Source: an uncultured Phascolarctobacterium sp.
Lineage (GTDB): Bacteria; Bacillota; Negativicutes; Acidaminococcales; Acidaminococcaceae
Direction: 5' to 3'
NCBI GenBank assembly: GCA_949295115.1
Contig: CASFJU010000002.1
Coordinates: 62,001-126,000 of the forward strand
DNA: 64,000 bases
The notes beneath the pieces are model-generated. The model saw only the letters and a list, made by a program, of their open reading frames with translations, was not told where the DNA came from and did not search any database. This document shows, piece after piece, positions 1-64,000 of the stretch. Both the position numbers and the translations under genes were made by a program. Numbering within the stretch: position 1 is the stretch's first letter; every line of letters begins with the position of its first letter.

Positions 1-875
1 TTTAAGGTCTGCTCGCGTTCATCGTTGCCGCCAAAACGCCCGCTGTCACGTTTTTTGCCGATAGCGTCAATCTCGTCGATAAAAATAATGCACGGCGCTT
101 TTTCCTGCGCCTGTTTAAACAAATCGCGCACACGGGCGGCGCCCATGCCGACAAACATTTCAATAAATTCGCTGCCGCTGATGCTGAAAAACGGTACTTT
201 TGCCTCACCGGCAACCGCTTTGGCAAGCAGCGTTTTACCTGTACCCGGAGGGCCTACCAGAAGCGCGCCCTTTGGCATATTTGCGCCGATGGATTTGTAT
301 TTGTCCGGGTGATGCAAAAAATCCACCAGCTCCATCAGTGCTTCCTTGGCTTCGTCCTGCCCTGCCACATCAGCAAAGGTCTTGCCGGTTGCGGCTTCCA
401 CATAAACCTTGGCGTTGCTCTTGCCAAAATTCAGCGGGCCGCCTCCGCCCATGCGCCCTGCCATAAAGCGCATAAACAGCTGCCCCAAAGCAAAAAAGAT
501 GAATATCGGGATAATCCAGTTATACAAAATGTTTTCCAGCGGCGTGTTTTCTTTAGGAATTACCTGCGAAAACTCCACCTTGCTTTCCATTAAGCGGTTA
601 ACAAGCTGGGGGTCTTCCACCCTGCCGGTAACGTAAATGGATTTATCGTCGCTGTCTTTAGCAAGCACCGCAATTTTGTTGTTGGTAATTTCAACCTTGG
701 CAACCTTGCCGTCGTCAACCATCTGCAAAAAGCTGCCGTAGGAAATTTCCTGCACCTTCGGGCTGAAGAACATCGGTATGATAACCGTGTTCAGCAAAAG
801 CAAAATCGCCAGTGCCAGCATATAATAATAATACATTGATTTTTTTGGTGTTTTATCTTGATTTGTATTATTCAT
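1..875 (-). CDS. ftsH: ATP-dependent zinc metalloprotease FtsH, N-terminal part (runs off the window)
   Basis: Membrane-anchored AAA+ protease that extracts and degrades membrane and regulatory proteins. The visible 291 codons begin at ATG 873-875 behind a GGAGGG site. They show a short cytoplasmic tail, a first membrane helix (about residues 13-32), the extracytoplasmic domain, a second membrane helix (about 115-135), a glycine-rich linker, then the AAA module with Walker A GPPGTGKT and Walker B IIFIDEID. The sequence leaves the window after the region ending NDEREQT, so the HEXXH protease domain is not visible. It lies downstream of the ATP synthase operon but behind a terminator, so it has its own transcription. 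Recognised from the AAA motifs and the two-helix architecture; identification is secure. Confidence 0.95.
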
Positions 876-1034
876 TTTACCCTCCATGTAAAAATCAGGC
901 TAAAAACCGTAAATATATTTTATCGTATCCGGCGGCATAAAACAAGCAAACATTTTGTGTACGGGCAGAAATTTGCAGCTTTAACAAATTTCAATGCAGC
1001 GACGCTAAATCCATTTACGTTAAAACAAAATAAA

Positions 1035-1062
1035 AAACGCACCCCGGTTAAGAGGTGCGTTT
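1035..1062 (-). terminator. Rho-independent terminator of the ATP synthase operon
   Basis: The 9-bp stem AAACGCACC/GGTGCGTTT with a 10-nt loop is followed, reading on the minus strand, by a T-rich run (TTTTTTATTTTG). It sits 12 bases after atpC and closes the atp operon before ftsH. The rest of the 876-1034 gap shows nothing I recognise. Confidence 0.9.
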
Positions 1063-1073
1063 TAAAATTAAGC

Positions 1074-1502
1074 TTATCTCATTTTGGCAGCCATGGAAAG
1101 TTCCACGGTTCTGATTCTGCCGAGAGCTCTTGCCTTAGCAGCTTCCGCCCTTTTAATGTTGAGGTCAACAGTAAAATTAGCAATGCGGCTTTCAGCTCTT
1201 TCCAAAGCTGCGTGCGCACGTTCAAGGTCGATATCTTCGGCTGCTTCGGCTAAAATACTGAGAATAGTAATTTTATTTTTTACTATTTCAGCAAACCCGC
1301 CGGATAAATAAATGAAATGTTCTTCATTATTGGAATCCCTGTATTTAAACGGGGCATCTTTAAGCGCTGCAATGGCAGGCATATGGTTGGCGAAAACGCC
1401 AAAACCGCCGTCTAAAGCTTCAAAGCCTGCGTATACAACGTCATCTCTTTTAATGAAGTATTTATCAGGGGTTACAATTTCCAATTGCATTAAATTAGCC
1501 AT
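1074..1502 (-). CDS. atpC: F-type ATP synthase epsilon subunit
   Basis: Epsilon subunit of F1 (142 aa, normal length 130-140). It forms the rotor stalk with gamma, contacts the c-ring and can inhibit ATP hydrolysis. The N-terminal beta-sandwich is recognisable from the opening MQLEIVTPDKYF and the GGFGVFANHMP stretch near residues 33-43; the C-terminal helical hairpin is Ala/Glu/Arg-rich. It is the last gene of the operon, starting 4 bases after the atpD stop, and is followed by a terminator. Nothing is unusual in this copy. Confidence 0.96.
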   Translation of the reverse strand: MANLMQLEIVTPDKYFIKRDDVVYAGFEALDGGFGVFANHMPAIAALKDAPFKYRDSNNEEHFIYLSGGFAEIVKNKITILSILAEAAEDIDLERAHAALERAESRIANFTVDLNIKRAEAAKARALGRIRTVELSMAAKMR

Positions 1503-1506
1503 GCAA

Positions 1507-2934
<1,428 letters not shown>

Positions 2935-2956
2935 CTAAATTACTTATAAATTATTC

Positions 2957-3856
2957 TCAGTTCTGTTTTAATGCCTCTGCGCCGCCGCAGATTTCGGTCA
3001 GCTCGCGGGTAATTTGTGCCTGACGGGCTTTGTTGTAGTTAAGCTCAAGGCTCTTAACCAGCTTAGCTGCGTTATCGGTTGCGGAGCTCATTGCAGTCAT
3101 ACGGGCACCGAGCTCACTGGCTGCGGATTGTACGAGTGCGGCATAAACAACAGTTTCCAGATAACGAGGTGCCAAATCGGCAAGGATTTCTTCGGCTTCA
3201 GGCATGAACAGATACTGGGTATTTGCTTTAACCTGAGCTTCGCCTGCTTTGGAAGCTTCTTCTTTCGGAGCTTCCAGCGGAAGAATAACTTCTGCGGTAG
3301 GCATTTGTGCCAAAGCCGATTTAAACAAAGTATATACAATGCGCAGTTCGTCAAACTGCTCATCGGCAAAACGCTGTGCCGCATCATATGCAACTTCAAC
3401 AGCATTATTGTAGGTGGGCTTATCGGAGAAACCGAAATGGGATTTAAGAACGTTAAATCCACGGTGTCTGAAGAAATCTCTTGCGCGGCGGCCGCAGGTA
3501 ATAACTACCACTTCGCCGTCAACCTTCATGATTTCACTCATAGCATGTTTTAAAACATTGCTGCCGTAAGCGCCTGCAAGTCCTTTATCGGAGCACATTA
3601 CCAGAAAACCAACCTTTTTAACCGGACGTTTCTGGAGCAAAGGATGTTTTCTCGGGTTCAGGCCGGACAAAGTTCCTTTATCGCCGACGATATTACTTAA
3701 AACCTCTTTAATTTTTATAGCATACGGACGGCTGGCGGCAGCTCTTTCCTGCGCTTTGCGCAGACGTGCCGCAGCAACCATTTTCATCGCCTTTGTGATT
3801 TGACCAATGTTCTTGACACTTTTCATGTGGCGATGAATCTCACGTGCAGTAGCCAT
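2957..3856 (-). CDS. atpG: F-type ATP synthase gamma subunit
   Basis: Central rotating shaft of F1 (299 aa). The N-terminus has the classic start with KNIGQITKAMKMVAAARLRKAQ, and the C-terminus has the matching coiled-coil end with AMSSATDNA and LELNYNKARQAQITRELTEI; these two helices form the shaft. The gene starts 7 bases after the stop of the alpha gene and precedes atpD by 34 bases, so it is translated as part of the same messenger. The family assignment is unambiguous. Confidence 0.97.
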   Translation of the reverse strand: MATAREIHRHMKSVKNIGQITKAMKMVAAARLRKAQERAAASRPYAIKIKEVLSNIVGDKGTLSGLNPRKHPLLQKRPVKKVGFLVMCSDKGLAGAYGSNVLKHAMSEIMKVDGEVVVITCGRRARDFFRHRGFNVLKSHFGFSDKPTYNNAVEVAYDAAQRFADEQFDELRIVYTLFKSALAQMPTAEVILPLEAPKEEASKAGEAQVKANTQYLFMPEAEEILADLAPRYLETVVYAALVQSAASELGARMTAMSSATDNAAKLVKSLELNYNKARQAQITRELTEICGGAEALKQN

Positions 3857-3863
3857 CAGTCAA

Positions 3864-5696
3864 TCACCTGCCTTCACTGGCAAGAAAAGTTTCCTTAAAC
3901 TGTTCTATGGCTTTCTTCAGTTCAGCTTCTGCTTCGTCGGTAATTTTCTTTTCGGCACGGATGGATTCGCCAACAGCCGGATGAGCTGCGTCCATGAATT
4001 CAAGGAATTCTTTCTCGAATCTGGTAATCTTTTTAACGTCAACATTATCAAGATAACCTTTGGTGCCTACATAGATAGACATAACTTCTTTTTCTACCGG
4101 CAGCGGCTGATACTGGCCCTGCTTCATGATTTCCATCAGGCGCTGGCCGCGGTCGAGCTGAGCCTTGGTAGCTTTATCAAGGTCAGATGCGAACTGGGCA
4201 AACGCAGCAAGTTCACGGTATTGTGCAAGGTCAAGGCGCAGGGTGCCTGCAACGGATTTCATTGCTTTAATCTGTGCAGCGCCGCCTACACGGGATACAG
4301 ACAAACCGGAGTTAATAGCCGGACGGATACCAGCGTAGAACAATTCGGATTCCAGGAAGATCTGGCCGTCGGTAATGGAAATTACGTTGGTCGGAATAAA
4401 GCCGCCTACGTCGCCTGCCAGAGTTTCGATAACCGGCAGTGCAGTAATGGAGCCGTTACCAAGCTCTTTATTCAGTTTAGCAGCGCGTTCCAACAGACGG
4501 GAATGTAAGTAGAATACGTCGCCTGGGTATGCTTCACGTCCAGGAGGACGGCGGAGCAGCAGGGACATTGCGCGGTATGCAACGGCGTGTTTGGAAAGGT
4601 CGTCGTATACGCACAGAACGTCTTTGCCCTGATCCATGAAGTATTCTGCCATGGTTACACCGGCATACGGAGCGATGTACTGCAGCGGAGCGGAATCAGC
4701 CGCGGTAGCTGCAACAACGATGGAATATTCCATTGCACCGTGCTGTTCGAGGGTACGAACGATACGGGCAATGTTGGAAGCCTTCTGGCCGATAGCAACG
4801 TAAATGCAGATTACGTTCTGGCCTTTCTGGTTAAGAATGGTATCAATTGCAACGGCAGTTTTGCCGGTGCCGCGGTCGCCGATAATAAGTTCGCGCTGGC
4901 CACGTCCGATAGGAACGAGAGCGTCGATACATTTAATACCGGTCTGCAGCGGGGTATCTACGGATTCACGGTCTGCAATGCCGTGAGCCGGGGATTCAAT
5001 CGGGCGTTTTTCGGCGTAGTTAATAGCGCCTTTGCCGTCGATAGGCTCGCCCAGGGCGCTTACAACGCGGCCGAGAAGGCCTTCGCCCACGCCAACTTCC
5101 ATGATGCGGCCGGTTCTGCGTACGATGTCGCCCTCTTTAACGCGGGTTTCGCCGCCGAGAAGTACGATACCGACATCTTCACGGTCAAGGTTGAGTACCA
5201 TACCGGTTACATTGTTCGGCAGCTCAACCATTTCGCCTGCCATAGCGTTTTTCATACCGATAACGGTAGCAATGCCGTCACCGATTTTTTCTACAATGCC
5301 GACTTCTTCCAAGTTTACATCCACACTGTAATTCTCGAGCTTAGCGCCCATGGCATCAGAGATTTTAGCGGTGTCCTGTAAGGAGTATTCGTGGATGTCA
5401 ATGCCATCCATAACAACTTCCATTTTCTTCAGTTTGCGGAGAGCGGAAGCGTCGAATACCTTATCGCCAACTTGTACTATAATACCACCGAGGATAGCAG
5501 GATCCACGATTTTGTTCATGTAAATGTCGCTGCCAAGTCTCTCGGTAAGAATTGCAGAAATGGATTGATACTCGTCGGAAGTAAGTTTTTTAGCAGTAGT
5601 AACTTTTACTTCCAGCAAATCTTTGATAGAACTGCGGTCAATCTTGAAATCGGACAATTCTTGCTCTATCAAAGCAATATTTTCTTCATTCTTCAT
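3864..5696 (-). CDS. atpA: F-type ATP synthase alpha subunit with a fused delta-subunit C-terminal domain
   Basis: At 610 aa this is about 100 residues longer than normal alpha (500-515). Residues about 96-610 are a complete alpha: beta-barrel, Walker A GDRGTGKT at 273-280, [13 protein letters not shown], and the arginine-containing [10 protein letters not shown]. Residues about 28-93 match the C-terminal domain of delta (AtpH), with V-x-TA-x-x-L, [26 protein letters not shown] and a final L-x-x-L. No separate atpH exists, and only 77 non-coding bases lie between atpF and this start, so the delta N-terminal domain (about 100 aa) is absent. The chosen start follows GAGGTGA; an internal ATG at 5409-5411 (residue 96) with a weak GGAAG could give a plain alpha. 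The alpha function is certain. The role and copy number of the fused piece are open. Confidence 0.93.
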
Positions 5697-5773
5697 ATTG
5701 TACCAATCACCTCAATCTGCCGGTTCATGCCCATAAAGGATGCATCCGGCGTATTCGGAACACAAATCAATAT

Positions 5774-6253
5774 TTATTTCATTATTTTATCAACAACGGA
5801 ACCTGCCAATTTTTCATCTTCTGCAGAATTTAATTTCTGTTCCAGGATTTTACCGGCAGCAACCAAACTAAGTTTGATAACCTGAGCACGAACTTCGCCC
5901 AAAGCCTGCTGTTTTTCAAGCAAAATTGCGTCTTTCGCGGAAGCAACAATTTGTTCCTGTTCTTCTTTGGTTTCGGCAATAATCTTGTCGTGAACGGACT
6001 GAGCGGTTTTGCGTGCATTTTCAATGATGCTCTGAGCTTCCTGACGTACAGCAGCCAGCTGAGCAGCATATTCAGCTTTTAATTTTTCTGCTTCGGCTTT
6101 CGCCATTTCAGCGTTTTCCAGGTCACTTGCGATTTTGTTCTTGCGTTCGTCCATCATATTGATAATGGGCTTGTACGCAAATTTTGCGAGAATGAACACC
6201 AAGAACAAAAAGTTCAGTACCTGCGCAATTAATGTTGCGTTTATATCAACCAA
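5774..6253 (-). CDS. atpF: F-type ATP synthase b subunit
   Basis: Peripheral-stalk subunit (159 aa). One N-terminal membrane helix (about residues 5-25, with VLNFLFLVFILAKFAYKPI) is followed by a long charged Ala/Glu/Lys coiled coil that normally binds delta. It is an ordinary single b subunit, not fused to delta as in mycobacteria. It lies between atpE and the fused atpA. Because delta is here only as a domain on alpha, the b-delta contact must be made differently from the textbook complex (inference). Confidence 0.95.
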   Translation of the reverse strand: MVDINATLIAQVLNFLFLVFILAKFAYKPIINMMDERKNKIASDLENAEMAKAEAEKLKAEYAAQLAAVRQEAQSIIENARKTAQSVHDKIIAETKEEQEQIVASAKDAILLEKQQALGEVRAQVIKLSLVAAGKILEQKLNSAEDEKLAGSVVDKIMK

Positions 6254-6303
6254 TTATGACCCTCCCTTTTGTAATTTTTGTACTAACATCACAAATCAGG
6301 TTA

Positions 6304-6555
6304 TTAAATGAAAGGGTTAGCAAATACAAGAACGATTGCTATAACGTAGCAAAGGATAGGCATGGATTCGATAAGGCCTACGCAAACCAGCATGTTGGTA
6401 AAGATTTTACCGGATTCTTCCGGCTGACGAGCCATAGATTCGATAGATTTACCGCACATGTTGCCGTTACCAAAACCGGCACCGGCAGCAGCACCAAGGC
6501 ATACAAGACCAGCAGCAATAAGAGATGCAGCAGTAATAATTGCAGTTTCAGACAT
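6304..6555 (-). CDS. atpE: F-type ATP synthase c subunit, probable Na+-coupling type
   Basis: Rotor-ring proteolipid (83 aa) with two membrane helices joined by the conserved polar loop SMARQPE (residues 40-46). The ion-binding carboxylate is Glu63 and the next residue is Ser64, in GLIESMPI. A Glu-Ser or Glu-Thr pair is typical of Na+-binding rings such as that of Ilyobacter, while H+ rings usually have a hydrophobic residue there. The position matching Gln32 of Ilyobacter is Asn30. A proline two residues after Ser64 differs from the Ilyobacter pattern. Na+ use is an inference from these residues. Confidence 0.95.
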   Translation of the reverse strand: MSETAIITAASLIAAGLVCLGAAAGAGFGNGNMCGKSIESMARQPEESGKIFTNMLVCVGLIESMPILCYVIAIVLVFANPFI

Positions 6556-6608
6556 TTAATTCATCCTTTCAAAATTAAATAATTTTTAATCTCTCACCAA
6601 ACACTAAA

Positions 6609-7325
6609 TTAATGTTCGGAGAACGCCAGAGCATAACTGCCCAATGCCAGAATCGTAAAGATAAAGGCCTGGACAAAGCCAATGAACAAGCTGAACATTA
6701 CCCAGAACTCCGGAATAATCCACGGAGACAGCTGGTAAAGAACTATCAGCAAAATTTCGCCTGCCAGAATATTACCGAAAAGACGAAGCGCCATAGTCAA
6801 AGGTTTCGTGATAGCGTCCAGTATATGCAGCGGCAAGAACGCTTTACTGGGGCTTACAAAATGTTTAAAATGGCCAATACCCTGCCTTATTACGCCTACA
6901 ATGTAAGCACTTAAAGCAATAAGCAGTGAAAGCGCAAAACATGTGTTGATGTCGTTGGTCGGCGAAGTCCAGTGCACCCCGACTTGCGGGAGCATACCGA
7001 TTTCATTGCTGACCAGAATGAACATGAACAAGGTAATAATGAAAGAAGCCATATATTTACGGCCTTTTTCACCAAGGTTCTGGTTCATCATACCATCAAG
7101 GAAATCAATAAACATCTCCATCACATTTTGCAGGCCGCTCGGAACCATCTTCGGATTGCGCGAAACTATAAAAAACAGTACAAAGACGATAGCCATCGCA
7201 ATCCAGGTCATATACATAGTCTGCATATTGATTACAATACCAGGTGCTATTTCTGTTGCAGCATAATGTATAATTTCACTCGACTGTTCAGCACCCTGTG
7301 CCATAGCAGCTGCTTCATTTCCCAT
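6609..7325 (-). CDS. atpB: F-type ATP synthase a subunit
   Basis: Membrane subunit (238 aa) holding the ion half-channels beside the c-ring. Five or six hydrophobic helices are visible. The essential arginine sits in TMALRLFGNILAGEI, and the C-terminus reads FVQAFIFTILALGSYALA. The start is placed at ATG 7323-7325 because AAAGGAG lies just upstream. A farther in-frame start would reach deeper into the preceding gene. It overlaps the end of atpI by 11 bases, which suggests translational coupling. Confidence 0.95.
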   Translation of the reverse strand: MGNEAAAMAQGAEQSSEIIHYAATEIAPGIVINMQTMYMTWIAMAIVFVLFFIVSRNPKMVPSGLQNVMEMFIDFLDGMMNQNLGEKGRKYMASFIITLFMFILVSNEIGMLPQVGVHWTSPTNDINTCFALSLLIALSAYIVGVIRQGIGHFKHFVSPSKAFLPLHILDAITKPLTMALRLFGNILAGEILLIVLYQLSPWIIPEFWVMFSLFIGFVQAFIFTILALGSYALAFSEH

Positions 7326-7749
7326 CCTTTTCACTCCTTTCCTCACGCTTCCTCCCATTATTAAGGCGGTACGCGAAAAATAATAAATTGATGATTAAAA
7401 ATATATGTATCAGAAGAAATCCCAGGCTTGCACCGAAAACCGGGTATTTCATCCTTAACATCAGCACAAAAATGCTTCCTGCTGACAAAAGGCGGTAAAT
7501 ACGATAACGCCCCATTATCGAAATACCTTTTTGGGGATTTTTGACATAGGGCAGCGCGCGCTTCATACCATGAAACATTATGACCGTATCTAAAACACCT
7601 ATTACAACTCCCCTGAAAAGGGATACGGAAAAATCATGTCCTACAAGCAGTGCTGCTGCAATTACCAGCGGCATTGCCGAAACAAACAGGCGCCCGATAA
7701 CTTTGTAACCGCCCGCCTGTACAAGTGGTGTTAAATCAAAACTCATCAT
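7315..7749 (-). CDS. atpI: ATP synthase subunit I family membrane protein
   Basis: Small membrane protein (144 aa) with four hydrophobic segments and a basic C-terminal tail, placed directly before atpB. This position and layout fit the AtpI/ATP-synt_I family, which helps assemble the c-ring and may carry Mg2+ or Ca2+. No catalytic motif is visible and the sequence itself is weakly conserved, so the call rests on topology plus place in the operon. The start is MMSF or the next Met; the gene follows atpZ by 3 bases. Confidence 0.75.
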   Translation of the reverse strand: MMSFDLTPLVQAGGYKVIGRLFVSAMPLVIAAALLVGHDFSVSLFRGVVIGVLDTVIMFHGMKRALPYVKNPQKGISIMGRYRIYRLLSAGSIFVLMLRMKYPVFGASLGFLLIHIFLIINLLFFAYRLNNGRKREERSEKDGK

Positions 7750-7752
7750 AAT

Positions 7753-8175
7753 TTATTTAGTTAAAGTTTCATTTCTATTTGAAATCTTATCTTCATTTTC
7801 AGATTTATTATCAGAAGGCATTGCCGATTGTTCTTCTTTTTGTTCTTCCTGTTCTTCTTCCATGGGTTTTGTAAGATATATCAGTTTAAAAACACCTAAC
7901 GCAAATGTGAGCCCTGCAAGGCCAAGCAATATTTTGCGCCAGAAATGGTCGCTTGTCTGAAAATAAGCATCAAGCCAGTCACCACCCCAATAAGCAAGTA
8001 AAAAATCAATTACCGTCATCATTGCAAGTGATGAAACAATCGCAAACGCATTCATCATACGGATGCGTTCAAGCTCCTGGCGGCGCTGTCTTTCAAGGCG
8101 TGCCTTGATGCGCCGGGCAATTTCCTGCCTTTTTCTGTCGGCAAGCTTAACTTTTTCCAGATTTTCGTCCAACAT
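7753..8175 (-). CDS. AtpZ-like small membrane protein, first gene of the ATP synthase operon
   Basis: The protein has about 140 aa: an N-terminal basic amphipathic stretch rich in Arg/Lys (residues 5-40), two membrane helices separated by a Gly-Gly-Asp-Trp-Leu-Asp turn, and an acidic Glu/Gln-rich C-terminal tail. The two-helix hairpin with an acidic turn, and the location ahead of atpI, suggest the AtpZ family, which with AtpI supplies Mg2+ or Ca2+ or assists ring assembly. The start is taken as ATG 8173-8175 behind GGTGAG; an upstream GTG at 8187 is possible. The function is inferred from position. Confidence 0.65.
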   Translation of the reverse strand: MLDENLEKVKLADRKRQEIARRIKARLERQRRQELERIRMMNAFAIVSSLAMMTVIDFLLAYWGGDWLDAYFQTSDHFWRKILLGLAGLTFALGVFKLIYLTKPMEEEQEEQKEEQSAMPSDNKSENEDKISNRNETLTK

Positions 8176-8235
8176 GGCGCTCACCACATTTCACGTCATA
8201 AAAAAATCATAAATCTTCATACCTTCTATAATATT

Positions 8236-8264
8236 ATTTTAAAATATTTCACAAATTCTGTCTA
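8236..8264 (-). promoter_or_regulatory. Sigma70-type promoter of the ATP synthase operon
   Basis: Read on the minus strand, TAGACA is followed by 17 bases and TAAAAT. Each box has five of six consensus bases. Transcription would start near 8229, about 50 bases before atpZ. The -35 box touches the end of wecB. Confidence 0.7.
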
Positions 8265-8266
8265 CA

Positions 8267-9424
8267 TCAAATTGCAGTAAATTCGGGTAAATCTTTCACT
8301 TCAAAACCAAATTCCCGCAAAATCCTGTTCACAATCCTTGCGCAGGCCTCGCCGTCACCGTATGGGTTAACGGCTTCCGCCATGGCGCGGTAGTGTTCGG
8401 GGTTATCCAGAAGCAGGTTGGTTTCGCGCAAAACATCTTCATACGCGGTGCCGATAAGTTTGACCGTGCCTGCGGTTACGGCTTCGGGGCGCTCAGTGGT
8501 ATCGCGCAGCACCAGCACGGGTTTGCCCAGCGCCGGGGCTTCTTCCTGTATGCCGCCGCTGTCGGTAAGGACTACATCGACGCGCGCCATTAAGTTGGCA
8601 AACGGCTGGTAATCCAAAGGCTCTATCAAATGCACCTGCGGCAGGTGGCCAAGTTCTTCGTTGACAATCTGGCGCACTTTTGGATTTTTATGTACCGGGA
8701 AGATGGCTTCCACATCGTCATGGGTACGCAGCACTTCACACAGCGCTTTGTAAACGTGGCGCATCGGTTCGCCGAGGTTTTCGCGTCGGTGCGTCGTCAT
8801 TAAAATCAGGCGTTTGCCGCTGTCCAGCACTTCGTGCAGGTTATCGTCGTCAAAACGGTAATCCGGCTTAACCGTAGTTTTTAAAGCGTCGATAACGGTG
8901 TTGCCGGTAACGGTAATTTTTGCTTCGGGCACGTTCTCCCGCAGCAGGTTGGCTTTACTGGTCGCAGTGGGTGCAAAATGGTAATCTGCCAAAGCGCCGG
9001 TTAATTTGCGGTTCATCTCCTCCGGGAAGGGGGAATATTTATTGCCCGTGCGCAAGCCAGCTTCCACATGGCCGACGGGGATTTGCGCGTAAAACGCTGC
9101 CAGTGCGCCGGCAAAGGTGGTGGTGGTGTCGCCGTGTACCAGCACCAAATCGGGCTTTGCTTCTTCCAGAACCTTCTGCAGGCCGCGCAGTGCTTTTTCC
9201 GTAACGTCGTACAGCGTCTGCCCGGCGCTCATAATATTCAAATCATAGTCGGGAGTAATGCCAAAAAGGTGCAGTACCTGGTCCAGCATTTCGCGGTGCT
9301 GTGCGGTTACAGCAACCAGCGGCTCAATTTCGTCGGGGTGCTTACGCATCTCCAGAACCAGCGGGCACATTTTTATGGCTTCCGGGCGCGTGCCGAAAAC
9401 CGTCATTACCTTCAGTTTCGCCAT
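8267..9424 (-). CDS. wecB: UDP-N-acetylglucosamine 2-epimerase (non-hydrolysing)
   Basis: Cytoplasmic enzyme (385 aa) that interconverts UDP-GlcNAc and UDP-ManNAc for surface polysaccharide. Family motifs are VFGTRPEAIKMCPLV at the start, LVHGDTTTTFAGALAAFY, GHVEAGLRT, the Glu-containing FPEEMNR, and TDSGGIQEEAPALGKPVLVLRDTTERPE. The start ATG 9422-9424 is chosen because AGGAG lies 8 bases upstream; an upstream GTG would place the site too close. It follows wecA by 11 bases and forms a two-gene operon with it. Confidence 0.95.
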   Translation of the reverse strand: MAKLKVMTVFGTRPEAIKMCPLVLEMRKHPDEIEPLVAVTAQHREMLDQVLHLFGITPDYDLNIMSAGQTLYDVTEKALRGLQKVLEEAKPDLVLVHGDTTTTFAGALAAFYAQIPVGHVEAGLRTGNKYSPFPEEMNRKLTGALADYHFAPTATSKANLLRENVPEAKITVTGNTVIDALKTTVKPDYRFDDDNLHEVLDSGKRLILMTTHRRENLGEPMRHVYKALCEVLRTHDDVEAIFPVHKNPKVRQIVNEELGHLPQVHLIEPLDYQPFANLMARVDVVLTDSGGIQEEAPALGKPVLVLRDTTERPEAVTAGTVKLIGTAYEDVLRETNLLLDNPEHYRAMAEAVNPYGDGEACARIVNRILREFGFEVKDLPEFTAI

Positions 9425-9435
9425 CAATCCCACTC

Positions 9436-10446
9436 CTATCTGTCGTTTAAAATGCCTATCTTTTTAGCGCCTACTGCGACGCCGGAAATAATGCATGCAA
9501 TAATGCCGGCGGCAAGGTAGCCGTCAACTTCGGTTAAAAGGATGGCCGCAATGCCCAGCACCGCGCTGATAACGTACATTAAAAGCACGGCCTGCTTCTG
9601 GCTGAGGCCCATCGCCAGCAGGCGGTGGTGCAGATGCCCCTTATCCGGCTGGAAAATGGGGCGTCCGTTGGTATAGCGGCGCACAATGGCAAAGGCTGTG
9701 TCCATAATCGGCAGACCGAGCGCAACGGCAGGCACAATCAGCGCAATGGTGGCCGCGCTTTTTACCGCGCCGAAAATGGAAATTGCTGCCAGCATGTAGC
9801 CGATGAACATACTGCCGGTATCGCCCATAAAGATGCTGGCCGGGTTAAAGTTGTAGCGGATAAAGCCAATAATGCCGCCAGCCAGCGCCGCCGTAATAAC
9901 GGCAACGGGGTAAAAACCCTGCTGCAATGCAACAAGGATTACCGTTACGGAGGCAATGCCGGAAACACCGGCTGCCAATCCGTCAAGCCCATCCATTAAG
10001 TTTACGACGTTGGTAAAGCTTACAATCCAGAACACCGTCAGCGGTATCGACAGGTATTCAAGGTAAAAATAGCCGCCCCACGGGTTGTTCAGCCATTCAA
10101 TTTTAATATCAAACAGCACCAGCACAAACGCCGCCGCAATCTGCCCCAGCAGTTTTACCTTGGCGGGCAGCTGGTATTTGTCGTCTAAAATGCCGACGAT
10201 GACGATGAGCGTGCCGCCTAAAAGCAGCGCCATAATGTCGCGCGTAATGTGCATGGTGGCAAACACGGCAATTACAAAGGCCAAATAAATAGCAAGGCCC
10301 CCCAAACGCGGCATAATGCCGTGATGGACCTTGCGTCCGTCCGGTTTGTCAAGAGCGCCGATGCGAAATGCCAGTTTTTTGACATAGGGTGTCAACACCC
10401 AGCTTGCTAAAAGAGCTATGATAAACGCTAAAATATACACTTGCAA
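9436..10446 (-). CDS. wecA: Undecaprenyl-phosphate N-acetylglucosamine-1-phosphate transferase (WecA/TagO type)
   Basis: Integral membrane glycosyl-1-phosphate transferase (336 aa, about ten helices) that starts polymer synthesis on undecaprenyl phosphate using UDP-GlcNAc. Visible family features are GRKVHHGIMPRLGGLAI, GILDDKYQLPAK, NVVNLMDGLDGLAAG and NPASIFMGDTGSMFIGY, with the catalytic acidic residues, and the cytoplasmic HLHHRLL histidine motif near the C-terminus that separates WecA/TagO from MraY. It starts with TTG 5 bases after GAGGTGA. It is paired with wecB, which fits ManNAc/GlcNAc-containing envelope polymers. Confidence 0.9.
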   Translation of the reverse strand: MQVYILAFIIALLASWVLTPYVKKLAFRIGALDKPDGRKVHHGIMPRLGGLAIYLAFVIAVFATMHITRDIMALLLGGTLIVIVGILDDKYQLPAKVKLLGQIAAAFVLVLFDIKIEWLNNPWGGYFYLEYLSIPLTVFWIVSFTNVVNLMDGLDGLAAGVSGIASVTVILVALQQGFYPVAVITAALAGGIIGFIRYNFNPASIFMGDTGSMFIGYMLAAISIFGAVKSAATIALIVPAVALGLPIMDTAFAIVRRYTNGRPIFQPDKGHLHHRLLAMGLSQKQAVLLMYVISAVLGIAAILLTEVDGYLAAGIIACIISGVAVGAKKIGILNDR

Positions 10447-10525
10447 TCTTTCACCTCGAGGCTAAAAAAGCCGGTATTCAAATTCAGTTTTTATGCGGTC
10501 TTAATCTAATCACATTATTGTAAAT

Positions 10526-10554
10526 AGTATATCAAAAAAAACGCGGTTTGAAAA
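10526..10554 (-). promoter_or_regulatory. Promoter of wecA-wecB
   Basis: On the minus strand TTTTCA, 17 bases, then TATACT. The -10 box is strong and the -35 box is moderate. It lies about 80 bases upstream of the TTG start, after the comEB terminator. Confidence 0.6.
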
Positions 10555-10603
10555 ACTTTTTTGAAATTTTTTTGCAGAAATGTTACAAAGTAAAGCGGCA
10601 AAA

Positions 10604-10635
10604 AATAACGGCAGCCTATTTTGGCTGCCGTTATT
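10604..10635 (-). terminator. Terminator of the rpmE-to-comEB operon
   Basis: Thirteen-bp stem AATAACGGCAGCC/GGCTGCCGTTATT with a 6-nt loop, ending on the minus strand in TTATTTTTTG. It lies immediately after the comEB stop codon. Confidence 0.92.
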
Positions 10636-10637
10636 TT

Positions 10638-11105
10638 TTATTTATCTTTTTCGTCATCTAAAATTACAAGTTCCATGCCTGAAGCCTGCAGCATATCCTG
10701 CGCCAGCTTATCCGGGTAGGGATTGGCGTAAACGATGCGTTTAATACCGGCGTTGATGAGTATTTTGGTGCACACCACGCAAGGCTGGTGCGTACAGTAA
10801 ACCGTACCGCCGTTAACGGAAACGCCGTGGTAGGCAGCCTGTATTACCGCATTCTGCTCGGCGTGGATGCCGCGGCACAGCTCGTGCATTTTGCCGGAGG
10901 GCACATTAAGCTGCTCGCGCAGGCAGCCGGTAACGGCGCAGTGTTCCAGGCCGGAGGGCGTACCATTGTAGCCGGTCGCCACAATCTGCCTGTTTTTTAC
11001 AATTACAGCGCCGACGCTGCGGCGCAGGCAGGTGCTGCGCTTGCTTACCACGCGGGCAATTTCCATAAAGTAATGGTCCCAGTCGGGCCTTTGCTGCGTT
11101 GTCAT
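10638..11105 (-). CDS. comEB: Deoxycytidylate (dCMP) deaminase, ComEB type
   Basis: Zinc enzyme (155 aa) that converts dCMP to dUMP for thymidylate synthesis. The zinc and catalytic motifs are GIHAEQNAV (His-Ala-Glu) and QPCVVC (Pro-Cys-x-x-Cys). An insertion containing further Cys/His (EHCAVTGC) matches the second zinc site of phage T4 and ComEB-type enzymes. Its start overlaps the upp stop as ATGA, so the two are translationally coupled. It is the last gene of a pyrimidine/one-carbon set. Confidence 0.93.
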
Positions 11106-11722
11106 TTCGTGCCGAAAATACGGTCGCCGGCATCGCCGAGGCCCGGCACAATATAGCCGTGCTCGTTCAGCTTTTCGTCCAGCGCTGCCGTGTAAATTTT
11201 AACGTCGGGATGTACTTTGTTCAGCACCTCAACGCCTTCCGGCGCTGCTACAAGGCACATAAAGCGGATATTTTTCAGCCCGCGCGCTTTCAGCATGGTA
11301 ATGGCTGCTTCGGCGCTGCCGCCGGTTGCCAGCATCGGGTCAACGACAATGGTAATCGGGTCTTTATCGGGCGGAATTTTGCAGTAATATTCATGCGGTT
11401 CCAAAGTTTCCTCATCGCGGTACAAACCGATATGGCCTACATGCGCGTTAGGAATCATGCGCAGAACGCCGCTTAAAAGGCCAAGGCCTGCGCGCAGGAT
11501 GGGCACAACGACGATGTTGTTGTGCAGCTTGTAGCCGGTGGTTTCGCAAATCGGGGTCATTACCGGCATTTCGTCAACTGCAAGGTCGCGAGTTACTTCG
11601 TAGGTCATCAGCATGGCAATTTCGTCCAGCCATTCGCGGAAGTCGCGCGAAGTAGTCTGCACGTCGCGCATTTTGGAAAGTTTGTGTTTGATTAAAGGGT
11701 GTTCAACAACGGTTATCTGCAT
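11102..11722 (-). CDS. upp: Uracil phosphoribosyltransferase
   Basis: Pyrimidine salvage enzyme (206 aa) making UMP from uracil and PRPP. It begins [19 protein letters not shown], has the paired [10 protein letters not shown] and the PRPP loop [15 protein letters not shown], and ends with the uracil-binding [16 protein letters not shown]. The ATG at 11720-11722 has AGGAGGAG just upstream, so the longer open frame is not used. It lies between glyA and comEB, and the three feed pyrimidine and one-carbon metabolism. Confidence 0.97.
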
Positions 11723-11756
11723 GAAAATCTCCTCCTTTTTATATTCAGGAAATCTG

Positions 11757-13004
11757 TTACAGCTCAGGATACATGGGGTATTTTGCGCACAAAGCGGCAA
11801 CGCGTTTTGCTGCTTCCGCATGTTTTACTTCGTCGTCCGCATTGTTCAGCACAAGGCCGATAATGGCGGCAACTTCTTTCATATCGTCTTCCTTAAAGCC
11901 GCGAGTGGTTACGGCAGCAGTGCCCAGGCGGATGCCACTGGTAACAAACGGGCTTTCGGGGTCGAACGGAATGGTGTTTTTGTTGCAGGTTACGCCAACT
12001 TCATCCAGCAGGTGCTCGGCGGTTTTGCCGGTCATCTTCTGGCCGCGCACGTCAACCAGAATCAAATGGTTATCGGTGCCTCCGGATACAAGGCGGAAGC
12101 CTTCCGCCATCAAGCCTTCTGCCAATGCTTTGCAGTTAGCAATAATCTGTTTGGCGTAATCTTTAAATTCCGGTTTCAGCGCTTCGCCAAAAGCAACGGC
12201 TTTCGCCGCGATAACATGCATCAGCGGGCCGCCCTGCACGCCGGGGAAAATTGCCTTGTCGATTTGTTTTGCGTACTGCTCCTTGCAGAGGATTAAGCCG
12301 CCGCGGGGTCCGCGCAGGGTTTTATGCGTGGTAGTGGTAACAATATCGGCATAGGGCACCGGACTGGGATGCAAACCTGCCGCAACAAGCCCTGCGATGT
12401 GCGCCATGTCAACCATAAAAATCGCACCGACGCTGTGGGCGATATTTGCCATGCGTTCAAAATCAATAACGCGCGGGTAAGCGCTTGCTCCCGCTACAAT
12501 CAGCTTGGGCTGCGCTTCTTTGGCGATGCGTTCAAACTCGTCGTAATCAATGCGTTCCGTTTCGTGCGTAACGCCGTAAGGGACTACTTTATAATATTTG
12601 CCGGAGATGTTTACCGGTGAACCGTGGGAAAGATGCCCGCCCTGCGACAGGTTCATGCCCATAATGGTGTCACCCGGCTGCAAAAAGGCAAAGTAAACAG
12701 CGGTGTTGGCATTGGCGCCGCTATGGGGCTGTACGTTGGCGTGGTCTGCGCCGAACAGCTTTTTGGCGCGCTCGATGGCAAGGGTTTCTACCTTGTCAAC
12801 GTATTCGCAGCCGCCGTAATAACGGTGTCCGGGGTAGCCTTCCGCATATTTGTTGGTCAGCACGCTGCCCATGGCTTCCATAACCGCGGGGCTGACGAAG
12901 TTTTCGGAGGCAATCAGCTCAATTTTGTTGCGCTGGCGTCCCAGCTCCTCGCCCATTGCCGCAGCAATTTCGGGGTCGCATACTGCAAGTTTTTCTAAAT
13001 TCAT
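11757..13004 (-). CDS. glyA: Serine hydroxymethyltransferase
   Basis: PLP enzyme (415 aa) converting serine and tetrahydrofolate to glycine and methylene-THF, the main one-carbon source. It has the N-terminal [33 protein letters not shown], and the PLP lysine in [14 protein letters not shown]. Length is normal. It precedes upp by 34 bases in the operon. Confidence 0.98.
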
Positions 13005-13036
13005 TGTAGTCCCTCCATGTATTTTAATTGTAATGC

Positions 13037-13588
13037 TCAGCGTTTTTCGGGGTAATGCGCGCGCTCGCCGCCGATAAGGGGCGGACGTGTCCTTGCCGCC
13101 GTTACGATGGCAGCGCCGATGGTTTTCTGCGCCAGGCGCACCGGCACGGCAACGCGTTTTAAGTGCATGCCGATTAAGGTCTGCCCGATGTCGATACCGG
13201 CGTCCGCCTTAATGGCTTCAACCACAACAGGTTCAGTAAAATTATCGTAAGCCGCCGTTGCCATAGAGCCGCCCGCATGGGGCATCGGTCTTACGGTAAC
13301 TTCCTCCCAGCCAAATTTTTCCATCGCTTCGCGCTCCGTTACCAAAGCGCGGTTTAAATGCTCGCAGCACTGAAACGCAAGGTACAAGCCATGCGCTTTT
13401 GCCACTTTATAAATACTGCCAAAAACCGCAGCAGCAGCTTCTTCCGAACCGCAGGTGCCGATTTTACCGCCCACGATTTCGCTGGTGCTGCAGCCTACAA
13501 CCAGCACTTTGCCGGGTTTAATGCCGCTGACTTCAATCAGCTCCTCCACGGCGCGCTGTGCTTCGGCAGCAAGTTCTTCCTTCTTCAT
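13037..13588 (-). CDS. ywlG: TIGR01440/UPF0340 (YwlG-type) protein of unknown function
   Basis: Soluble protein (183 aa) of the YwlG family, seen in many Firmicutes next to rpiB and glyA as here. The body has [17 protein letters not shown] near residue 30, a [11 protein letters not shown] stretch with two adjacent cysteines and a histidine, and [21 protein letters not shown] near the C-terminus. No enzymatic activity is established to my knowledge. Its ATG overlaps the rpiB stop by one base (TAATG), so it is translated right after rpiB. Confidence 0.85.
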
Positions 13589-14028
13589 TATTCCGCCTCC
13601 AGCGCCATAATCTTATCGACGCGGCGGGCATGGCGTCCGCCGGCAAATTCTGCTGCCAGCCATGCGTCAACAATCATCTCGGCAAGGCCGACGCCCGTTA
13701 CGCGCTCGCCCAGTGCCAGAATGTTGGCGTTGTTATGTTCGCGGCTCATTTTGGCGCTGTACACATCGCCGCAAACGGCTGCACGCACGCCTTTGATTTT
13801 ATTGGCCGCGATGGAGATGCCGAGGCCCGTACCGCAGACGAGTATGCCAAGTTCAGCCTCGCCGCCTACAACGGCATGGCCGACTTTTGCCGCATAGTCC
13901 GGATAATCGCAGGATTCTTCGGTGTAAGTGCCTTTATCAAGCACCTCGTAGCCTTTGCCTTCAAGATAAGCTTTCAAATGGTTTTTCAGATGGATACCGC
14001 CGTGGTCGCTTCCCATTGCGATTTTCAT
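13588..14028 (-). CDS. rpiB: Ribose-5-phosphate isomerase B
   Basis: RpiB/LacAB-family sugar-phosphate isomerase (146 aa) interconverting ribose-5-P and ribulose-5-P. Motifs are MGSDHGGIHLKNHL, YPDYAAKVGHAVV, the catalytic cysteine loop GILVCGTGLGISIAANK and the anticatalytic histidine in SREHNNANILALG. The start ATG 14026-14028 is preferred over an upstream GTG because AAGGTGA lies 5 bases ahead. Neighbours suggest supply of ribose phosphate for nucleotides. Confidence 0.95.
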   Translation of the reverse strand: MKIAMGSDHGGIHLKNHLKAYLEGKGYEVLDKGTYTEESCDYPDYAAKVGHAVVGGEAELGILVCGTGLGISIAANKIKGVRAAVCGDVYSAKMSREHNNANILALGERVTGVGLAEMIVDAWLAAEFAGGRHARRVDKIMALEAE

Positions 14029-14062
14029 AACCGTCACCTTCAGTCCTATTATTGGTATAAGT

Positions 14063-15154
14063 TTATTTTAACACAAAACTTTTAAGTTGCGAACTGTTTT
14101 TTAACAATGCTTCAATCTCGTCCGAAGTTAAAACTTGTCGTCCCGCTGCCTTACGCATGCGGTTCATAACGGCAAGGCCGATGCCGTCTTCCGTCACACC
14201 TTCGGAAAAAATCAATTCCACGCCCAGCTTGTCGCAGCGGCGCAGCATACGGTACAGCTTAACGGCAAGGTCGGTTTTGCCGCTGCCCCAGTTTAAAATG
14301 TGCAGGTTCTGCGTGCGCTGCATGCTTTCAGCTACTTCGCCGCCGCAGATTACTGCCACCGGCGCAAATTTTGCCGCTTCCTTTGCCAGCAGCGGCAGCT
14401 TTTTCAGCGCTTCGCCTTCCACCACATACATGCTGGCTTTCGGAGCATAATGCCGGTACTTCATGCCCGGCGCTTTGGGTTTGGCAGCTTCCACACCGGC
14501 AAGGGCGGGGTCAAGCTCCACGTTGCCTAAAACCGCTTCCAGCTGCTCGCGCGTAATTCCGCCCGGGCGGAGGATTACAGGCACTTCGCCCGTCGTATCG
14601 ACGATGGTAGATTCCACGCCGACTTCGCACACACCGCCGTCAACGATGCCCGCAATACGCCCCTGCATATCCGCCAGCACCGTTTCCGCATCTGTCGGGC
14701 TGGGCTTGCCGGATATGTTGGCCGAAGGCGCTGCAATCGGCGTACCCGCCAAACGTATCATCTCTGCCGCTACCGGGTGCGACGGCATACGCACCGCCAC
14801 CGTGTCAAGCCCGGCGCTTACTTCGTCCGGCACAATGCTGCTTTTGGCAACAATTACCGTCAGCGGCCCGGGCCAGAACTTATCAATCAAAATCTCTGCC
14901 TGTTTCGTCAGGCCGCTTGTCAGCTTTAATATATCTTTTTTAGCGGCAATATGCAGAATCAGCGGATTATCGCTGGGGCGTCCCTTGGCTTCAAAAATTT
15001 TGCGTACTGCCGCACCGTTCAGGCCGTCAGCGCCAAGCCCGTACACCGTTTCCGTCGGGAAGGCCACCGCCTCGCCCTTTTTTATCAGCGCCGCCGCCTC
15101 ACGCAGCGCAGCGCCGTCCGTATCAGTCTGCAAGTTCCAATAATGCGTCTGCAT
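14063..15154 (-). CDS. ywlC: Threonylcarbamoyl-AMP synthase (Sua5/YwlC type, two-domain)
   Basis: Makes threonylcarbamoyl-AMP from Thr, bicarbonate and ATP for the t6A37 modification of ANN-decoding tRNAs. The 363-aa length shows the YrdC catalytic domain (about residues 15-215, with KKGEAVAFPTETVYGLGADG, KGRPSDNPLILHI and SANISGKPSPT) joined to the C-terminal Sua5 domain (about 235-360, after the linker PKAPGMKYRHYAPKA). The start follows AAGGA by 7 bases and lies 32 bases inside the end of prmC, so translation is coupled. Confidence 0.95.
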   Translation of the reverse strand: MQTHYWNLQTDTDGAALREAAALIKKGEAVAFPTETVYGLGADGLNGAAVRKIFEAKGRPSDNPLILHIAAKKDILKLTSGLTKQAEILIDKFWPGPLTVIVAKSSIVPDEVSAGLDTVAVRMPSHPVAAEMIRLAGTPIAAPSANISGKPSPTDAETVLADMQGRIAGIVDGGVCEVGVESTIVDTTGEVPVILRPGGITREQLEAVLGNVELDPALAGVEAAKPKAPGMKYRHYAPKASMYVVEGEALKKLPLLAKEAAKFAPVAVICGGEVAESMQRTQNLHILNWGSGKTDLAVKLYRMLRRCDKLGVELIFSEGVTEDGIGLAVMNRMRKAAGRQVLTSDEIEALLKNSSQLKSFVLK

Positions 15155-16025
15155 AAGTAATTCCTTCTTTCGCTGCAAAAACCATGCGCTCTATACCGGC
15201 GTAATCGTGGCGCACCGCCACAATGCCAAAGCCCGCCTTTTTGCACAAATCCGCCACGGGCGCGCCCTGATGGATACCGATTTCAAACGCCATAAAGCCG
15301 TTGCCGTTCAAATATTTTGGCGCACCGGCGATAATGCGGCGGTAAAAGCCGAGGCCGTCCTCCCCGCCGTCAAGAGCAAGGCGCGGCTCGCGTTTAACAT
15401 CCGCCGCCAGCGTGTCGATATCGGCACTTGGTATATACGGCGGGTTGGAAATGATAATATCAAACTTTACGCCCTGCGGCAGATTGGCGTACAAATCGCT
15501 GCGCACAAATTTCAAGCGCTGCGCCACGCCGATACTTTCCGCATTCTGCTGCGCCACTTTCAGCGCGCCGGGCGATACATCCACGGCAGTGCCGCTGGCA
15601 TTGGGCAGCATGTCCAAAAGCGATGCGATAATTGCGCCGCTGCCCGTGCCGATGTCCAAAAGTTCCGGCTTTTCAATATTGCCCGCCAGCTTTGCCGCGC
15701 ACTCCACCAGAAGCTCTGTTTCCGGGCGTGGCACCAGAACATCCGGCGTTACCTTAAAATCGTACTTCATAAACGCGCGGCTGCCCAAAATGTACGCCAA
15801 AGGCTCCTGCGCAGCACGGCGCGCCACATAGCCGCGGTACTGCGCCAGCTCGTGCTCCTCCAGCGGCTGGTCAAAATGTACATATAAAGTTATGCGCTGG
15901 CAGTTTAAAACGGAACAAAGCAGTATTTCCGCATCCAGGCGGGGATTTTCCAACCCTTTATCTGCGAAATACTGCTTCGTCCAATCCAGCACCCTGGCAA
16001 TAGTCCAGATAGGTTTTGCTGTCAT
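15123..16025 (-). CDS. prmC: Peptide chain release factor N5-glutamine methyltransferase
   Basis: SAM-dependent methyltransferase (300 aa) that methylates the Gln of the GGQ motif of release factors. The N-terminal helical domain is followed by a Rossmann fold with LDIGTGSGAI and the substrate motif IISNPPYIPS. It starts 1 base after prfA, its substrate, which is the usual arrangement. The GGTGAAAT site for this gene lies inside the prfA end. Confidence 0.96.
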   Translation of the reverse strand: MTAKPIWTIARVLDWTKQYFADKGLENPRLDAEILLCSVLNCQRITLYVHFDQPLEEHELAQYRGYVARRAAQEPLAYILGSRAFMKYDFKVTPDVLVPRPETELLVECAAKLAGNIEKPELLDIGTGSGAIIASLLDMLPNASGTAVDVSPGALKVAQQNAESIGVAQRLKFVRSDLYANLPQGVKFDIIISNPPYIPSADIDTLAADVKREPRLALDGGEDGLGFYRRIIAGAPKYLNGNGFMAFEIGIHQGAPVADLCKKAGFGIVAVRHDYAGIERMVFAAKEGITYADALLELAD

Positions 16026-16026
16026 T

Positions 16027-17094
16027 TTATTTCACCTGTTGTAACTGTTCGCTTTGCCTTGCCGTAATCAGTGCATCCAAAACTTCGTCAAGGTCGCCGT
16101 TTAAAACAGCGTCCAGACGGTGCAGCGTCAGCCCGATGCGGTGGTCGGTTACGCGCCCCTGCGGATAGTTGTAGGTACGGATGCGCTCACTTCGGTCGCC
16201 CGTGCCGACCTGGCTTTTGCGGTCCTGCGCCGTCGCCGCGCGCTGTTTTTCCTGTTCCATTTCCAAAACACGGCTGCGCAAAACGCGCATGCACTTTTCG
16301 CGGTTTTTAAGCTGCGATTTTTCGTCCTGGCACTGCGCCACAATCCCCGTGGGGATATGCGTAATGCGCACTGCCGATTCGGTTTTATTAACGTACTGAC
16401 CGCCTGCGCCGCCCGCACGGTAAGTGTCAATCCTTAAATCAGCGGGGTTGATTTCGATATCTACTTCCTCCGCCTCCGGCAGCACAGCCACCGTAACGGT
16501 CGAAGTATGCACGCGGCCCTGCGATTCCGTTTCCGGCACGCGCTGCACGCGGTGTACGCCGCTTTCAAACTTCATGCGCCCGTAAACGCCCGCGCCACTT
16601 AACTGAAACACAATTTCCTTAAAGCCGCCCAGCTCCGTCGGGCTGGCGTCCATAATTTCAAGGCTCCACCTGCGGCTTTCGGCATAATGCTGGTACATGC
16701 GGAACAATACGCCCGCAAAAAGCGCCGCTTCCTCGCCGCCCGCGCCGCCGCGGATTTCCACAATCGCGTTTTTGTCGTCGTTGGGGTCGGAAGGCAGCAG
16801 CAAAATTTTCAGCTTCTGCTCATATTCCTCAAGCTGCGGTTTCAGCTCCTTCAGTTCCTCCTGCGCCATCGCCGCCAGCTCCTTATCGCTGCCGTCGGCA
16901 ATAATTTCTTCCGCTTCCTCGCGTGCCTTGTTCAGCACTTTGTATTCGCGGTAAGCCGTCACCACGTCGGTCAGCTTGGCATGCGCACGCGCGTATTTCT
17001 GCCACTCCGTCTGGTTGGCAATAACGTCCGGGTCGCTGATTTTCGCTTCCAAATCAAGGTATTTATCTTCAAGTGCCTGTAGTTTGTCAAGCAT
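16027..17094 (-). CDS. prfA: Peptide chain release factor 1
   Basis: Class I release factor (355 aa) reading UAA and UAG. It carries the GGQ loop as [17 protein letters not shown] (about residue 230) and the PxT-type recognition region near [17 protein letters not shown]. Length is typical. It overlaps the end of the yqhQ gene by 8 bases and is followed directly by its modifying enzyme PrmC. Confidence 0.97.
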
Positions 17095-18013
17095 TGGCAG
17101 GTTCTCCTGTTAGTTTTTCTTCCGGGCACGTTTCCGGTTCTTCGGCCAGATCCTCTGGCGGCACAACCGCTTTAAGCGAAGCTATCGCCACTTCAATCTG
17201 GTCGTCGTCCGGCTGGCGTGTGGTAAGCTTTTGCAGCAAAAGCCCCGGCGTAATGGCAACGCGCACCAGCGGATTAGCCGTGTGCGCACCGGCATAGCGG
17301 ATAAGCTCGTAGCTGACTCCCGCGATTACCGGCATCAGCAGAATGCGCGAAGCAATGCGCTCCACAAGATTGGGCCAGCCCAGAAAAGTAAATATAAACA
17401 TGCTTATCAGCATGACTATCATCAAAAAGTTAGTGCCGCAGCGTGGGTGCAGCGTGCTGAACGGGCGCACGTTTTCAACTTTCAGCGGCAGCCCGGCTTC
17501 GTAAGTGTAAATAGTTTTGTGTTCCGCACCGTGGTACTGAAACACGCGCTGAATATCGCGCATCGAAGAAATTGCGGCAATATAGGCAAGAAAAATCGCC
17601 ATGCGCAAAACGCCTTCCGCTAAATTCAGCGCCATGTGGTCCTGCGTAAAATCGGTAATAAAACGCATCGACCACGTCGGGATAATAATAAACAGCAATA
17701 TGGCAAGCCCTGCCGATACGGCAATGGTCAGCGCCATATCCTTGGAATCAAGCTTTTCGTCTTCTTCGCCCGATACCTGCGCCGAATAGCTGAGTGCCTT
17801 CATGCCCATCACAAGCGATTCGACAAGCGACACCACACCGCGCAGGAACGGCTTTTTTAATATAGGATAACGGTCGGCAATGCTGTTAACCGGGCGCACG
17901 TCTACATTTATTTCGCCGTCCGGCTGCCTTACGGCGACGGCAACATGCGTTTTGCCGCGCATCATAACGCCTTCTATAACAGCCTGTCCGCCCACATTAG
18001 GTTTCTTATTCAT
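17087..18013 (-). CDS. yqhQ: DUF1385 membrane protein (YqhQ family)
   Basis: Conserved membrane protein (308 aa) of unknown function. The N-terminal signature is [20 protein letters not shown]. Four or more hydrophobic helices follow, with the conserved YHGAEHKTI and [10 protein letters not shown] motifs between them. These His/Glu/Cys motifs hint at a metal or enzymatic site, but I know of no proven activity. It often lies between rpmE and prfA in Firmicutes, as here. The ATG 18011-18013 follows GAGGGT. The C-terminal tail is acidic and variable. Confidence 0.88.
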
Positions 18014-18045
18014 AGTGTGACCCTCAAAAAACTCCATATACAAAC

Positions 18046-18069
18046 ACAGCAGAGCTTTCGCTCTGCTGT
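18046..18069 (-). terminator. Hairpin between rpmE and yqhQ, possible attenuating terminator
   Basis: Ten-bp perfect stem ACAGCAGAGC/GCTCTGCTGT with a 4-nt loop, followed on the minus strand by the weak GTTTGTAT tail. The poor T-run suggests partial termination, which would let rpmE be expressed more than the genes below. Confidence 0.6.
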
Positions 18070-18076
18070 CGGTGAA

Positions 18077-18274
18077 TTATTTTCCATAACGTTTGTTGAA
18101 TTTTTCGATACGGCCGCGGGCTGCTACGTTACGCTGTTGGCCGGTGAAAAACGGATGGCAGTTGGAGCAAACATCCACGCGCAGTTCCGGTTTAACAGAG
18201 CCGGTCATAAAGGTGTTACCGCATGCGCAGGTAACTTTAACTTCACTATATTTCGGATGGATTCCTTCTTTCAT
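18077..18274 (-). CDS. rpmE: 50S ribosomal protein L31, zinc-binding type
   Basis: Ribosomal protein (65 aa). It starts MKEGIHPKY and keeps the zinc cysteines as CAC near residues 16-18 and CSNC near 36-39, so it is the zinc-containing form. It ends FNKRYGK. It is the first gene of the long operon down to comEB. Confidence 0.97.
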
Positions 18275-18335
18275 TACAATTACACCTCACTTTGCAAAAG
18301 ACTATATATAACATTGTCGATATTAACGCTTATAC

Positions 18336-18364
18336 ATTGTAGCACAGCAGGGCAAGTTATGCAA
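18336..18364 (-). promoter_or_regulatory. Promoter of the rpmE operon
   Basis: On the minus strand TTGCAT, 17 bases, TACAAT. The start would be near 18329, about 55 bases before rpmE. Confidence 0.6.
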
Positions 18365-18388
18365 GTGTTATTTTTGCCGCCGCTGTTT

Positions 18389-18850
18389 TTATTTGCCGCA
18401 CAGGCGTTTAATAAGTTTCGGCGTAGCAGCGTTGTAAACCTCGCCGTCCCATTTAATATTCGGTCCTTTGCCACAGTGCTTTAAACAATTGCAAACAGCA
18501 AAACTAAAACCTCCGCTTACGCTGATACCGCCGTTATCTACATTGTAAGTTTGTTTGATAAATTTTAACAGCGCCGCCGAGCCGTTACCGGCACAATTTT
18601 TACCACCACAAATTTCCAGACGGTGCGGCGCAGCAGCCGGTTTTAAACTGGGATAGCGTTTAATAACAGCATTTAAAAAGCTTGGCTTGATGTTCAGCAA
18701 CGCAGCAATTTCTTGTACAACATTATCCGCAAGCACACCACCGTTATACTCCTGCACCTCTTTTAAAAGATCTACCAGCGCAAACTGATTCTGCGGCGCA
18801 TCCTGCCCCTTATAATATTCAATTGTTTCGTATATATTCCAGTTATTCAT
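18389..18850 (-). CDS. NuoE-like thioredoxin-fold [2Fe-2S] protein, standing alone
   Basis: Protein of 153 aa resembling the NuoE/HydA-associated 24-kDa subunit: an N-terminal helical part (LVDLLKEVQEYNGGVL), then a thioredoxin-like domain with four cysteines as C-x4-C (CGGKNC) and C-x3-C (CLKHC, followed by GKGP), which bind a [2Fe-2S] cluster in this family. No NuoF or NuoG partner lies nearby, so the electron partner is unknown. Its start overlaps the end of the HNH nuclease gene by 8 bases, with AAGGAC ahead of the ATG. Confidence 0.8.
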   Translation of the reverse strand: MNNWNIYETIEYYKGQDAPQNQFALVDLLKEVQEYNGGVLADNVVQEIAALLNIKPSFLNAVIKRYPSLKPAAAPHRLEICGGKNCAGNGSAALLKFIKQTYNVDNGGISVSGGFSFAVCNCLKHCGKGPNIKWDGEVYNAATPKLIKRLCGK

Positions 18851-19574
18851 TGGTGTCCTTTCGCGATATATTTTTAATAATATTCTTTAAAATATCTACG
18901 CTTATGTTATTCATTCTGTGCAACATTCTATGACAATTTGAACAAACTAATGCTATATCAGCAACTTTCGTCTTTCCTTGTCCATTACGTTCACACAACG
19001 GATTTTTATGATGCCCTTCAATAAAATTTTTGCCTAACTCTCCATAAATTTTAGAAAAATCAAAACCACAAACTTCACAATACAAAGAACCATGTTCTTG
19101 TATAAATTTTTCCTTAGCTTTTTTTATTATCACATTGCAGCGTTTTATTACTTTCCTTGTTTCTTCTGTTATCTCTCCTTCTTGTACTTCAAAATCCTCT
19201 TTTAATAACTTTTGTTGTAAATTTTGTTGATAAGATTTTTCTATAATAAATTCATTTGGTTTATTGGGATTAAATAATATATAAATATCTTCACCATTAC
19301 TTGGAAAATTCTTCTGTATTTCTCCAGCTAAATCTGATTTATAATGTATACTTTCTAAATGTTGTTTTGAATTTTTTGTCCCTTGATACCTATAATACCC
19401 ATTAAAAATTTTGTTATTAAAACAAATAATTATATCTCTTCTTTCTTTACGAGCAACATAAAATGCTGAATCTGGAGGATTAAAAATACTATGGAATTTA
19501 ACATCAATAGTAATTCTATCCTTCTTCATAGAACTATTTACTTTTTTAGGCATAATAACATATTTGTGTTTCAT
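18843..19574 (-). CDS. HNH endonuclease with an N-terminal unknown domain
   Basis: Protein of 243 aa. The C-terminal third is an HNH nuclease: YCEVCGFDF, then FIEGHHKNPL and VCSNCHRMLHR, giving the two zinc Cys pairs and the His-His and Asn/His catalytic residues. The N-terminal 120 residues are basic and beta-rich with a FNPNKP turn; I do not recognise the domain, but this position often holds DNA recognition in restriction proteins. The gene is far more AT-rich than its surroundings, which points to transfer. Start ATG follows AAGGGA. It is preceded by an equally AT-rich unknown gene 21 bases upstream. A defence nuclease is likely but unproven. Confidence 0.8.
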   Translation of the reverse strand: MKHKYVIMPKKVNSSMKKDRITIDVKFHSIFNPPDSAFYVARKERRDIIICFNNKIFNGYYRYQGTKNSKQHLESIHYKSDLAGEIQKNFPSNGEDIYILFNPNKPNEFIIEKSYQQNLQQKLLKEDFEVQEGEITEETRKVIKRCNVIIKKAKEKFIQEHGSLYCEVCGFDFSKIYGELGKNFIEGHHKNPLCERNGQGKTKVADIALVCSNCHRMLHRMNNISVDILKNIIKNISRKDTNE

Positions 19575-19595
19575 CGTTTTTATCCCTTCAATAAG

Positions 19596-20219
19596 TCAAT
19601 TTTCATCTTTTAACATTTTGCAATCTTTTTGATATATAATTTTTATAAATAAAACACCATAATAAGTAAATTGATATCTAATATCGCTTAACGGACTTTT
19701 AGCATCCCACATTAAATCGGATGTATACATGTGCTTTTTCATTAATCCTTTAGCTATTAATCTATCAATTAAATCAATATATTTTTCTTTAGATAATCCC
19801 GTAATATTAAACGTCAATTCAACAGTAATTTCCCGCTCATATTTTAACGTCTCGTAAATTTCAAGAAAAGCTTCCGCTTCTGAAGTATTTAATTCACTTA
19901 CTATATTAAGCAGAACTTCCGCATCATCTTTTAAAATTTTCTTTTCAATTACGGCAGCTATTATAATATCTGCCATTTTTATTATTTGTTCTTTTTTATG
20001 GCACTCAGCTGCTTTTATCAATGAATAATTAAAAAGTTCATCTGCTTCATCGGTTAAAATTTTATTTTCTAATTTTTCTACTTTAAATTCTAATGCTTGT
20101 AATCTTCTTACAACTTCTTCAACAAGAAGCTCTCTCTGTATATTAGCGTTTTTATCCATTATTTCTTTTATTTGCGCTAAAAAATTACCACCTGTTACTG
20201 CTATACTAAAGAAATGCAT
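19596..20219 (-). CDS. Unknown AT-rich protein upstream of the HNH nuclease, start uncertain
   Basis: Protein of up to 207 aa that I do not recognise. It is charged and helical, with a probable coiled coil around residues 25-60 and a C-terminal part resembling a winged-helix (LSKEKYIDLIDRLIAKGLMKK, then YQFTYYGVLFIKII). The first Met has no good ribosome site. The frame stays open upstream to ATG 20271-20273 except for one TAA at 20244-20246 (codon 10), so the true gene may be 18 codons longer and broken, or may start downstream at MDKNANIQ. Low GC and position between tRNA-Ala and the HNH gene suggest a transferred two-gene module. Confidence 0.55.
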   Translation of the reverse strand: MHFFSIAVTGGNFLAQIKEIMDKNANIQRELLVEEVVRRLQALEFKVEKLENKILTDEADELFNYSLIKAAECHKKEQIIKMADIIIAAVIEKKILKDDAEVLLNIVSELNTSEAEAFLEIYETLKYEREITVELTFNITGLSKEKYIDLIDRLIAKGLMKKHMYTSDLMWDAKSPLSDIRYQFTYYGVLFIKIIYQKDCKMLKDEN

Positions 20220-20314
20220 TAAACTATTTTTTCTATATTGTTTTTACAATTTCTTAATCTCATTATTTTCCATTTCTATACACCCATTTTTATTATATAA
20301 TAAATAATACAAAA

Positions 20315-20346
20315 AATCCGAACTTACTTTACAGTAGGTTCGGATT
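20315..20346 (-). terminator. Terminator of tRNA-Ala
   Basis: Stem AATCCGAAC plus further pairs with GTTCGGATT, loop around TTTACA, followed on the minus strand by a TTTTTTG run, 12 bases after the tRNA CCA. Confidence 0.88.
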
Positions 20347-20357
20347 ATATTTTTATT

Positions 20358-20433
<76 letters not shown>

Positions 20434-20445
20434 ATAACAATAAAA

Positions 20446-20474
20446 ATTATACTTGAACGGCGCGTTCTTGTCAA
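20446..20474 (-). promoter_or_regulatory. Consensus promoter of tRNA-Ala
   Basis: On the minus strand a perfect TTGACA, 17 bases, and a perfect TATAAT, 12 bases before the tRNA. This is the strongest sigma70-type promoter in the window. Confidence 0.9.
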
Positions 20475-20530
20475 TACCTGCGCCGCTGCGTATAAAAATT
20501 TTGTTGGGCGTTAATGCCTTGCCGCAAATT

Positions 20531-21340
20531 TTACTTTTTCAGCGCGGCGTTCAGGTTGCCGCTGCGGAAGCCTTCCAAATCCAGCGCAGCGTACATAAAG
20601 CCTGCTGCTTTAACGGCAGCGGCAATTTCTTTACGCTGCGCCATCGCCTTTTCAAAATCGTTTTCGGCAACTTCAATGCGGGCAATGTTGCCGTGGCAGC
20701 GCACGCGCATTTCCTTAAAGCCCATATCAAGCAATGCCTGTTCTGCCTTTTCAACCATCGCCAGTTTTTCAGCGGTAATTTTTTCGCCGTACGGAATGCG
20801 CGAAGCAAGGCAGGCATAAGAAGGCTTATCCCATGTAAAAATGCCCAGCGCTTTACTTGCGTCGCGAATATCCTGCTTGCCGAAACCTGCCTGACGCAGC
20901 GGGCTTAACACGCCCAGTTCCGCCGTTGCACGCATGCCGGGGCGGTAATCGTTTTCGTCGTCGGTGTTAGCGCCGTCGGCAACCAAAGTTATGCCGTGCT
21001 TTTGTGCTTCCGCCATAATTGCGCCAAAAAGCGCATGTTTGCAGTAATAGCAGCGCTCGGCACCGTTTTCGCAAAAGCCGGGTATGGCAAGCTGGTCCAC
21101 GTTAATCTGCGCGTGGCGCACGCCGTAGCTTTTTAAAATTTTGGCAGCGTCTGCCGCCTCGTGCCTTGGATAGCTTTGCGTTACTGCGGTAACCGCCAGC
21201 AAGTTATCGCCCAGCGCCTCGTGCGCAGCGTAAACCAAAAAAGCGCTGTCCACGCCGCCGCTGAAGGCAACCACTAATTTGCCGCAGTTTTTCAGTTCAT
21301 CTATAAGTTTGTTGTATTTATTTTGCAGTTCTTCGTTCAT
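20531..21340 (-). CDS. larE: ATP-dependent sacrificial sulfur transferase LarE
   Basis: PP-loop ATPase (269 aa) that adenylates the pyridinium biscarboxylate intermediate and donates sulfur from its own cysteine to build the nickel-pincer cofactor of lactate racemase and relatives. It has the PP-loop motif VAFSGGVDSAFLVYAA, CYYCKHALFG, DGANTDDENDYRPG, and SYACLASRIPYGEKIT containing the candidate sacrificial cysteine. Start ATG 21338-21340 follows GAGGGG. LarA, LarB and LarC are not in the window, so the cofactor user is elsewhere or another enzyme. Confidence 0.92.
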   Translation of the reverse strand: MNEELQNKYNKLIDELKNCGKLVVAFSGGVDSAFLVYAAHEALGDNLLAVTAVTQSYPRHEAADAAKILKSYGVRHAQINVDQLAIPGFCENGAERCYYCKHALFGAIMAEAQKHGITLVADGANTDDENDYRPGMRATAELGVLSPLRQAGFGKQDIRDASKALGIFTWDKPSYACLASRIPYGEKITAEKLAMVEKAEQALLDMGFKEMRVRCHGNIARIEVAENDFEKAMAQRKEIAAAVKAAGFMYAALDLEGFRSGNLNAALKK

Positions 21341-21377
21341 GGCGTCCCCCTCAAAATATCCGCGTAAGCGTAAATTT

Positions 21378-21406
21378 ATTATAATACGCGCGCGGCACTT
21401 GCGCAA
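21378..21406 (-). promoter_or_regulatory. Promoter of larE
   Basis: On the minus strand TTGCGC, 17 bases, TATAAT. It lies 38 bases upstream of the larE start, in the gap shared with the divergent thioesterase gene. Confidence 0.65.
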
Positions 21407-21463
21407 CGGTTAAAAAACGGTTAAGATGTTAGCAGAAAGATTTTACAGCAAAGGAGCATTTGT

Positions 21464-21844
21464 ATGACTGAACTTAAACCCGGACTGACCGGCACTGCCG
21501 CCACGATTGTGCGCGAAACCAACACCGCCATTGCCATGGGCAGCGGCGATTTGCAGGTTTTTGCCACGCCCTGCATGGTTGCCCTGATGGAACAGGCTGC
21601 CTGCAACGCCGTTGCGGATTGCTTTGATGACGCAACCAGCAGCGTCGGCACTTTAATAAATGTAACGCATGATGCGGCGACGGCGCTTGGCAAAAACGTA
21701 ACCGCCACCGCCACGCTGGTTGAAGTTGCAGGGCGCAAGCTTGTTTTTGAAGTTACCGCCACCGATGAGGACAAGCAAATCGGCAAGGGCAGCCACGAGC
21801 GCTTCATCATCAACAAAGAAAAATTTATGGCAAAGCTCGGCTGA
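21464..21844 (+). CDS. Hotdog-fold thioesterase (FlK-like)
   Basis: Protein of 126 aa with a single hotdog domain. The pattern FATPCMVALMEQAA contains the catalytic-type Glu, and THDAATALGKNVTATATL contains the His, as in the fluoroacetyl-CoA thioesterase FlK and its many relatives of unknown substrate. It probably hydrolyses a short acyl-CoA; the specific substrate cannot be told. The start follows AAAGGAG by 7 bases. It is a single-gene plus-strand unit between divergent larE and a convergent regulator. Confidence 0.82.
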   Translation: MTELKPGLTGTAATIVRETNTAIAMGSGDLQVFATPCMVALMEQAACNAVADCFDDATSSVGTLINVTHDAATALGKNVTATATLVEVAGRKLVFEVTATDEDKQIGKGSHERFIINKEKFMAKLG

Positions 21845-21865
21845 ATTCAACAAACTACTTAAAAT

Positions 21866-21900
21866 AAAAATCAGGGCCTTAACCCTGATTTTTATTTTTT
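21866..21900. terminator. Bidirectional terminator between thioesterase and HTH-PAS regulator
   Basis: Stem AAAAATCAGGG/CCCTGATTTTT with a 6-nt loop and T-rich tails in both directions. It overlaps the last codons of the convergent regulator gene. Confidence 0.88.
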
Positions 21901-23054
21901 ATTTCACTGCTTAAATTAACAATGTATTCTATTTTTCCATCCGCATCCAAAAGAGGCATGCCGATAACAAACAATTCACAGCCTGTGCCCGTTGTCTGCA
22001 TTGTGCATACACTTCCACCGCTCTCCAGCACCATTCTTGTAATTGAAGGATAATAGCTGCCGCTGCGTTCCAGTTCTGTTGTGCTGCGTCCAAGCATGGC
22101 TTTTACAGGCAGCCCCCACAAACGCTCGCTATCCGCCTTTATATAACGGCTAACGCCGCCACGGTCTGATATATATAACGCATTTGGTTTTAAATTCGCC
22201 CCCATTTTAAGGCTGTTAAACTTATTTACAAAATCCTGTATGTTATCACGCCTGCGGTTAAAGTTATCTCCGGCACTTTTCGCAGCTACATTTTTTAACA
22301 TTCCCAAAAGCTGCGCCAGCTTTTCCCCGCTGTAAACCTTATTGAATCCTCTCTGCGTAAAATCGGTTCCGCTATAAGCTATGCCGCCGATATTCTCTAT
22401 TGCGAAAGCAACCGTTTCAAAAACGCCTTCCGATGCCATTTCATACCATCTAAAATTAAACCGGGGTGCATTTCCTGCCTGCATTATCTTGCCAATACTT
22501 CCGACAAAAATTTCTGTCATTACCTCATGCGGCAAAATAATATTTATTTCAGCCTGCGCAGCAAGTTCCTTTTCACAGGCAGCCGTAAATGCCAAAAATT
22601 CCTGCAATATGCTTTCGGCTTTAAAAACCGGCAGGCTGATCAACAACCAGATTTTTATGTCATTCTTCTTTACCAAGCCCGCATGCAAAAGCATAGCCAT
22701 CTTTTCAGCAGCCGAAAATTCTCCGTCCAAAATCGCCGTTTGAAGTTTATCACCGGATGCCGTTTTTCCCTGCAACCATAGCGTTAATAACTCCGCCATG
22801 GATAAAAAGCCGCTGCATTGTTCATACAAATCACCTAAAATGCGGCGTGCTTCTGCTTTTTGGTAATTTGAAGTTAGCCGCTGCGCAAAAAACTCACCCA
22901 GTCCTGCCATCATTTCATAATTTGACACAGGCGTCCTGGTGCCACCGCGCCAACGGCTTACTAACGACGCATCAATAGCAATGGTACCCGCAAGCTGGCT
23001 GTTATGCGTTCCTGTTAAATTCATCAGAAAATTAAATTTTTCCGTAAAATTCAT
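21879..23054 (-). CDS. Transcription regulator with N-terminal HTH-like and C-terminal PAS-like domains
   Basis: Protein of about 391 aa that I cannot name. Residues about 5-50 look like an XRE-type helix-turn-helix (NSQLAGTIAIDASLVSRWRGGTRTP). The middle is helical. The C-terminal 100 residues resemble a PAS sensor (ALYISDRGGVSRYIKADS, then a segment with LFVIGMPLLDADGKIEYIVNLSSEI), of the kind that binds a small ligand. The ATG 23052-23054 follows GGTGA. A perfect palindrome covers its own promoter, so autoregulation is likely. Targets are unknown; the adjacent imide operon is a candidate. Confidence 0.7.
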   Translation of the reverse strand: MNFTEKFNFLMNLTGTHNSQLAGTIAIDASLVSRWRGGTRTPVSNYEMMAGLGEFFAQRLTSNYQKAEARRILGDLYEQCSGFLSMAELLTLWLQGKTASGDKLQTAILDGEFSAAEKMAMLLHAGLVKKNDIKIWLLISLPVFKAESILQEFLAFTAACEKELAAQAEINIILPHEVMTEIFVGSIGKIMQAGNAPRFNFRWYEMASEGVFETVAFAIENIGGIAYSGTDFTQRGFNKVYSGEKLAQLLGMLKNVAAKSAGDNFNRRRDNIQDFVNKFNSLKMGANLKPNALYISDRGGVSRYIKADSERLWGLPVKAMLGRSTTELERSGSYYPSITRMVLESGGSVCTMQTTGTGCELFVIGMPLLDADGKIEYIVNLSSEIKNKNQG

Positions 23055-23077
23055 AATCATCACCAAAATACCGGTAT

Positions 23078-23098
23078 AGTTATAATGTTATTATAACT
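23078..23098. promoter_or_regulatory. Palindromic operator over the HTH-PAS gene promoter
   Basis: AGTTATAAT-GTT-ATTATAACT is a perfect 9-bp inverted repeat (10 bp with the flanking T/A). On the minus strand it contains TATAAT, which can be the -10 box, with TTACCT 16 bases upstream. A repressor bound here would block the promoter. Confidence 0.65.
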
Positions 23099-23160
23099 AA
23101 AAAACATACGCAGGTAAAATTTTATAAAAAAATTGTAATTTCCAATATTTACAACACAAA

Positions 23161-23182
23161 AAATCCCGCCAAAGCGGGATTT
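23161..23182 (-). terminator. Terminator of the CobW/imide-hydrolase operon
   Basis: Stem AAATCCCGC/GCGGGATTT with a 4-nt loop, followed on the minus strand by TTTTTTG. It lies 21 bases after the CobW-family stop codon. Confidence 0.92.
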
Positions 23183-23202
23183 TTTATTCCCATTTCATTC
23201 TA

Positions 23203-24234
23203 TCATCCAAACGGATTAAGATTTATTTCTTCTATTTTGGGATAAGCTCCAAGTATATGCTGGAAGGTTTCCAGCGAACGTAAAATCTGCTGCGGTTCAA
23301 TCTCTTTCATAATGAACACTATCTGCGAATTCTTTTCTTCGCCGTTCCAATCAGCAAGATGCTGCGGCGGATGAATTATATGCTGCACGCCATTAATAAC
23401 AATCGGACCTTTTTCTCCAACATCCACAATGCCTTTAATACGCAGCATTTTTTCGCCATGAGAATATAAAAGCATGCTCATCCACAAGCCAAAAGCCGTC
23501 CAATCCAACGGTTCATAAAATTTAATTGACATAGAATGCACGGTTTCATTATGTTTTATAGCTCCCGGCGCAACGCAGGCTTCGGCTTCCTTTAATTTTT
23601 CTGCAGTATGTATATGCGTACCTTTTGACATAAAAAGCATATCCGGGTCAATAACACCGTTTGCAGCCTGCATTACATCTGCCGCCGGATTTAAATGCTG
23701 AAGCCTGTGCCTTAACATATGGATAGTTTCGGTATCAACCAAATCTGTTTTGGTAATGATTACTTTATCAGCCGTAACAATCTGTTTAACGGATTCCGCG
23801 TTTTCACGCAGGTGCAGTTCACCATTAGCCCCGTCAAGGCAGCACACTACAAAATCCACATAATAATGATGAACCAAAACAGGATCCATCAAAATAGAAA
23901 ATAATATCGGCGCAGGATCAGCCAGCCCCGTTGTTTCAATAACAACGCGGTCAATTTTAACTTCCTGCCGTTCATAAGCATCCAGCAAATCTTTCAGTTC
24001 GTTAATCAAATCATCGCGCATATTGCAGCAGATACAACCACCGCTCAACAGCCTTGTACGCTCCTCAATACGCCTTATAAGCCGATGGTCAAGCCCTGCC
24101 TGCCCGTATTCATTAATAATTACTGCAGTATTTTTTAACTTGTCGTGTTTTAACACGTTTGATAATACTGTTGTTTTGCCGCTGCCCAAAAATCCGGTTA
24201 CAACAGTTATCGGGCATCTGTTATCAGCCTGCAT
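23203..24234 (-). CDS. CobW/P47K (COG0523) G3E-family metallochaperone GTPase
   Basis: GTPase of 343 aa. Walker A is GFLGSGKT near residue 15, the metal-binding motif is GGCICC (C-x-C-C) near 68, Walker B includes ETTGLADPAP, and the guanine motif is TKTDL. The C-terminal CobW_C domain spans about 230-335. These proteins deliver Zn2+ or other metals to client enzymes. Its place at the end of an operon headed by two hydrolases suggests that the metal-dependent deacetylase-fold hydrolase is the client (inference). It starts 2 bases after the small CxxC gene. Confidence 0.88.
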   Translation of the reverse strand: MQADNRCPITVVTGFLGSGKTTVLSNVLKHDKLKNTAVIINEYGQAGLDHRLIRRIEERTRLLSGGCICCNMRDDLINELKDLLDAYERQEVKIDRVVIETTGLADPAPILFSILMDPVLVHHYYVDFVVCCLDGANGELHLRENAESVKQIVTADKVIITKTDLVDTETIHMLRHRLQHLNPAADVMQAANGVIDPDMLFMSKGTHIHTAEKLKEAEACVAPGAIKHNETVHSMSIKFYEPLDWTAFGLWMSMLLYSHGEKMLRIKGIVDVGEKGPIVINGVQHIIHPPQHLADWNGEEKNSQIVFIMKEIEPQQILRSLETFQHILGAYPKIEEINLNPFG

Positions 24235-24236
24235 AA

Positions 24237-24581
24237 TCAGGCACCTGAATACTGTGCAAAAGAATTAAGGAATTCTTCGTCAAGCGGATCTATTTTTTTA
24301 TGGGCAAGTTCTTCCGCCTGTTTCCACATATCCCCAAGGTCGTAAACAATTTTACTGTTGCCTTTTTTATCTGCCAGCATATACCGGCTGCCGCACCAGT
24401 CACGGATAGAAAGGCCGTAATAGCCTAAAATTTTATCGGAAAGACGCACTCGTTTTAAACGGAGCCTCATACGGTCACGCTGTCCTTCGCCTGCCGTTAC
24501 GGTGCTTTTAAACTCTACATCATGCGCAGGCTGGTCTGTCCAATGCACATGCATAATCAGTTCACCGCATAAAACGCACAT
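24237..24581 (-). CDS. Unknown small protein with N-terminal CxxC, between hydrolase and metallochaperone
   Basis: Protein of 114 aa that I do not recognise. It begins MCVLCGE and soon has HVHW, a cluster of Cys and His that could bind a metal; a further Cys lies in RDWCGSRY. The middle is basic (RMRLRLKRVRLSDK) and the C-terminus acidic. ATG 24579-24581 follows AAAGGAGG, so a longer frame is rejected. Tight coupling to the CobW gene suggests it works in metal transfer or as part of the hydrolase system; this is inference only. Confidence 0.6.
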   Translation of the reverse strand: MCVLCGELIMHVHWTDQPAHDVEFKSTVTAGEGQRDRMRLRLKRVRLSDKILGYYGLSIRDWCGSRYMLADKKGNSKIVYDLGDMWKQAEELAHKKIDPLDEEFLNSFAQYSGA

Positions 24582-24609
24582 AATAAAGCCTCCTTTCGCG
24601 CTGAATGCC

Positions 24610-24635
24610 AACAGGGCAGGAATACCTGCCCTGTT
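24610..24635. other. Intra-operon hairpin between hydrolase and CxxC gene
   Basis: Perfect 11-bp stem AACAGGGCAGG/CCTGCCCTGTT with a 4-nt loop, lying 22 bases after the hydrolase stop codon. On the minus strand it is not followed by a T-run, so it more likely protects the 3' end or sets differential expression than ends transcription. Confidence 0.6.
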
Positions 24636-24657
24636 TATTTATACAACCGTTTTATTA

Positions 24658-25533
24658 TTATCTCGGGCAGCGTTTTAAGAAATCATTCGCCATTTCATCA
24701 AGGGTTACCCAACGTACTCCTTTATGACTGCTGATATGTTCAATCAAACGCTCATGCATCAACAGTACCTGAGGACGTCCACTAACATCAGGATGAATGG
24801 TCATCGGGAAGATTGCATAATCGTATTCACGATATACCCAGTCGAACTGATCCTGCCACATTTGCCCAATATCACGCGGGCTTACAAAGCCAAAGCTGTT
24901 CGGGGATTTTTTAATAAACATCATCGGCGGCAGGTCATCAAGATACCAGTTAGCAGGTATTTCTACCAGCCCGGTTTCCTCACCGCGGATAAGCGGTTTC
25001 ATCCAGTCTTCCGCTTTGGCGGAATAATCAATTTTCGTCCAGCTGTCGCCAACACGTACATAGTAAGGCTCAAAATCCCTGTGCATTAAGCTGTGGTCGT
25101 ATTTAATTCCGTATTTAACCAAAAGTTTATCAGTTACATTAGAAAATTCCCACCACGGAGCAACATAGCCAGTCGGGCCTTTGCCGGTAAGCTCTTTGAT
25201 AAGCTCAATATTTTTAACAAGTACATCTTCTTCCTGTTGAGGCGTCATGGCAATAGGATTTTCGTGGGAATAGCCATGCGCGCCAATTTCATGCCCGGCT
25301 TCAACAATCATTTTCATTTGTTCCGGGAAAGTTTCAATAGAGTGACCGGGGCAGAACCAGGTTGCAGGAAGATTGTATTTTTTAAATAAATTTAAAATAC
25401 GCGGTACGCCAACTTCGCCAGCAAACAAGCCGCGCGAAATATCATCGGGAGAATCCTCGCCGCCGTAAGAACCAAGCCAACCTGCAACAGCGTCAATATC
25501 AACACCGTAAGCTACTAAAATCTCTTTTGCCAT
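24658..25533 (-). CDS. Polysaccharide-deacetylase-fold hydrolase, cyclic imidase/HpPgdA subfamily
   Basis: Cytoplasmic protein of 291 aa with no signal peptide. It belongs to the subfamily of H. pylori PgdA (HP0310) and of Pseudomonas cyclic imide hydrolase, seen from the opening [20 protein letters not shown], the [14 protein letters not shown] metal histidine motif, and [16 protein letters not shown]. The lack of an export signal and the amidase neighbour argue for a soluble imide such as succinimide or dihydropyrimidine-type ring, rather than peptidoglycan. It shares an operon with a nitrilase-family amidase upstream and a metallochaperone downstream. The fold is certain; the substrate is inferred. 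Confidence 0.82.
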
Positions 25534-25550
25534 AATCTTGTGCCTCCTTT

Positions 25551-26357
25551 TTAAATGAAATCAATTTGTAATTTTTTATTTAAATCCCTTAAATAAGGAA
25601 TTGCCAGCCTTTGTTTTTCAACATCTTCTAAATTTATTACCGCTGTAACAACTGTTTCGTTATCAATTCCCGTTCCCGCTAAAATTGCAGTATCCGGTGC
25701 AACAATGCGGCTCAATCCGCAAAATTCAGTGTCAATGTCGTTCCCGCAACGGTTGCAGGCTATAACAAACACACCATTTTCCAACGCTCTGCTGCGGGAA
25801 GCAACATCCCATGCGTAAGCTCGTGCCTTACCAAAAGCAGATACATATATAATTACCTCTGCGCCTTTTTGAGCCAGCACTCTTGCCTGTTCCGGAAAAC
25901 CTACTTCATAACAAATCAGGAGTCCTGCTTTTACAAACGGCAATTCAGCTATTTTCAGTTCATCACCACGTGAAAAACGCGGCGGTTCTGCACCCCATAA
26001 ATGCATTTTCCGGTACTTAAAAAGATAATTATCCGGACCTGTTATAACGGCAGTATCATATATCTTTCCGTCAGCAGCTTTTTCTATAATGCCTCCTGCA
26101 ATATAGGCATTATATTTTTCAGACTGACACTGCATCCACAAAGTTGTTTCGCTGGGTATCGGTTCTGCCAGTTCGGCATCCGCATTCTCAACTCTGTAAC
26201 CTGTACTGAACAATTCAGGTAATACAATCAAATCCGAGCCACGCTCTGCAGCGATTTTTATAAACTCGGCTGCATGCTCTAAATTAGCCTGCTTGTCTTT
26301 CAATATACATTTCATTTGAATTGCCGAAACAGTAAAATTCTTCATCGTAAAGGTCAT
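25551..26357 (-). CDS. Carbon-nitrogen hydrolase (nitrilase superfamily), omega-amidase-like
   Basis: Protein of about 269 aa with the Glu-Lys-Cys triad of the nitrilase superfamily: Glu in LPELFSTGY, Lys in YRKMHLWG, Cys in [11 protein letters not shown]. It most resembles Nit2/omega-amidase-type enzymes that cleave the terminal amide of half-amides such as succinamate or alpha-ketoglutaramate. The start is placed at ATG 26355-26357, 9 bases after GGAG. It is the first gene of an operon with a cyclic-imidase-type hydrolase, which would supply half-amides. Confidence 0.82.
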
Positions 26358-26429
26358 TTTAATCCGCTCCATTACTTAAAAATTTTAAGACCTTTTATTT
26401 TATCCGAACACAATATTTTCCTTAATTTA

Positions 26430-26480
26430 ATTATAATGTATTTAAACATGACAAGTCGTGACAAATGACAAAATATGACA
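26430..26480 (-). promoter_or_regulatory. Promoter of the imide operon with four upstream TGACA repeats
   Basis: On the minus strand a perfect TATAAT (26430-26435) lacks a good -35 box. Upstream are four direct copies of TGTCA (plus strand TGACA at 26449, 26459, 26466 and 26476), spaced 10, 7 and 10 bases. Evenly phased direct repeats over a missing -35 are typical of activator sites. Which regulator binds is unknown. Confidence 0.6.
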
Positions 26481-26508
26481 AGAAACACACTTTTCTAAAC
26501 ATAAAAAA

Positions 26509-26532
26509 CCGCTGCGGTAAATTCCACAGCGG
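26509..26532 (-). terminator. Terminator of the amino-acid ABC transporter operon
   Basis: Stem of 9 bp with one mismatch (CCGCTGCGG/CCACAGCGG) ending on the minus strand in GGTTTTTTATG, directly after the ATPase gene. It separates the transporter from the imide operon. Confidence 0.85.
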
Positions 26533-26540
26533 CATATTCT

Positions 26541-27302
26541 TTATTTCAGCACCTTGTGTAAAAATGCTTTTAATCTTTCGTTCTGGGGGTTTTCAAAAAT
26601 TTCCTGCGGTGTGCCTTCGGCCTGCACATAACCGTCAGCCATAAACAGCACCTTGGTGGCAACCTCGCGGGCAAAGCCCATCTCGTGCGTTACAACCACC
26701 ATCGTCATTTTTTCTTCTGCCAGTTCGCGCATGGTGCGCAAAACTTCGCCCGTCAGTTCCGGGTCAAGTGACGATGTCGGTTCGTCAAACAGCATAATGG
26801 CAGGCTTTGTCGCCAGCGCCCTTGCAATCGCCACGCGCTGCTGCTGCCCGCCGCTTAAACGGCGCGGATATTCATGCGCTTTTTCTAAAAGGCCAACCTT
26901 GCTTAAAAGCACTTTGGCTTCTTCAATAACCTCATCGCGATTGCGCTTCTGCACCTGCACCGGCGCTTCAATTAAATTTTCCAGCACCGTCATGTGCGGG
27001 AACAGATTAAACTGCTGAAACACCATACCCATTTTGCAGGCGATACGGCGGCTTTCGTCGCCCGGCGCGTACACAACCTGCCCGTCCGGTTTTGTTTCCG
27101 CAAGCGTTTCACCGTCGATAATAATATTGCCCTTGTCGATAATCTCCAGCTTGTTCAGGCAGCGCAAAAACGTACTTTTACCGCCGCCGCTGGGGCCGAT
27201 AACAGCCACAACCTCGCCCTCATCGACACTCAAGTTAATGCCCTTTAAAACCTCAAGCCCCTGAAAACTTTTATAGATATTTTCTGCCTTAATTTTGTTC
27301 AT
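26541..27302 (-). CDS. Polar amino-acid ABC transporter ATP-binding protein (GlnQ type)
   Basis: Cytoplasmic ATPase (253 aa) powering the importer. Walker A GPSGGGKS near residue 35, Q-loop [19 protein letters not shown], signature [16 protein letters not shown], Walker [14 protein letters not shown], and the switch histidine [10 protein letters not shown]. The order and spacing are those of the HisP/GlnQ group. ATG 27300-27302 follows GGAG by 7 bases. It is the last gene of the binding protein-permease-ATPase operon. Confidence 0.95.
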
Positions 27303-27313
27303 CGTACTGCTCC

Positions 27314-27964
27314 TCACTCATAGCGCGAATATTTGCGCTCCAGCTTGTTAAAGCCGTAAGTTAAAACAAGCGTCATCAACAGGTAAAACACGCCGGCCAC
27401 CAAAAACGGCGTAATGCTGAAATCGCGCTGCACCAGGTTGCGCGTTGTGCGCAGAAGGTCGTTCATCGCCAGCACATAAATTAAGGAAGTATCCTTAACC
27501 AGCGTAATCGTTTCGTTGCTTACCGGCGGCAAAATAATGCGGAACACCTGCGGCAGCACAATGCGGCGCATCGTCTGCACATAATTCATGCCCAAAGTGC
27601 GGGCAGCCTCGTACTGTCCCTTCGGCACCGCCTGAATGCCTGCACGGAAAATCTCGCAGAAGTATGCGGCATAGTTCAGCACAAACGCTAAAATCGCTGC
27701 GGGGAAGTCATCCAGCCTGATGCCCACGCCCGGTATAAACGGCAGGCCGTAATACACAAACAATAATTGCAGCATCAGCGGCGTCCCGCGCAGCAGCCAC
27801 ACATAAACGCCAATCGCGTCACGCAGCGGCTTAAGGCCGGATACGCGCCCCAGCGCGAGCAAAACGCCCAGCGGTATCGACAGCACAATCGTTATCGTAA
27901 ACAATCTGATAGTTTCAAGGGTTCCCTCCCACATCTGCGGCAGGATACTGATAATATAATCCAT
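27314..27964 (-). CDS. Polar amino-acid ABC transporter permease
   Basis: Membrane permease (216 aa) with about five helices. The first reads [24 protein letters not shown], typical of the HisM/GlnP group, and the EAA loop is [24 protein letters not shown] 27962-27964 follows GAGGAG. It acts with the ATPase and lipoprotein on either side; as there is a single permease gene it probably forms a homodimer. Confidence 0.95.
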
Positions 27965-28035
27965 TTCAAACTCCTCGGGCATTAACGGTTTTACGGACCG
28001 GCAGCAACGCCACCGGCCCGCAGCTTAACTAAATC

Positions 28036-28803
28036 TTAATAATTGGTCAAATCGGCATTGAACCACTGTTCGGAAATCTTTTTGGCAGTGCCGTCGGCTT
28101 TCATTTCATCCAGAGCCTTGTCAATCAGCGGAGCATATTCTTTGTCGTCCTTACGGAAGGCAACCGCTACAACTTCATCGCCAAGGTTTTCTTCAAGGAT
28201 TCTGTATTTGCCGGGGTTCTTGCTGTCATAGTAACGGGCAAGCACAGCGTCAACAACTGCTGCTTCAACGCGGCCGCTGTCGATATCCATGTAAACGGCT
28301 GCAAAGTCAGGATATTTTCTGTATTCTTTCAGGCTGTTGCGCATTTCGTCGTTGCCGTCGATGATGTAAGAACCGGTGCTGTCATCCTGCACAGCTACAA
28401 CCTTGCCTGCCAGATCAGCAATAGCGTTGATGGTGGAATTTGCCGGTACAACAATCAGCTGAGCGTTTTTCATGTAAGGTTTGGAAAGCTGATAAACTTC
28501 AGCGCGTTCCGGGTTAACGGTAAAGCAGTTCCAGATAGCGTCGATGCGTTCGCCCTTCATTTCAGCTTCTTTAGAAGCCCAGTCAATAGGTTTGAACTCA
28601 ACATCAAGCCCTGCGCGTTTGCAGGCCTCGCGTGCCATATCAATGTCATATCCGACGATTTCGTTTTTCTCATTGCGGAAGCCCATCGGTGCAAAGTTAT
28701 CGTCAAGGCCTACCACCATTTTTTTCGGGCCGTCGCTGCCGCAGCCTGCTACCAGACACAGCGCGGTAATTAAAGTCATCGCCAGTACCAATAATTTTTT
28801 CAT
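28036..28803 (-). CDS. Amino-acid ABC transporter substrate-binding lipoprotein (family 3)
   Basis: Binding protein of 255 aa. The signal peptide ends in the lipobox LVAGC near residues 16-20, so it is a lipoprotein. The mature part has the family 3 features GLDDNFAPMGFRNEKNEIVGYDIDMAREACKRAG, split here: first lobe ligand region near 40-70, then a hinge and second lobe with DSTGSYIIDGN. The substrate is likely a polar amino acid; glutamine, cystine or arginine cannot be separated by eye. It is first in its operon behind a strong promoter. Confidence 0.92.
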   Translation of the reverse strand: MKKLLVLAMTLITALCLVAGCGSDGPKKMVVGLDDNFAPMGFRNEKNEIVGYDIDMAREACKRAGLDVEFKPIDWASKEAEMKGERIDAIWNCFTVNPERAEVYQLSKPYMKNAQLIVVPANSTINAIADLAGKVVAVQDDSTGSYIIDGNDEMRNSLKEYRKYPDFAAVYMDIDSGRVEAAVVDAVLARYYDSKNPGKYRILEENLGDEVVAVAFRKDDKEYAPLIDKALDEMKADGTAKKISEQWFNADLTNY

Positions 28804-28849
28804 TTCAAAATCCCCCTTCAAAAAATTAAATATCGTTGTTATGTTTTAG

Positions 28850-28878
28850 ATTATACTTTAGTTCGCTAAATTTGTAAA
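28850..28878 (-). promoter_or_regulatory. Promoter of the amino-acid ABC transporter operon
   Basis: On the minus strand TTTACA, 17 bases, TATAAT. It lies about 47 bases upstream of the binding-protein start. Confidence 0.8.
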
Positions 28879-28978
28879 GAGGTAAAATGAAAATTTTTTA
28901 AATTTTTTTCGCAGGATTTTTGCCGCGCCGCTGCGAATAACCCATTGTGTTAATTTTATTACAGAGGGAGCGAAAACC

Positions 28979-29329
28979 ATGCTTGTAACAGACAGAAAAA
29001 CCGATTACTTTGAAAAACGCGCCGGCGGCACCGGCACCACCATTATGGAACACATTATTGACGAAAGCGTTTACGGCGGCAAAATTGCAGCTTACGCCCG
29101 CGTAATTTTAAAACCGGGGTGCAGCCTTGGCTACCACAAGCACGAAGGCACCAGCGAAACGCTGTATATTTTAAGCGGCACTGCCGAATACAACGACAAC
29201 GGAACTGAAACCGAACTGTTTCCCGACGACGTTGCCTACTGCGCCGAAGGCGAAAGCCACAGCATCGGCAACAATGCCCACAGCAAAACCGATTTGGTTG
29301 TTATGGCATTGATAGTTAACGAAAAATAA
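28979..29329 (+). CDS. Small cupin-domain protein
   Basis: Single-domain cupin of 116 aa. The metal motif is visible as GYHKHEGTSETLYILSG (two His and a Glu), with the second motif at DDVAYCAEGESHSIGN. Such proteins can be isomerases, dioxygenases or sugar/metal sensors, and the function cannot be told here. The start follows GAGGGAG. It is a single-gene plus-strand unit with its own terminator. Confidence 0.82.
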   Translation: MLVTDRKTDYFEKRAGGTGTTIMEHIIDESVYGGKIAAYARVILKPGCSLGYHKHEGTSETLYILSGTAEYNDNGTETELFPDDVAYCAEGESHSIGNNAHSKTDLVVMALIVNEK

Positions 29330-29335
29330 AAAAGC

Positions 29336-29368
29336 AAAAGCACAGCAATAAAATGCTGTGCTTTTTTT
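29336..29368. terminator. Terminator between the cupin gene and the convergent hydrolase gene
   Basis: Twelve-bp stem AAAAGCACAGCA/TGCTGTGCTTTT with a 6-nt loop and a seven-T tail on the plus strand; A-rich flanks allow it to act on the minus strand too. Confidence 0.92.
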
Positions 29369-29378
29369 GTTTAAACTT

Positions 29379-30419
29379 TTATTTCAGCGCGCTGCCGAAA
29401 AAGTCCGTCAGTTTGCCAAAAGGAATAATGTCGGTTTTATCATACAGGTCAACATGTCCTGCGCCGGGCACAATAAACAGTTCCTTCGGCTCTGCCGCGC
29501 GGGTATACGCTTTTTCGCTGAACTCGCGGCTATGCGCTTCGCTGCCGGTAATAAACAGCAGTGGACGCGGAGAAATAGTTTCAATATCGTTGAATGGATA
29601 GAAATTTAAAAATTTTACGTTGCTGGTCAGCGTGGGGTGTGTTGTTAAAAGCGGACTGCTGCCTGCCGGGGTAAACTCGCCGCGCGGAGTACGGTAATAT
29701 TCATAAAATTCACGTTCAATCGGCGTACTGTTTTCGTTAATTTCATGCACCGTACCGCTGGTGTATTTTGTTTCGCCGCCAAGGTATTCCACATAACGCT
29801 GTTCAGCAGCTTCTGCCATTGCCTGTTTGCGCATTTCCAGCGTTACGCCGTTATGCAGCCCGTTACGGTTGGCGTCGCCCATATCGTACATGCTTACGGT
29901 AGCTACTGCTTTAATGCGCGGGTCAATTTTAGCTGCACTGATGGCAAAACTGCCGCTGCCGCAGATACCCAAAGCGCCGATGCGTTCACGGTCAACCAAT
30001 CCGCTGGTGCCAAGGTAATCAACCGCCGCACTGAAATCTTCGGCATAAATATCCGGCGATACGGCGTTGCGCGGTTCACCTTCGCTGCCGCCCCAGAAGG
30101 AAAGGTCGATAGAAAGCGTGGTAAAACCCTGTTCCGCCAGCTTGGTAGCGTACAAATCTGCGCTCTGCTCTTTAACGGCGCCCATCGGGTGGCCTACAAT
30201 TACCGCCGCACCGTTGTTGGCGTTTTTAACTTTAGGCGTAAACAGATGCCCCGCCACTTTCATTTTGTATTGGTTGTTAAATTTTACGTCCTGCACGGTT
30301 ACTTTATCGCTTTTGTAAAAATTGTCCGGATGACCGTCCGCTTCTGCTGCCAGTGCGCTGCCGCAGCCCAAAACCGCCATGCCCACTGCCAGTGCCAAAA
30401 GTTTACGTTTAAGTTTCAT
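29379..30419 (-). CDS. Exported alpha/beta hydrolase with a cysteine nucleophile (YcjY/dienelactone-hydrolase-like)
   Basis: Protein of 346 aa with a cleavable signal peptide (basic MKLKRK, hydrophobic core, ALA-AE near residue 25). The hydrolase fold shows the oxyanion region GHPMGAVKEQ, and the nucleophile elbow LGICGSGSFA, where the nucleophile is Cys, not Ser, as in dienelactone hydrolase relatives. The acid is likely in LLFITGSEAHSRE and the base His in VPGAGHVDLY. It would act in the periplasm, given the diderm envelope. The substrate is unknown. The ribosome site is AAAGGAAG. Confidence 0.82.
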   Translation of the reverse strand: MKLKRKLLALAVGMAVLGCGSALAAEADGHPDNFYKSDKVTVQDVKFNNQYKMKVAGHLFTPKVKNANNGAAVIVGHPMGAVKEQSADLYATKLAEQGFTTLSIDLSFWGGSEGEPRNAVSPDIYAEDFSAAVDYLGTSGLVDRERIGALGICGSGSFAISAAKIDPRIKAVATVSMYDMGDANRNGLHNGVTLEMRKQAMAEAAEQRYVEYLGGETKYTSGTVHEINENSTPIEREFYEYYRTPRGEFTPAGSSPLLTTHPTLTSNVKFLNFYPFNDIETISPRPLLFITGSEAHSREFSEKAYTRAAEPKELFIVPGAGHVDLYDKTDIIPFGKLTDFFGSALK

Positions 30420-30549
30420 AGGTATCTTCCTTTCATCTTTAAAATTTTTACGGCTTTCTTCCGTGCTTTTATTTTATTACAGCCCTGCTTTACATACAAA
30501 TACTTGTTTTGAATGCGATTATATGCAAATCAGGCATACAAAATAAAAT

Positions 30550-30574
30550 ACCCTGCCGCATTAAACAGCAGGGT
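30550..30574 (-). terminator. Terminator left behind by a LysE-type gene remnant
   Basis: Stem ACCCTGC/GCAGGGT with a T-rich tail (ATTTTATTTTG) on the minus strand, directly after the stop codon of the remnant at 30581. No intact gene now reads into it. Confidence 0.6.
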
Positions 30575-30580
30575 TTGTTT

Positions 30581-30688
30581 TTATATCATCTCAACAAAAT
30601 GCCATAGTAGTTTCAGCCCATAAATTATTATCACTGCGCCGCAGATTTTATTAACGGCGTTTAAAATTCCATGATTTTTCCTTTTAAC
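30581..30688 (-). pseudogene. 3' remnant of a LysE/RhtB-type amino-acid exporter gene
   Basis: Reading the minus strand in one frame to the TAA at 30581 gives about 35 codons ending GILNAVNKICGAVIIIYGLK then LLWHF. This is the usual last transmembrane helix of LysE/RhtB translocators (a short loop, N-x-I-x-G, then a hydrophobic helix). The frame ends 21 bases short of the inverted-repeat end of the non-coding element at 30709. No start or N-terminal part exists. It is best read as a gene cut by arrival of, or recombination at, that element. Confidence 0.6.
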
Positions 30689-30708
30689 TATTTTAGTTTA
30701 GTATACGT

Positions 30709-31499
30709 CTTTGCAGTTACGATACTGCTTACAAATTTTACTTTTTTACTCATGTTCATTCTTTCTAACCAAAGAAAATTAAGGTAGCGTAAATTTCGCT
30801 TCTTATTCAGTCGCAAAATTTGCGTAGCTTCGCTGGCACAATTATAAACTTCGTCTTCGGCTCGTTTCTAATTGGCGACTCAGCTAAAGAAAGTTCCGCG
30901 GCTAGGCGGATTTTCCCGCTTCGCCGCTAACGCGGCTTGCTACGCAACTATTAGCATAACAACTACAAAAATACGAAATTCGCTTCGCTCAGGTTCGATT
31001 TTTGCAGTTGTTCTTTAGCAAATGTTGCTAAAATCCGATGCCGCGTGTTGCCGAGCGTCATACTTCGCAACTTCTTTTTGATTGGTCAGTGCGTATCGCA
31101 CGATAGCAGACTGCTGAAAAGTTCGGTAACATTGCTGCCAAAATAAAAACGTAGCCAAAGTACGAATTTGGGCGGAGCGCGACTTTCAAAAAATAGGCGA
31201 AACTTTAACTAACAAGGCACTTGCAGCTTTTGCCGGAGGATGTCTGAGCGAAGCGAGTTTCCGCAGGCGCTGCAAGTGGCAAACTTATTTGATTCTGAGC
31301 CGTTAAGTTTTTTGAGGAGCGAAGGCTTTTTGGTTACTTTTTACTGAGCCGTTAAGTTTTTTGAGGAGCGAAGGCTTTTTGGTTACTTTTTAGCCTATAA
31401 AAAGTAACATGAATGAGCGATAAAAAAATTAAAAGTAATATCGTAAATGCAAAGGCGAAACATAAATAAAAGTTAAAAAGCACTATACTACATACAAAG
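30709..31499. mobile_element. Non-coding inverted-repeat element, copy I
   Basis: A 791-bp gene-free stretch. Its left end starts CTTTGCAGTTACGATA and its right end has inverted matches at 31433-31456 and 31477-31499. Inside are an outer stem CGGATTTT/AAAATCCG enclosing hairpin 1 (30958-30977 with 30994-31012), and hairpin 2 (31218-31227 with 31269-31278) whose tip holds CTGAGCGAAGCGAGTT. Long blocks are near-identical to copies II and III. No credible protein is encoded. It may be a MITE-like element or a structured RNA locus; I know no name for it. Confidence 0.75.
31295..31392. repeat. Tandem duplication of a 49-bp unit inside element copy I
   Basis: Two adjacent copies of a 49-bp unit beginning CTGAGCCGTTAAG and ending GGTTACTTTTTA. 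Copy III has one such unit but instead duplicates a 30-bp piece, so the right arms expand independently. Confidence 0.9.
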
Positions 31500-31513
31500 C
31501 CGTAACCAAAAAA

Positions 31514-32869
31514 TCACAACCCACCATTCACCTTTATCTTACGCTGCAAGTAAATAAACCTGCCGCCTAAAAATGCGACGGCGCATAAAAGCCCTATATC
31601 AAGGCTGAGCCAGTAGGAGTTCGGTCCCATGTTCAGCCCGTAGTCGAACCAACAGCCGAGCGGCAGGCATATCAGCCAGTAGGCTGCAAGCCCAGCCCAG
31701 AAGGTTGATTTAACGTCCTTATACCCGCGCAGGATCCCCTGTATCGGCGCGGCGGTGGCGTCCATAACCTGAAAGAACATGGCGTAGAACAAAAAGGCAA
31801 CGGTCTGGCTGATAATCACCGGTTCGGACGTGTACAGACCGGCAATCAGCTCGCGGTCCAGCAGTACAAAAATTGTCAGCGCAACCGCCACCGTTAAATT
31901 GCAGGCAATGCCCAGCAGGCTGTAGCGCAGCGCTTCGCCAAAACGGCGCGCACCGGCTTCCACGCCGACGACGATGGTCAGCGACATGCTGAAACTTAAC
32001 GGCACCATATACAGCAATGATGTAAAACTCATCGCCGCCTGATGCGCCGCAATGATGATTGTGCCGAATTTGGCGATAAACACGGCGATAACGCCGAAAA
32101 TGCTCGATTCCATAAAAATTGCCGCGCCCATGGGGATGCCGAGCGAAAGGTTTTCTTTCAGCTGCGCCCAGTCCAGTTTGAATTTATCCGTAAAAATGCG
32201 CAGCGGTGCAAACGCGGGCAGCTTGTGCACAACGTAGATGAAAATAAAAAACTCCAGCCAGTAGGTTATGCCGGTCGCCAGCCCAGCGCCGATGCCGCCA
32301 AGTCTGGGCGCGCCGAACTCGCCGAAAATCAGGCAGTAGTTTAAAAAGGCGTTGACGGGCAACGCCAGCAGATAAATCTTCATCGTTATACCGGTGTAGC
32401 CGCTGGTATCAACCAGCGCACGCAGCGCCGTCGATAAGAAAAACGGCAGCACGCCCACGCCGATAGCGGCGATATACATTTTGGCAATGTAATGCACGTC
32501 CGGCTCCAGCCCGAAGGTGCCCAGCAAGTCATCCAGAAACAGTACGCCCAAAACAAGCAGCGCAACGGAAAACGCCGTTGCCAGCAGCATGGTATGGCGT
32601 ACCACATTACCGATGTTCTGCCGCTCGCCGCGCCCTAAAAGGTGCGCAATTATCGGCATGCTGCCCAACAAAATGCCGTTCAGCGAAGCCATAACAGGCA
32701 TCCACAAATTGCCGCCGATAGCAGTACCGGCTAAATGCACAGCACCGGCATGCCCGCTCATGGCCGAATCGCAAAAGTTCATCGCCATAATGGCTGTTTG
32801 CGTTATTAAAATAGGTATCATTACGTCCAGCAGCCGCCTTAAGCGCACTGCGTTCTTTTTGCCTAACAT
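31514..32869 (-). CDS. MATE-family multidrug efflux transporter
   Basis: Integral membrane protein of 451 aa with twelve predicted helices in two homologous halves. The first helix region PILITQTAIMAMNFCDSAMSGH and the repeated pattern in the second half (near residue 250, LGIPMGAAIFMESSIFG) are typical of the MATE fold. It would export cationic compounds using Na+ or H+. It starts 11 bases after the ABC-F gene stop and probably shares its messenger. The substrate cannot be told. Confidence 0.93.
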   Translation of the reverse strand: MLGKKNAVRLRRLLDVMIPILITQTAIMAMNFCDSAMSGHAGAVHLAGTAIGGNLWMPVMASLNGILLGSMPIIAHLLGRGERQNIGNVVRHTMLLATAFSVALLVLGVLFLDDLLGTFGLEPDVHYIAKMYIAAIGVGVLPFFLSTALRALVDTSGYTGITMKIYLLALPVNAFLNYCLIFGEFGAPRLGGIGAGLATGITYWLEFFIFIYVVHKLPAFAPLRIFTDKFKLDWAQLKENLSLGIPMGAAIFMESSIFGVIAVFIAKFGTIIIAAHQAAMSFTSLLYMVPLSFSMSLTIVVGVEAGARRFGEALRYSLLGIACNLTVAVALTIFVLLDRELIAGLYTSEPVIISQTVAFLFYAMFFQVMDATAAPIQGILRGYKDVKSTFWAGLAAYWLICLPLGCWFDYGLNMGPNSYWLSLDIGLLCAVAFLGGRFIYLQRKIKVNGGL

Positions 32870-32880
32870 AAAAATCCTTT

Positions 32881-34782
32881 CTATTTTGCTGCTTCCACTT
32901 CGGCAAGTTCCTCAAGGTACGCCCAGCGGTCGGTCAAATCGCTGATGCGCTGCGTAAGCTCCTGCTGGCGTGCCGTCAGCTCCGTCAGTTTTACAAAATC
33001 AGTGCCGCAGGCGTTAATCTCCATCTCCGTCATTTTCAGCTCCGCCTCCGCCTGCGCGATAACCTGCTCAATCTGTTCGTATTCCAGTTTTTCCTTGTAA
33101 GTCATTTTGGGCGCACGCTGTTTTTCCTCGCGCGGCTGCGGTTTGGTTGCCGCCTGCGCGCGCTCTTCCTGCCTTGCAAGGTTTTGCGCTTCGGCGCAGG
33201 CCTGCTCGTATTGCGTGTAGTCACCGATGAACTGGCGCACTTCACCTCCGCCCATAAAGGCGAAAATTTTACCGGCAAAGCGGTCCAAAAAGTAACGGTC
33301 GTGCGATACGGCAATAACCGCCCCGTTAAAGGTATCAAGGTAATCCTCAAGCACCGAAAGCGTCGGTATGTCAAGGTCGTTGGTCGGTTCGTCCAGAATC
33401 AGCACATTCGGCGCGCTCATCAAAACGCTTAACAGGTACAAACGGCGTTTTTCGCCGCCGCTTAATTTGCTGACGGGCACCCATTGCAGCTCCGGCGGGA
33501 ACAAAAAGCGTTCCAACATCTGCGCCGCCGTTATGCGCATGCCGTCCGCCGTTTCAATGTAGTCGCTCACATTTTTAATGTATTCCAAAACGCGGCAGTC
33601 TGCGTCCTTAAACTCGCTGTGCTGCGCAAAATAGCCAATTTTAACCGTCTGCCCCACTTTCAGCGTGCCGCGCGTCGGCGTAAGCCTTCCGGCGATAATA
33701 TCCATCAAACTGCTTTTGCCGCTGCCGTTAGGCCCGACAATGCCAATGCGGTCGTTGCGCAAAATGATGTAACTGAAATCATTGATGTAAGTTTTGCCGC
33801 CGTAATCCAGCCCGATTCCTTCCAGCTCGATAATCGTCTTGCCAAGGCGCGAGCCGACGGAAGAAATCTCCAGCTGCGCTTCTTTTTTGATGTTGTTTAC
33901 TTCTTCCTTCAAAGCGTTAAAACGCTCAATACGCTCCTTGCTTTTGGTGCGGCGTGCTTCCGCCCCGCGGCTTATCCACGCCAGTTCGCGCCGGTACACA
34001 TTGCGCAAACGCTGGGCAGCACCCGCAGCAGCAATGCGGCGTTCCTCGCGTTTTTGTAAAAACAGGCTGTAATTGCCGGTGTATAAATAACCTTCGCCGC
34101 CGTCAATTTCCAGCGTGCGGTTTACCACGCGGTCAAAAAAGTAACGGTCGTGCGTAACCATCAAAAGCGCGCCCTTGCGCTTCTGCAAAACTTCCTCCAG
34201 CCACGCCACCGTGTCGTTATCCATGTGGTTGGTCGGCTCGTCCAAAATCAAAAGGTCGCTGGGGCGCACCAAAACACCTGCCAGTGCCACGCGCTTACGC
34301 TGGCCGCCGCTAAGTTCCTTCATCGGCTGCTCTAAATCCGTAATGCCAAGTTTATCAAGCACGGCTTTGGCTTCGCTTTCAAGCTGCCACGCAAATTTTT
34401 CGTCCATCTCCTGCTGCAAGGCTAAAAGCGCCTTCTGCGCCGCCGCGTCCTCCGGCATTGAAGCCGCACGCTGCACTGCCGCCTCATAACGGCGTACCAC
34501 GTCAAGCTGCGCCGATTCGCCGCGGAACACCTGCTCCAACACAGTCGCCTCCGGGTCAAACGCCGGGGCCTGCGGCAAATATTCAATCACGCACGCGCCG
34601 TTTTTGGTAATTTTGCCCTCGCTGGGATCACCGGTCGCAATATCGCGCAGCAGCGTGCTTTTGCCCGTGCCGTTAACGCCGATAACACCGATTTTGTCGC
34701 CGTCTTCTATATTAAAGCTGATATTTTTAAACAAAGTGCGCACGCCGTAGCTGTGCCCCAAATTTTCAACGCTTAAAATCAT
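32881..34782 (-). CDS. ABC-F family ATPase (Uup-like)
   Basis: Soluble protein of 633 aa with two ATPase domains and no membrane helices. Domain 1 has GVNGTGKS, LSGGQRKRVALAGVLV and ILDEPTNHMD. Domain 2 has GPNGSGKS, LSGGEKRRLYLLSVLM and ILDEPTNDLD. The linker between them and the C-terminal coiled coil (about 540-630) are those of Uup. ABC-F proteins act on the ribosome or on DNA structures; Uup affects ribosome function and transposon excision. The start follows GAGG by 8 bases. Confidence 0.93.
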   Translation of the reverse strand: MILSVENLGHSYGVRTLFKNISFNIEDGDKIGVIGVNGTGKSTLLRDIATGDPSEGKITKNGACVIEYLPQAPAFDPEATVLEQVFRGESAQLDVVRRYEAAVQRAASMPEDAAAQKALLALQQEMDEKFAWQLESEAKAVLDKLGITDLEQPMKELSGGQRKRVALAGVLVRPSDLLILDEPTNHMDNDTVAWLEEVLQKRKGALLMVTHDRYFFDRVVNRTLEIDGGEGYLYTGNYSLFLQKREERRIAAAGAAQRLRNVYRRELAWISRGAEARRTKSKERIERFNALKEEVNNIKKEAQLEISSVGSRLGKTIIELEGIGLDYGGKTYINDFSYIILRNDRIGIVGPNGSGKSSLMDIIAGRLTPTRGTLKVGQTVKIGYFAQHSEFKDADCRVLEYIKNVSDYIETADGMRITAAQMLERFLFPPELQWVPVSKLSGGEKRRLYLLSVLMSAPNVLILDEPTNDLDIPTLSVLEDYLDTFNGAVIAVSHDRYFLDRFAGKIFAFMGGGEVRQFIGDYTQYEQACAEAQNLARQEERAQAATKPQPREEKQRAPKMTYKEKLEYEQIEQVIAQAEAELKMTEMEINACGTDFVKLTELTARQQELTQRISDLTDRWAYLEELAEVEAAK

Positions 34783-34868
34783 AAAAACCGCCTCATTACT
34801 AAAGTCTGTTTATATCTTAACACAATTTGCCGCAAAAACAAAACGCCTTTGCGCCCGCGCAGATTTAC

Positions 34869-34896
34869 TTGACAAAAACCCTGCGGCTGATATAAT
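34869..34896 (+). promoter_or_regulatory. Promoter of the riboswitch-controlled transporter
   Basis: TTGACA (34869-34874), 16 bases, TATAAT (34891-34896). Both boxes are perfect. The transcript would start near 34903, just before the riboswitch. Confidence 0.88.
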
Positions 34897-34916
34897 AAAC
34901 CTATACAAATTGCATA

Positions 34917-35019
34917 GGCGCCGCGGGACTGACGGATATAAGTGGAACTAACCACGTGGACCGCGCTGCTGTAAGATTAGCCGGCCGTCTGGGCAGAGAG
35001 AAGTGCCCGGACGGCTTTT
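34917..35019 (+). ncRNA. ZTP (pfl) riboswitch with terminator expression platform
   Basis: The 5' half reads GGGACTGACGGAT, then a stem GTGG/CCAC and GGACCGCG. The 3' half has CCGTCTGGGCA (34985-34995). Both match the pfl/ZTP consensus with one change each, and the changes pair with each other: GGCGG/CCGCC is here GACGG/CCGTC. The 3' strand doubles as the left arm of a terminator, GCCGTCTGGGCA/TGCCCGGACGGC (34984-35015), followed by TTTT. Binding of ZTP, which signals low 10-formyl-THF, would prevent termination and turn on the transporter. Confidence 0.85.
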
Positions 35020-35033
35020 GTTATCCGGTCGGT

Positions 35034-35060
35034 TCTCTCCTTTGTAATTGAAAGGAGAGA
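35034..35060 (+). promoter_or_regulatory. Second hairpin that hides the ribosome binding site of the transporter
   Basis: TCTCTCCTTT pairs perfectly with AAAGGAGAGA over a 7-nt loop. The right arm contains the Shine-Dalgarno site AAGGAG and is followed by six T and the ATG at 35067. It could act as a second terminator or block translation start. Confidence 0.7.
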
Positions 35061-35066
35061 TTTTTT

Positions 35067-36290
35067 ATGAAAAACAGATGGCTTATCGCACTGGCGGCAG
35101 TCGGCATCCACATTTCCATCGGCAGCGTTTATGCGTGGAGCGTGCTGACGCGCCCCATTATGCAGCAGCTTGGCTTTACCTTGCAGCAAACGACATGGAC
35201 TTTTTCCATTGCTATTTTGTTTTTGGGTTTATCCGCAGGCTTTTTGGGCGGCTACGTTGAAAAGCACGGCCCGCGCAAAAGCGGCTTTACCAGCGCACTG
35301 TTCTTCGGCACTGGCATGCTTGGCACAGCGCTGGCGGTACATCTCGAAAGCCTTGCGCTGTTGTATTTGTTCTACGGTTTTATCGGCGGCATTGGTTTAG
35401 GCGTCGGCTACATCACGCCGGTATCGACGCTGGTTAAATGGTTCCCCAACAACCGTGGCTTTGCCACCGGGCTTGCCATTATGGGCTTCGGCTTTGCAAG
35501 TCTAATCGCCGGGCCTTTAATGCAGTATCTGGTTGCCAATTACGGTTTAGCGCAGAACTTTATCATTTTGGGCGTGGCATACATGGTCATTATGGCGCTG
35601 TCGGCATCGTATCTGGAACCGCCCAAAGCACAGCCGCAGCAGCAATCCGCGCAAAGCGGCAATTACACAACGCTGCTTGCGCCCAAAAGTTATACAGCGG
35701 CACAGGCGCTTAAAACCTGGCAGTTTTACGCACTTTGGTGGATATTTTTTACCAACATCACCTGCGGCATTGGGCTGCTCGCCGTTGCCTCGCCTATGGC
35801 GCAGGAGGTTGTCGGCATGACGCCGGAAGCAGCGGCTTCCATGGTTGGCATCATCGGGCTGATTAACGGCGGCGGTCGCATTGCTTGGTCAACAGTTTCG
35901 GATTACATCGGCAGGCGCGCCGTTTATGTTTTGTTTTTTGTGATAGAAATTGCCGCGTTTTACCTGCTGGCGCAGACGGCGGACGCGCTTTTGTTCCAGC
36001 TTTTGGTGTTCATCATCATCTCCTGCTACGGCGGCGGCTTTTCGTGCATGCCGGCTTATTTAAGCGACCTGTTCGGCACGAAGGAACTGAGCGCCATCCA
36101 CGGCAAAATTTTAACCGCGTGGAGCATGGCAGGCATCGCAGGCCCGCTACTATTATCGTGGATGCGCGAAACCACCAGCGGCTACATAGCCACGCTGTAC
36201 GTATTTTCCGCAGCGTTTGTGTTAAGCCTCATCGTCGCACTTGTACTGAAATGGAAAACGTCGGTGGACGTGGAAATGCAGAAGCATTAA
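35067..36290 (+). CDS. OFA-family major facilitator transporter (oxalate/formate antiporter family)
   Basis: Membrane protein of 407 aa with twelve helices. It starts with a typical OFA first helix (ALAAVGIHISIGSVYAWSVL) and keeps the MFS loop motifs GGYVEKHGPRKSG and GRIAWSTVSDYIGRR. The GxGxGxGYITP stretch after helix 4 is also usual for the family. The ZTP riboswitch in its leader ties it to folate one-carbon status, which makes formate a plausible substrate (inference); the family also carries oxalate, pyruvate and other carboxylates. It is a single-gene unit. Confidence 0.9.
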   Translation: MKNRWLIALAAVGIHISIGSVYAWSVLTRPIMQQLGFTLQQTTWTFSIAILFLGLSAGFLGGYVEKHGPRKSGFTSALFFGTGMLGTALAVHLESLALLYLFYGFIGGIGLGVGYITPVSTLVKWFPNNRGFATGLAIMGFGFASLIAGPLMQYLVANYGLAQNFIILGVAYMVIMALSASYLEPPKAQPQQQSAQSGNYTTLLAPKSYTAAQALKTWQFYALWWIFFTNITCGIGLLAVASPMAQEVVGMTPEAAASMVGIIGLINGGGRIAWSTVSDYIGRRAVYVLFFVIEIAAFYLLAQTADALLFQLLVFIIISCYGGGFSCMPAYLSDLFGTKELSAIHGKILTAWSMAGIAGPLLLSWMRETTSGYIATLYVFSAAFVLSLIVALVLKWKTSVDVEMQKH

Positions 36291-36301
36291 GATATAATAG
36301 C

Positions 36302-36335
36302 AACCGCCCTGATAAAAGTCAGGGCGGTTTTTTTG
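36302..36335 (+). terminator. Terminator of the OFA transporter gene
   Basis: Stem AACCGCCCTGA/TCAGGGCGGTT with a 6-nt loop followed by TTTTTT, 12 bases after the stop codon. Confidence 0.95.
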
Positions 36336-36341
36336 TTTCAC

Positions 36342-36956
36342 CTTTGTAGTTAGGATAGTGCTTTAAATATTTTAGTTTATTACTCATGTTCATTCTTTGT
36401 AACCAAAGAACGAACCAAGAAAGTTCCGCGGCTAGGCGGATTTTCCCGCTTCGCCGCTGACGCTGCTTGCTACGCAACTATTAGCATAACAACTACAAAA
36501 ATACGAAATTCGCTTCGCTCAGGTTCGATTTTTGCAGTTGTTCTTTAATAAATGTTGCTAAAATCCGTCCGATGCCGCGTGGTGCCGAGCGTCGTACTTT
36601 ATAACTTCTTACCGATTGGTTAGCGCACATCGTAGGATAACAAGCTGCTAAACAGTTCGGTAACAATATAATCAAAATAAAAAAGCAGCCATAGTACGAA
36701 TTTGGGCGGAGCGCGGCATTAAAAATTTAGCGGCATTGATAAAGAGCAATAAAAATTTCCCGGTGTCTGAGCGAAGCGAGTTCCGTGGAAATTTTTATTG
36801 GTTGCGGCGGGACGCGTGCGGATTTTTTGCTTTAGCAACAAAATCCGTAAATTTTTGCTAGCCGCAGGAGTTTTCTTGCTTCGTTCTTTTGCTCCGTCAA
36901 AAGAATGAAGATGAATGAGATACTAAAAGTTAAAAAGCACTATCCTACATTCAAAG
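36342..36956. mobile_element. Non-coding inverted-repeat element, copy II
   Basis: A 615-bp gene-free stretch with the clearest ends: 36342-36364 and 36934-36956 are inverted copies (20 of 23 bases), sharing TAGGATAGTGCTTT. The match goes on inward to about 80 bp through CTCATNTTCATTCTTT and AAAGAACGAANCAAGAAA. Hairpin 1 (36488-36507 with 36524-36542) is identical to that of copy I. Hairpin 2 has a different stem (AATAAAAATTTCC/GGAAATTTTTATT, 36748-36760 with 36787-36799) but the same CTGAGCGAAGCGAGTT tip. A third stem is CGGATTTT/AAAATCCG at 36819-36847. Confidence 0.8.
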
Positions 36957-37002
36957 CCGCAACCAAAACAAAAACCAAAACACAAATTCCCACCCATTTT
37001 AC

Positions 37003-37031
37003 TTGCCAACCCCTTACTTTTAAGCGATAAT
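37003..37031 (+). promoter_or_regulatory. Promoter of the chromate-transporter pair
   Basis: TTGCCA, 17 bases, GATAAT, each with five of six consensus bases, 38 bases upstream of the first chrA ATG. Confidence 0.7.
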
Positions 37032-37068
37032 ATAAATATCTTAACCGTTTTAAGAAAGAAGTGTAACC

Positions 37069-37632
37069 ATGCAGCAAAAGCAAGTAAGTTTTTTACACAT
37101 GTTCAACGTGTTTTTTAAAATAGGCCTGTTCACCATCGGCGGCGGGCTCGCCATGATTCCCTTAATCCGCGACGAATTTGTGGAACGACAGGGCTGGATT
37201 GACGATAAGGACATCACCGACGTACTGGCAATCGCCCAATCGCTGCCGGGCGTTATCGCCGTCAACTCCGCCACGTTTTTGGGGTACCGCCTCGCAGGCA
37301 TTGCAGGCGCACTGGTCTGCACGCTGGGCGTAATTTTGCCGTCCTTCATAATCATTTTTGCCATTGCTATGCTGTTCGCCTCCAGCGGGCTGGACAGCAA
37401 CGCCTACATTTTAAAATTTTTCGCCGGTGTCAACGCCGCCATTACCGTGCTGCTGGTTGTCGCCACTAAAAAAATGTTTGCATCCTCCGTCAGCAACAAG
37501 CTGGGCTGGGTTATCCTCGCCGCTTCCGTGGCGGAAATTTACGTTTTGGGCTTCGGCATCGCGTCCACCGTTATCGCTGCGGCGCTGTACGCCATTGCCG
37601 CATACCGTTTGCTGGGGAGGGCTGAAAAATGA
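37069..37632 (+). CDS. chrA: Chromate transporter family protein, first half (short-chain ChrA)
   Basis: Membrane protein of 187 aa forming one half of a CHR-type transporter. The signature FFKIGLFTIGGGLAMIPLI appears at the N-terminus, followed by the LPGVIAVNSATFLGYR motif and about six helices. Two short genes of this kind normally assemble as a heterodimer with opposite topology. The family exports chromate in some bacteria, but the natural substrate in anaerobes is not known. It overlaps the second gene as ATGA. Confidence 0.9.
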   Translation: MQQKQVSFLHMFNVFFKIGLFTIGGGLAMIPLIRDEFVERQGWIDDKDITDVLAIAQSLPGVIAVNSATFLGYRLAGIAGALVCTLGVILPSFIIIFAIAMLFASSGLDSNAYILKFFAGVNAAITVLLVVATKKMFASSVSNKLGWVILAASVAEIYVLGFGIASTVIAAALYAIAAYRLLGRAEK

Positions 37633-38198
37633 TTTACTGGGATTTGTTCTTCGTCTTCTTTAAAATCGGCCTGTTCTCCTTCGGCGGCGGGCTCGCCATG
37701 GTCAGCGTCATCCAGCAGGAAGTCCTTGCACATGGGTGGATACCGGCGGCCGAATACGCCCGCATTATCACCATCTCGCAGATGACGCCGGGCCCGATTG
37801 CCGTCAACTCCGCCACCTACGTCGGCGCACGCGTCTGCGGGCCGGAATGGTTCCCCGCATTTATGGGCTCCTTCATCGCCACGCTCGGCGTATCGCTGCC
37901 GTCGTTCATCATCGTTTATTTTGTCGCGCGCTCGCTGGAAAAATTCAGCAAATCCACGCTGGTGCAGCAGGCATTGTGCGGCATCCGCCCTGCGGTTATT
38001 GCCTTTATGATTACCGCCGTCATCTTCTTTTTAAACATCACCCTGTTCCCGATTGAAAACACCGCTGCCGAAAGCAGCACCTTCAACCCCATCGGCATAC
38101 CGGTGCTGCTGCTGCTGTTTTACCTGCACTACTACCGCAAAGTCGGCGCCATCAGCTTAATGCTCATCAGCGGCATTATCGGGATGTTGGTGTATTAA
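37629..38198 (+). CDS. chrA: Chromate transporter family protein, second half
   Basis: Partner of the preceding gene (189 aa), with the same fold: FFKIGLFSFGGGLAMVSVI at the start and MTPGPIAVNSATYVGARV, followed by helices that end in VGAISLMLISGIIGMLVY. The two proteins are clear paralogues. The 4-base overlap of stop and start suggests equal synthesis. Confidence 0.9.
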   Translation: MIYWDLFFVFFKIGLFSFGGGLAMVSVIQQEVLAHGWIPAAEYARIITISQMTPGPIAVNSATYVGARVCGPEWFPAFMGSFIATLGVSLPSFIIVYFVARSLEKFSKSTLVQQALCGIRPAVIAFMITAVIFFLNITLFPIENTAAESSTFNPIGIPVLLLLFYLHYYRKVGAISLMLISGIIGMLVY

Positions 38199-38244
38199 AA
38201 ATTATGATATACTAATTATATAAACCACAAAACAGGAGGGCACC

Positions 38245-38535
38245 ATGAAAAATACCGGCATCAGCCCTTTGGTAATTGAAGAAATCCGCACCGCCGCCGT
38301 GCAAAACAAGCTCAGCAAAGTAATTTTGTTCGGCTCGCGCGCCCGCGGCGATTATAAAAAAACAAGCGACATTGACCTTGCCGTAACAGGCGGCAACACG
38401 GCGCTGTTTGCAGCGGATATGGAAGAAACAAGCACGCTGCTGACTTTTGATATAGTTGATATGGATAAACCGGTGCAGCCGGAGCTTTTGCAATCAATAG
38501 AACGGGAAGGAATTACCCTTTATGAAAAAATATGA
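38245..38535 (+). CDS. mntA: Minimal nucleotidyltransferase (MntA-type antitoxin)
   Basis: Protein of 96 aa with the pol-beta core motif GSRARGDYKKTSDIDLAV (G-S-x-A-x-G, then D-x-D) and a third acid in FDIVDMD. MntA proteins of this type add AMP to a tyrosine of the HEPN partner and silence it. The start follows AGGAGGG. It overlaps the hepT gene by 14 bases, which is the usual arrangement. Confidence 0.88.
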   Translation: MKNTGISPLVIEEIRTAAVQNKLSKVILFGSRARGDYKKTSDIDLAVTGGNTALFAADMEETSTLLTFDIVDMDKPVQPELLQSIEREGITLYEKI

Positions 38536-38908
38536 TAACTTTAAAGCCGCGCTGAAAAATTTAAAAGATATTTACCGCTACGATGAGCCTTACGACAACG
38601 TAGTGCTTACGGGGCTGGTTGCACTTTATGAAATCTGCTTTGAGCAATCGTGGAAAGCAATGAAGGAAATACTTGCGGAAGAAGGCGTAACGGAAGCAGC
38701 AACAGGCTCGCCCAAAAGCATTTTAAAAGCCGCCTACAAAACAGGCATGATTAATGACGAACAGCTTTGGCTGGAAGCACTGGCAACACGCAATAATGTA
38801 GCCCACGCCTACAACAGCGCCATTGCCATCCAAATAGTACGCGACACTAAAGCCAAATATTACGATATGTTCTGTAAATTGGATGAAGAACTGGCAAACA
38901 GAATATAA
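38522..38908 (+). CDS. hepT: HEPN-domain protein (HepT/HI0074-type toxin)
   Basis: Four-helix protein of 128 aa of the nucleotidyltransferase-substrate-binding family. The ribonuclease-type motif R-x4-H is present as RNNVAH near residue 90, so the toxin active site looks intact. It would cleave RNA when not modified by its partner. Nearby are a WYL regulator and an inverted-repeat element, but no link is visible. Confidence 0.88.
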   Translation: MKKYDNFKAALKNLKDIYRYDEPYDNVVLTGLVALYEICFEQSWKAMKEILAEEGVTEAATGSPKSILKAAYKTGMINDEQLWLEALATRNNVAHAYNSAIAIQIVRDTKAKYYDMFCKLDEELANRI

Positions 38909-38913
38909 AATAG

Positions 38914-38940
38914 AAACCGTAGCAAATGCTGCGGTTTTTG
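38914..38940 (+). terminator. Terminator of mntA-hepT
   Basis: Imperfect stem AAACCGTAGCA/TGCTGCGGTTT with a T-rich tail, directly after the hepT stop codon. Confidence 0.75.
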
Positions 38941-39029
38941 TTTTGCTGCCACTACTGATTTTATAAATACCGTTCAAATCCGTATAAAATCTTAATAAAT
39001 CTTTTGGGTACAGGTCTTGCCTTGTTTAA

Positions 39030-39995
39030 CTAATCTGCCATTTCCACATTATCGCCCTGGCTTTTAAGCCACATTTCTATTCCTTCGCCGTAAGCCTCGG
39101 CAGCGATTAAAAAGCCTTTTTCAGTGTGCTTTAAAACTTCTGCGGTGGGGATACGGTCAAGGATGGCTTCCAAAGATGGGCCTCTAAACCAGAATTTCAG
39201 CTTATGCAGTTTGCCGCTGTACATAAACTGTACTCTCTTTCTAAAAACGCCTTCTTCAAATCTGTTTTCATACGGTACTTTAAAGCGTTTATCAGTTACT
39301 TTGCAGGTTTTTATCCTGTCAATTCTGTACATGGTTGGCAATTCTTCGCAGCCTTCTTTGTAAGTTATTTTGGTCTTGCTTCCGGCGTCGTCAATAATGC
39401 CAATCAGGTAAAAATAAAATTCGGAAAACATGATGCTTAACGGTTTAATAAGCCGGTTGACTTTAGAACCGTTCTGTCTGTAATAAGTTATTTGCAGTTC
39501 TTTATGCGCTCTTATAGCCTGAGAAATTTGCCATAATCTTTCTAAAAGCAATTCCCCATGATGCAGTTCCGTATAATGAAATTTTTCGTTAGCTATCAGT
39601 TCGTTAATGTGCCGTTGATTTTCATAAGGAACGCAGCAGGAAACCATTTTATCTAACATGGGGAACATCTCTGCCTTCATTAAGGCTCTGCTTTCCAGTA
39701 ATATTTTAGTGGCGGCGAAAGCTTCTTCGTTGCTTAATAAACTGCGGGCAGGCGGCACTAATTTATAGCCGTTGATTTTTCTGTCATACAAAAGCTGCTG
39801 CATAATGCCGTTTTGTTCACTTTGGTTTGCAATAAACGCCCTTAAATCATCAAAATCTCTTTGTATCGACCTTAAAGAACAGTTAAACCTTACGGCTTCT
39901 TCCTGTTTATAAAGCGTATGTCCCTCGGCAAGCCTGGCATACATACTAAGCAATCTGTTTTTAACGAATTGTAAATTTTCTTTGCGTTTTACCAT
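39030..39995 (-). CDS. WYL-domain transcriptional regulator
   Basis: Protein of 321 aa: an N-terminal DeoR-like winged helix (residues about 10-65, with SLRSIQRDFDDLRAFI), a central linker, and a WYL sensor domain (about 165-245, with ELQITYYRQNGS and EFYFYLIGIIDD), then a WCX-type C-terminal extension with FWFRGPSLEAILDRIPTAEVL. WYL domains bind nucleic acids or small ligands and often control stress or defence genes. ATG 39993-39995 follows CGGAG. A remnant of a paralogue's 3' end lies at about 44.5 kb. Confidence 0.87.
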   Translation of the reverse strand: MVKRKENLQFVKNRLLSMYARLAEGHTLYKQEEAVRFNCSLRSIQRDFDDLRAFIANQSEQNGIMQQLLYDRKINGYKLVPPARSLLSNEEAFAATKILLESRALMKAEMFPMLDKMVSCCVPYENQRHINELIANEKFHYTELHHGELLLERLWQISQAIRAHKELQITYYRQNGSKVNRLIKPLSIMFSEFYFYLIGIIDDAGSKTKITYKEGCEELPTMYRIDRIKTCKVTDKRFKVPYENRFEEGVFRKRVQFMYSGKLHKLKFWFRGPSLEAILDRIPTAEVLKHTEKGFLIAAEAYGEGIEMWLKSQGDNVEMAD

Positions 39996-40156
39996 TGCGG
40001 CAACTCCGTTCTAATCTGTTTAAATACACAAGTTATTGTTACTTATATAAATTATACAACATAACATGGCCGTAATGTTGGCTATCTTCATAAAATGACA
40101 AAATAATCGCCATTGTTTTGCAGCTTACTTTAATAACAAGGCAACAAGTTATAAGT

Positions 40157-40186
40157 AAAAAACCGCAGCCGAAGCTGCGGTTTTTT
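40157..40186 (-). terminator. Terminator of the autotransporter gene
   Basis: Thirteen-bp stem AAAAAACCGCAGC/GCTGCGGTTTTTT with CGAA loop, 48 bases downstream of the autotransporter stop on the minus strand. Confidence 0.9.
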
Positions 40187-40233
40187 GTTTTATTAAGGGG
40201 ATTTTCTGTGTAACTTTTCGTTAGCACACTTTA

Positions 40234-43200
40234 TCAGAAGCTGAAGGTCAGGTTAGCCATCCATTTGTTGGCTTTTACAGTATCACCTTTCTGATATTCA
40301 TAACCCAAACCATAAGTTACGTTAGATTTTTCAGCTTCAATGCCGAGTCTGCCGATAAAGCTGCCGCTGTCAGCAGTTTCAAAGCCGAAGCTGTCTGCCG
40401 CACCATTAAGGCTTACGGTCATATCGGTATCACGGTCGCCCATAGTCCATACATAGCCCACTTCTGCAACCGGTTTAACCGTCCAGTCGCCGCTCTGTAC
40501 TTCTGCGCTGTAGGTTACGCCAACCGGCAGCAGCCACAGGTTCTGGTCATCAGCGTCATAGCTCATGCCAAGGCTGTTGTCATAGTTGCCTGCGCCAAAG
40601 TGCATGTAGCGGATGCCTGCATACGGTACAAATTTGCCTGCGCCTGCTTCATAAGCCTGCTCTGCGCGGATACCAATGCTGAATGCGTCTGCGTCAGCGG
40701 AAGCGGTAATTTCCTGACCGCTGTTATTTTGGGTAATATCGTTATCGCTGTGCAGGTAGCTGATGTCGCCAAGGATTGCGCTGTTGCCATTGTCAATGCG
40801 GCCATACAGGCTTGCGCCGTAGTATTCAGCGTCGTTTTTAGTAGTAGCTGCAATGTTGCTGCCGTCAATGTTGCCATCAGCATAGCTTAATGCAACGCCT
40901 GCGGTAACTTTGCCGTTTTTGTAAAGGTCGCTGCCGACTACAATGCCGTTGTACTGTGCATCATAGCTGCCTTCAATACCGCCCAAATCCATGCCGTCGA
41001 TATCTTCTTTATTATGGATGTAATGTGCCCAGATGTCTTTATCCTGTTCGCCGTGGGTTGCAAGGCTTAAATGATGTGCAACAGCGTCGGTCATAGCATT
41101 GCTCATGCTGTAAGTGCCATGGTTAACGCCTGCAAGCTCACCCATGTTTGCTGCGCTGTTGAAGGCTGCAATTTGAGCGTCTTTAGTTGTATTGTTATTG
41201 CTGTTGGCTGCGGCATTAAAGAAGTCGAATGCTGCGTCGCCTTCGTCTTTAGCAGCCAAGGTTGCATCTACAACATTGGAAATTTCTACTGCATCTGCAC
41301 CGTAAACATTAGCAACTTTATCGTATTCTCCTCTTACATTAAACTGATTGTCAGCATTTTCACCGGTAAATACAAGCAATGCATTGTTGCTGATAATGTT
41401 TTCATCAGCCCAACCTTTAGTAGTAACACCGTCAATTACATGATAAGTTTCATTCTTTTTAGCACCGTCAATGTAAAGTTTGCTGCTTTCATTAATATCA
41501 ACATTCGCTTCAGTTACACCGGTAATTGCAGCATTTTCTTTAATGCTCTGCCCATCTACCATTACAACGGAATTTGCTTTTGCCTCAAAAGTACCATTAG
41601 CAGGAGCCGCAGGGGCTTTTTCCAAGCTGCCGTCAACTACAACAGAACCACCAGCTACATTTAAAGTTCCATTGATATACAAACCGGCAGTAACAGCATC
41701 TTCGCCCCAGGTTAAACCGGTTTTAGCAAAAGTTTCCTGTGCTTTTTCGTTGTTAGCAACGCCAAAACTCATTACGGAGTTCTGACCTACAACATAGTTG
41801 CCGTCAAGCATTACCTTGCCGTCTGTACCTGCAACAGCCATCTTGCTGGCGTCAGTAATTTCAGTGCCGTTTTCCCATGCCGGGTCAAGGAATACAGTTG
41901 CACCGTTAAGAGCAGTTTCTTTAACAGTTACGTTGCCTGCTTTATCGGCATTGCCGATATTGATAACGGCATCAGCTGCGCCTGTTAAAGTGCCAACCTG
42001 TGCAGCACCGGTAATAGAAGTATTGCCTTTAGCAGTAATATCCGTTACCAAAGTGCCGTTGCCAACATTAACAGCACCGCTGTTAAGTTCTACACCACCG
42101 GTTACAGTAGTTTTACCGTTTACGTTAAGGGCACTGCCTTCGTTAACAGTTACACTGCCACTTAAGTTATATACGGTATCACTTGTTGCTAAGCTGTTGC
42201 CAACAGTGAAGGAACCGGTTTTGGCAGCTTCACCATCAACACTCTTCGTCGTACCAACAACAACTTTAACATCAGCAGTTTTGCCGTCAACGGTAATCAA
42301 TTCACCACCGGCCGTACCACCAAGGGTTACGTTTTTGTCATTGGTAATAACCATACCGGTAGAATCTGCTGCCAAATTTAATTTACCGGCACTAAATCCG
42401 TTGGCTACTTTATCTTCAACTTCTACACCGTCAATATTTCCGCTTGCAGAATCAGAAGTAGAACCAACAAGTAAATTCTTATCAGCATTAACAGTTACTT
42501 TATCCAGTTCAAGTTCATCACCTATTGTAACAGCAGTATCAACATCTATTTTATTAATTCCATCTTCTGTAATAAGATCGCCAGTCATAACGATACTAGT
42601 CGCACTTTCATAAGTTAAGCTATCAAGCGCATTTTTAGCAGAATTTAAATAGTTTATACTATACTTTTCATCAGTTAATTTTAATGTGCCGCCTTCATAG
42701 CTGATAGCGTCATTGGTTACAGCACCGGAAATAGAATTAAGTACAGCTTCATCACTGCTTACATCTACGCCATGTTCAAAAATCTGGTCGCCCTTGGTTT
42801 CAATAACGCCATTTTCTTTTAACACAATGCCGCCTTTAACAATTTCCATACCATCTTTTTCAAGTTCAGGAGCCCAAGGATTACCTTCGCCAACCAGATA
42901 TCTTAAGTTTTCAGCTTTTAAAGTACCGCCGTTTAAATTAATTTTACCGGTGCCAGTCTCACCATCTATATTAGTACCACTTAAAGCCATAAAGACATCT
43001 TCGCCGCCAAGGGTATAAACAGTCTTTTCACCACCATTTAAATTAATTACACCGCCTACTGCTGCAAAAATACTGCCTTTTGTGCTAATGCTGCTGTTGT
43101 TAACGTCTACTACACTGTTCTCACCAAAAGCAGATACACCGGTATTAAGCACGGCATCAGTAACTGTTACTTTACCGCCTTTTTCAGCATGGACTTCGGT

Positions 43201-43839
43201 GTAGCCGTCTGTAATAAAGTTACCTTCGCCGTCTACTGCGATATGACGATCCTCAGTGTGATCTCCTTCAACTTCATAATATGGAACTTCAGTAACAGTA
43301 CCGCCGTTAATTTCAACAAAAGAATCAAGATCTTCAGCCATAACATCGCCGGTAATCTCTACATCATTAGCTATAAGCCCGCTTTGATCGGTAACTCTAA
43401 TATCTTCCTGCAAATATTTATCTTGTCCTATTTCATATGTGCCACCGGAAACAATTTTTCCACCGGTAAGTTCTGCATAACCACCGGTAATTTTAACAGC
43501 ACCTCTGATATTAGCGTTATTAGCAGTTAAAGACAATTCATCGCCTGAATGCATATAAATGCCGTCATTAATACTACCGCCATCATTCAAAATAACTGCT
43601 GATTCGCCGGAAATATCCAAATTTTCAATGCTATATTGTCCGGTAACAGTCACGTTATAGCCAGATTCACCAAACTCACCTGCAACAACAACATTTTTGC
43701 CATTTAAATCTGCACCAGCTATTGGTTCGTTTGAATCAACAACATAATCTTCGGCTGCTAATACATTGCCACAAACGCCAAAGACGCTGGCTGCTAAAAC
43801 AGTGCATAAAACTTTTTTCGTTAAATCCCGTTTTTTCAT
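40234..43839 (-). CDS. Autotransporter adhesin (type Va) with C-terminal barrel
   Basis: Protein of 1201 aa. A signal peptide (KKRDLTKK, hydrophobic core, NVLA-AE) leads a long Ser/Thr/Asn/Gly-rich passenger of repeated short beta strands (about residues 30-900), typical of a right-handed beta-helix. Residues about 929-1201 form the 12-stranded autotransporter barrel, ending in the aromatic Phe (NLTFSF) needed by the BAM machinery. This proves an outer membrane. The likely role is adhesion or autoaggregation. Start ATG 43837-43839 follows AGAGGATG; the TTG before it is rejected. It is a single-gene unit. Confidence 0.93.
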   Translation of the reverse strand: MKKRDLTKKVLCTVLAASVFGVCGNVLAAEDYVVDSNEPIAGADLNGKNVVVAGEFGESGYNVTVTGQYSIENLDISGESAVILNDGGSINDGIYMHSGDELSLTANNANIRGAVKITGGYAELTGGKIVSGGTYEIGQDKYLQEDIRVTDQSGLIANDVEITGDVMAEDLDSFVEINGGTVTEVPYYEVEGDHTEDRHIAVDGEGNFITDGYTEVHAEKGGKVTVTDAVLNTGVSAFGENSVVDVNNSSISTKGSIFAAVGGVINLNGGEKTVYTLGGEDVFMALSGTNIDGETGTGKINLNGGTLKAENLRYLVGEGNPWAPELEKDGMEIVKGGIVLKENGVIETKGDQIFEHGVDVSSDEAVLNSISGAVTNDAISYEGGTLKLTDEKYSINYLNSAKNALDSLTYESATSIVMTGDLITEDGINKIDVDTAVTIGDELELDKVTVNADKNLLVGSTSDSASGNIDGVEVEDKVANGFSAGKLNLAADSTGMVITNDKNVTLGGTAGGELITVDGKTADVKVVVGTTKSVDGEAAKTGSFTVGNSLATSDTVYNLSGSVTVNEGSALNVNGKTTVTGGVELNSGAVNVGNGTLVTDITAKGNTSITGAAQVGTLTGAADAVINIGNADKAGNVTVKETALNGATVFLDPAWENGTEITDASKMAVAGTDGKVMLDGNYVVGQNSVMSFGVANNEKAQETFAKTGLTWGEDAVTAGLYINGTLNVAGGSVVVDGSLEKAPAAPANGTFEAKANSVVMVDGQSIKENAAITGVTEANVDINESSKLYIDGAKKNETYHVIDGVTTKGWADENIISNNALLVFTGENADNQFNVRGEYDKVANVYGADAVEISNVVDATLAAKDEGDAAFDFFNAAANSNNNTTKDAQIAAFNSAANMGELAGVNHGTYSMSNAMTDAVAHHLSLATHGEQDKDIWAHYIHNKEDIDGMDLGGIEGSYDAQYNGIVVGSDLYKNGKVTAGVALSYADGNIDGSNIAATTKNDAEYYGASLYGRIDNGNSAILGDISYLHSDNDITQNNSGQEITASADADAFSIGIRAEQAYEAGAGKFVPYAGIRYMHFGAGNYDNSLGMSYDADDQNLWLLPVGVTYSAEVQSGDWTVKPVAEVGYVWTMGDRDTDMTVSLNGAADSFGFETADSGSFIGRLGIEAEKSNVTYGLGYEYQKGDTVKANKWMANLTFSF

Positions 43840-43959
43840 CAAATCATCCTCTTTCTAAAAATTTTTAAATTAAATTTATTTGTAAATAACATACTTGCTA
43901 TCCGTACATTATTTATCAAAACAAGAGCTGCAAAACACAATCATACAAAGCGCGTCATA

Positions 43960-44181
43960 TTACATTCCTTCCAGCAAATCATTAACATTTACATTCAATG
44001 CTTCTGCAATTTTAAATAATGTTTCCATAGAATAGCTTTGCCCTTTATTGCCACACTCAATTAAACTAAGGTAGTTACTGCTTATTCCCACCATTTCAGA
44101 AAGCTGTGCCTGAGTATAACCTTTTTTCTTTCTGTAATAAGCAATTTTTAAGCCTATTTCCTTGTATTTCAGCGCAAACAA
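43960..44181 (-). CDS. Small XRE-family repressor
   Basis: DNA-binding protein of 73 aa consisting of one Cro/CI-type helix-turn-helix: GLKIAYYRKKKGYTQAQLSE, then VGISSNYLSLIECG and KIAEALNVNVNDLLEG. It starts with TTG six bases after AGGTGGG. A perfect palindrome lies in the divergent gap in front of it, next to a small plus-strand ORF, so it probably represses itself and that ORF. It may equally control the autotransporter next door. Confidence 0.85.
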   Translation of the reverse strand: MFALKYKEIGLKIAYYRKKKGYTQAQLSEMVGISSNYLSLIECGNKGQSYSMETLFKIAEALNVNVNDLLEGM

Positions 44182-44204
44182 ATTCTTCCCACCTCTATAA
44201 TAAA

Positions 44205-44232
44205 ATTATCCCATAAATCAACACTTAAACAA
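44205..44232 (-). promoter_or_regulatory. Promoter of the XRE gene
   Basis: On the minus strand TTGTTT, 16 bases, GATAAT, 24 bases before the TTG start. Confidence 0.55.
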
Positions 44233-44241
44233 CAAAGGTAT

Positions 44242-44265
44242 ACTTTGAATTTTCAAAGTTATAAT
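44242..44265 (+). promoter_or_regulatory. Perfect 18-bp palindrome abutting a -10 box (probable XRE operator)
   Basis: ACTTTGAA-TT-TTCAAAGT (44242-44259) is a perfect inverted repeat. The plus-strand -10 box TATAAT begins at the very next base and the -35 region is poor. Protein bound here would control the divergent small ORF directly and sits 9 bases from the XRE -35 box. Confidence 0.7.
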
Positions 44266-44286
44266 TTGAACAAAAAGGATTATATC

Positions 44287-44412
44287 ATGTTTACTTCTTT
44301 AAACAGTTACCATTAACCACGTGCCGCAAATGAAGCAATATTAGCCAATCTTATCAAAACAATTAAAGCACTAATTTTAAATGCAAAATCATTAATGATT
44401 TTCTACGCATAA
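44287..44412 (+). pseudogene. Small ORF interrupted by an in-frame TAA, target of the XRE palindrome
   Basis: A good ribosome site (AAAAGGAT, then ATG 44287) starts MFTSLNSYH, followed by TAA at 44314-44316 (codon 10). The same frame stays open for 31 more codons (PRAANEAILANLIKTIKALI, then a hydrophobic end) to a second TAA just before a terminator. It reads as a 41-codon protein, partly amphipathic or membrane-active, with one nonsense change. Alternatively the 9-residue peptide is itself the product. I do not recognise the family. Confidence 0.5.
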
Positions 44413-44416
44413 TTAT

Positions 44417-44455
44417 AAAAGACGATATAGCCAACGCTTGGCCATATCGTCTTTT
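44417..44455. terminator. Terminator after the small ORF
   Basis: Twelve-bp stem AAAAGACGATAT/ATATCGTCTTTT extended by AGCCA/TGGCC, ending in TTTTG on the plus strand. Confidence 0.85.
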
Positions 44456-44456
44456 G

Positions 44457-44545
44457 TATAAAAATTTAATAAATCTTTTTAGTGCAGAACACTACTTCTT
44501 AAATTAATCCGGCATTTCTATATTAAAACTTTGAGAATGAAAATC
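44457..44545 (-). pseudogene. 3' remnant of a second WYL-type regulator gene
   Basis: On the minus strand about 15 codons up to the TAA at 44504-44506 read DFHSQSFNIEMPD; the intact WYL gene ends KSQGDNVEMAD. The bases after both stop codons also match (AAAAGATTTATTAA at 44470-44480 and 38990-39005). Upstream the frame is closed. It is probably the tail of a duplicated or displaced paralogue. Confidence 0.45.
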
Positions 44546-44602
44546 TGAAAAAAGTAAAAAAGATTTTACGAGTTAAACGAAAAACTGGCAAAAAAGCATT
44601 AA

Positions 44603-44628
44603 AAAAGAGCAACTTTCGTTGCTCTTTT
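44603..44628 (-). terminator. Terminator of the rlmH operon
   Basis: Eleven-bp stem AAAAGAGCAAC/GTTGCTCTTTT with TTTC loop and T-run on the minus strand, 6 bases after the rlmH stop. Confidence 0.92.
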
Positions 44629-44633
44629 TTGTT

Positions 44634-45113
44634 TCACCAATGGTATTTTTCCCCACGGCTTATTTTAAATGCACGATAGATTTGTTCAACTAATAAAAGC
44701 CGTATCATCTGGTGCGTAAAGGTCAGTTTGGAAAAGCTCCAGCGCATATCGGCACGCTTACGCAAAGCGTCGGTGTAGCCAAATGCGCCGCCGATAACAA
44801 AAGCGATATGGCTTTTGCCTGCCAGCGCCCACTCGTCAAATAAATCCGCCAGCTGGGGTGAAGTTACTTCCCTGCCCTGCAAGTCCAGCAGCACCACATG
44901 CGCGTTTTGCGGTATCGCGTTCAGCAAACGCTCCGTTTCCTTCGCCAGCACCTGCTCTTTTTCGGCAGGCGAAGGATTGTCCGGCATTTTTTCTTCGCCG
45001 ATGGCGATGGTTTCCAGCTTGCAGTACGGCGTCAGGCGCTTGGTAAATTCGGCAATGCCTTCGGTCAGGTATTTTTCCTTAATCTTGCCGACGCAGACGA
45101 TGCTGATTTTCAT
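44634..45113 (-). CDS. rlmH: 23S rRNA pseudouridine-1915 N3-methyltransferase
   Basis: SPOUT methyltransferase (159 aa) that methylates pseudouridine 1915 in helix 69 of 23S rRNA on the assembled 70S ribosome. Motifs are VVLLDLQGREVTSPQLADL, the trefoil-knot FVIGGAFGYTDALRKRAD, and the C-terminal TFTHQMIRLLLVEQIYRAFKI, ending in KYHW. It lies 1 base after the HtrA gene, and the yycJ-htrA-rlmH order is common in Firmicutes. Confidence 0.96.
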   Translation of the reverse strand: MKISIVCVGKIKEKYLTEGIAEFTKRLTPYCKLETIAIGEEKMPDNPSPAEKEQVLAKETERLLNAIPQNAHVVLLDLQGREVTSPQLADLFDEWALAGKSHIAFVIGGAFGYTDALRKRADMRWSFSKLTFTHQMIRLLLVEQIYRAFKISRGEKYHW

Positions 45114-45114
45114 C

Positions 45115-46212
45115 TCAGTTCTCCTGCGGCATTTCCTGCAAAGTTACCTGCAAGCTGCGTTCAATGCCTGCGCGCAGCACCACAATCGTCACCACGTCGC
45201 CGACTTTCTTCTCAGCCAGTTTTGCACGCAGTTCGGGCACAGTTTCAACCTTCGCGCCGTCAAACGTCAGGATAATATCTCCGGGGCGCATGCCTGCGTT
45301 ATAAACAGGGCCGTTGGTAACAATTTTCATTACAAAAATGCCGCCGTGCAAATCAAGGTCAAAGCCATAGCGCGCGCTGATGTCCTTATCAATCAGGCTT
45401 GCGCCGATGTACGGGCGGGCAATGCGACCGTGGTTGGCAAGCTCGTCCAGAATAGGTTTGGCAGAGTTGACCGGAATGGCAAAACCAATGCCTTCAACGC
45501 CGCTGACAGCAACTTTTGCAGAGTTAATACCCACAACTTCGCCGTCCGCATTGACGAGCGCGCCGCCGGAGTTACCGGGGTTAATCGCCGCGTCGGTCTG
45601 AATCAGCGTAAATTTGCGGTCGCCCAGCTCGATGGAACGGTTCAGCGCACTGATAACGCCTACCGTCACGCTGCCGCGGAACTCAAGTCCCAGCGGGTTG
45701 CCGATGGCAATGGCAGGCTCGCCTACCTGCAAAGTAGAAGAATCGCCAAACTCAGCAACCGGCAAATCGCCGTCCACATCAATTTTTACAACAGCCAGGT
45801 CGGTCGCCGCATCAGCGCCAAGCACCTTGCCTTTAACGCTGCGCCCGTCCGTCAGGCTTACAATAATTTCTTGTGCGCCCTCAACAACATGGTTGTTGGT
45901 GGCAATCAGGCCGCTCTTGTCGTAAATAACGCCGCTGCCCGTGCCACGCTCCGTCAGCTGCACGCGGTTAAAAAAGTCGCGAACATAAGCCTTGTTGGTA
46001 ATACCGACAACGGCCGGGCCAACTTTTTGCGCCGCCACCACTACCGGCGTGTTGCGCGCGTCGGAAAGCCTTACTTCCTGCTTCGCAGCGGGCGCCGCTT
46101 CTTTTTGTTTTTCGGCGGTATTGCCAACGCCGCAGCCGCCCAAAAGTACTGCGGTGCTTAAAATACCGCACATAACCAAATTAAGTGATTTTTTTAATAT
46201 CGTCTTTTGCAT
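45115..46212 (-). CDS. htrA: HtrA/DegP-type serine protease, probable lipoprotein
   Basis: Envelope quality-control protease of 365 aa. The N-terminus has a signal sequence with lipobox LLGGC near residue 23, so it is anchored as a lipoprotein, whereas most Firmicute HtrA proteins have a membrane helix. The trypsin-like triad is His in ATNNHVV, Asp in ATDLAVVKID and Ser in INPGNSGGALV. One PDZ domain follows (about 270-355, PYIGASL and NAGMRPGDIILTFDG). ATG 46210-46212 follows GAGGGG; the longer frame is rejected. Confidence 0.92.
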   Translation of the reverse strand: MQKTILKKSLNLVMCGILSTAVLLGGCGVGNTAEKQKEAAPAAKQEVRLSDARNTPVVVAAQKVGPAVVGITNKAYVRDFFNRVQLTERGTGSGVIYDKSGLIATNNHVVEGAQEIIVSLTDGRSVKGKVLGADAATDLAVVKIDVDGDLPVAEFGDSSTLQVGEPAIAIGNPLGLEFRGSVTVGVISALNRSIELGDRKFTLIQTDAAINPGNSGGALVNADGEVVGINSAKVAVSGVEGIGFAIPVNSAKPILDELANHGRIARPYIGASLIDKDISARYGFDLDLHGGIFVMKIVTNGPVYNAGMRPGDIILTFDGAKVETVPELRAKLAEKKVGDVVTIVVLRAGIERSLQVTLQEMPQEN

Positions 46213-46223
46213 TTTTACACCCC

Positions 46224-47000
46224 TCAAAAATTTTTTACTATATTGTCCTGCGAAGTCACATAAATCTGCGTATCTTCGCCCAATTCCTTCGCGTCCAGAA
46301 TGCTGCGCACAGTTTTCAGCGCCAGCTGCGGCGTGTTGTTCTCCTGGCTTAAATGCGCCAAAAAAACCTCGCCCGGCAAACGCTCCATCTGCGAAAGCAG
46401 CCACCCGGCAGCATTGTTGGATAAATGCCCGCGCGTGCCCAGAATGCGCTGCTTTAACGCGTAAGGGTACGTGCCTTTTTTAAGCATTTCTTCGTCGTGG
46501 TTGGCTTCCAGCACCAAAGTGTCCGCGCCCACCACGTTTTCCTTAATTTCTTCCGTAATAAAGCCCACGTCCGTCAGGTACACACAGCGCGCACCGGCGC
46601 AGGTAAACACGTAGCCAACGGTGCTTGCGGCGTCGTGCGGCACGGCAAAGCTTGTAATTTTCAGCCCGTCCGTTTCCAGCAACTTCGGCATTAAACGGCA
46701 GCTTGTGCGCTCCAGCTCTCCCCTTTGGGGGATATAACGCCACGTCGCCTCGTTGGCAAACACCGGCAAATGATAGTTGCGGCTGAACACCGGCAGCCCG
46801 TTAACGTGGTCGCGGTGCTCGTGCGTTAAAAGCACGGCGTCCAGATCCTCCGGCTGCAAGCCTACATCGCGCAGGCGCTGCACAAGCTGGCGGCAGCTGA
46901 TACCGGCGTCAATCAAAATATTTTTGCCGCCCGCGCTGATAACGGTGGCGTTGCCCTTACTGCCGCTGGCCAGAACGGAGATTTTAAACTCGCCCGTCAT
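46224..47000 (-). CDS. yycJ: Metallo-beta-lactamase-fold hydrolase (YycJ/WalJ family)
   Basis: Protein of 258 aa with the metal motif LLTHEHRDHVNGL, an earlier SGSKGNATVI and a later LSNNAAGW. YycJ proteins are exonuclease-like and are linked to DNA repair coordination and cell wall signalling; they normally lie downstream of walRK, which are not in this window. It overlaps deoC by 4 bases (ATGA) and precedes htrA. Confidence 0.9.
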   Translation of the reverse strand: MTGEFKISVLASGSKGNATVISAGGKNILIDAGISCRQLVQRLRDVGLQPEDLDAVLLTHEHRDHVNGLPVFSRNYHLPVFANEATWRYIPQRGELERTSCRLMPKLLETDGLKITSFAVPHDAASTVGYVFTCAGARCVYLTDVGFITEEIKENVVGADTLVLEANHDEEMLKKGTYPYALKQRILGTRGHLSNNAAGWLLSQMERLPGEVFLAHLSQENNTPQLALKTVRSILDAKELGEDTQIYVTSQDNIVKNF

Positions 47001-47647
47001 GCTTCACCTGCGGCAATGGCTGCACCGGCGCTGGTACCGATGCGGTCGGCGCCTGCCTCAACCATCGCGCGTGCGGTTGCAGCATCGCGGATACCGCCGG
47101 CAGCCTTAACCTTCAGGCCGTACTTATCGGCTTCCTCGCGCAGCAGCTTAACATCTTCAACAGTTGCGCCGCCCTTACCAAAACCGGTGGCAGTTTTAAC
47201 AAACTTCGCGCCGCCGTCGGAGATAATGCGGCAGGCCGTGCGCTTTTCACGCGGAGTTAAATAAGCGGCTTCAATAATAACCTTTACCGGGCAGGGCGCA
47301 GCGGCCTCAACCACGCGGCGGATGTCTTCCGTCACAGCGGCGTAGTCGCCCGTTTTAAAGGCGGATACATTCATAACCATATCAATTTCATCGGCGTGTT
47401 CCTCCATCGCCGTTTTGGCTTCCAGCGCCTTAACGCAGCTGAACGTCGCGCCCAGCGGAAAGCCGACCACCGTAACAACCTTTACATCGCTGCCCTGCAG
47501 CAAATGTTTTGCCAGCGGCACATAGCACGGGTTAACGCACACGGCGTACAGCTTGTGCTCCATAGCTTCGTTGCAAAGCTGCATAATGTCTTTCACGGTT
47601 GCTTCCGGTTTTAATAATGTATGTTCAATAATACGGGCAAGTTCCAT
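46997..47647 (-). CDS. deoC: Deoxyribose-phosphate aldolase
   Basis: TIM-barrel aldolase (216 aa) splitting deoxyribose-5-P into acetaldehyde and glyceraldehyde-3-P. It begins with IEHTLLKPEAT, carries the GFPLGA motif, the first lysine region VKVIIEAAYL and the Schiff-base lysine in FVKTATGFGKGGATVEDV, and LKVKAAGGIRD. ATG 47645-47647 follows GGGAGG. Its place ahead of yycJ-htrA-rlmH is likely chance operon structure. Confidence 0.96.
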   Translation of the reverse strand: MELARIIEHTLLKPEATVKDIMQLCNEAMEHKLYAVCVNPCYVPLAKHLLQGSDVKVVTVVGFPLGATFSCVKALEAKTAMEEHADEIDMVMNVSAFKTGDYAAVTEDIRRVVEAAAPCPVKVIIEAAYLTPREKRTACRIISDGGAKFVKTATGFGKGGATVEDVKLLREEADKYGLKVKAAGGIRDAATARAMVEAGADRIGTSAGAAIAAGEA

Positions 47648-47682
47648 GGTACTTCCTCCCAATTTTAAATCTGTACTCTATC

Positions 47683-47691
47683 ATTATAGCA
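47683..47691 (-). promoter_or_regulatory. Extended -10 promoter of deoC operon
   Basis: On the minus strand TGC-TATAAT is an extended -10 element; no good -35 box is present. It lies about 36 bases before deoC. Confidence 0.55.
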
Positions 47692-47756
47692 AATGTTAAG
47701 CGTTCAGGGTTGATAAAAAAGTAAATTTTTATAAAACTTTATAAGGCAGCGCTGCC

Positions 47757-47788
47757 GTAAAAAAACAAACGGGACCCCAAAGGGTCCC
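47757..47788 (-). terminator. Terminator of perR
   Basis: Stem GGGACCC/GGGTCCC with CAAA loop at 47771-47788, followed on the minus strand by GTTTGTTTTTTT, 13 bases after the perR stop. Confidence 0.88.
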
Positions 47789-47801
47789 CTGCGTTAAACG
47801 C

Positions 47802-48227
47802 TCAGTGTTTTTTGCGGCAGTCTTCGCAGATACCGTAAAAATAAAACTGATGCCCGCTCAATTTGTAGCCGCTTTGTTTTTCGGCCTGCGCCATAATACC
47901 GCTGTCGTCAACATTGAACAAATCTTCAACCTTGCCGCAGCAGGTGCACTGCACATGATGGTGCTCGCTGATATCCGCATCATAACGGAAGCTGTCCTCA
48001 CCGGTATTAAGAATCTGGATAACATGCAGCCTGTTCAAAATCTCTACGGTTTTATATACGGTAGCAAAACTCATAGAAGGATATTTGGGGCGCAGCGTTT
48101 TGTACAGCATCTCGGCGCTGGGATGTTCATGCGTAGCGGCAAGGGTTTCGTACACAGCAAGGCGCTGCGGCGTAACCTTAAAGCCGTTCTCGCGCAGGAT
48201 GGCGGTCAGTTCGCTGTTGGTTAACAT
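47802..48227 (-). CDS. perR: Peroxide-responsive Fur-family repressor PerR
   Basis: Fur-family repressor of 141 aa. The winged helix has FKVTPQRLAVYETLA and PSMSFATVYKTVEIL. Metal ligands fall in the PerR register two residues before B. subtilis numbering: His35, Asp83, His89, His91 and Asp102. The structural zinc pairs are CTCC (94-97) and CEDC near the C-terminus. Asp83 in this place marks PerR rather than Fur or Zur. Start follows AAGGAGG. A PerR-box-like sequence covers its promoter, so it probably regulates itself and peroxide defence. Confidence 0.88.
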   Translation of the reverse strand: MLTNSELTAILRENGFKVTPQRLAVYETLAATHEHPSAEMLYKTLRPKYPSMSFATVYKTVEILNRLHVIQILNTGEDSFRYDADISEHHHVQCTCCGKVEDLFNVDDSGIMAQAEKQSGYKLSGHQFYFYGICEDCRKKH

Positions 48228-48282
48228 AAGCTCCTCCTTCCGGTATTACCTCACGGCAATACGCGCTTTACAAGCTATTTTT

Positions 48283-48319
48283 TCAAAATAATTATATAAA
48301 ATCGCCTATTCTTTGTCAA
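48283..48319 (-). promoter_or_regulatory. perR promoter overlapped by a PerR-box-like sequence
   Basis: On the minus strand TTGACA (48314-48319), 17 bases, TATAAT (48291-48296), both perfect. The 15 bases 48283-48297 match 11 of 14 fixed positions of the PerR box TTATAATNATTATAA and cover the -10 box. Confidence 0.78.
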
Positions 48320-48341
48320 TATTTATTATCCGTTGACAAAG
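48311..48341. promoter_or_regulatory. Inverted repeat upstream of and overlapping the perR -35 box
   Basis: CTTTGTCAA (48311-48319) and TTGACAAAG (48333-48341) are perfect 9-bp inverted copies separated by 13 bases, centred upstream of the -35 box. The second arm also gives a plus-strand TTGACA. It could be an operator for another regulator. Confidence 0.5.
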
Positions 48342-48380
48342 ATATTTCACATTATGTTGTTTCCGCTTACGCGGATGAAA

Positions 48381-48420
48381 AATAACCGGTCTTGCGTTTA
48401 GTAAGGCCGGTTATTTTTTT
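48381..48420 (+). terminator. Orphan terminator facing right, upstream of perR
   Basis: Stem AATAACCGG/CCGGTTATT with partial inner pairs and a run of seven T on the plus strand. No plus-strand gene precedes it. It may end a short untranslated transcript started at the plus-strand TTGACA at 48333, or protect perR from read-in. Confidence 0.6.
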
Positions 48421-48440
48421 TCTTCTTTTTATTTTTGTTA

Positions 48441-49055
48441 ACGTCTTTGCAGTTAGTGTATTATTTCTAATTTTTTTATTTTCTCACTCATCCTACTTCT
48501 TTATAACTAAAGAAGTAGCAAGAAAGTTCCGCGGCTAGGCGGATTTCTTAACGCAAGCATGTTTGTCTAAAAACGGCAAAAATTGGCGGAACTCGCTGCG
48601 CTCAAACACCTGATTTTTGCCGTTTTTCTTAGAAAATCTTGCTAAAATCCGATGCCGCGTGTTGCCGAGCGTCGAACTTCATAACTTCTTTTTGATTGGT
48701 CAGCGCACATCATATGATAGCAGGCTGCTGAAAAGTTCGGTAACATTGCTGCCAAAATAAAAACGTAGCCAAAGTACGAATTTGGGCGGAGCCGCGACTT
48801 TCAAAAAATAGGCGAAACTTTCACTAAATAGGCACTTGCAGCTTTTGCCGGAGGATGTCTGAGCGAAGCGAGTTTCCGTAGGCGCTGCAAGTGGCAAACT
48901 TCTTTGATTCTGAGCCGTTAAGTTTTTTCTTCTTTGATTCTGAGCCGTTAAGTTTTTTGAGGAGCGAAGGCTTTTTGGTTACTTTTTAGCCTATAAAAAG
49001 TAACATGAATGAGTGATTAAGAAAATTAAAAGCAATATAGTAAATACAAAGACGT
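48441..49055. mobile_element. Non-coding inverted-repeat element, copy III
   Basis: A 615-bp gene-free stretch. Ends share ACGTCTTTG/CAAAGACGT perfectly (48441-48449 and 49047-49055) and continue as imperfect inverted repeats. Hairpin 1 has a stem unlike copies I and II (AAAAACGGCAAAAAT/ATTTTTGCCGTTTTT, 48569-48583 with 48613-48627), with the tip motif inverted (GGAACTCGCTGCGCTC). Hairpin 2 (48833-48842 with 48884-48893) equals copy I. The middle block, about 48640-48820, is near-identical to copy I. No protein is encoded. Confidence 0.78.
48901..48960. repeat. Tandem duplication of a 30-bp unit inside element copy III
   Basis: Two adjacent copies of a 30-bp unit beginning TCTTTGATTCTGAGCC and ending in AGTTTTTT plus two bases. 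Confidence 0.85.
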
Positions 49056-49083
49056 AATCGAAATTTAAAGAAAAAATAAAAAA

Positions 49084-49105
49084 TGCTCCACTAAAAAGCG
49101 GAGCA
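49084..49105 (-). terminator. Terminator of the lysO operon
   Basis: Stem TGCTCC/GGAGCA with a 10-nt loop followed by TTTTTTATTTTTTC on the minus strand, just after the second lysO gene. Confidence 0.85.
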
Positions 49106-49109
49106 GTTT

Positions 49110-49712
49110 TTATTTTAAACTTAACAGCCACGATAACAGCACCGGCACTATCAGCGTCAGCACCAAGCCGTTGATGAAGGAATACATCCCCACATGCAGA
49201 TTGGTATATTTTATTACTACCGGCAGGCCGCTGTCCATAGTCGCCGCGCCGCTTGGCGCAAGTGCCAGCAGTTTATGCACGCGCACTAAAAGCGGTATTA
49301 AAAAGAACGCCGAAAGTTCACGCAGCATATTTGCCAAAAAGGATACCGTACCAATTTCCGTACTGTACATGGCACTGATAACTACGGATGAAAAGCTGTA
49401 CCAGCCAAAACCGCTGCCCACCAGCACCGCATCATAAAGGCTTAACCCAACCGCCATGCCGATAAGCGCCGCACCGATAACGCTGCCCACAGCCACCGCT
49501 GCCGGTATGCTAAGCGCCAGCACCGCGCTGTGCAGATTGCATACGCGCTTTAAAATATCTCTGTTGCTGCCGATTTCGATACCCGCGATAAACACCATAA
49601 TGTCCAGCGCCGTCATCAAAATAAAATCCAGCGTGTCCTTATCGCCCACATCCAAAAACATATAGCCTGCCGCCATGCCGCAAAACAATGCCACGGTAAT
49701 CGTCAGAATCAT
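49110..49712 (-). CDS. lysO: LysO-type lysine exporter, C-terminal half
   Basis: Membrane protein of 200 aa with about six helices, matching the second half of E. coli LysO (YbjE): DIMVFIAGIEIGSN, the GSGFGWYSFSSVVISAMYS motif and ELSAFFLIPLL are typical. In E. coli both halves are one polypeptide of about 300 aa; here they are two genes. It would export L-lysine or toxic analogues. It overlaps the first half by 4 bases (ATGA). Confidence 0.85.
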   Translation of the reverse strand: MILTITVALFCGMAAGYMFLDVGDKDTLDFILMTALDIMVFIAGIEIGSNRDILKRVCNLHSAVLALSIPAAVAVGSVIGAALIGMAVGLSLYDAVLVGSGFGWYSFSSVVISAMYSTEIGTVSFLANMLRELSAFFLIPLLVRVHKLLALAPSGAATMDSGLPVVIKYTNLHVGMYSFINGLVLTLIVPVLLSWLLSLK

Positions 49713-50011
49713 CCGGCGTCACCGTCCTCTGCTTCAACATCCGCCGGGCGGGCGATAAATTTAGTTACCAAAAACACCAGCGCCACGCTGCCGCACACAG
49801 CGCCAAAAGCAACTGCCCCTGCCTGCAAACCCAGCGTGCCCAGCTTTGCCAGAAGCGCATCGTCGCAGCCGATTTTTGCGCCGAGGCAGAACAGCATGGT
49901 GCACAAGCACACTGTAGAAAATTTATTTAAACCGGCTTTTATTTTGTAACTTAACAAATTAAGCAGCCCAATGGCGATGCCCAGAACAATCGCCAGCAGA
50001 ATCTCCTGCAT
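49709..50011 (-). CDS. LysO-type lysine exporter, N-terminal half
   Basis: Membrane protein of 100 aa with three helices, matching the first part of LysO (DUF340): LLAIVLGIAIGLL, FSTVCLCTMLFCLGAKIG, and a final helix plus acidic tail. ATG 50009-50011 follows GGAGGGG. It must assemble with the next gene product to form a transporter. No lysine riboswitch is visible in the short leader. Confidence 0.8.
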   Translation of the reverse strand: MQEILLAIVLGIAIGLLNLLSYKIKAGLNKFSTVCLCTMLFCLGAKIGCDDALLAKLGTLGLQAGAVAFGAVCGSVALVFLVTKFIARPADVEAEDGDAG

Positions 50012-50060
50012 AAGTCCCCTCCAAAACAAAAGGCATGCGGCGTGCATGCCTTAATTTTTG

Positions 50061-51686
50061 TTATTCCAATGTAATAATCAGCGGGTACAGCGGCTGCGCG
50101 CCGTTAAGCACCTGCACTTCCGCCCCGGGGCAGATTTTTTCAAGCTCTGCCGCCGCATTGTTGGCTTCTTCTTCGGTAATTTCGCTGCCGTAGTACAGGG
50201 TTAAAAGCTCCCAATCCGTACCGGCCTGATGCACCGCATCCACCGCCGCCGCATTTAAGCTGCCGCCGGTGCAGACGATTTTGTTTTCCAACAGCCCGAT
50301 GTATTCGCCCTTAATGATGGGCATACCGTTTACAACGCTATCGCGCACCGCCGTGCTTACCGCCGCACAATGCGCCTGCTGCATGGCTTCCGTCATCGCT
50401 TCCACGTTGGCTTCCATATCGGCCTGCGTGTCAAACGCCAAAATCGCGGCAATGCCCTGCGCCAGGTTCACTGTCGGCACATAAGCCACTTTATCCGCGC
50501 CAAGCAGTTTTTGCGCCTGCTGCGCCGCCAGCACAATGTTTTTGTTGTTCGGCAAAATAATGTATTTGCTGTACGCGCCGTTTTCAATAGCGGTTACAAA
50601 ATCTTCCACAGGCGGGTTCATGCTCTGCCCGCCGCTGATAATATCCGTTACGCCCTGCGCCAGCATAATTTCGGCAATACCGCTGCCAGCCGCCACGCTT
50701 ACAAGGCCGACGCCTTCTTTTTTAGGCTGCTGCGCAACTGCCGCCGCGCTGAACACACGGTGTTCGTGCTGCTCCGCCATGTTGTCGATTTTTATATCGT
50801 GCAGCGTGCCCCAGCTTAAACCGTGCTGCAACACCGTGCCCGGGTTGGCGGTATGCACATGCACCTTAACAATGTCGTCCATCACCGCCACAATCAGCGA
50901 ATTACCCAAAGGCAACAGCGCCGCGCGCACCGTTTTTTCATCAACGCTGGCGTTTTTAACAATAAATTCCGTGCAGTACGGGTTGGTTAAATCAACTTCT
51001 TCCGCAGGCAATTCCGCCGCTTTCGCGGATGCCGTGCTTACTTCGCCGACGGGTTCTGCCTTGCCCAGAAGGCCGTTTAAGCAGCCCTGCAAAAAGACAA
51101 TCAAGCCCTGGCCGCCCGCGTCAACCACGCCCGCAGCCTTCAGCGCAGGCAAAAGCTCCGGCGTGCGTGCCAGTTCCCTTTTGCCGCCGTCGATAGCTTC
51201 CGTTAAAATTTCCACAAAATCTTCGCCGCGGCGCACCGCATGGTAAGCCGCCTTGGCAATACCGCGTGCCACCGTCAAAATAGTGCCTTCAACAGGTTTT
51301 GCCACGCTGCGGTAAGCATACAAAATGCCAAACTGAAACGCCTTGCCCAGCTCGTTGCCGGTAACGCGCTCCTTGCCTGCCAGCCCGCGCCCAATGCCAC
51401 GCAAAAGCTGCGAAAGAATTACGCCGCTGTTGCCGCGCGCGCCCATAATAGCGCTTTTGGCAGCCGCCGCGCCAACCGCCGCCGCCGATTCCGTATCCAG
51501 CGGCGTCACCGCGCGGTGCACTGCTTCCATCGTGCGCATCATATTCGTGCCCGTATCGCCGTCCGGCACCGGGAACACGTTTAAATCGTCAATCTGCTTA
51601 TAGCTTTGCGCAAACGCGCCGTAAGCGCCAAGCAGCATATTTTTTATATCGCGGCCGTTAATAACAGCCGTCTGTTTCGCGTCCAT
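50061..51686 (-). CDS. fakA: Fatty acid kinase catalytic subunit (FakA/YloV, DAK2 family)
   Basis: Protein of 541 aa that phosphorylates fatty acids held by FakB. The N-terminal DAK2 (DhaL-like) kinase domain has NVFPVPDGDTGTNM, GARGNSGVILSQLLRG and VVDAGGQGLIVFL (residues about 10-200). The C-terminal half carries the DAK1-like/FakA region with VHVHTANPG. ATG 51684-51686 follows GGGGGT. It lies directly downstream of a fakB gene, so exogenous fatty acids can probably enter phospholipids. Confidence 0.92.
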   Translation of the reverse strand: MDAKQTAVINGRDIKNMLLGAYGAFAQSYKQIDDLNVFPVPDGDTGTNMMRTMEAVHRAVTPLDTESAAAVGAAAAKSAIMGARGNSGVILSQLLRGIGRGLAGKERVTGNELGKAFQFGILYAYRSVAKPVEGTILTVARGIAKAAYHAVRRGEDFVEILTEAIDGGKRELARTPELLPALKAAGVVDAGGQGLIVFLQGCLNGLLGKAEPVGEVSTASAKAAELPAEEVDLTNPYCTEFIVKNASVDEKTVRAALLPLGNSLIVAVMDDIVKVHVHTANPGTVLQHGLSWGTLHDIKIDNMAEQHEHRVFSAAAVAQQPKKEGVGLVSVAAGSGIAEIMLAQGVTDIISGGQSMNPPVEDFVTAIENGAYSKYIILPNNKNIVLAAQQAQKLLGADKVAYVPTVNLAQGIAAILAFDTQADMEANVEAMTEAMQQAHCAAVSTAVRDSVVNGMPIIKGEYIGLLENKIVCTGGSLNAAAVDAVHQAGTDWELLTLYYGSEITEEEANNAAAELEKICPGAEVQVLNGAQPLYPLIITLE

Positions 51687-51766
51687 CACTACCCCCAATC
51701 AGGCATGCGCAAAACTCCATGCCGCTTTGTTTTTTATCAATCCGGCCATGCCGGTAAAACTTAAAT

Positions 51767-52624
51767 TTATGCTTTGGTGCGTATAAAAAGGCCAATACAG
51801 CCCGGCCCCAAATGCGAAGCCAGCACCGTGCCGATGCCCGTCATTAAAACCGGCACACCGGGATAACGCTTCGTCATTTCTTCGTACAGATATTTAGCGT
51901 CGTTTTCCGCTTCTTCGTTGGCAATGCAGATGCGTTCCGGCTCGCCCTTGGCTTCCGCCAGCTCAAGCATCGTGTTCAGCACCTTGCTGCGCGTGCGGCA
52001 TTTGGCCGCCACCAGCAGCTTGCCTTCTTTATCAAGCGTAATTACCGGGCGGATGCCCAGCAGATTGCCCACCAGCGCGCCCACCGCGCCGATACGCCCG
52101 CCTTTTTGCAAATATTCCAGAGTGCTTACGGAAAAGAAAGTTTCCGTCCTGTAAATAGCGTCGTTAATAAAGGCTTCCAGTTCATCCATGCTGTCGCCCG
52201 CGTCAATGTGTTCCAAAACGTCAAGCGCCAATGCGCTGATAGGCGTTGCCGCCGTCCTGCTGTCGAACACGCGAATATCCGCGCCCGGCAGCTCCTGCAT
52301 TACCTGACGCGCCGCCATCTGCGCCGTCTGGCAGGTGCCGCTTAAAACGCCGTCCACAAAAATACCGATAACCTTCCTGCCTTCTTTGGCAAGCTCGTAA
52401 AACAAATCCAGAAAATCGCCCACGGGCGGCTGGGAAGTTTTCGGCAGTTCGCCGCTGTCCTTCACCATTTTAAACATATCTGCCGTCTGTTTTTCACCGT
52501 CGCGCCATTCAATCGCGCCGTGGCGCACAATAAGCGGCAGGATATGGCAGCGTGCGTCATGCGCCAGCGGGGTTTCACCGGCGGAAGCAATGCTGTCAAG
52601 AACTATATGGATGTCATTATTCAA
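51767..52624 (-). CDS. fakB: Fatty-acid-binding DegV-family protein (FakB)
   Basis: DegV-fold protein of 285 aa that binds a fatty acid and presents it to FakA. Motifs are VLDS near the N-terminus, the phosphate-side TSQPPVGDFLDL, LSGTCQTAQMAA, and TLEYLQKGGRIGAVGALVGNLLGIRPVI. The start is a TTG at 52622-52624, 8 bases after GGAGG; an upstream TTG would overlap that site. Some DegV proteins have other ligands, but the fakA neighbour supports this role. Confidence 0.9.
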   Translation of the reverse strand: MNNDIHIVLDSIASAGETPLAHDARCHILPLIVRHGAIEWRDGEKQTADMFKMVKDSGELPKTSQPPVGDFLDLFYELAKEGRKVIGIFVDGVLSGTCQTAQMAARQVMQELPGADIRVFDSRTAATPISALALDVLEHIDAGDSMDELEAFINDAIYRTETFFSVSTLEYLQKGGRIGAVGALVGNLLGIRPVITLDKEGKLLVAAKCRTRSKVLNTMLELAEAKGEPERICIANEEAENDAKYLYEEMTKRYPGVPVLMTGIGTVLASHLGPGCIGLFIRTKA

Positions 52625-52725
52625 AGTGCCATCCTCCAATCTATATTAGTAAACTTTTTCGATAAAGACCGCTCTATCTTATTATTTTACCATATAGCGA
52701 TAATTTTTTCCAGTTAGCAAAACAA

Positions 52726-52756
52726 AAAGACCCCTGCCGGTATGGCAAGGGCCTTT
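52726..52756 (-). terminator. Terminator of the small secreted protein gene
   Basis: Stem AAAGACCCCTGCC/GGCAAGGGCCTTT with a mismatch, then TTTTTG on the minus strand, 13 bases after the stop codon. Confidence 0.82.
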
Positions 52757-52769
52757 GGTTAAGCCTTAA

Positions 52770-53327
52770 TTAAAATTTGTTTTCCATAAAAGCTTTGTCA
52801 ACGCGTTTCATTTCACGGGTTACGCAGCGGCCAAATTCTTCGCTTACCCAATCCCAACGGCTGGTCAGGGTTTCGTCGATTTCTTTGTCCTCATAAATGC
52901 GGTGTTCATAGAACTTGCCGTTAATTGCGCTGTAAGCGTAGGTTTTGCCGGTGATGTCCAGTTTCAGGATGCGTTCTGCGCTCGGGAATACCGGGTTGTC
53001 TTCGCAGGTATCCAGAACCATGCCAACTACAAGGTCAGCGCCGGAAGCTTTGGCAATTTTTACCATAGCGTCTTTGGAAGCACCGTCTTTGCCGATGTTG
53101 GCAGCAGCGATAGCGTCGTTGGTTACGTCGTTTTCAAGCAGTTCGTATTCAGGATAATCAAACAGCTGAATAGCGCCGCTGATATAAATCTGGCCTGCGG
53201 TTTCGCTGCCGGAGTTGTTAACCAGAGGAAGCACTACTACTTTAGCAGCTTCGGCTTTGCCCATAGCGGGGATTGCAAAGCAAACAGCCATCAGGGCTAC
53301 CATTAATAAATTAAAAAATTTCTTCAT
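52770..53327 (-). CDS. Secreted protein of unknown function
   Basis: Protein of 185 aa with a clear signal peptide (KKFFNLLMVALMAVCFAIPA, cleavage near KAEAA). The mature part begins KVVVLPLVNNSGSE, like the start of CsgG/TolB-N or DUF799-type envelope proteins that form nucleotide-like folds, but I cannot assign it. It has no lipobox. ATG 53325-53327 follows GGGAGG. It stands alone between fakB and cstA; a periplasmic role is likely. Confidence 0.7.
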   Translation of the reverse strand: MKKFFNLLMVALMAVCFAIPAMGKAEAAKVVVLPLVNNSGSETAGQIYISGAIQLFDYPEYELLENDVTNDAIAAANIGKDGASKDAMVKIAKASGADLVVGMVLDTCEDNPVFPSAERILKLDITGKTYAYSAINGKFYEHRIYEDKEIDETLTSRWDWVSEEFGRCVTREMKRVDKAFMENKF

Positions 53328-53421
53328 TCTCTTACCTCCCAAGATAAAATGGCTATGAAATAATTTTAACACAATTCCGCGCAAAAATACAGCCTGCCGC
53401 GCAAAATATTGCAAAAAAAGT

Positions 53422-53449
53422 GCGGCCCCGGAGCTATTTTCAGGGCCGC
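53422..53449 (-). terminator. Terminator of cstA
   Basis: Stem GCGGCCC/GGGCCGC followed on the minus strand by ACTTTTTTTG, 22 bases after the cstA stop. Confidence 0.85.
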
Positions 53450-53471
53450 TTTAATTTTTTAAACTTATTTA

Positions 53472-55160
53472 TTAAGCATTTGCCGTTTTGTTATGCGAAC
53501 CTGCTTCGCTGCTGGTCAAAGTCCTTACGCCGTTGGAAGCAATCAAAAATGCCAGCGTAATCAGCGCAATGGCAACTACCAGCTGCAAGCCGTCGGTAAG
53601 CATGCCGAACGGTGCGCCCGTCATCAGCTTGTTGATAATGCCGTAAATCGACATTGCCAGCGCGCTCATGGTAGCGAGGAACATAAAGGTCATCGGCACA
53701 TAAAGCATCCAGCCCTGGCGGCCGGTAACTTTAAGGAATACCGACAGCGAGATGAATACCAGTGCTGCGCAAAGCTGGTTGGCTGCGCCGAACAGCGGCC
53801 ATACGTTCATATATCCGCCGAGGCAGAGCAGATAACCGAAGAACAGCGTAATAACGGTTGCAAAATATTTGTTGGTCATCAGCTTCTGGAAGCCGCTCAT
53901 TTCTTCCGGCTTGCCGGAGGTGAACAGTTCCTGGAAGCACATACGGCCGATACGCCCTACGGAGTCCAGAGTCGTCAGCGCCAGCGCGGATACGCACATG
54001 GTAATAACGCAGGTTGCCACGTGGGTGGAAAGGCCGAACATACCCATAAAGCCGCCGACAGCGCCCGCAAAAATCTGGAACGGCGTGCCCTTCGGCATTA
54101 CGCCGCCGGTAGCGGCAGCACCGACAACGATTAAGGATACAACGGCGAGGATGGATTCAATCAGCATGGAGCCGTAACCGATAAAGAGCATGTCTTTCTC
54201 GTTGGAAACGGTTTTGGAAGAAGTGCCGGAGGATACTAGGCTGTGGAAGCCGGATACCGCGCCGCACGCGATGGTGATGAACAGAATCGGGAACAGCGGC
54301 TGTCCGTTTACAACAAAACCGTTAAAAGCAGGCAGCTCGATGGACGGGTTGGTGAAGATTACGCCCAAAACGCCGCTGGCAATCATGCCTAAAAGCAGGA
54401 ACACGCTTAAATAATCGCGCGGCTCCATCAAAAGCCACATCGGCATAACCGCTGCCATAAACATATAAGCAAAAACTACATAAAGCCAGGTGGTTTTATC
54501 AAAATACAGCGGGTATTCAATGCCGCCCCACAACATCGCCAGCATCAAAACAATGGCAACAACCAGTTTCGGCCCTTCAGCCAGCGGGCATTTCTTTAAA
54601 AAGTAACCAAAGGCAATGGCCACAACAATGTACAGCATGGAAATCGAAGCAGCAGCAGCGTTCGGGGTCGCCAAAGCGCCGTCAGCCTTAAAGCCGTTAA
54701 ACGTGCTGGCAACGATATCCGCGAAAGCGGCGGTTACAAGCAAAGTAAACAGCCACGAGAACAAAAGGAACATTTTTTTGCCGGTTTTGCCGATGTACTG
54801 CTCAATCAGCATGCCCATGGATTTGCCCTCGTTTTTAACGGAAGCATACAGCGCGGTGAAATCCTGCACAGCGCCGAAGAAAATGCCGCCAATCATCAGC
54901 CACAGCATAACCGGCGCCCAGCCGAACATAGCCGCGATAATCGGGCCGGTTACAGGGCCTGCGCCCGTAATGGATGAAAACTGATGCGCAAAAACCGTAA
55001 ACTTACTGGACGGAACATAATCGTTGCCGTCTTCATGTACATAGGCCGGCGTGCGCGCATTGGGGTCAACGCCCCACAGCCTTACCAGCCAGCGGCCGTA
55101 AATAAAATAGCCGCAGGCACACACAACCAGCGCAATGCCTAACAACATTAATCCTGTCAT
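53472..55160 (-). CDS. cstA: Carbon starvation protein CstA family (pyruvate/peptide transporter)
   Basis: Membrane protein of 562 aa with about sixteen helices. The early signature is DGNDYVPSSKFTVFAHQFSSITGAGPVTGPI, shared by CstA and BtsT. This length is that of the shorter Firmicute-type CstA. In E. coli CstA and BtsT import pyruvate with H+, and CstA is also linked to peptides. Nearby LytS-like sensors, its usual regulators, are absent. It has its own promoter and terminator. Confidence 0.93.
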   Translation of the reverse strand: MTGLMLLGIALVVCACGYFIYGRWLVRLWGVDPNARTPAYVHEDGNDYVPSSKFTVFAHQFSSITGAGPVTGPIIAAMFGWAPVMLWLMIGGIFFGAVQDFTALYASVKNEGKSMGMLIEQYIGKTGKKMFLLFSWLFTLLVTAAFADIVASTFNGFKADGALATPNAAAASISMLYIVVAIAFGYFLKKCPLAEGPKLVVAIVLMLAMLWGGIEYPLYFDKTTWLYVVFAYMFMAAVMPMWLLMEPRDYLSVFLLLGMIASGVLGVIFTNPSIELPAFNGFVVNGQPLFPILFITIACGAVSGFHSLVSSGTSSKTVSNEKDMLFIGYGSMLIESILAVVSLIVVGAAATGGVMPKGTPFQIFAGAVGGFMGMFGLSTHVATCVITMCVSALALTTLDSVGRIGRMCFQELFTSGKPEEMSGFQKLMTNKYFATVITLFFGYLLCLGGYMNVWPLFGAANQLCAALVFISLSVFLKVTGRQGWMLYVPMTFMFLATMSALAMSIYGIINKLMTGAPFGMLTDGLQLVVAIALITLAFLIASNGVRTLTSSEAGSHNKTANA

Positions 55161-55207
55161 TTTTCTTTACCTCTTTCCCTTAAAAATAAAATAATAATAT
55201 AGTATGA

Positions 55208-55236
55208 AATTTATCACCAAACGGCAATAATGTCAA
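55208..55236 (-). promoter_or_regulatory. Promoter of cstA
   Basis: On the minus strand a perfect TTGACA, 17 bases, TAAATT. Upstream (55242-55283) two direct copies of TTACACTTT about 45 bases apart may bind an activator, for example a catabolite regulator. The 55161-55391 gap otherwise holds only the terminator of the next gene. Confidence 0.65.
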
Positions 55237-55361
55237 CAAAAAGTGTAATTTTTTGTGAACTTTTGCAAACCACACCGTAAAGTGTAAAGAATATAATAAA
55301 ACAAAAAGGACTTTGCCATAACGCTGTTTACTTTTTTCGCGCCCGCGCGGATAAAAAACAA

Positions 55362-55377
55362 GCCGCCCGAAGGCGGC
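55362..55377 (-). terminator. Terminator of the YbjN-like gene
   Basis: Stem GCCGCC/GGCGGC with CGAA loop, followed by TTGTTTTTTAT on the minus strand. Confidence 0.85.
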
Positions 55378-55391
55378 CGTAAAACACAGGG

Positions 55392-55820
55392 TTATTTCCA
55401 GATTAACTGCATCAGCTTTTTGTATTCGCCGTTTAAATGGCGGATGATAACGTCGAACATCGTGTAAATCAAATCACCGTCACTGTCATCCTTGAACAAA
55501 ATGCAGCAGTCCAGAATAAGCGAACCGTTATCGTCAAAATAATATTTAAAGGATTTGTAGCCCTTGTTCAGGCGGTTCAGCTCTTTTAAAAGCTCTGCTT
55601 CGTTGGCGTCGTTAAGCACACGCTGCGCCACAAGGACGCGCACCATGCCGTAAATGCTGCTGTCCAAAACAACAATCGTCGGCAGCTGCTGCCCGTTAAT
55701 TTCAATATTGCTGCGGAACACAACGCTGTTTAACGCATCATCCGCAATTTCGTCAACGGTAAAGCTTTTAATCTTGTTGTCATCCAAATACTTTTTAAAA
55801 GATTCCGCTTTTTTATTCAT
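55392..55820 (-). CDS. YbjN-like protein (type III secretion chaperone-like fold)
   Basis: Soluble protein of 142 aa. The helix-beta pattern, with FTVDEIADD near residue 20, VVLDSSIYGMVRVLVAQRVL and LLKELNRLNKGYKSFKYYFDDNGSLILDCCILF, resembles the YbjN/T3SS-chaperone-like fold. Its function is unknown. ATG 55818-55820 lies 11 bases after GGAGG, a loose spacing. It follows the giant adhesin gene but is separated from it by a hairpin; a chaperone role for the adhesin is possible but only suggested by position. Confidence 0.65.
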   Translation of the reverse strand: MNKKAESFKKYLDDNKIKSFTVDEIADDALNSVVFRSNIEINGQQLPTIVVLDSSIYGMVRVLVAQRVLNDANEAELLKELNRLNKGYKSFKYYFDDNGSLILDCCILFKDDSDGDLIYTMFDVIIRHLNGEYKKLMQLIWK

Positions 55821-55848
55821 CCAAACATCAACCTCCAAAATTATTTGT

Positions 55849-55880
55849 AATACCCGAAGGCATTTGCGCCCCCGGGTATT
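55849..55880 (-). terminator. Weak terminator after the giant adhesin
   Basis: Stem AATACCCG/CGGGTATT with a 16-nt loop, followed by a loose ACAAATAATTTTGG tail on the minus strand. Read-through into the YbjN-like gene is likely. Confidence 0.55.
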
Positions 55881-55888
55881 AAATTTTG

Positions 55889-58800
55889 TTAAGCCTCTAC
55901 GGCAATTTCGTCTTCACCGGCGTTTTCTTCGGTAAAGTCCTGGTAATCAATCAGGCCGTAACGGTCGTGCAGCGATAAGCCGTAGCCGTAAGCCTGTTTC
56001 CAGTCCTCATCAAGGTAACGCCCGTGCTGCCAGCGCATATGGTCTTCCGCCGTGAAGCGCTGGTCGTAAACATAATCATATTCGTCCAGCGTCAGCAGGA
56101 TACCGTTGCTTTCCTGAATGTTGTCATCGGTAAAGCGCAGGTACATCCAGTCGCCATTGCCGCTCTGCCACAAATCAAGGTTATCTTCCGGCCTGTTCTC
56201 TGCCGTGTTGTTCCAGTAAACGCTGTCGCTGCCGTCACGCAGAGGAGGTACACCGTAAACAGCTGCCGTCATATCACCGGTGCTGAAATGCGCGGTGTCT
56301 TCAACATACAGCTTGTCAAACCACAGCTGCCCCTGGTTCATATGGATATAGGAATTGTTAACCCAAAGCCTGTCAAAGCGGATACCTTTATTATCATTGG
56401 TCTGGATATTGCTGATAGTAAAGTTATCAATCGGTTTATCCTCTTCTGCGCCGTCCGGAGTAATTACCAGCATGCCGTCAGCATCTTCGCGCTGCGTAAT
56501 CTGGTCAAGATCCATATTACTGCCGGTAAGTACAATCTGCGTGCCTGCTGTAATCTTGTCAACATTCATATCCTTGCCTTCAGTGCGCAGCTGAATTGCT
56601 ACCAGTTCGCCGTTAATTTCATGCAGCGTCAGGTCGCCGTTATTAACATCAACGCGTGCTTCGTTGCTTGCATACAGGTCATACAAATCAACATCGCCAG
56701 TACCGTTCTTATCCCTGCCAACATTGATAACGATATTGCCTTTTGCTTCATCGCCGTCAAGGCTGATTGCCGTCAACTTATTATCTTTATTTGCGGCATC
56801 TTTCAAATCGCCGTCGCCCGCAATATCAATCGTAATATTACCGTCGTTTGCGGTTAAATTGCCGCCCAAGGTAATATCGCCGGTGTTTACGTTAAAGTCA
56901 ACGTCAGTTGTACTGTTAACTTCAACTTCAGCATTAATGCCGCCACCACTGCTAAAGCTTACGCCGCCTGCGTTTTCACCTTCGGTAGTTACGCTGCCGC
57001 CGGTGATATCAAGCTTCGTATCAGCTTTGTTATCAACATTTACATAACCATTTGCGGTAATACCGCCACTAAAGTTAACCTTAAGCCCGTCGTCATTACT
57101 GCCGCTTGCAAGGTCAATAGAACCGTCAACGCTGTTATTTTCACCAAGGCCGGTTACAACAAAACTATTAACATCGTTTTTCTCGCTGCCAAGCAGGATA
57201 TTTTCAGTTGCCGAAGCATTAACTTCGTCTGCCGTAATCTTGCCTTCGTCGGTTTGCTTAATACTGCTTACGCTTGTTACGTCAAGGTTTTCACCTTCAA
57301 CCGTGCCAAGCACAAGCCCTTCTTCAGAACCTTCAGCGCTTGTACCGTCTACGCCTGCCAAAATGATATCACCATTTGCCGAAGCGTTAACAACTGCGCC
57401 GTTATCGAGGATACGGATAGCGTTGTCTTCTTCACCAATCGCACCGCCTGCCGTAAGGTTAACTATATCCGCATTAATGCGGCCCTGCGCCTCGGTATTG
57501 GGGTCAGTGTACATTAAAATGCTGCCGTCTGCTTTAAGGTTAGCAACATTATTGGTAGAAATTGCCAGCAATTTCAAATCGTTAGTATGGTAGATATTAA
57601 TATCACCGTCTGCGTTAGCATATACATTGCCGGTAACGTCAGTCTTAATATAACCAACATCATTAATAACATAATTACCCATAATATCGCCGCTGCCGCC
57701 GGTCAAGGTCAAATCTTTACCGCTCAGCATATCGCTGACATTAATACCTTTATCGCCCTGCAGGCGGATGTTGCCATCAGTATCAACGCCGGTAATATTC
57801 AGCTGGGTATCTTTAACGCCTGCCAGATATACGTTTTTATTAGCATCTACATTTACATTGCCGTAAGTACCGTCGGCTTTTTCATTTACACTTACGGTAA
57901 TAGCCTGCTGCTGACGGATGGTTACGCCATCAACGCCGTCTTCATTTTCACCCCAGGTTAAGTCTCCGGCTTTGGCTGCCGCCAAAAGTTTAAGATTTTC
58001 TTCTATATTCAAATTATCATTAGAAATGAATTGTGCTGCACCGTCGATGCCAACTCCGCCCGCACTTGCGTTAAGGGTAATGTTATTAGCAGTTACGTTA
58101 GGCGTTTCAACCGTCAGTACATCTTTACCCGGGTCAGAATTCAATACGCTGTCCTGAATTGCATACAACAACTGGTTCTTGCTCCAACCGTAGTTATCGC
58201 TGTTAGCAACCTCAGCATATGAGCTGATAAGCTGCTGTTCAGCTTCAGTAAAGTCTTTCCCGTTAAAGTAATCCTGTGCAGACTTATTATAGGCGTCCTT
58301 ATAGACTGCATACGCAGCTTCAATCTCAGCCTGGTCACCATCAGCTTTAGCTACCGCGTCAAGGTAAGCCTCCTTGGCTGCACTAATACCTTCATCATTA
58401 TAGAAAGCATCTGCTGCGTTTTTGTATTCTTCAACACTATGCTCACCTTCTGCTGCCAGTGCCTTCATACGGTCTGTAAGGGCATTAACGCGTTCAGTCT
58501 TAGCTTGTTCAGCAGACGCCGTGCTGTCATCAGCAGAAACCTCTTTGCCTTCTCTGTCTTTTTCAACAATTAACCCTGCTTCAAGCCAGCGGTCAATCTT
58601 ATCCTGAGCGCTGCTGCTGTCGCTGTTTTCACTCGGATGTGCGTCAACAAAGCTGCCATCATTAACCGTCAGCACTGCGTCGCCGTCTTCGCTCACAATC
58701 GTGCCAAGTCGCATATTGCTTGAACCGTTTGCAGCAACATTATCATTATCAACCTGTGTCAGCACAATGTCGCCCTGTGCCTGCGCGTTAACGCTGCTTG

Positions 58801-61800
58801 CCATGGTGTCGCTGCTGTAAAGCTCGCTGCCGCCAAGCACTCTGAATTCTTTAACAACAATACCATCATCATTGAGCGCGCCAATGTTGCCGCTGTTGCT
58901 GATAAGGTCAATGCGCTGGCCTTTAACGGCATAACTGCCGTCCGCTGCGTCAATAAGGTTGCCCTGTGCTTCAAGGTATACGCTGCCGGTTGTAGCGTCA
59001 ATAGGATTCGTTCCGCCGGTAACAGCCTGTTTAATTTTTAAATCGCCGCCGGTAGATACAAACTTAATATCGCCACTATTCGTTGCAATTTTGATATTTG
59101 CGCTGTTACCAATTGCAGTATGGTTAACATTTACGCCGGTTGCAGCTTTAATATTAACATCGTCGGAATTGATGTTGGCACTGCCGATTGCACTTACAGA
59201 ACCGTTGTTGCTGGTAAGATTTACGCTGCCTTTGCCTGCACCGTTAACCTCAGCATTGGTAATGTTACCGGCCAGTTCAATATTTTGATTGCCGGTAATA
59301 CTAATATCACCCTTATTGCTGCCATTGCCAAGGAAGCCGATTTGTATTTTCTTATCAGCCTTAATACTTGCAGTTGTAGAAGAAGTTGTAGTGTTTTCAG
59401 TAGTCCAGCTGTACGTAATTCGACCGTAACCACCTATATAACCTAACCATTCCGGAGGACCCCACTGGGTATCTGTGCTTACTGCAGATTGATTTCCTTC
59501 CTCGCCTCTTATATAAGAACCACTTATAGTCCAGCTTTCTTGCTGTCCGTTATTTTTGCCAATAAAGGCTCCACTGCCATTGGCTTTACCATCTTCATTA
59601 GAATCTATAACAACATCTATTTCTCCACCTTCTTGTTTAATAGCTTCTTCGATAGGGGTACTTTCGTCATATTTCAAGCCAGTCCAGAACAAAAAGTCCT
59701 TAGTGTAAGATTTGTAATTTATTTCACCGCTCTTAAATCCGCCGGTATACTGATAGCTCAATCCTTCAACGGGTTTATATTCTGTTTTAGTTCCGGTTGT
59801 CCAGCCCGGCCTGTCCTGTACGGCCGTGCCTACAGCATATTCACGCCACTGCCCATTTTTGTATTCAGTTACCCAGCCATTAATTTCCCTGCCATTCCTA
59901 TCTTGGGTTACATTTGTATCTGTAATACTGATAACCCCTTCAATATTTCTATTGGTAATATTATTAACAACAACGCCATTGACATTGTTTGTAACGTCAG
60001 TAGTATCAACAGTTATGTCAGCCGCACCGTCCATCGCCATAAGGCGTCCGTTGCCGGTGCTGGACACGTTACCGGTAATATAGATTTGCCCGCCGTTAAC
60101 ATTTACATTGTCAACCAAAAGTTTTTTAGTGGTAGGATTATAATAAACAGCAATTTCATAGTTCCAAACCTTATTGGTTTTATCCCAAACTTTGCCGCCC
60201 TTGTTAACAAGGAACTCACTATTACCAAAAACTTCGCTGTCGTTAAAGTTTTCATTTGAATATTTATCATTTATATTATTAATTTTAGTTATCGCATCAG
60301 CTCCCAAGTCAGTCAGGTATTTGCCGTAACCGGCCTGCACCAAGCCGTTAATGTTTACATCAAGCGCGTTAATATAAACATTATTGCCCGCATCTATGCC
60401 GGCCGTTTCGTCAAGTTCGGTATTACCCAATTCAGCCTTGGTTACACCAACCTTTTCTATAAGCCATTCGATATAGTCTTCTCTTGTCTCAAACGAAATG
60501 CTCCAATCATGATCTTCTCTAAGCCTATCATTAACGTATTCCTGCACTTTAGTGGCAACATCTTCGCTGAACTGATATTGAGTAACAGGGTCGCCGCCTA
60601 CATTTAAAATACCTTCTGTACTGTTCTGTGTTACAGAACCCTGTGCAGCAGATAAGCTTATGTTACGCGCGCTTAACTGCGCATTTTCGTAAATATTTAT
60701 ATCGTTATGGCTGCTGCTGATATTGATATCGCCAACGGCATTAACAATATCACCATAAATTGCAATATCCGGCTGTGCTAATCTGTTATTTTCAAAACTT
60801 GAAGCAGATGTAGATGTAATATTGATTTCAGGCGTTGACGCAGTGCCCTGGTCTCCCGGAACGTTTACGGTACCGGTAAAACCGCCCAGTTTGCCGTCGG
60901 TCATTTCAGAGCCATTTAAGCGAACAATACCGCCATTATCCTGAATGGTTATATCATTTACTTTAAGGTACAAATCGCTGCTATTGCTGATATTAATCTG
61001 CGGAGCACCTTGTGCCGTAACACTGCCGGTACCGGAAAGATTATCTGTTTCAAAATTGATATTACCACCGGATACTACGATATCGGGCAGTTCTATGCCT
61101 AAAACTGTTTTATGCGAAAGCGGTTCGCCAACTAAATTAACTTTACCATCATCATTAACTTTACCATCATCTATCCAGAAACCGGCTTCCAGCATTTGTT
61201 CTTCCAAGGCATCCATTGCCGCACGAAGATTTTTATATTCCTGCGAATCTGTCGGGTACTGGCTTATAACACCGGCAAGCGCGTTATAATCATCTTTCAG
61301 ATTATTGAAAATTTTTACTTCCGTAGGAGTAATCTGATCTTTAGTAAGCCAATCTTGCCCTTCATCAATTTCAATCTTAATACCTTTATAGCTTACGCCG
61401 CTCTTTTCTTCATCAACGATACCTTTATCCTCGTCTGAGTAAACAATTTCAGTTTTAGTTTCGCCGCTAATACTGATATCAAGCTTATTGTGGATACCTG
61501 CGGTTAAAGCTCCGTTTTCGGTAACGCTGATGCCGTTGTTATATACTTCATCCGTTCCTTCATCCTTGCCGCCTGCCGTTGTTGTTACAGAACCTTTACC
61601 GCCGCCGCCGATATTTTTATATACATTGGCAGATTTGGCGATAGTGGTATTGCCTTTAACAGCTTTGGCATTGATATGCCTTACGCTGGCAACATCACTT
61701 TCAACCTTTACCTTATTGTTCTGCGACATATTATTGGTAACGGAAGGATCTGTTGCAAGCGGCAGTGCCGTCCTGTTATAAGCATCGGCAATTACGTTTA

Positions 61801-64000
61801 AGTTAAGCGATGAATATTCGCCGTCAGCATTAACACCTGCATACAGGTTAACGTCATTAGCGCTTTCAATATAAGTATCTTCACCATCATCAACCTTAAC
61901 GTCATTATAGCGGTTAAAGTTATTCGTTGCCTTTGCAGAAGCCGCACCAACCAAACCGCCCTGTGTATCGGCAGTAGTGTTAAGGTCAACATCCGTATTA
62001 TCGCTTGCCGCCAAAGTAATATCCTGATTCTTTTTATCGGTAATTAATTTACTGTTTTCAACATTTACGGCATTATCATATGTAATTGTATGTCCGCTGT
62101 CAGCAACAGATACAGGTATTACGCCTGCAGATTTAAGAACATTGTAACTGCTGATAGTACCTTCGGTCAGTGCCTGTGCCGTAATGCTTCCTTCATCACC
62201 GGCGCCGTGCAGCGTGCTGTCTTTAATATTGACATTAGCGCCGTAATTAAAGGTATCCCTAAGCTGCGTGCCGCTAATCGCCACGCCGCCATAGCCGCTG
62301 CCTTTAATGTCGCCGTCATAGTCCGCAATGTTCTGAGCAAGGTAATTCTGCCCGCCATCTGCATTTACCGTGGCACCGGTAACATTTACGTCAGCCTGAT
62401 TGTCAATACTGTTATCCAGCCAAACACCGCTTGCCCCAATAACCGCCGCCTGCAGCGCATCGGCAAGCAGGTTAATGGTGCCGCCGTTGGAAGCTGTTGC
62501 TTCAACAGCGCCTGCCGTATTCCAATTACCACTTAATGTTACATCGGTATCGGCTTTGTAATCATTGTCAACACCTGCCGCATTCGGGCTGATACCGACC
62601 AAACCGCCGCCATCGCCTTGTGCGGTAGTGGTAATATCCGCATTACTGTCGGCACGGATAATTAAATCGTTTACATCGCTTTCAACTTCATTGCCTTCAG
62701 CGTCAAGATACGTTTTACTGCCATTAGCTTTAACATCCGTCTTTAATACGGCTTTGCTGTTGGCGTCATTGGTACCGCTGGCAAAATACGTACTTGCATA
62801 GATGCCTTTTGCCGTTACATCCTGGTCAACACTATTAACGCCATTGATATTTAAATTAATGCCTTTAGCATCTTCACCGGTACCGCTGCCTTTAAATACG
62901 TTTTCGCCAACGGTAACGGTTACATCGCTGTATGCTTCCGCGCCGCCGGTATTAGCCTGCACTGCGCCGCCGGGCATCATCGGGAAGTTTGCGCTGATAC
63001 TGATACCGTTCATATCAACATTCTGCACAGCGTCGGCTTTGGCTTCTGCCGTCAGGCTTTCAGCGGTAAAGCTGTTGCCGTCACTAATATTAACAATAGT
63101 TTTAAGATGGCCATTATCTTCTTTATTTTCATTTTCTTTATCTTCGGTCTCGATATGAGTACCGATATTGGCTTCAGCAACGGTAAGTGCGCCGGAGGCA
63201 ATCATACTTGCGCTGAGCGAACCGGTTTCTGCCTTTACGGAAGGAGCATTAAGCGCGGTAATGTTAATTGCCTTGCCTGCCGTAAAGTTGCTGCCGCCGG
63301 TAACTTCAACGCCAACCTTGCCGAGTTCATCAGCAGTTGCGCCAACGCCCACACCGGCAAATACAAGACCGCCGCTGGCCGCTTTAGCACTTACGCTTAA
63401 GCTTTCAACTTTATTGCCGTTCTCGTCCTTAGCCTGGCGTTCAGCGTGTATATTAATATCTTCACCGGCATCAATATCGGTATTATTTACATTAATAGTA
63501 GTTGAGCTGTCGTTGCTGCCCTGTGCCACAATTACGCTTGCCGCAACACTGCCTGCCGCAACAAGGCCTTTTGCATTAACAACAGTTTTGCTTTCGTCAT
63601 TAGCATTAATATCAACACTACCACCAATGTTCAAAGTGCTTCCGCTTACGCTGATGTTATTTACACCGGTTGAAGAAGCAGAACCGTAAGCCGCACCGAT
63701 AGAATATGAACCTGCAACGCTCCCCTGATAAATATCAAGGTTTGACGTACCTTTTTGCGTTGTGCTTATTGTCAAATCTTTTGCAGCAATAGTTGTATTA
63801 TCAATATTTACAACACTGTTACGGTTAACATCCAAAATGCCTACCGTACCACTAACGCTTGCAAAAGTCCCACCGGTACCCTGAATGCTATCCATGGTTA
63901 CTTTAGTATCTGCAACAGCTTCTGCCGTTACTTTGTTACCGGCATTAAGCGTTGTTTCATTATTGATATTAACTTCAACTACCGAAGCACTATCAGCACC
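55889..64000 (-). CDS. Giant filamentous adhesin (LktA/FHA-like), start beyond the window
   Basis: At least 2703 residues are visible and the frame is still open at the window edge, so the start is missing. Most of it is a repetitive Asn/Asp/Gly/Thr-rich beta-helix with many ITA, NIN and DIN steps, as in filamentous haemagglutinins and the leukotoxin LktA family annotated in anaerobes. Three stretches break the pattern: a helical charged insert at about 61060-61420, a Trp/Tyr-rich insert at about 59400-60250, and a helical insert at about 58140-58640. The C-terminus (about 55892-56300) is aromatic and acidic and has no barrel, so secretion needs a partner not seen here. It probably acts in adhesion. 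Confidence 0.88.
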   Translation of the reverse strand, partial: GADSASVVEVNINNETTLNAGNKVTAEAVADTKVTMDSIQGTGGTFASVSGTVGILDVNRNSVVNIDNTTIAAKDLTISTTQKGTSNLDIYQGSVAGSYSIGAAYGSASSTGVNNISVSGSTLNIGGSVDINANDESKTVVNAKGLVAAGSVAASVIVAQGSNDSSTTINVNNTDIDAGEDINIHAERQAKDENGNKVESLSVSAKAASGGLVFAGVGVGATADELGKVGVEVTGGSNFTAGKAINITALNAPSVKAETGSLSASMIASGALTVAEANIGTHIETEDKENENKEDNGHLKTIVNISDGNSFTAESLTAEAKADAVQNVDMNGISISANFPMMPGGAVQANTGGAEAYSDVTVTVGENVFKGSGTGEDAKGINLNINGVNSVDQDVTAKGIYASTYFASGTNDANSKAVLKTDVKANGSKTYLDAEGNEVESDVNDLIIRADSNADITTTAQGDGGGLVGISPNAAGVDNDYKADTDVTLSGNWNTAGAVEATASNGGTINLLADALQAAVIGASGVWLDNSIDNQADVNVTGATVNADGGQNYLAQNIADYDGDIKGSGYGGVAISGTQLRDTFNYGANVNIKDSTLHGAGDEGSITAQALTEGTISSYNVLKSAGVIPVSVADSGHTITYDNAVNVENSKLITDKKNQDITLAASDNTDVDLNTTADTQGGLVGAASAKATNNFNRYNDVKVDDGEDTYIESANDVNLYAGVNADGEYSSLNLNVIADAYNRTALPLATDPSVTNNMSQNNKVKVESDVASVRHINAKAVKGNTTIAKSANVYKNIGGGGKGSVTTTAGGKDEGTDEVYNNGISVTENGALTAGIHNKLDISISGETKTEIVYSDEDKGIVDEEKSGVSYKGIKIEIDEGQDWLTKDQITPTEVKIFNNLKDDYNALAGVISQYPTDSQEYKNLRAAMDALEEQMLEAGFWIDDGKVNDDGKVNLVGEPLSHKTVLGIELPDIVVSGGNINFETDNLSGTGSVTAQGAPQINISNSSDLYLKVNDITIQDNGGIVRLNGSEMTDGKLGGFTGTVNVPGDQGTASTPEINITSTSASSFENNRLAQPDIAIYGDIVNAVGDINISSSHNDINIYENAQLSARNISLSAAQGSVTQNSTEGILNVGGDPVTQYQFSEDVATKVQEYVNDRLREDHDWSISFETREDYIEWLIEKVGVTKAELGNTELDETAGIDAGNNVYINALDVNINGLVQAGYGKYLTDLGADAITKINNINDKYSNENFNDSEVFGNSEFLVNKGGKVWDKTNKVWNYEIAVYYNPTTKKLLVDNVNVNGGQIYITGNVSSTGNGRLMAMDGAADITVDTTDVTNNVNGVVVNNITNRNIEGVISITDTNVTQDRNGREINGWVTEYKNGQWREYAVGTAVQDRPGWTTGTKTEYKPVEGLSYQYTGGFKSGEINYKSYTKDFLFWTGLKYDESTPIEEAIKQEGGEIDVVIDSNEDGKANGSGAFIGKNNGQQESWTISGSYIRGEEGNQSAVSTDTQWGPPEWLGYIGGYGRITYSWTTENTTTSSTTASIKADKKIQIGFLGNGSNKGDISITGNQNIELAGNITNAEVNGAGKGSVNLTSNNGSVSAIGSANINSDDVNIKAATGVNVNHTAIGNSANIKIATNSGDIKFVSTGGDLKIKQAVTGGTNPIDATTGSVYLEAQGNLIDAADGSYAVKGQRIDLISNSGNIGALNDDGIVVKEFRVLGGSELYSSDTMASSVNAQAQGDIVLTQVDNDNVAANGSSNMRLGTIVSEDGDAVLTVNDGSFVDAHPSENSDSSSAQDKIDRWLEAGLIVEKDREGKEVSADDSTASAEQAKTERVNALTDRMKALAAEGEHSVEEYKNAADAFYNDEGISAAKEAYLDAVAKADGDQAEIEAAYAVYKDAYNKSAQDYFNGKDFTEAEQQLISSYAEVANSDNYGWSKNQLLYAIQDSVLNSDPGKDVLTVETPNVTANNITLNASAGGVGIDGAAQFISNDNLNIEENLKLLAAAKAGDLTWGENEDGVDGVTIRQQQAITVSVNEKADGTYGNVNVDANKNVYLAGVKDTQLNITGVDTDGNIRLQGDKGINVSDMLSGKDLTLTGGSGDIMGNYVINDVGYIKTDVTGNVYANADGDINIYHTNDLKLLAISTNNVANLKADGSILMYTDPNTEAQGRINADIVNLTAGGAIGEEDNAIRILDNGAVVNASANGDIILAGVDGTSAEGSEEGLVLGTVEGENLDVTSVSSIKQTDEGKITADEVNASATENILLGSEKNDVNSFVVTGLGENNSVDGSIDLASGSNDDGLKVNFSGGITANGYVNVDNKADTKLDITGGSVTTEGENAGGVSFSSGGGINAEVEVNSTTDVDFNVNTGDITLGGNLTANDGNITIDIAGDGDLKDAANKDNKLTAISLDGDEAKGNIVINVGRDKNGTGDVDLYDLYASNEARVDVNNGDLTLHEINGELVAIQLRTEGKDMNVDKITAGTQIVLTGSNMDLDQITQREDADGMLVITPDGAEEDKPIDNFTISNIQTNDNKGIRFDRLWVNNSYIHMNQGQLWFDKLYVEDTAHFSTGDMTAAVYGVPPLRDGSDSVYWNNTAENRPEDNLDLWQSGNGDWMYLRFTDDNIQESNGILLTLDEYDYVYDQRFTAEDHMRWQHGRYLDEDWKQAYGYGLSLHDRYGLIDYQDFTEENAGEDEIAVEA

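Follow-up and report, generated by a model that had tools for sequence, protein, structure and literature searches.

MITEs and comparable modular repeats, among them the double-hairpin elements of fungal mitochondria, combine terminal inverted repeats with modular hairpins and compensated changes in their stems. REP sequences and REPINs, marked by GTAG or CGTC tags (PMC3733652), are dispersed, non-coding intergenic palindromes, often arranged as inverted pairs, that favor the 3' ends of genes. At the early promoters of phage N4, read by its virion RNA polymerase, hairpin extrusion requires a C:G closing pair and, within a loop of 3 nt, both the G and the A; the loop is protected on one strand, and non-conserved stem bases count only through their pairing (PMC4496689). 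More generally, GNA triloops closed by C-G form ultrastable DNA minihairpins (PMC6479982, PMC10527192), and d(GCGNAGC) fragments are ultrastable minihairpins of high thermal stability, according to the account of Yoshizawa et al. 1997 given in PMC6479982.

The elements described here, whose hairpins share a conserved tip, resemble each of these systems in part. Like REP/REPIN sequences they are dispersed, intergenic, non-coding, often present as inverted pairs and more frequent at gene 3' ends; however, they are identified by their tip and not by a tag at the foot, their stems are arbitrary and longer, they show no association with RAYT genes, and one tip spans many phyla. With MITE-type repeats they share terminal inverted repeats, modular hairpins and compensated stem changes, but neither a cognate transposase nor a target duplication was found for them, and their tip is conserved over phyla. 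In common with the N4 promoters they have a C:G-closed 3-nt G-N-A loop, with its 5' G and 3' A present in the tips, a strand-asymmetric loop, and stem bases that are free as long as they pair. The N4 promoters, in contrast, are single phage sites, whereas the tip elements are repeats of the host chromosome that have long outer stems and lack a known polymerase. Finally, the tip core GCGNAGC belongs to the sequence family of the d(GCGNAGC) minihairpins, which are synthetic oligonucleotides, whereas the tip fold occurs on variable stems in many genomes.

Three intergenic elements, copies I, II and III, lie in the window, the whole 64,000-nt stretch of DNA that was analyzed (Table 1). The genome, a draft of 1.7 Mb in 28 contigs that a near relative (L289) places in the Acidaminococcaceae, has about nine copies. 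Terminal inverted repeats resembling CTTTGCAGTTACGATA, as is typical of MITEs, bound the three window copies as well as others. The window contains exactly three occurrences of the tip GAGCGAAGCGAG, all on the plus strand (starting at 31246, 36769 and 48861), against 0.01 expected from dinucleotide shuffles. The initial annotation had placed this tip on the stem CACTTGCAGC/GCTGCAAGTG in copies I and III and on CAATAAAAATTTCC/GGAAATTTTTATTG in copy II, and a reversed tip on AAAAACGGCAAAAAT/ATTTTTGCCGTTTTT in hairpin 1 of copy III, all of which was verified in the sequence; missing from its list was hairpin 1 of copies I and II, which bears the reversed tip on the stem AACAACTGCAAAAATCGAA. Its description of the stems as perfect in each copy holds for the hairpins that it listed, but pairing in the AACAACTGCAAAAATCGAA stem is only near-perfect (one mismatch, one bulged base), and two further copies in the genome (L004 and L005) lack the 3' arm of hairpin 2. 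Likewise, the tip that it called fixed is indeed conserved, although the reversed tips differ between copy III (GAGCGCAGCGAG) and copies I and II (GAGCGAAGCGAA). In copies I and III, hairpin 2 is followed on its 3' side by tandem duplications of a segment, CTGAGCCGTTAAGTTTTTTGAGGAGCGAAGG, and two features unconnected to the elements are also listed in Table 1.

Table 1. Positions of the three elements, their component parts and other features within the window
Feature	Position	Strand	Description
Copy I	30709-31454	+	From terminal repeat CTTTGCAGTTACGATA to its inverted counterpart CTTTGCATTTACGATA
Copy I, module	30788-30892	+	About 105 bp; lacking in copies II and III
Copy I, hairpin 1	30958-31012	-	Stem AACAACTGCAAAAATCGAA, near-perfect; minus-strand tip GAGCGAAGCGAA at 30979-30990
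Copy I, hairpin 2	31218-31278	+	Stem CACTTGCAGC/GCTGCAAGTG; minihairpin tip GAGCGAAGCGAG at 31246-31257
Copy I, tandem duplication	31285-31382		Segment CTGAGCCGTTAAGTTTTTTGAGGAGCGAAGG; 49-bp units
Copy II	36342-36965	+	Right end approximate
Copy II, hairpin 1	36488-36542	-	Stem AACAACTGCAAAAATCGAA, shared with copy I hairpin 1; reversed tip GAGCGAAGCGAA at 36509-36520
Copy II, hairpin 2	36747-36800	+	Stem CAATAAAAATTTCC/GGAAATTTTTATTG; tip GAGCGAAGCGAG at 36769-36780
Copy III	48445-49051	+	
Copy III, hairpin 1	48569-48627	-	Stem AAAAACGGCAAAAAT/ATTTTTGCCGTTTTT; reversed tip GAGCGCAGCGAG at 48592-48603
Copy III, hairpin 2	48833-48893	+	Stem CACTTGCAGC/GCTGCAAGTG; tip GAGCGAAGCGAG at 48861-48872
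Copy III, tandem duplication	48899-48958		Segment CTGAGCCGTTAAGTTTTTTGAGGAGCGAAGG; 30-bp units
ZMP/ZTP riboswitch	34915-35001	+	Rfam RF01750, 63 bits; upstream of ORF at 35067
Single ORF	55889-63895	-	2668 codons

Within the genus the elements differ at orthologous loci. The family is present in all five congeners searched, and one partial match was obtained among 55 other relatives; hairpins of the congeners carry several unrelated stems beneath an identical tip. In sister species G002 and G003, the CAATAAAAATTTCC hairpin takes the place of this genome's CACTTGCAGC hairpin at the locus orthologous to that of copy III. A second locus has the element in opposite orientations in G001 and G003, and the module of copy I (~105-110 bp) is inserted in an element of G004 and missing from the orthologous element of G003. 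These events of swap, inversion and module insertion at orthologous loci indicate that whole hairpins and modules are exchanged, a process that could involve transposition or homologous recombination between repeats. No empty site was retrieved, and no consistent target-site duplication was noticed by eye. The module is itself palindromic, and was found free-standing at other sites of this genome and, overall, in two genomes (L020, positions 1500-1605, and L112), as well as nested in elements such as copy I. A pair of inverted AC-GNA-GT hairpins, some 370 bp apart (L444, 1501-1872; L449, 1501-1875), has two stems common to at least two species of one genus and is probably an old, vertically kept copy.

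Beyond the genus, 62 of the 380 genomes in the class, representing 21 of 102 genera, contain the 19-base tip pattern TGTYTGAGCGNAGCGAGTT, with up to 33 copies per genome, while none of the 380 contains its reversed control. A scan of a genome collection with the same pattern matched at least 118 stretches in many phyla, those among the matches listed including Pseudomonadota, Bacteroidota, Bacillota, Fusobacteriota, Nitrospirota, Nitrospinota, Desulfobacterota-type lineages, Patescibacteria and Cyanobacteria-related MAGs. Many of the tip-bearing genomes are isolates, so MAG contamination does not account for this spread. In 90 of the 111 testable stretches among the matches listed, the tip sat on a perfect outer stem of 7 bp or more, and about one fifth of the matches listed had no outer stem. 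Tip matches in viral contigs had an outer stem in only 24 of 87 cases; altered-pair matches there are background without outer stems, and viral contigs were therefore rejected as a test of mini-stem covariation and serve solely as a negative control. Searches for plasmid relatives of copy I and for phage relatives of a Haemophilus element gave no match. In open-access full texts, where sequence motifs are poorly indexed, no description of the tip sequences as a hairpin repeat was found.

The outer stems are free in sequence and preserved in their pairing. At 140 of 212 tips, 8 or more consecutive pairs begin no more than 16 nt from the tip, as opposed to 0.8% when one arm was shuffled and 1.7% when arms were swapped, and 118 distinct stems occur in this set. 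In ten hairpins (eight from one genus) that, like one further stem set, were pre-filtered for at least 8 paired bases, 14 of 18 pairs had changed on both sides, a level reached by none of 500 shuffles, and this covariation signal drops when the partners are slid. Preservation of pairing under changing stem sequence, and the modularity of the hairpins, both proposed in the initial annotation, were thus borne out across the genus and in a wider range of genomes. Still, covariation in a DNA palindrome can arise without selection, by mutational copying of one arm into the other. A second motif was observed in the outer stem, an asymmetric bulge of GTTAAGAAA opposite TTTTAG, found at 49 of 273 tips and 3 of 546 control sites, and in flipped form at 14 of 273 tips and 2 of 546 control sites.

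The tip is a minihairpin nested upon this stem, with the architecture TGTYT-GA-(2-6 bp stem closed by C-G)-GNA-(stem')-GA-GTT. Across genomes it is not fixed letter by letter, as had been thought, but has a covarying stem of its own. When the outer mini-pair was forced to change on both sides, 107 matches were obtained, of which 90 were Watson-Crick at both pairs (AC..GT in 78, CC..GG in 12). Among altered-pair matches that were fetched, all 23 of those with paired bases had an outer stem of 6 bp or longer (7 bp or longer in 20 of them) and none of the nine unpaired ones did, so that chance matches separate cleanly from elements. One-sided changes of the mini-stem were absent from a one-mismatch search of nine relatives, and a two-sided change imposed on the inner C-G pair had no match in 380 genomes. 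A search with the 5' G of the GA flank altered yielded 12 matches, near the level of the reversed control, with an outer stem in only one. Longer mini-stems found in nature (GCTTGC[GTA or GCA]GCAAGC, GTTTGC[GCA]GCAAAC, GCC[GCA]GGC and GGGC[GAA]GCCC) all retain GNA and the C-G closure; the loop base N is chiefly A, C or T and seldom G, and there is hardly any variation in the C-G pair that closes the loop or in the G·A bases that flank the mini-stem. Sequence, covariation and invariance tests alike point to a GNA triloop closed by C-G, and the conserved tip resembles an element that serves for recognition or folding, in support of the earlier impression. The minihairpin is not predicted by standard folding energies; from its sequence and from published work on DNA we infer that the tip would adopt this fold and share its stability, and tandem sheared G-A pairs could arise from the GA on its two sides, on the same strand only and not on the complement. 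A kink-turn reading of the GA/GA flanks was discarded, their flanking bases being a misfit to the standard 3-nt bulge.

These properties of the tip bear upon a reading of the hairpins as passive palindromes, in which they are old repeats with no recognizer of the tip and owe their perfect stems only to mutational template switching or gene conversion. Copying from arm to arm would account for perfect stems of any sequence, and swaps between copies at orthologous loci fit such a picture, but it leaves unexplained a GA-GNA-GA tip with TGTYT and GTT flanks that is identical in many phyla, the altered mini-stems that are always paired in real elements, and the invariance of the closing pair. We consider it distinctly unlikely. 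The bacteria-wide occurrence of a conserved minihairpin tip, borne by stems that are free in sequence yet paired, is in our view strongly established, and suggests that the hairpins are an undescribed class of mobile or protein-recognized DNA element.

Alternatively, the hairpins may act in transcripts, as 3' UTR stabilizers, terminators or protein-binding sites, with the tip as an RNA motif, and a folded RNA had been one of the two interpretations offered by the initial annotation. Both the structure and the stem covariation are what a structured RNA would exhibit, and the elements, which lie in short intergenic gaps, favor gene 3' ends (54 tandem and 31 convergent gaps, as compared with 13 divergent); at one locus (L182) an element even splits adjacent operon-like genes. 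No neighboring or carried gene recurred as a cluster past a few loci. Against an RNA role stand the nature of the loop, which is GNA and not GNRA or UNCG and retains the C-G closing pair of DNA minihairpins, the occurrence of tips in both orientations, often as inverted pairs, and the lack of a match to any Rfam family. In gaps between co-directional genes, moreover, the GNA strand lies opposite the genes in 37 of 54 cases and with them in 17, a modest bias that weakly disfavors a role in the sense transcript. Folded RNA is thus the less likely of the two natures and, as an overall explanation, rather improbable. The rule governing N4 promoters is the one seen in the tip hairpins, which supports the DNA reading, and the elements on balance probably form a REP-like class of DNA elements dispersed between genes, which has its tip and not its stem as defining feature and is read as folded single-stranded DNA.

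The identity of a possible reader of such a fold was pursued among two groups of enzymes. TnpA/RAYT had been put forward initially as recognizing the tip, and mobilization by RAYT or another Y1 HUH transposase in the manner of REPINs would agree with the REPIN-like inverted hairpin pairs, their intergenic spread and the presence of Y1 genes in 23 of 36 genomes tested. However, both PF01797 loci of this genome are interrupted by stop codons, many tip-rich genomes (e.g., G084, G246, G248 and G107) have no PF01797 match, and the strict tip was found in the flanks of none of 30 PF01797 loci (three of 30 under a looser definition). Neither a GTAG nor a CGTC tag is present at the feet of the six window hairpins, and no RAYT gene flanked by copies of the repeat was found. 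A RAYT/Y1 partner was accordingly rejected, and we give it very little credence.

A second candidate, the Vsr-like DUF559 nucleases, either carried by the elements or mobilizing them, was suggested by the GA-stem-GNA-stem-GA tip lying within ~1.5 kb at 10 of 44 DUF559 loci versus 3 of 30 control loci beside Y1 genes, by a tip density of 17 per 128 kb beside DUF559 genes versus 3 per 87 kb beside Y1 genes, and by some genes with tips on both sides. Yet DUF559 is missing from all six genomes of this genus, its presence does not follow the tips within genus g32, the flanking hairpins mostly belong to a related but distinct repeat class, and no characterization as such a partner was found in the literature. 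As a general partner DUF559 was therefore set aside as highly improbable, remaining a weak lead. The distinct class, with DUF559 genes near or between its repeats (L382, 1349 and 1999; L383, 1306 and 1962; L469; L483), has a stem of CCTTCCCC or CTCCCTC and an identical GA-GC-GNA-GC-GA core. No cognate transposase or other mobilizing enzyme was found for the elements.

A mechanism that would unite these observations begins with the purine-rich strand, which may fold as single-stranded DNA through its GNA triloop and possible sheared G-A pairs. Given such folding of the GNA strand, we infer that supercoiling or replication would readily bring about extrusion of the palindrome on one strand. A candidate trans-acting protein, other than RAYT, might then recognize the extruded tip and mobilize or copy the hairpin, and the stems would stay paired because extrusion requires it, because one arm serves as template for the other when the hairpin is copied, or both. 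In its fullest form, which we advance tentatively and as somewhat short of an even prospect, this proposal makes the elements an undescribed, bacteria-wide family in which the protein sees the GA-stem-GNA-stem'-GA fold and the tip, but not the stem, and moves hairpins or makes copies of them, inside a genome as well as from one genome to another.

Classification of bacterial palindromic repeats generally relies on the sequence of stem or foot, a practice that would scatter the tip hairpins into unrelated, species-specific repeats. Grouping by tip instead unites elements of many phyla, and predicts that something recognizes the extruded GNA minihairpin. Such a family would supply a natural, covariation-supported secondary structure of DNA, not RNA, kept across bacteria, and its tip would be a clear bait for the missing enzyme.
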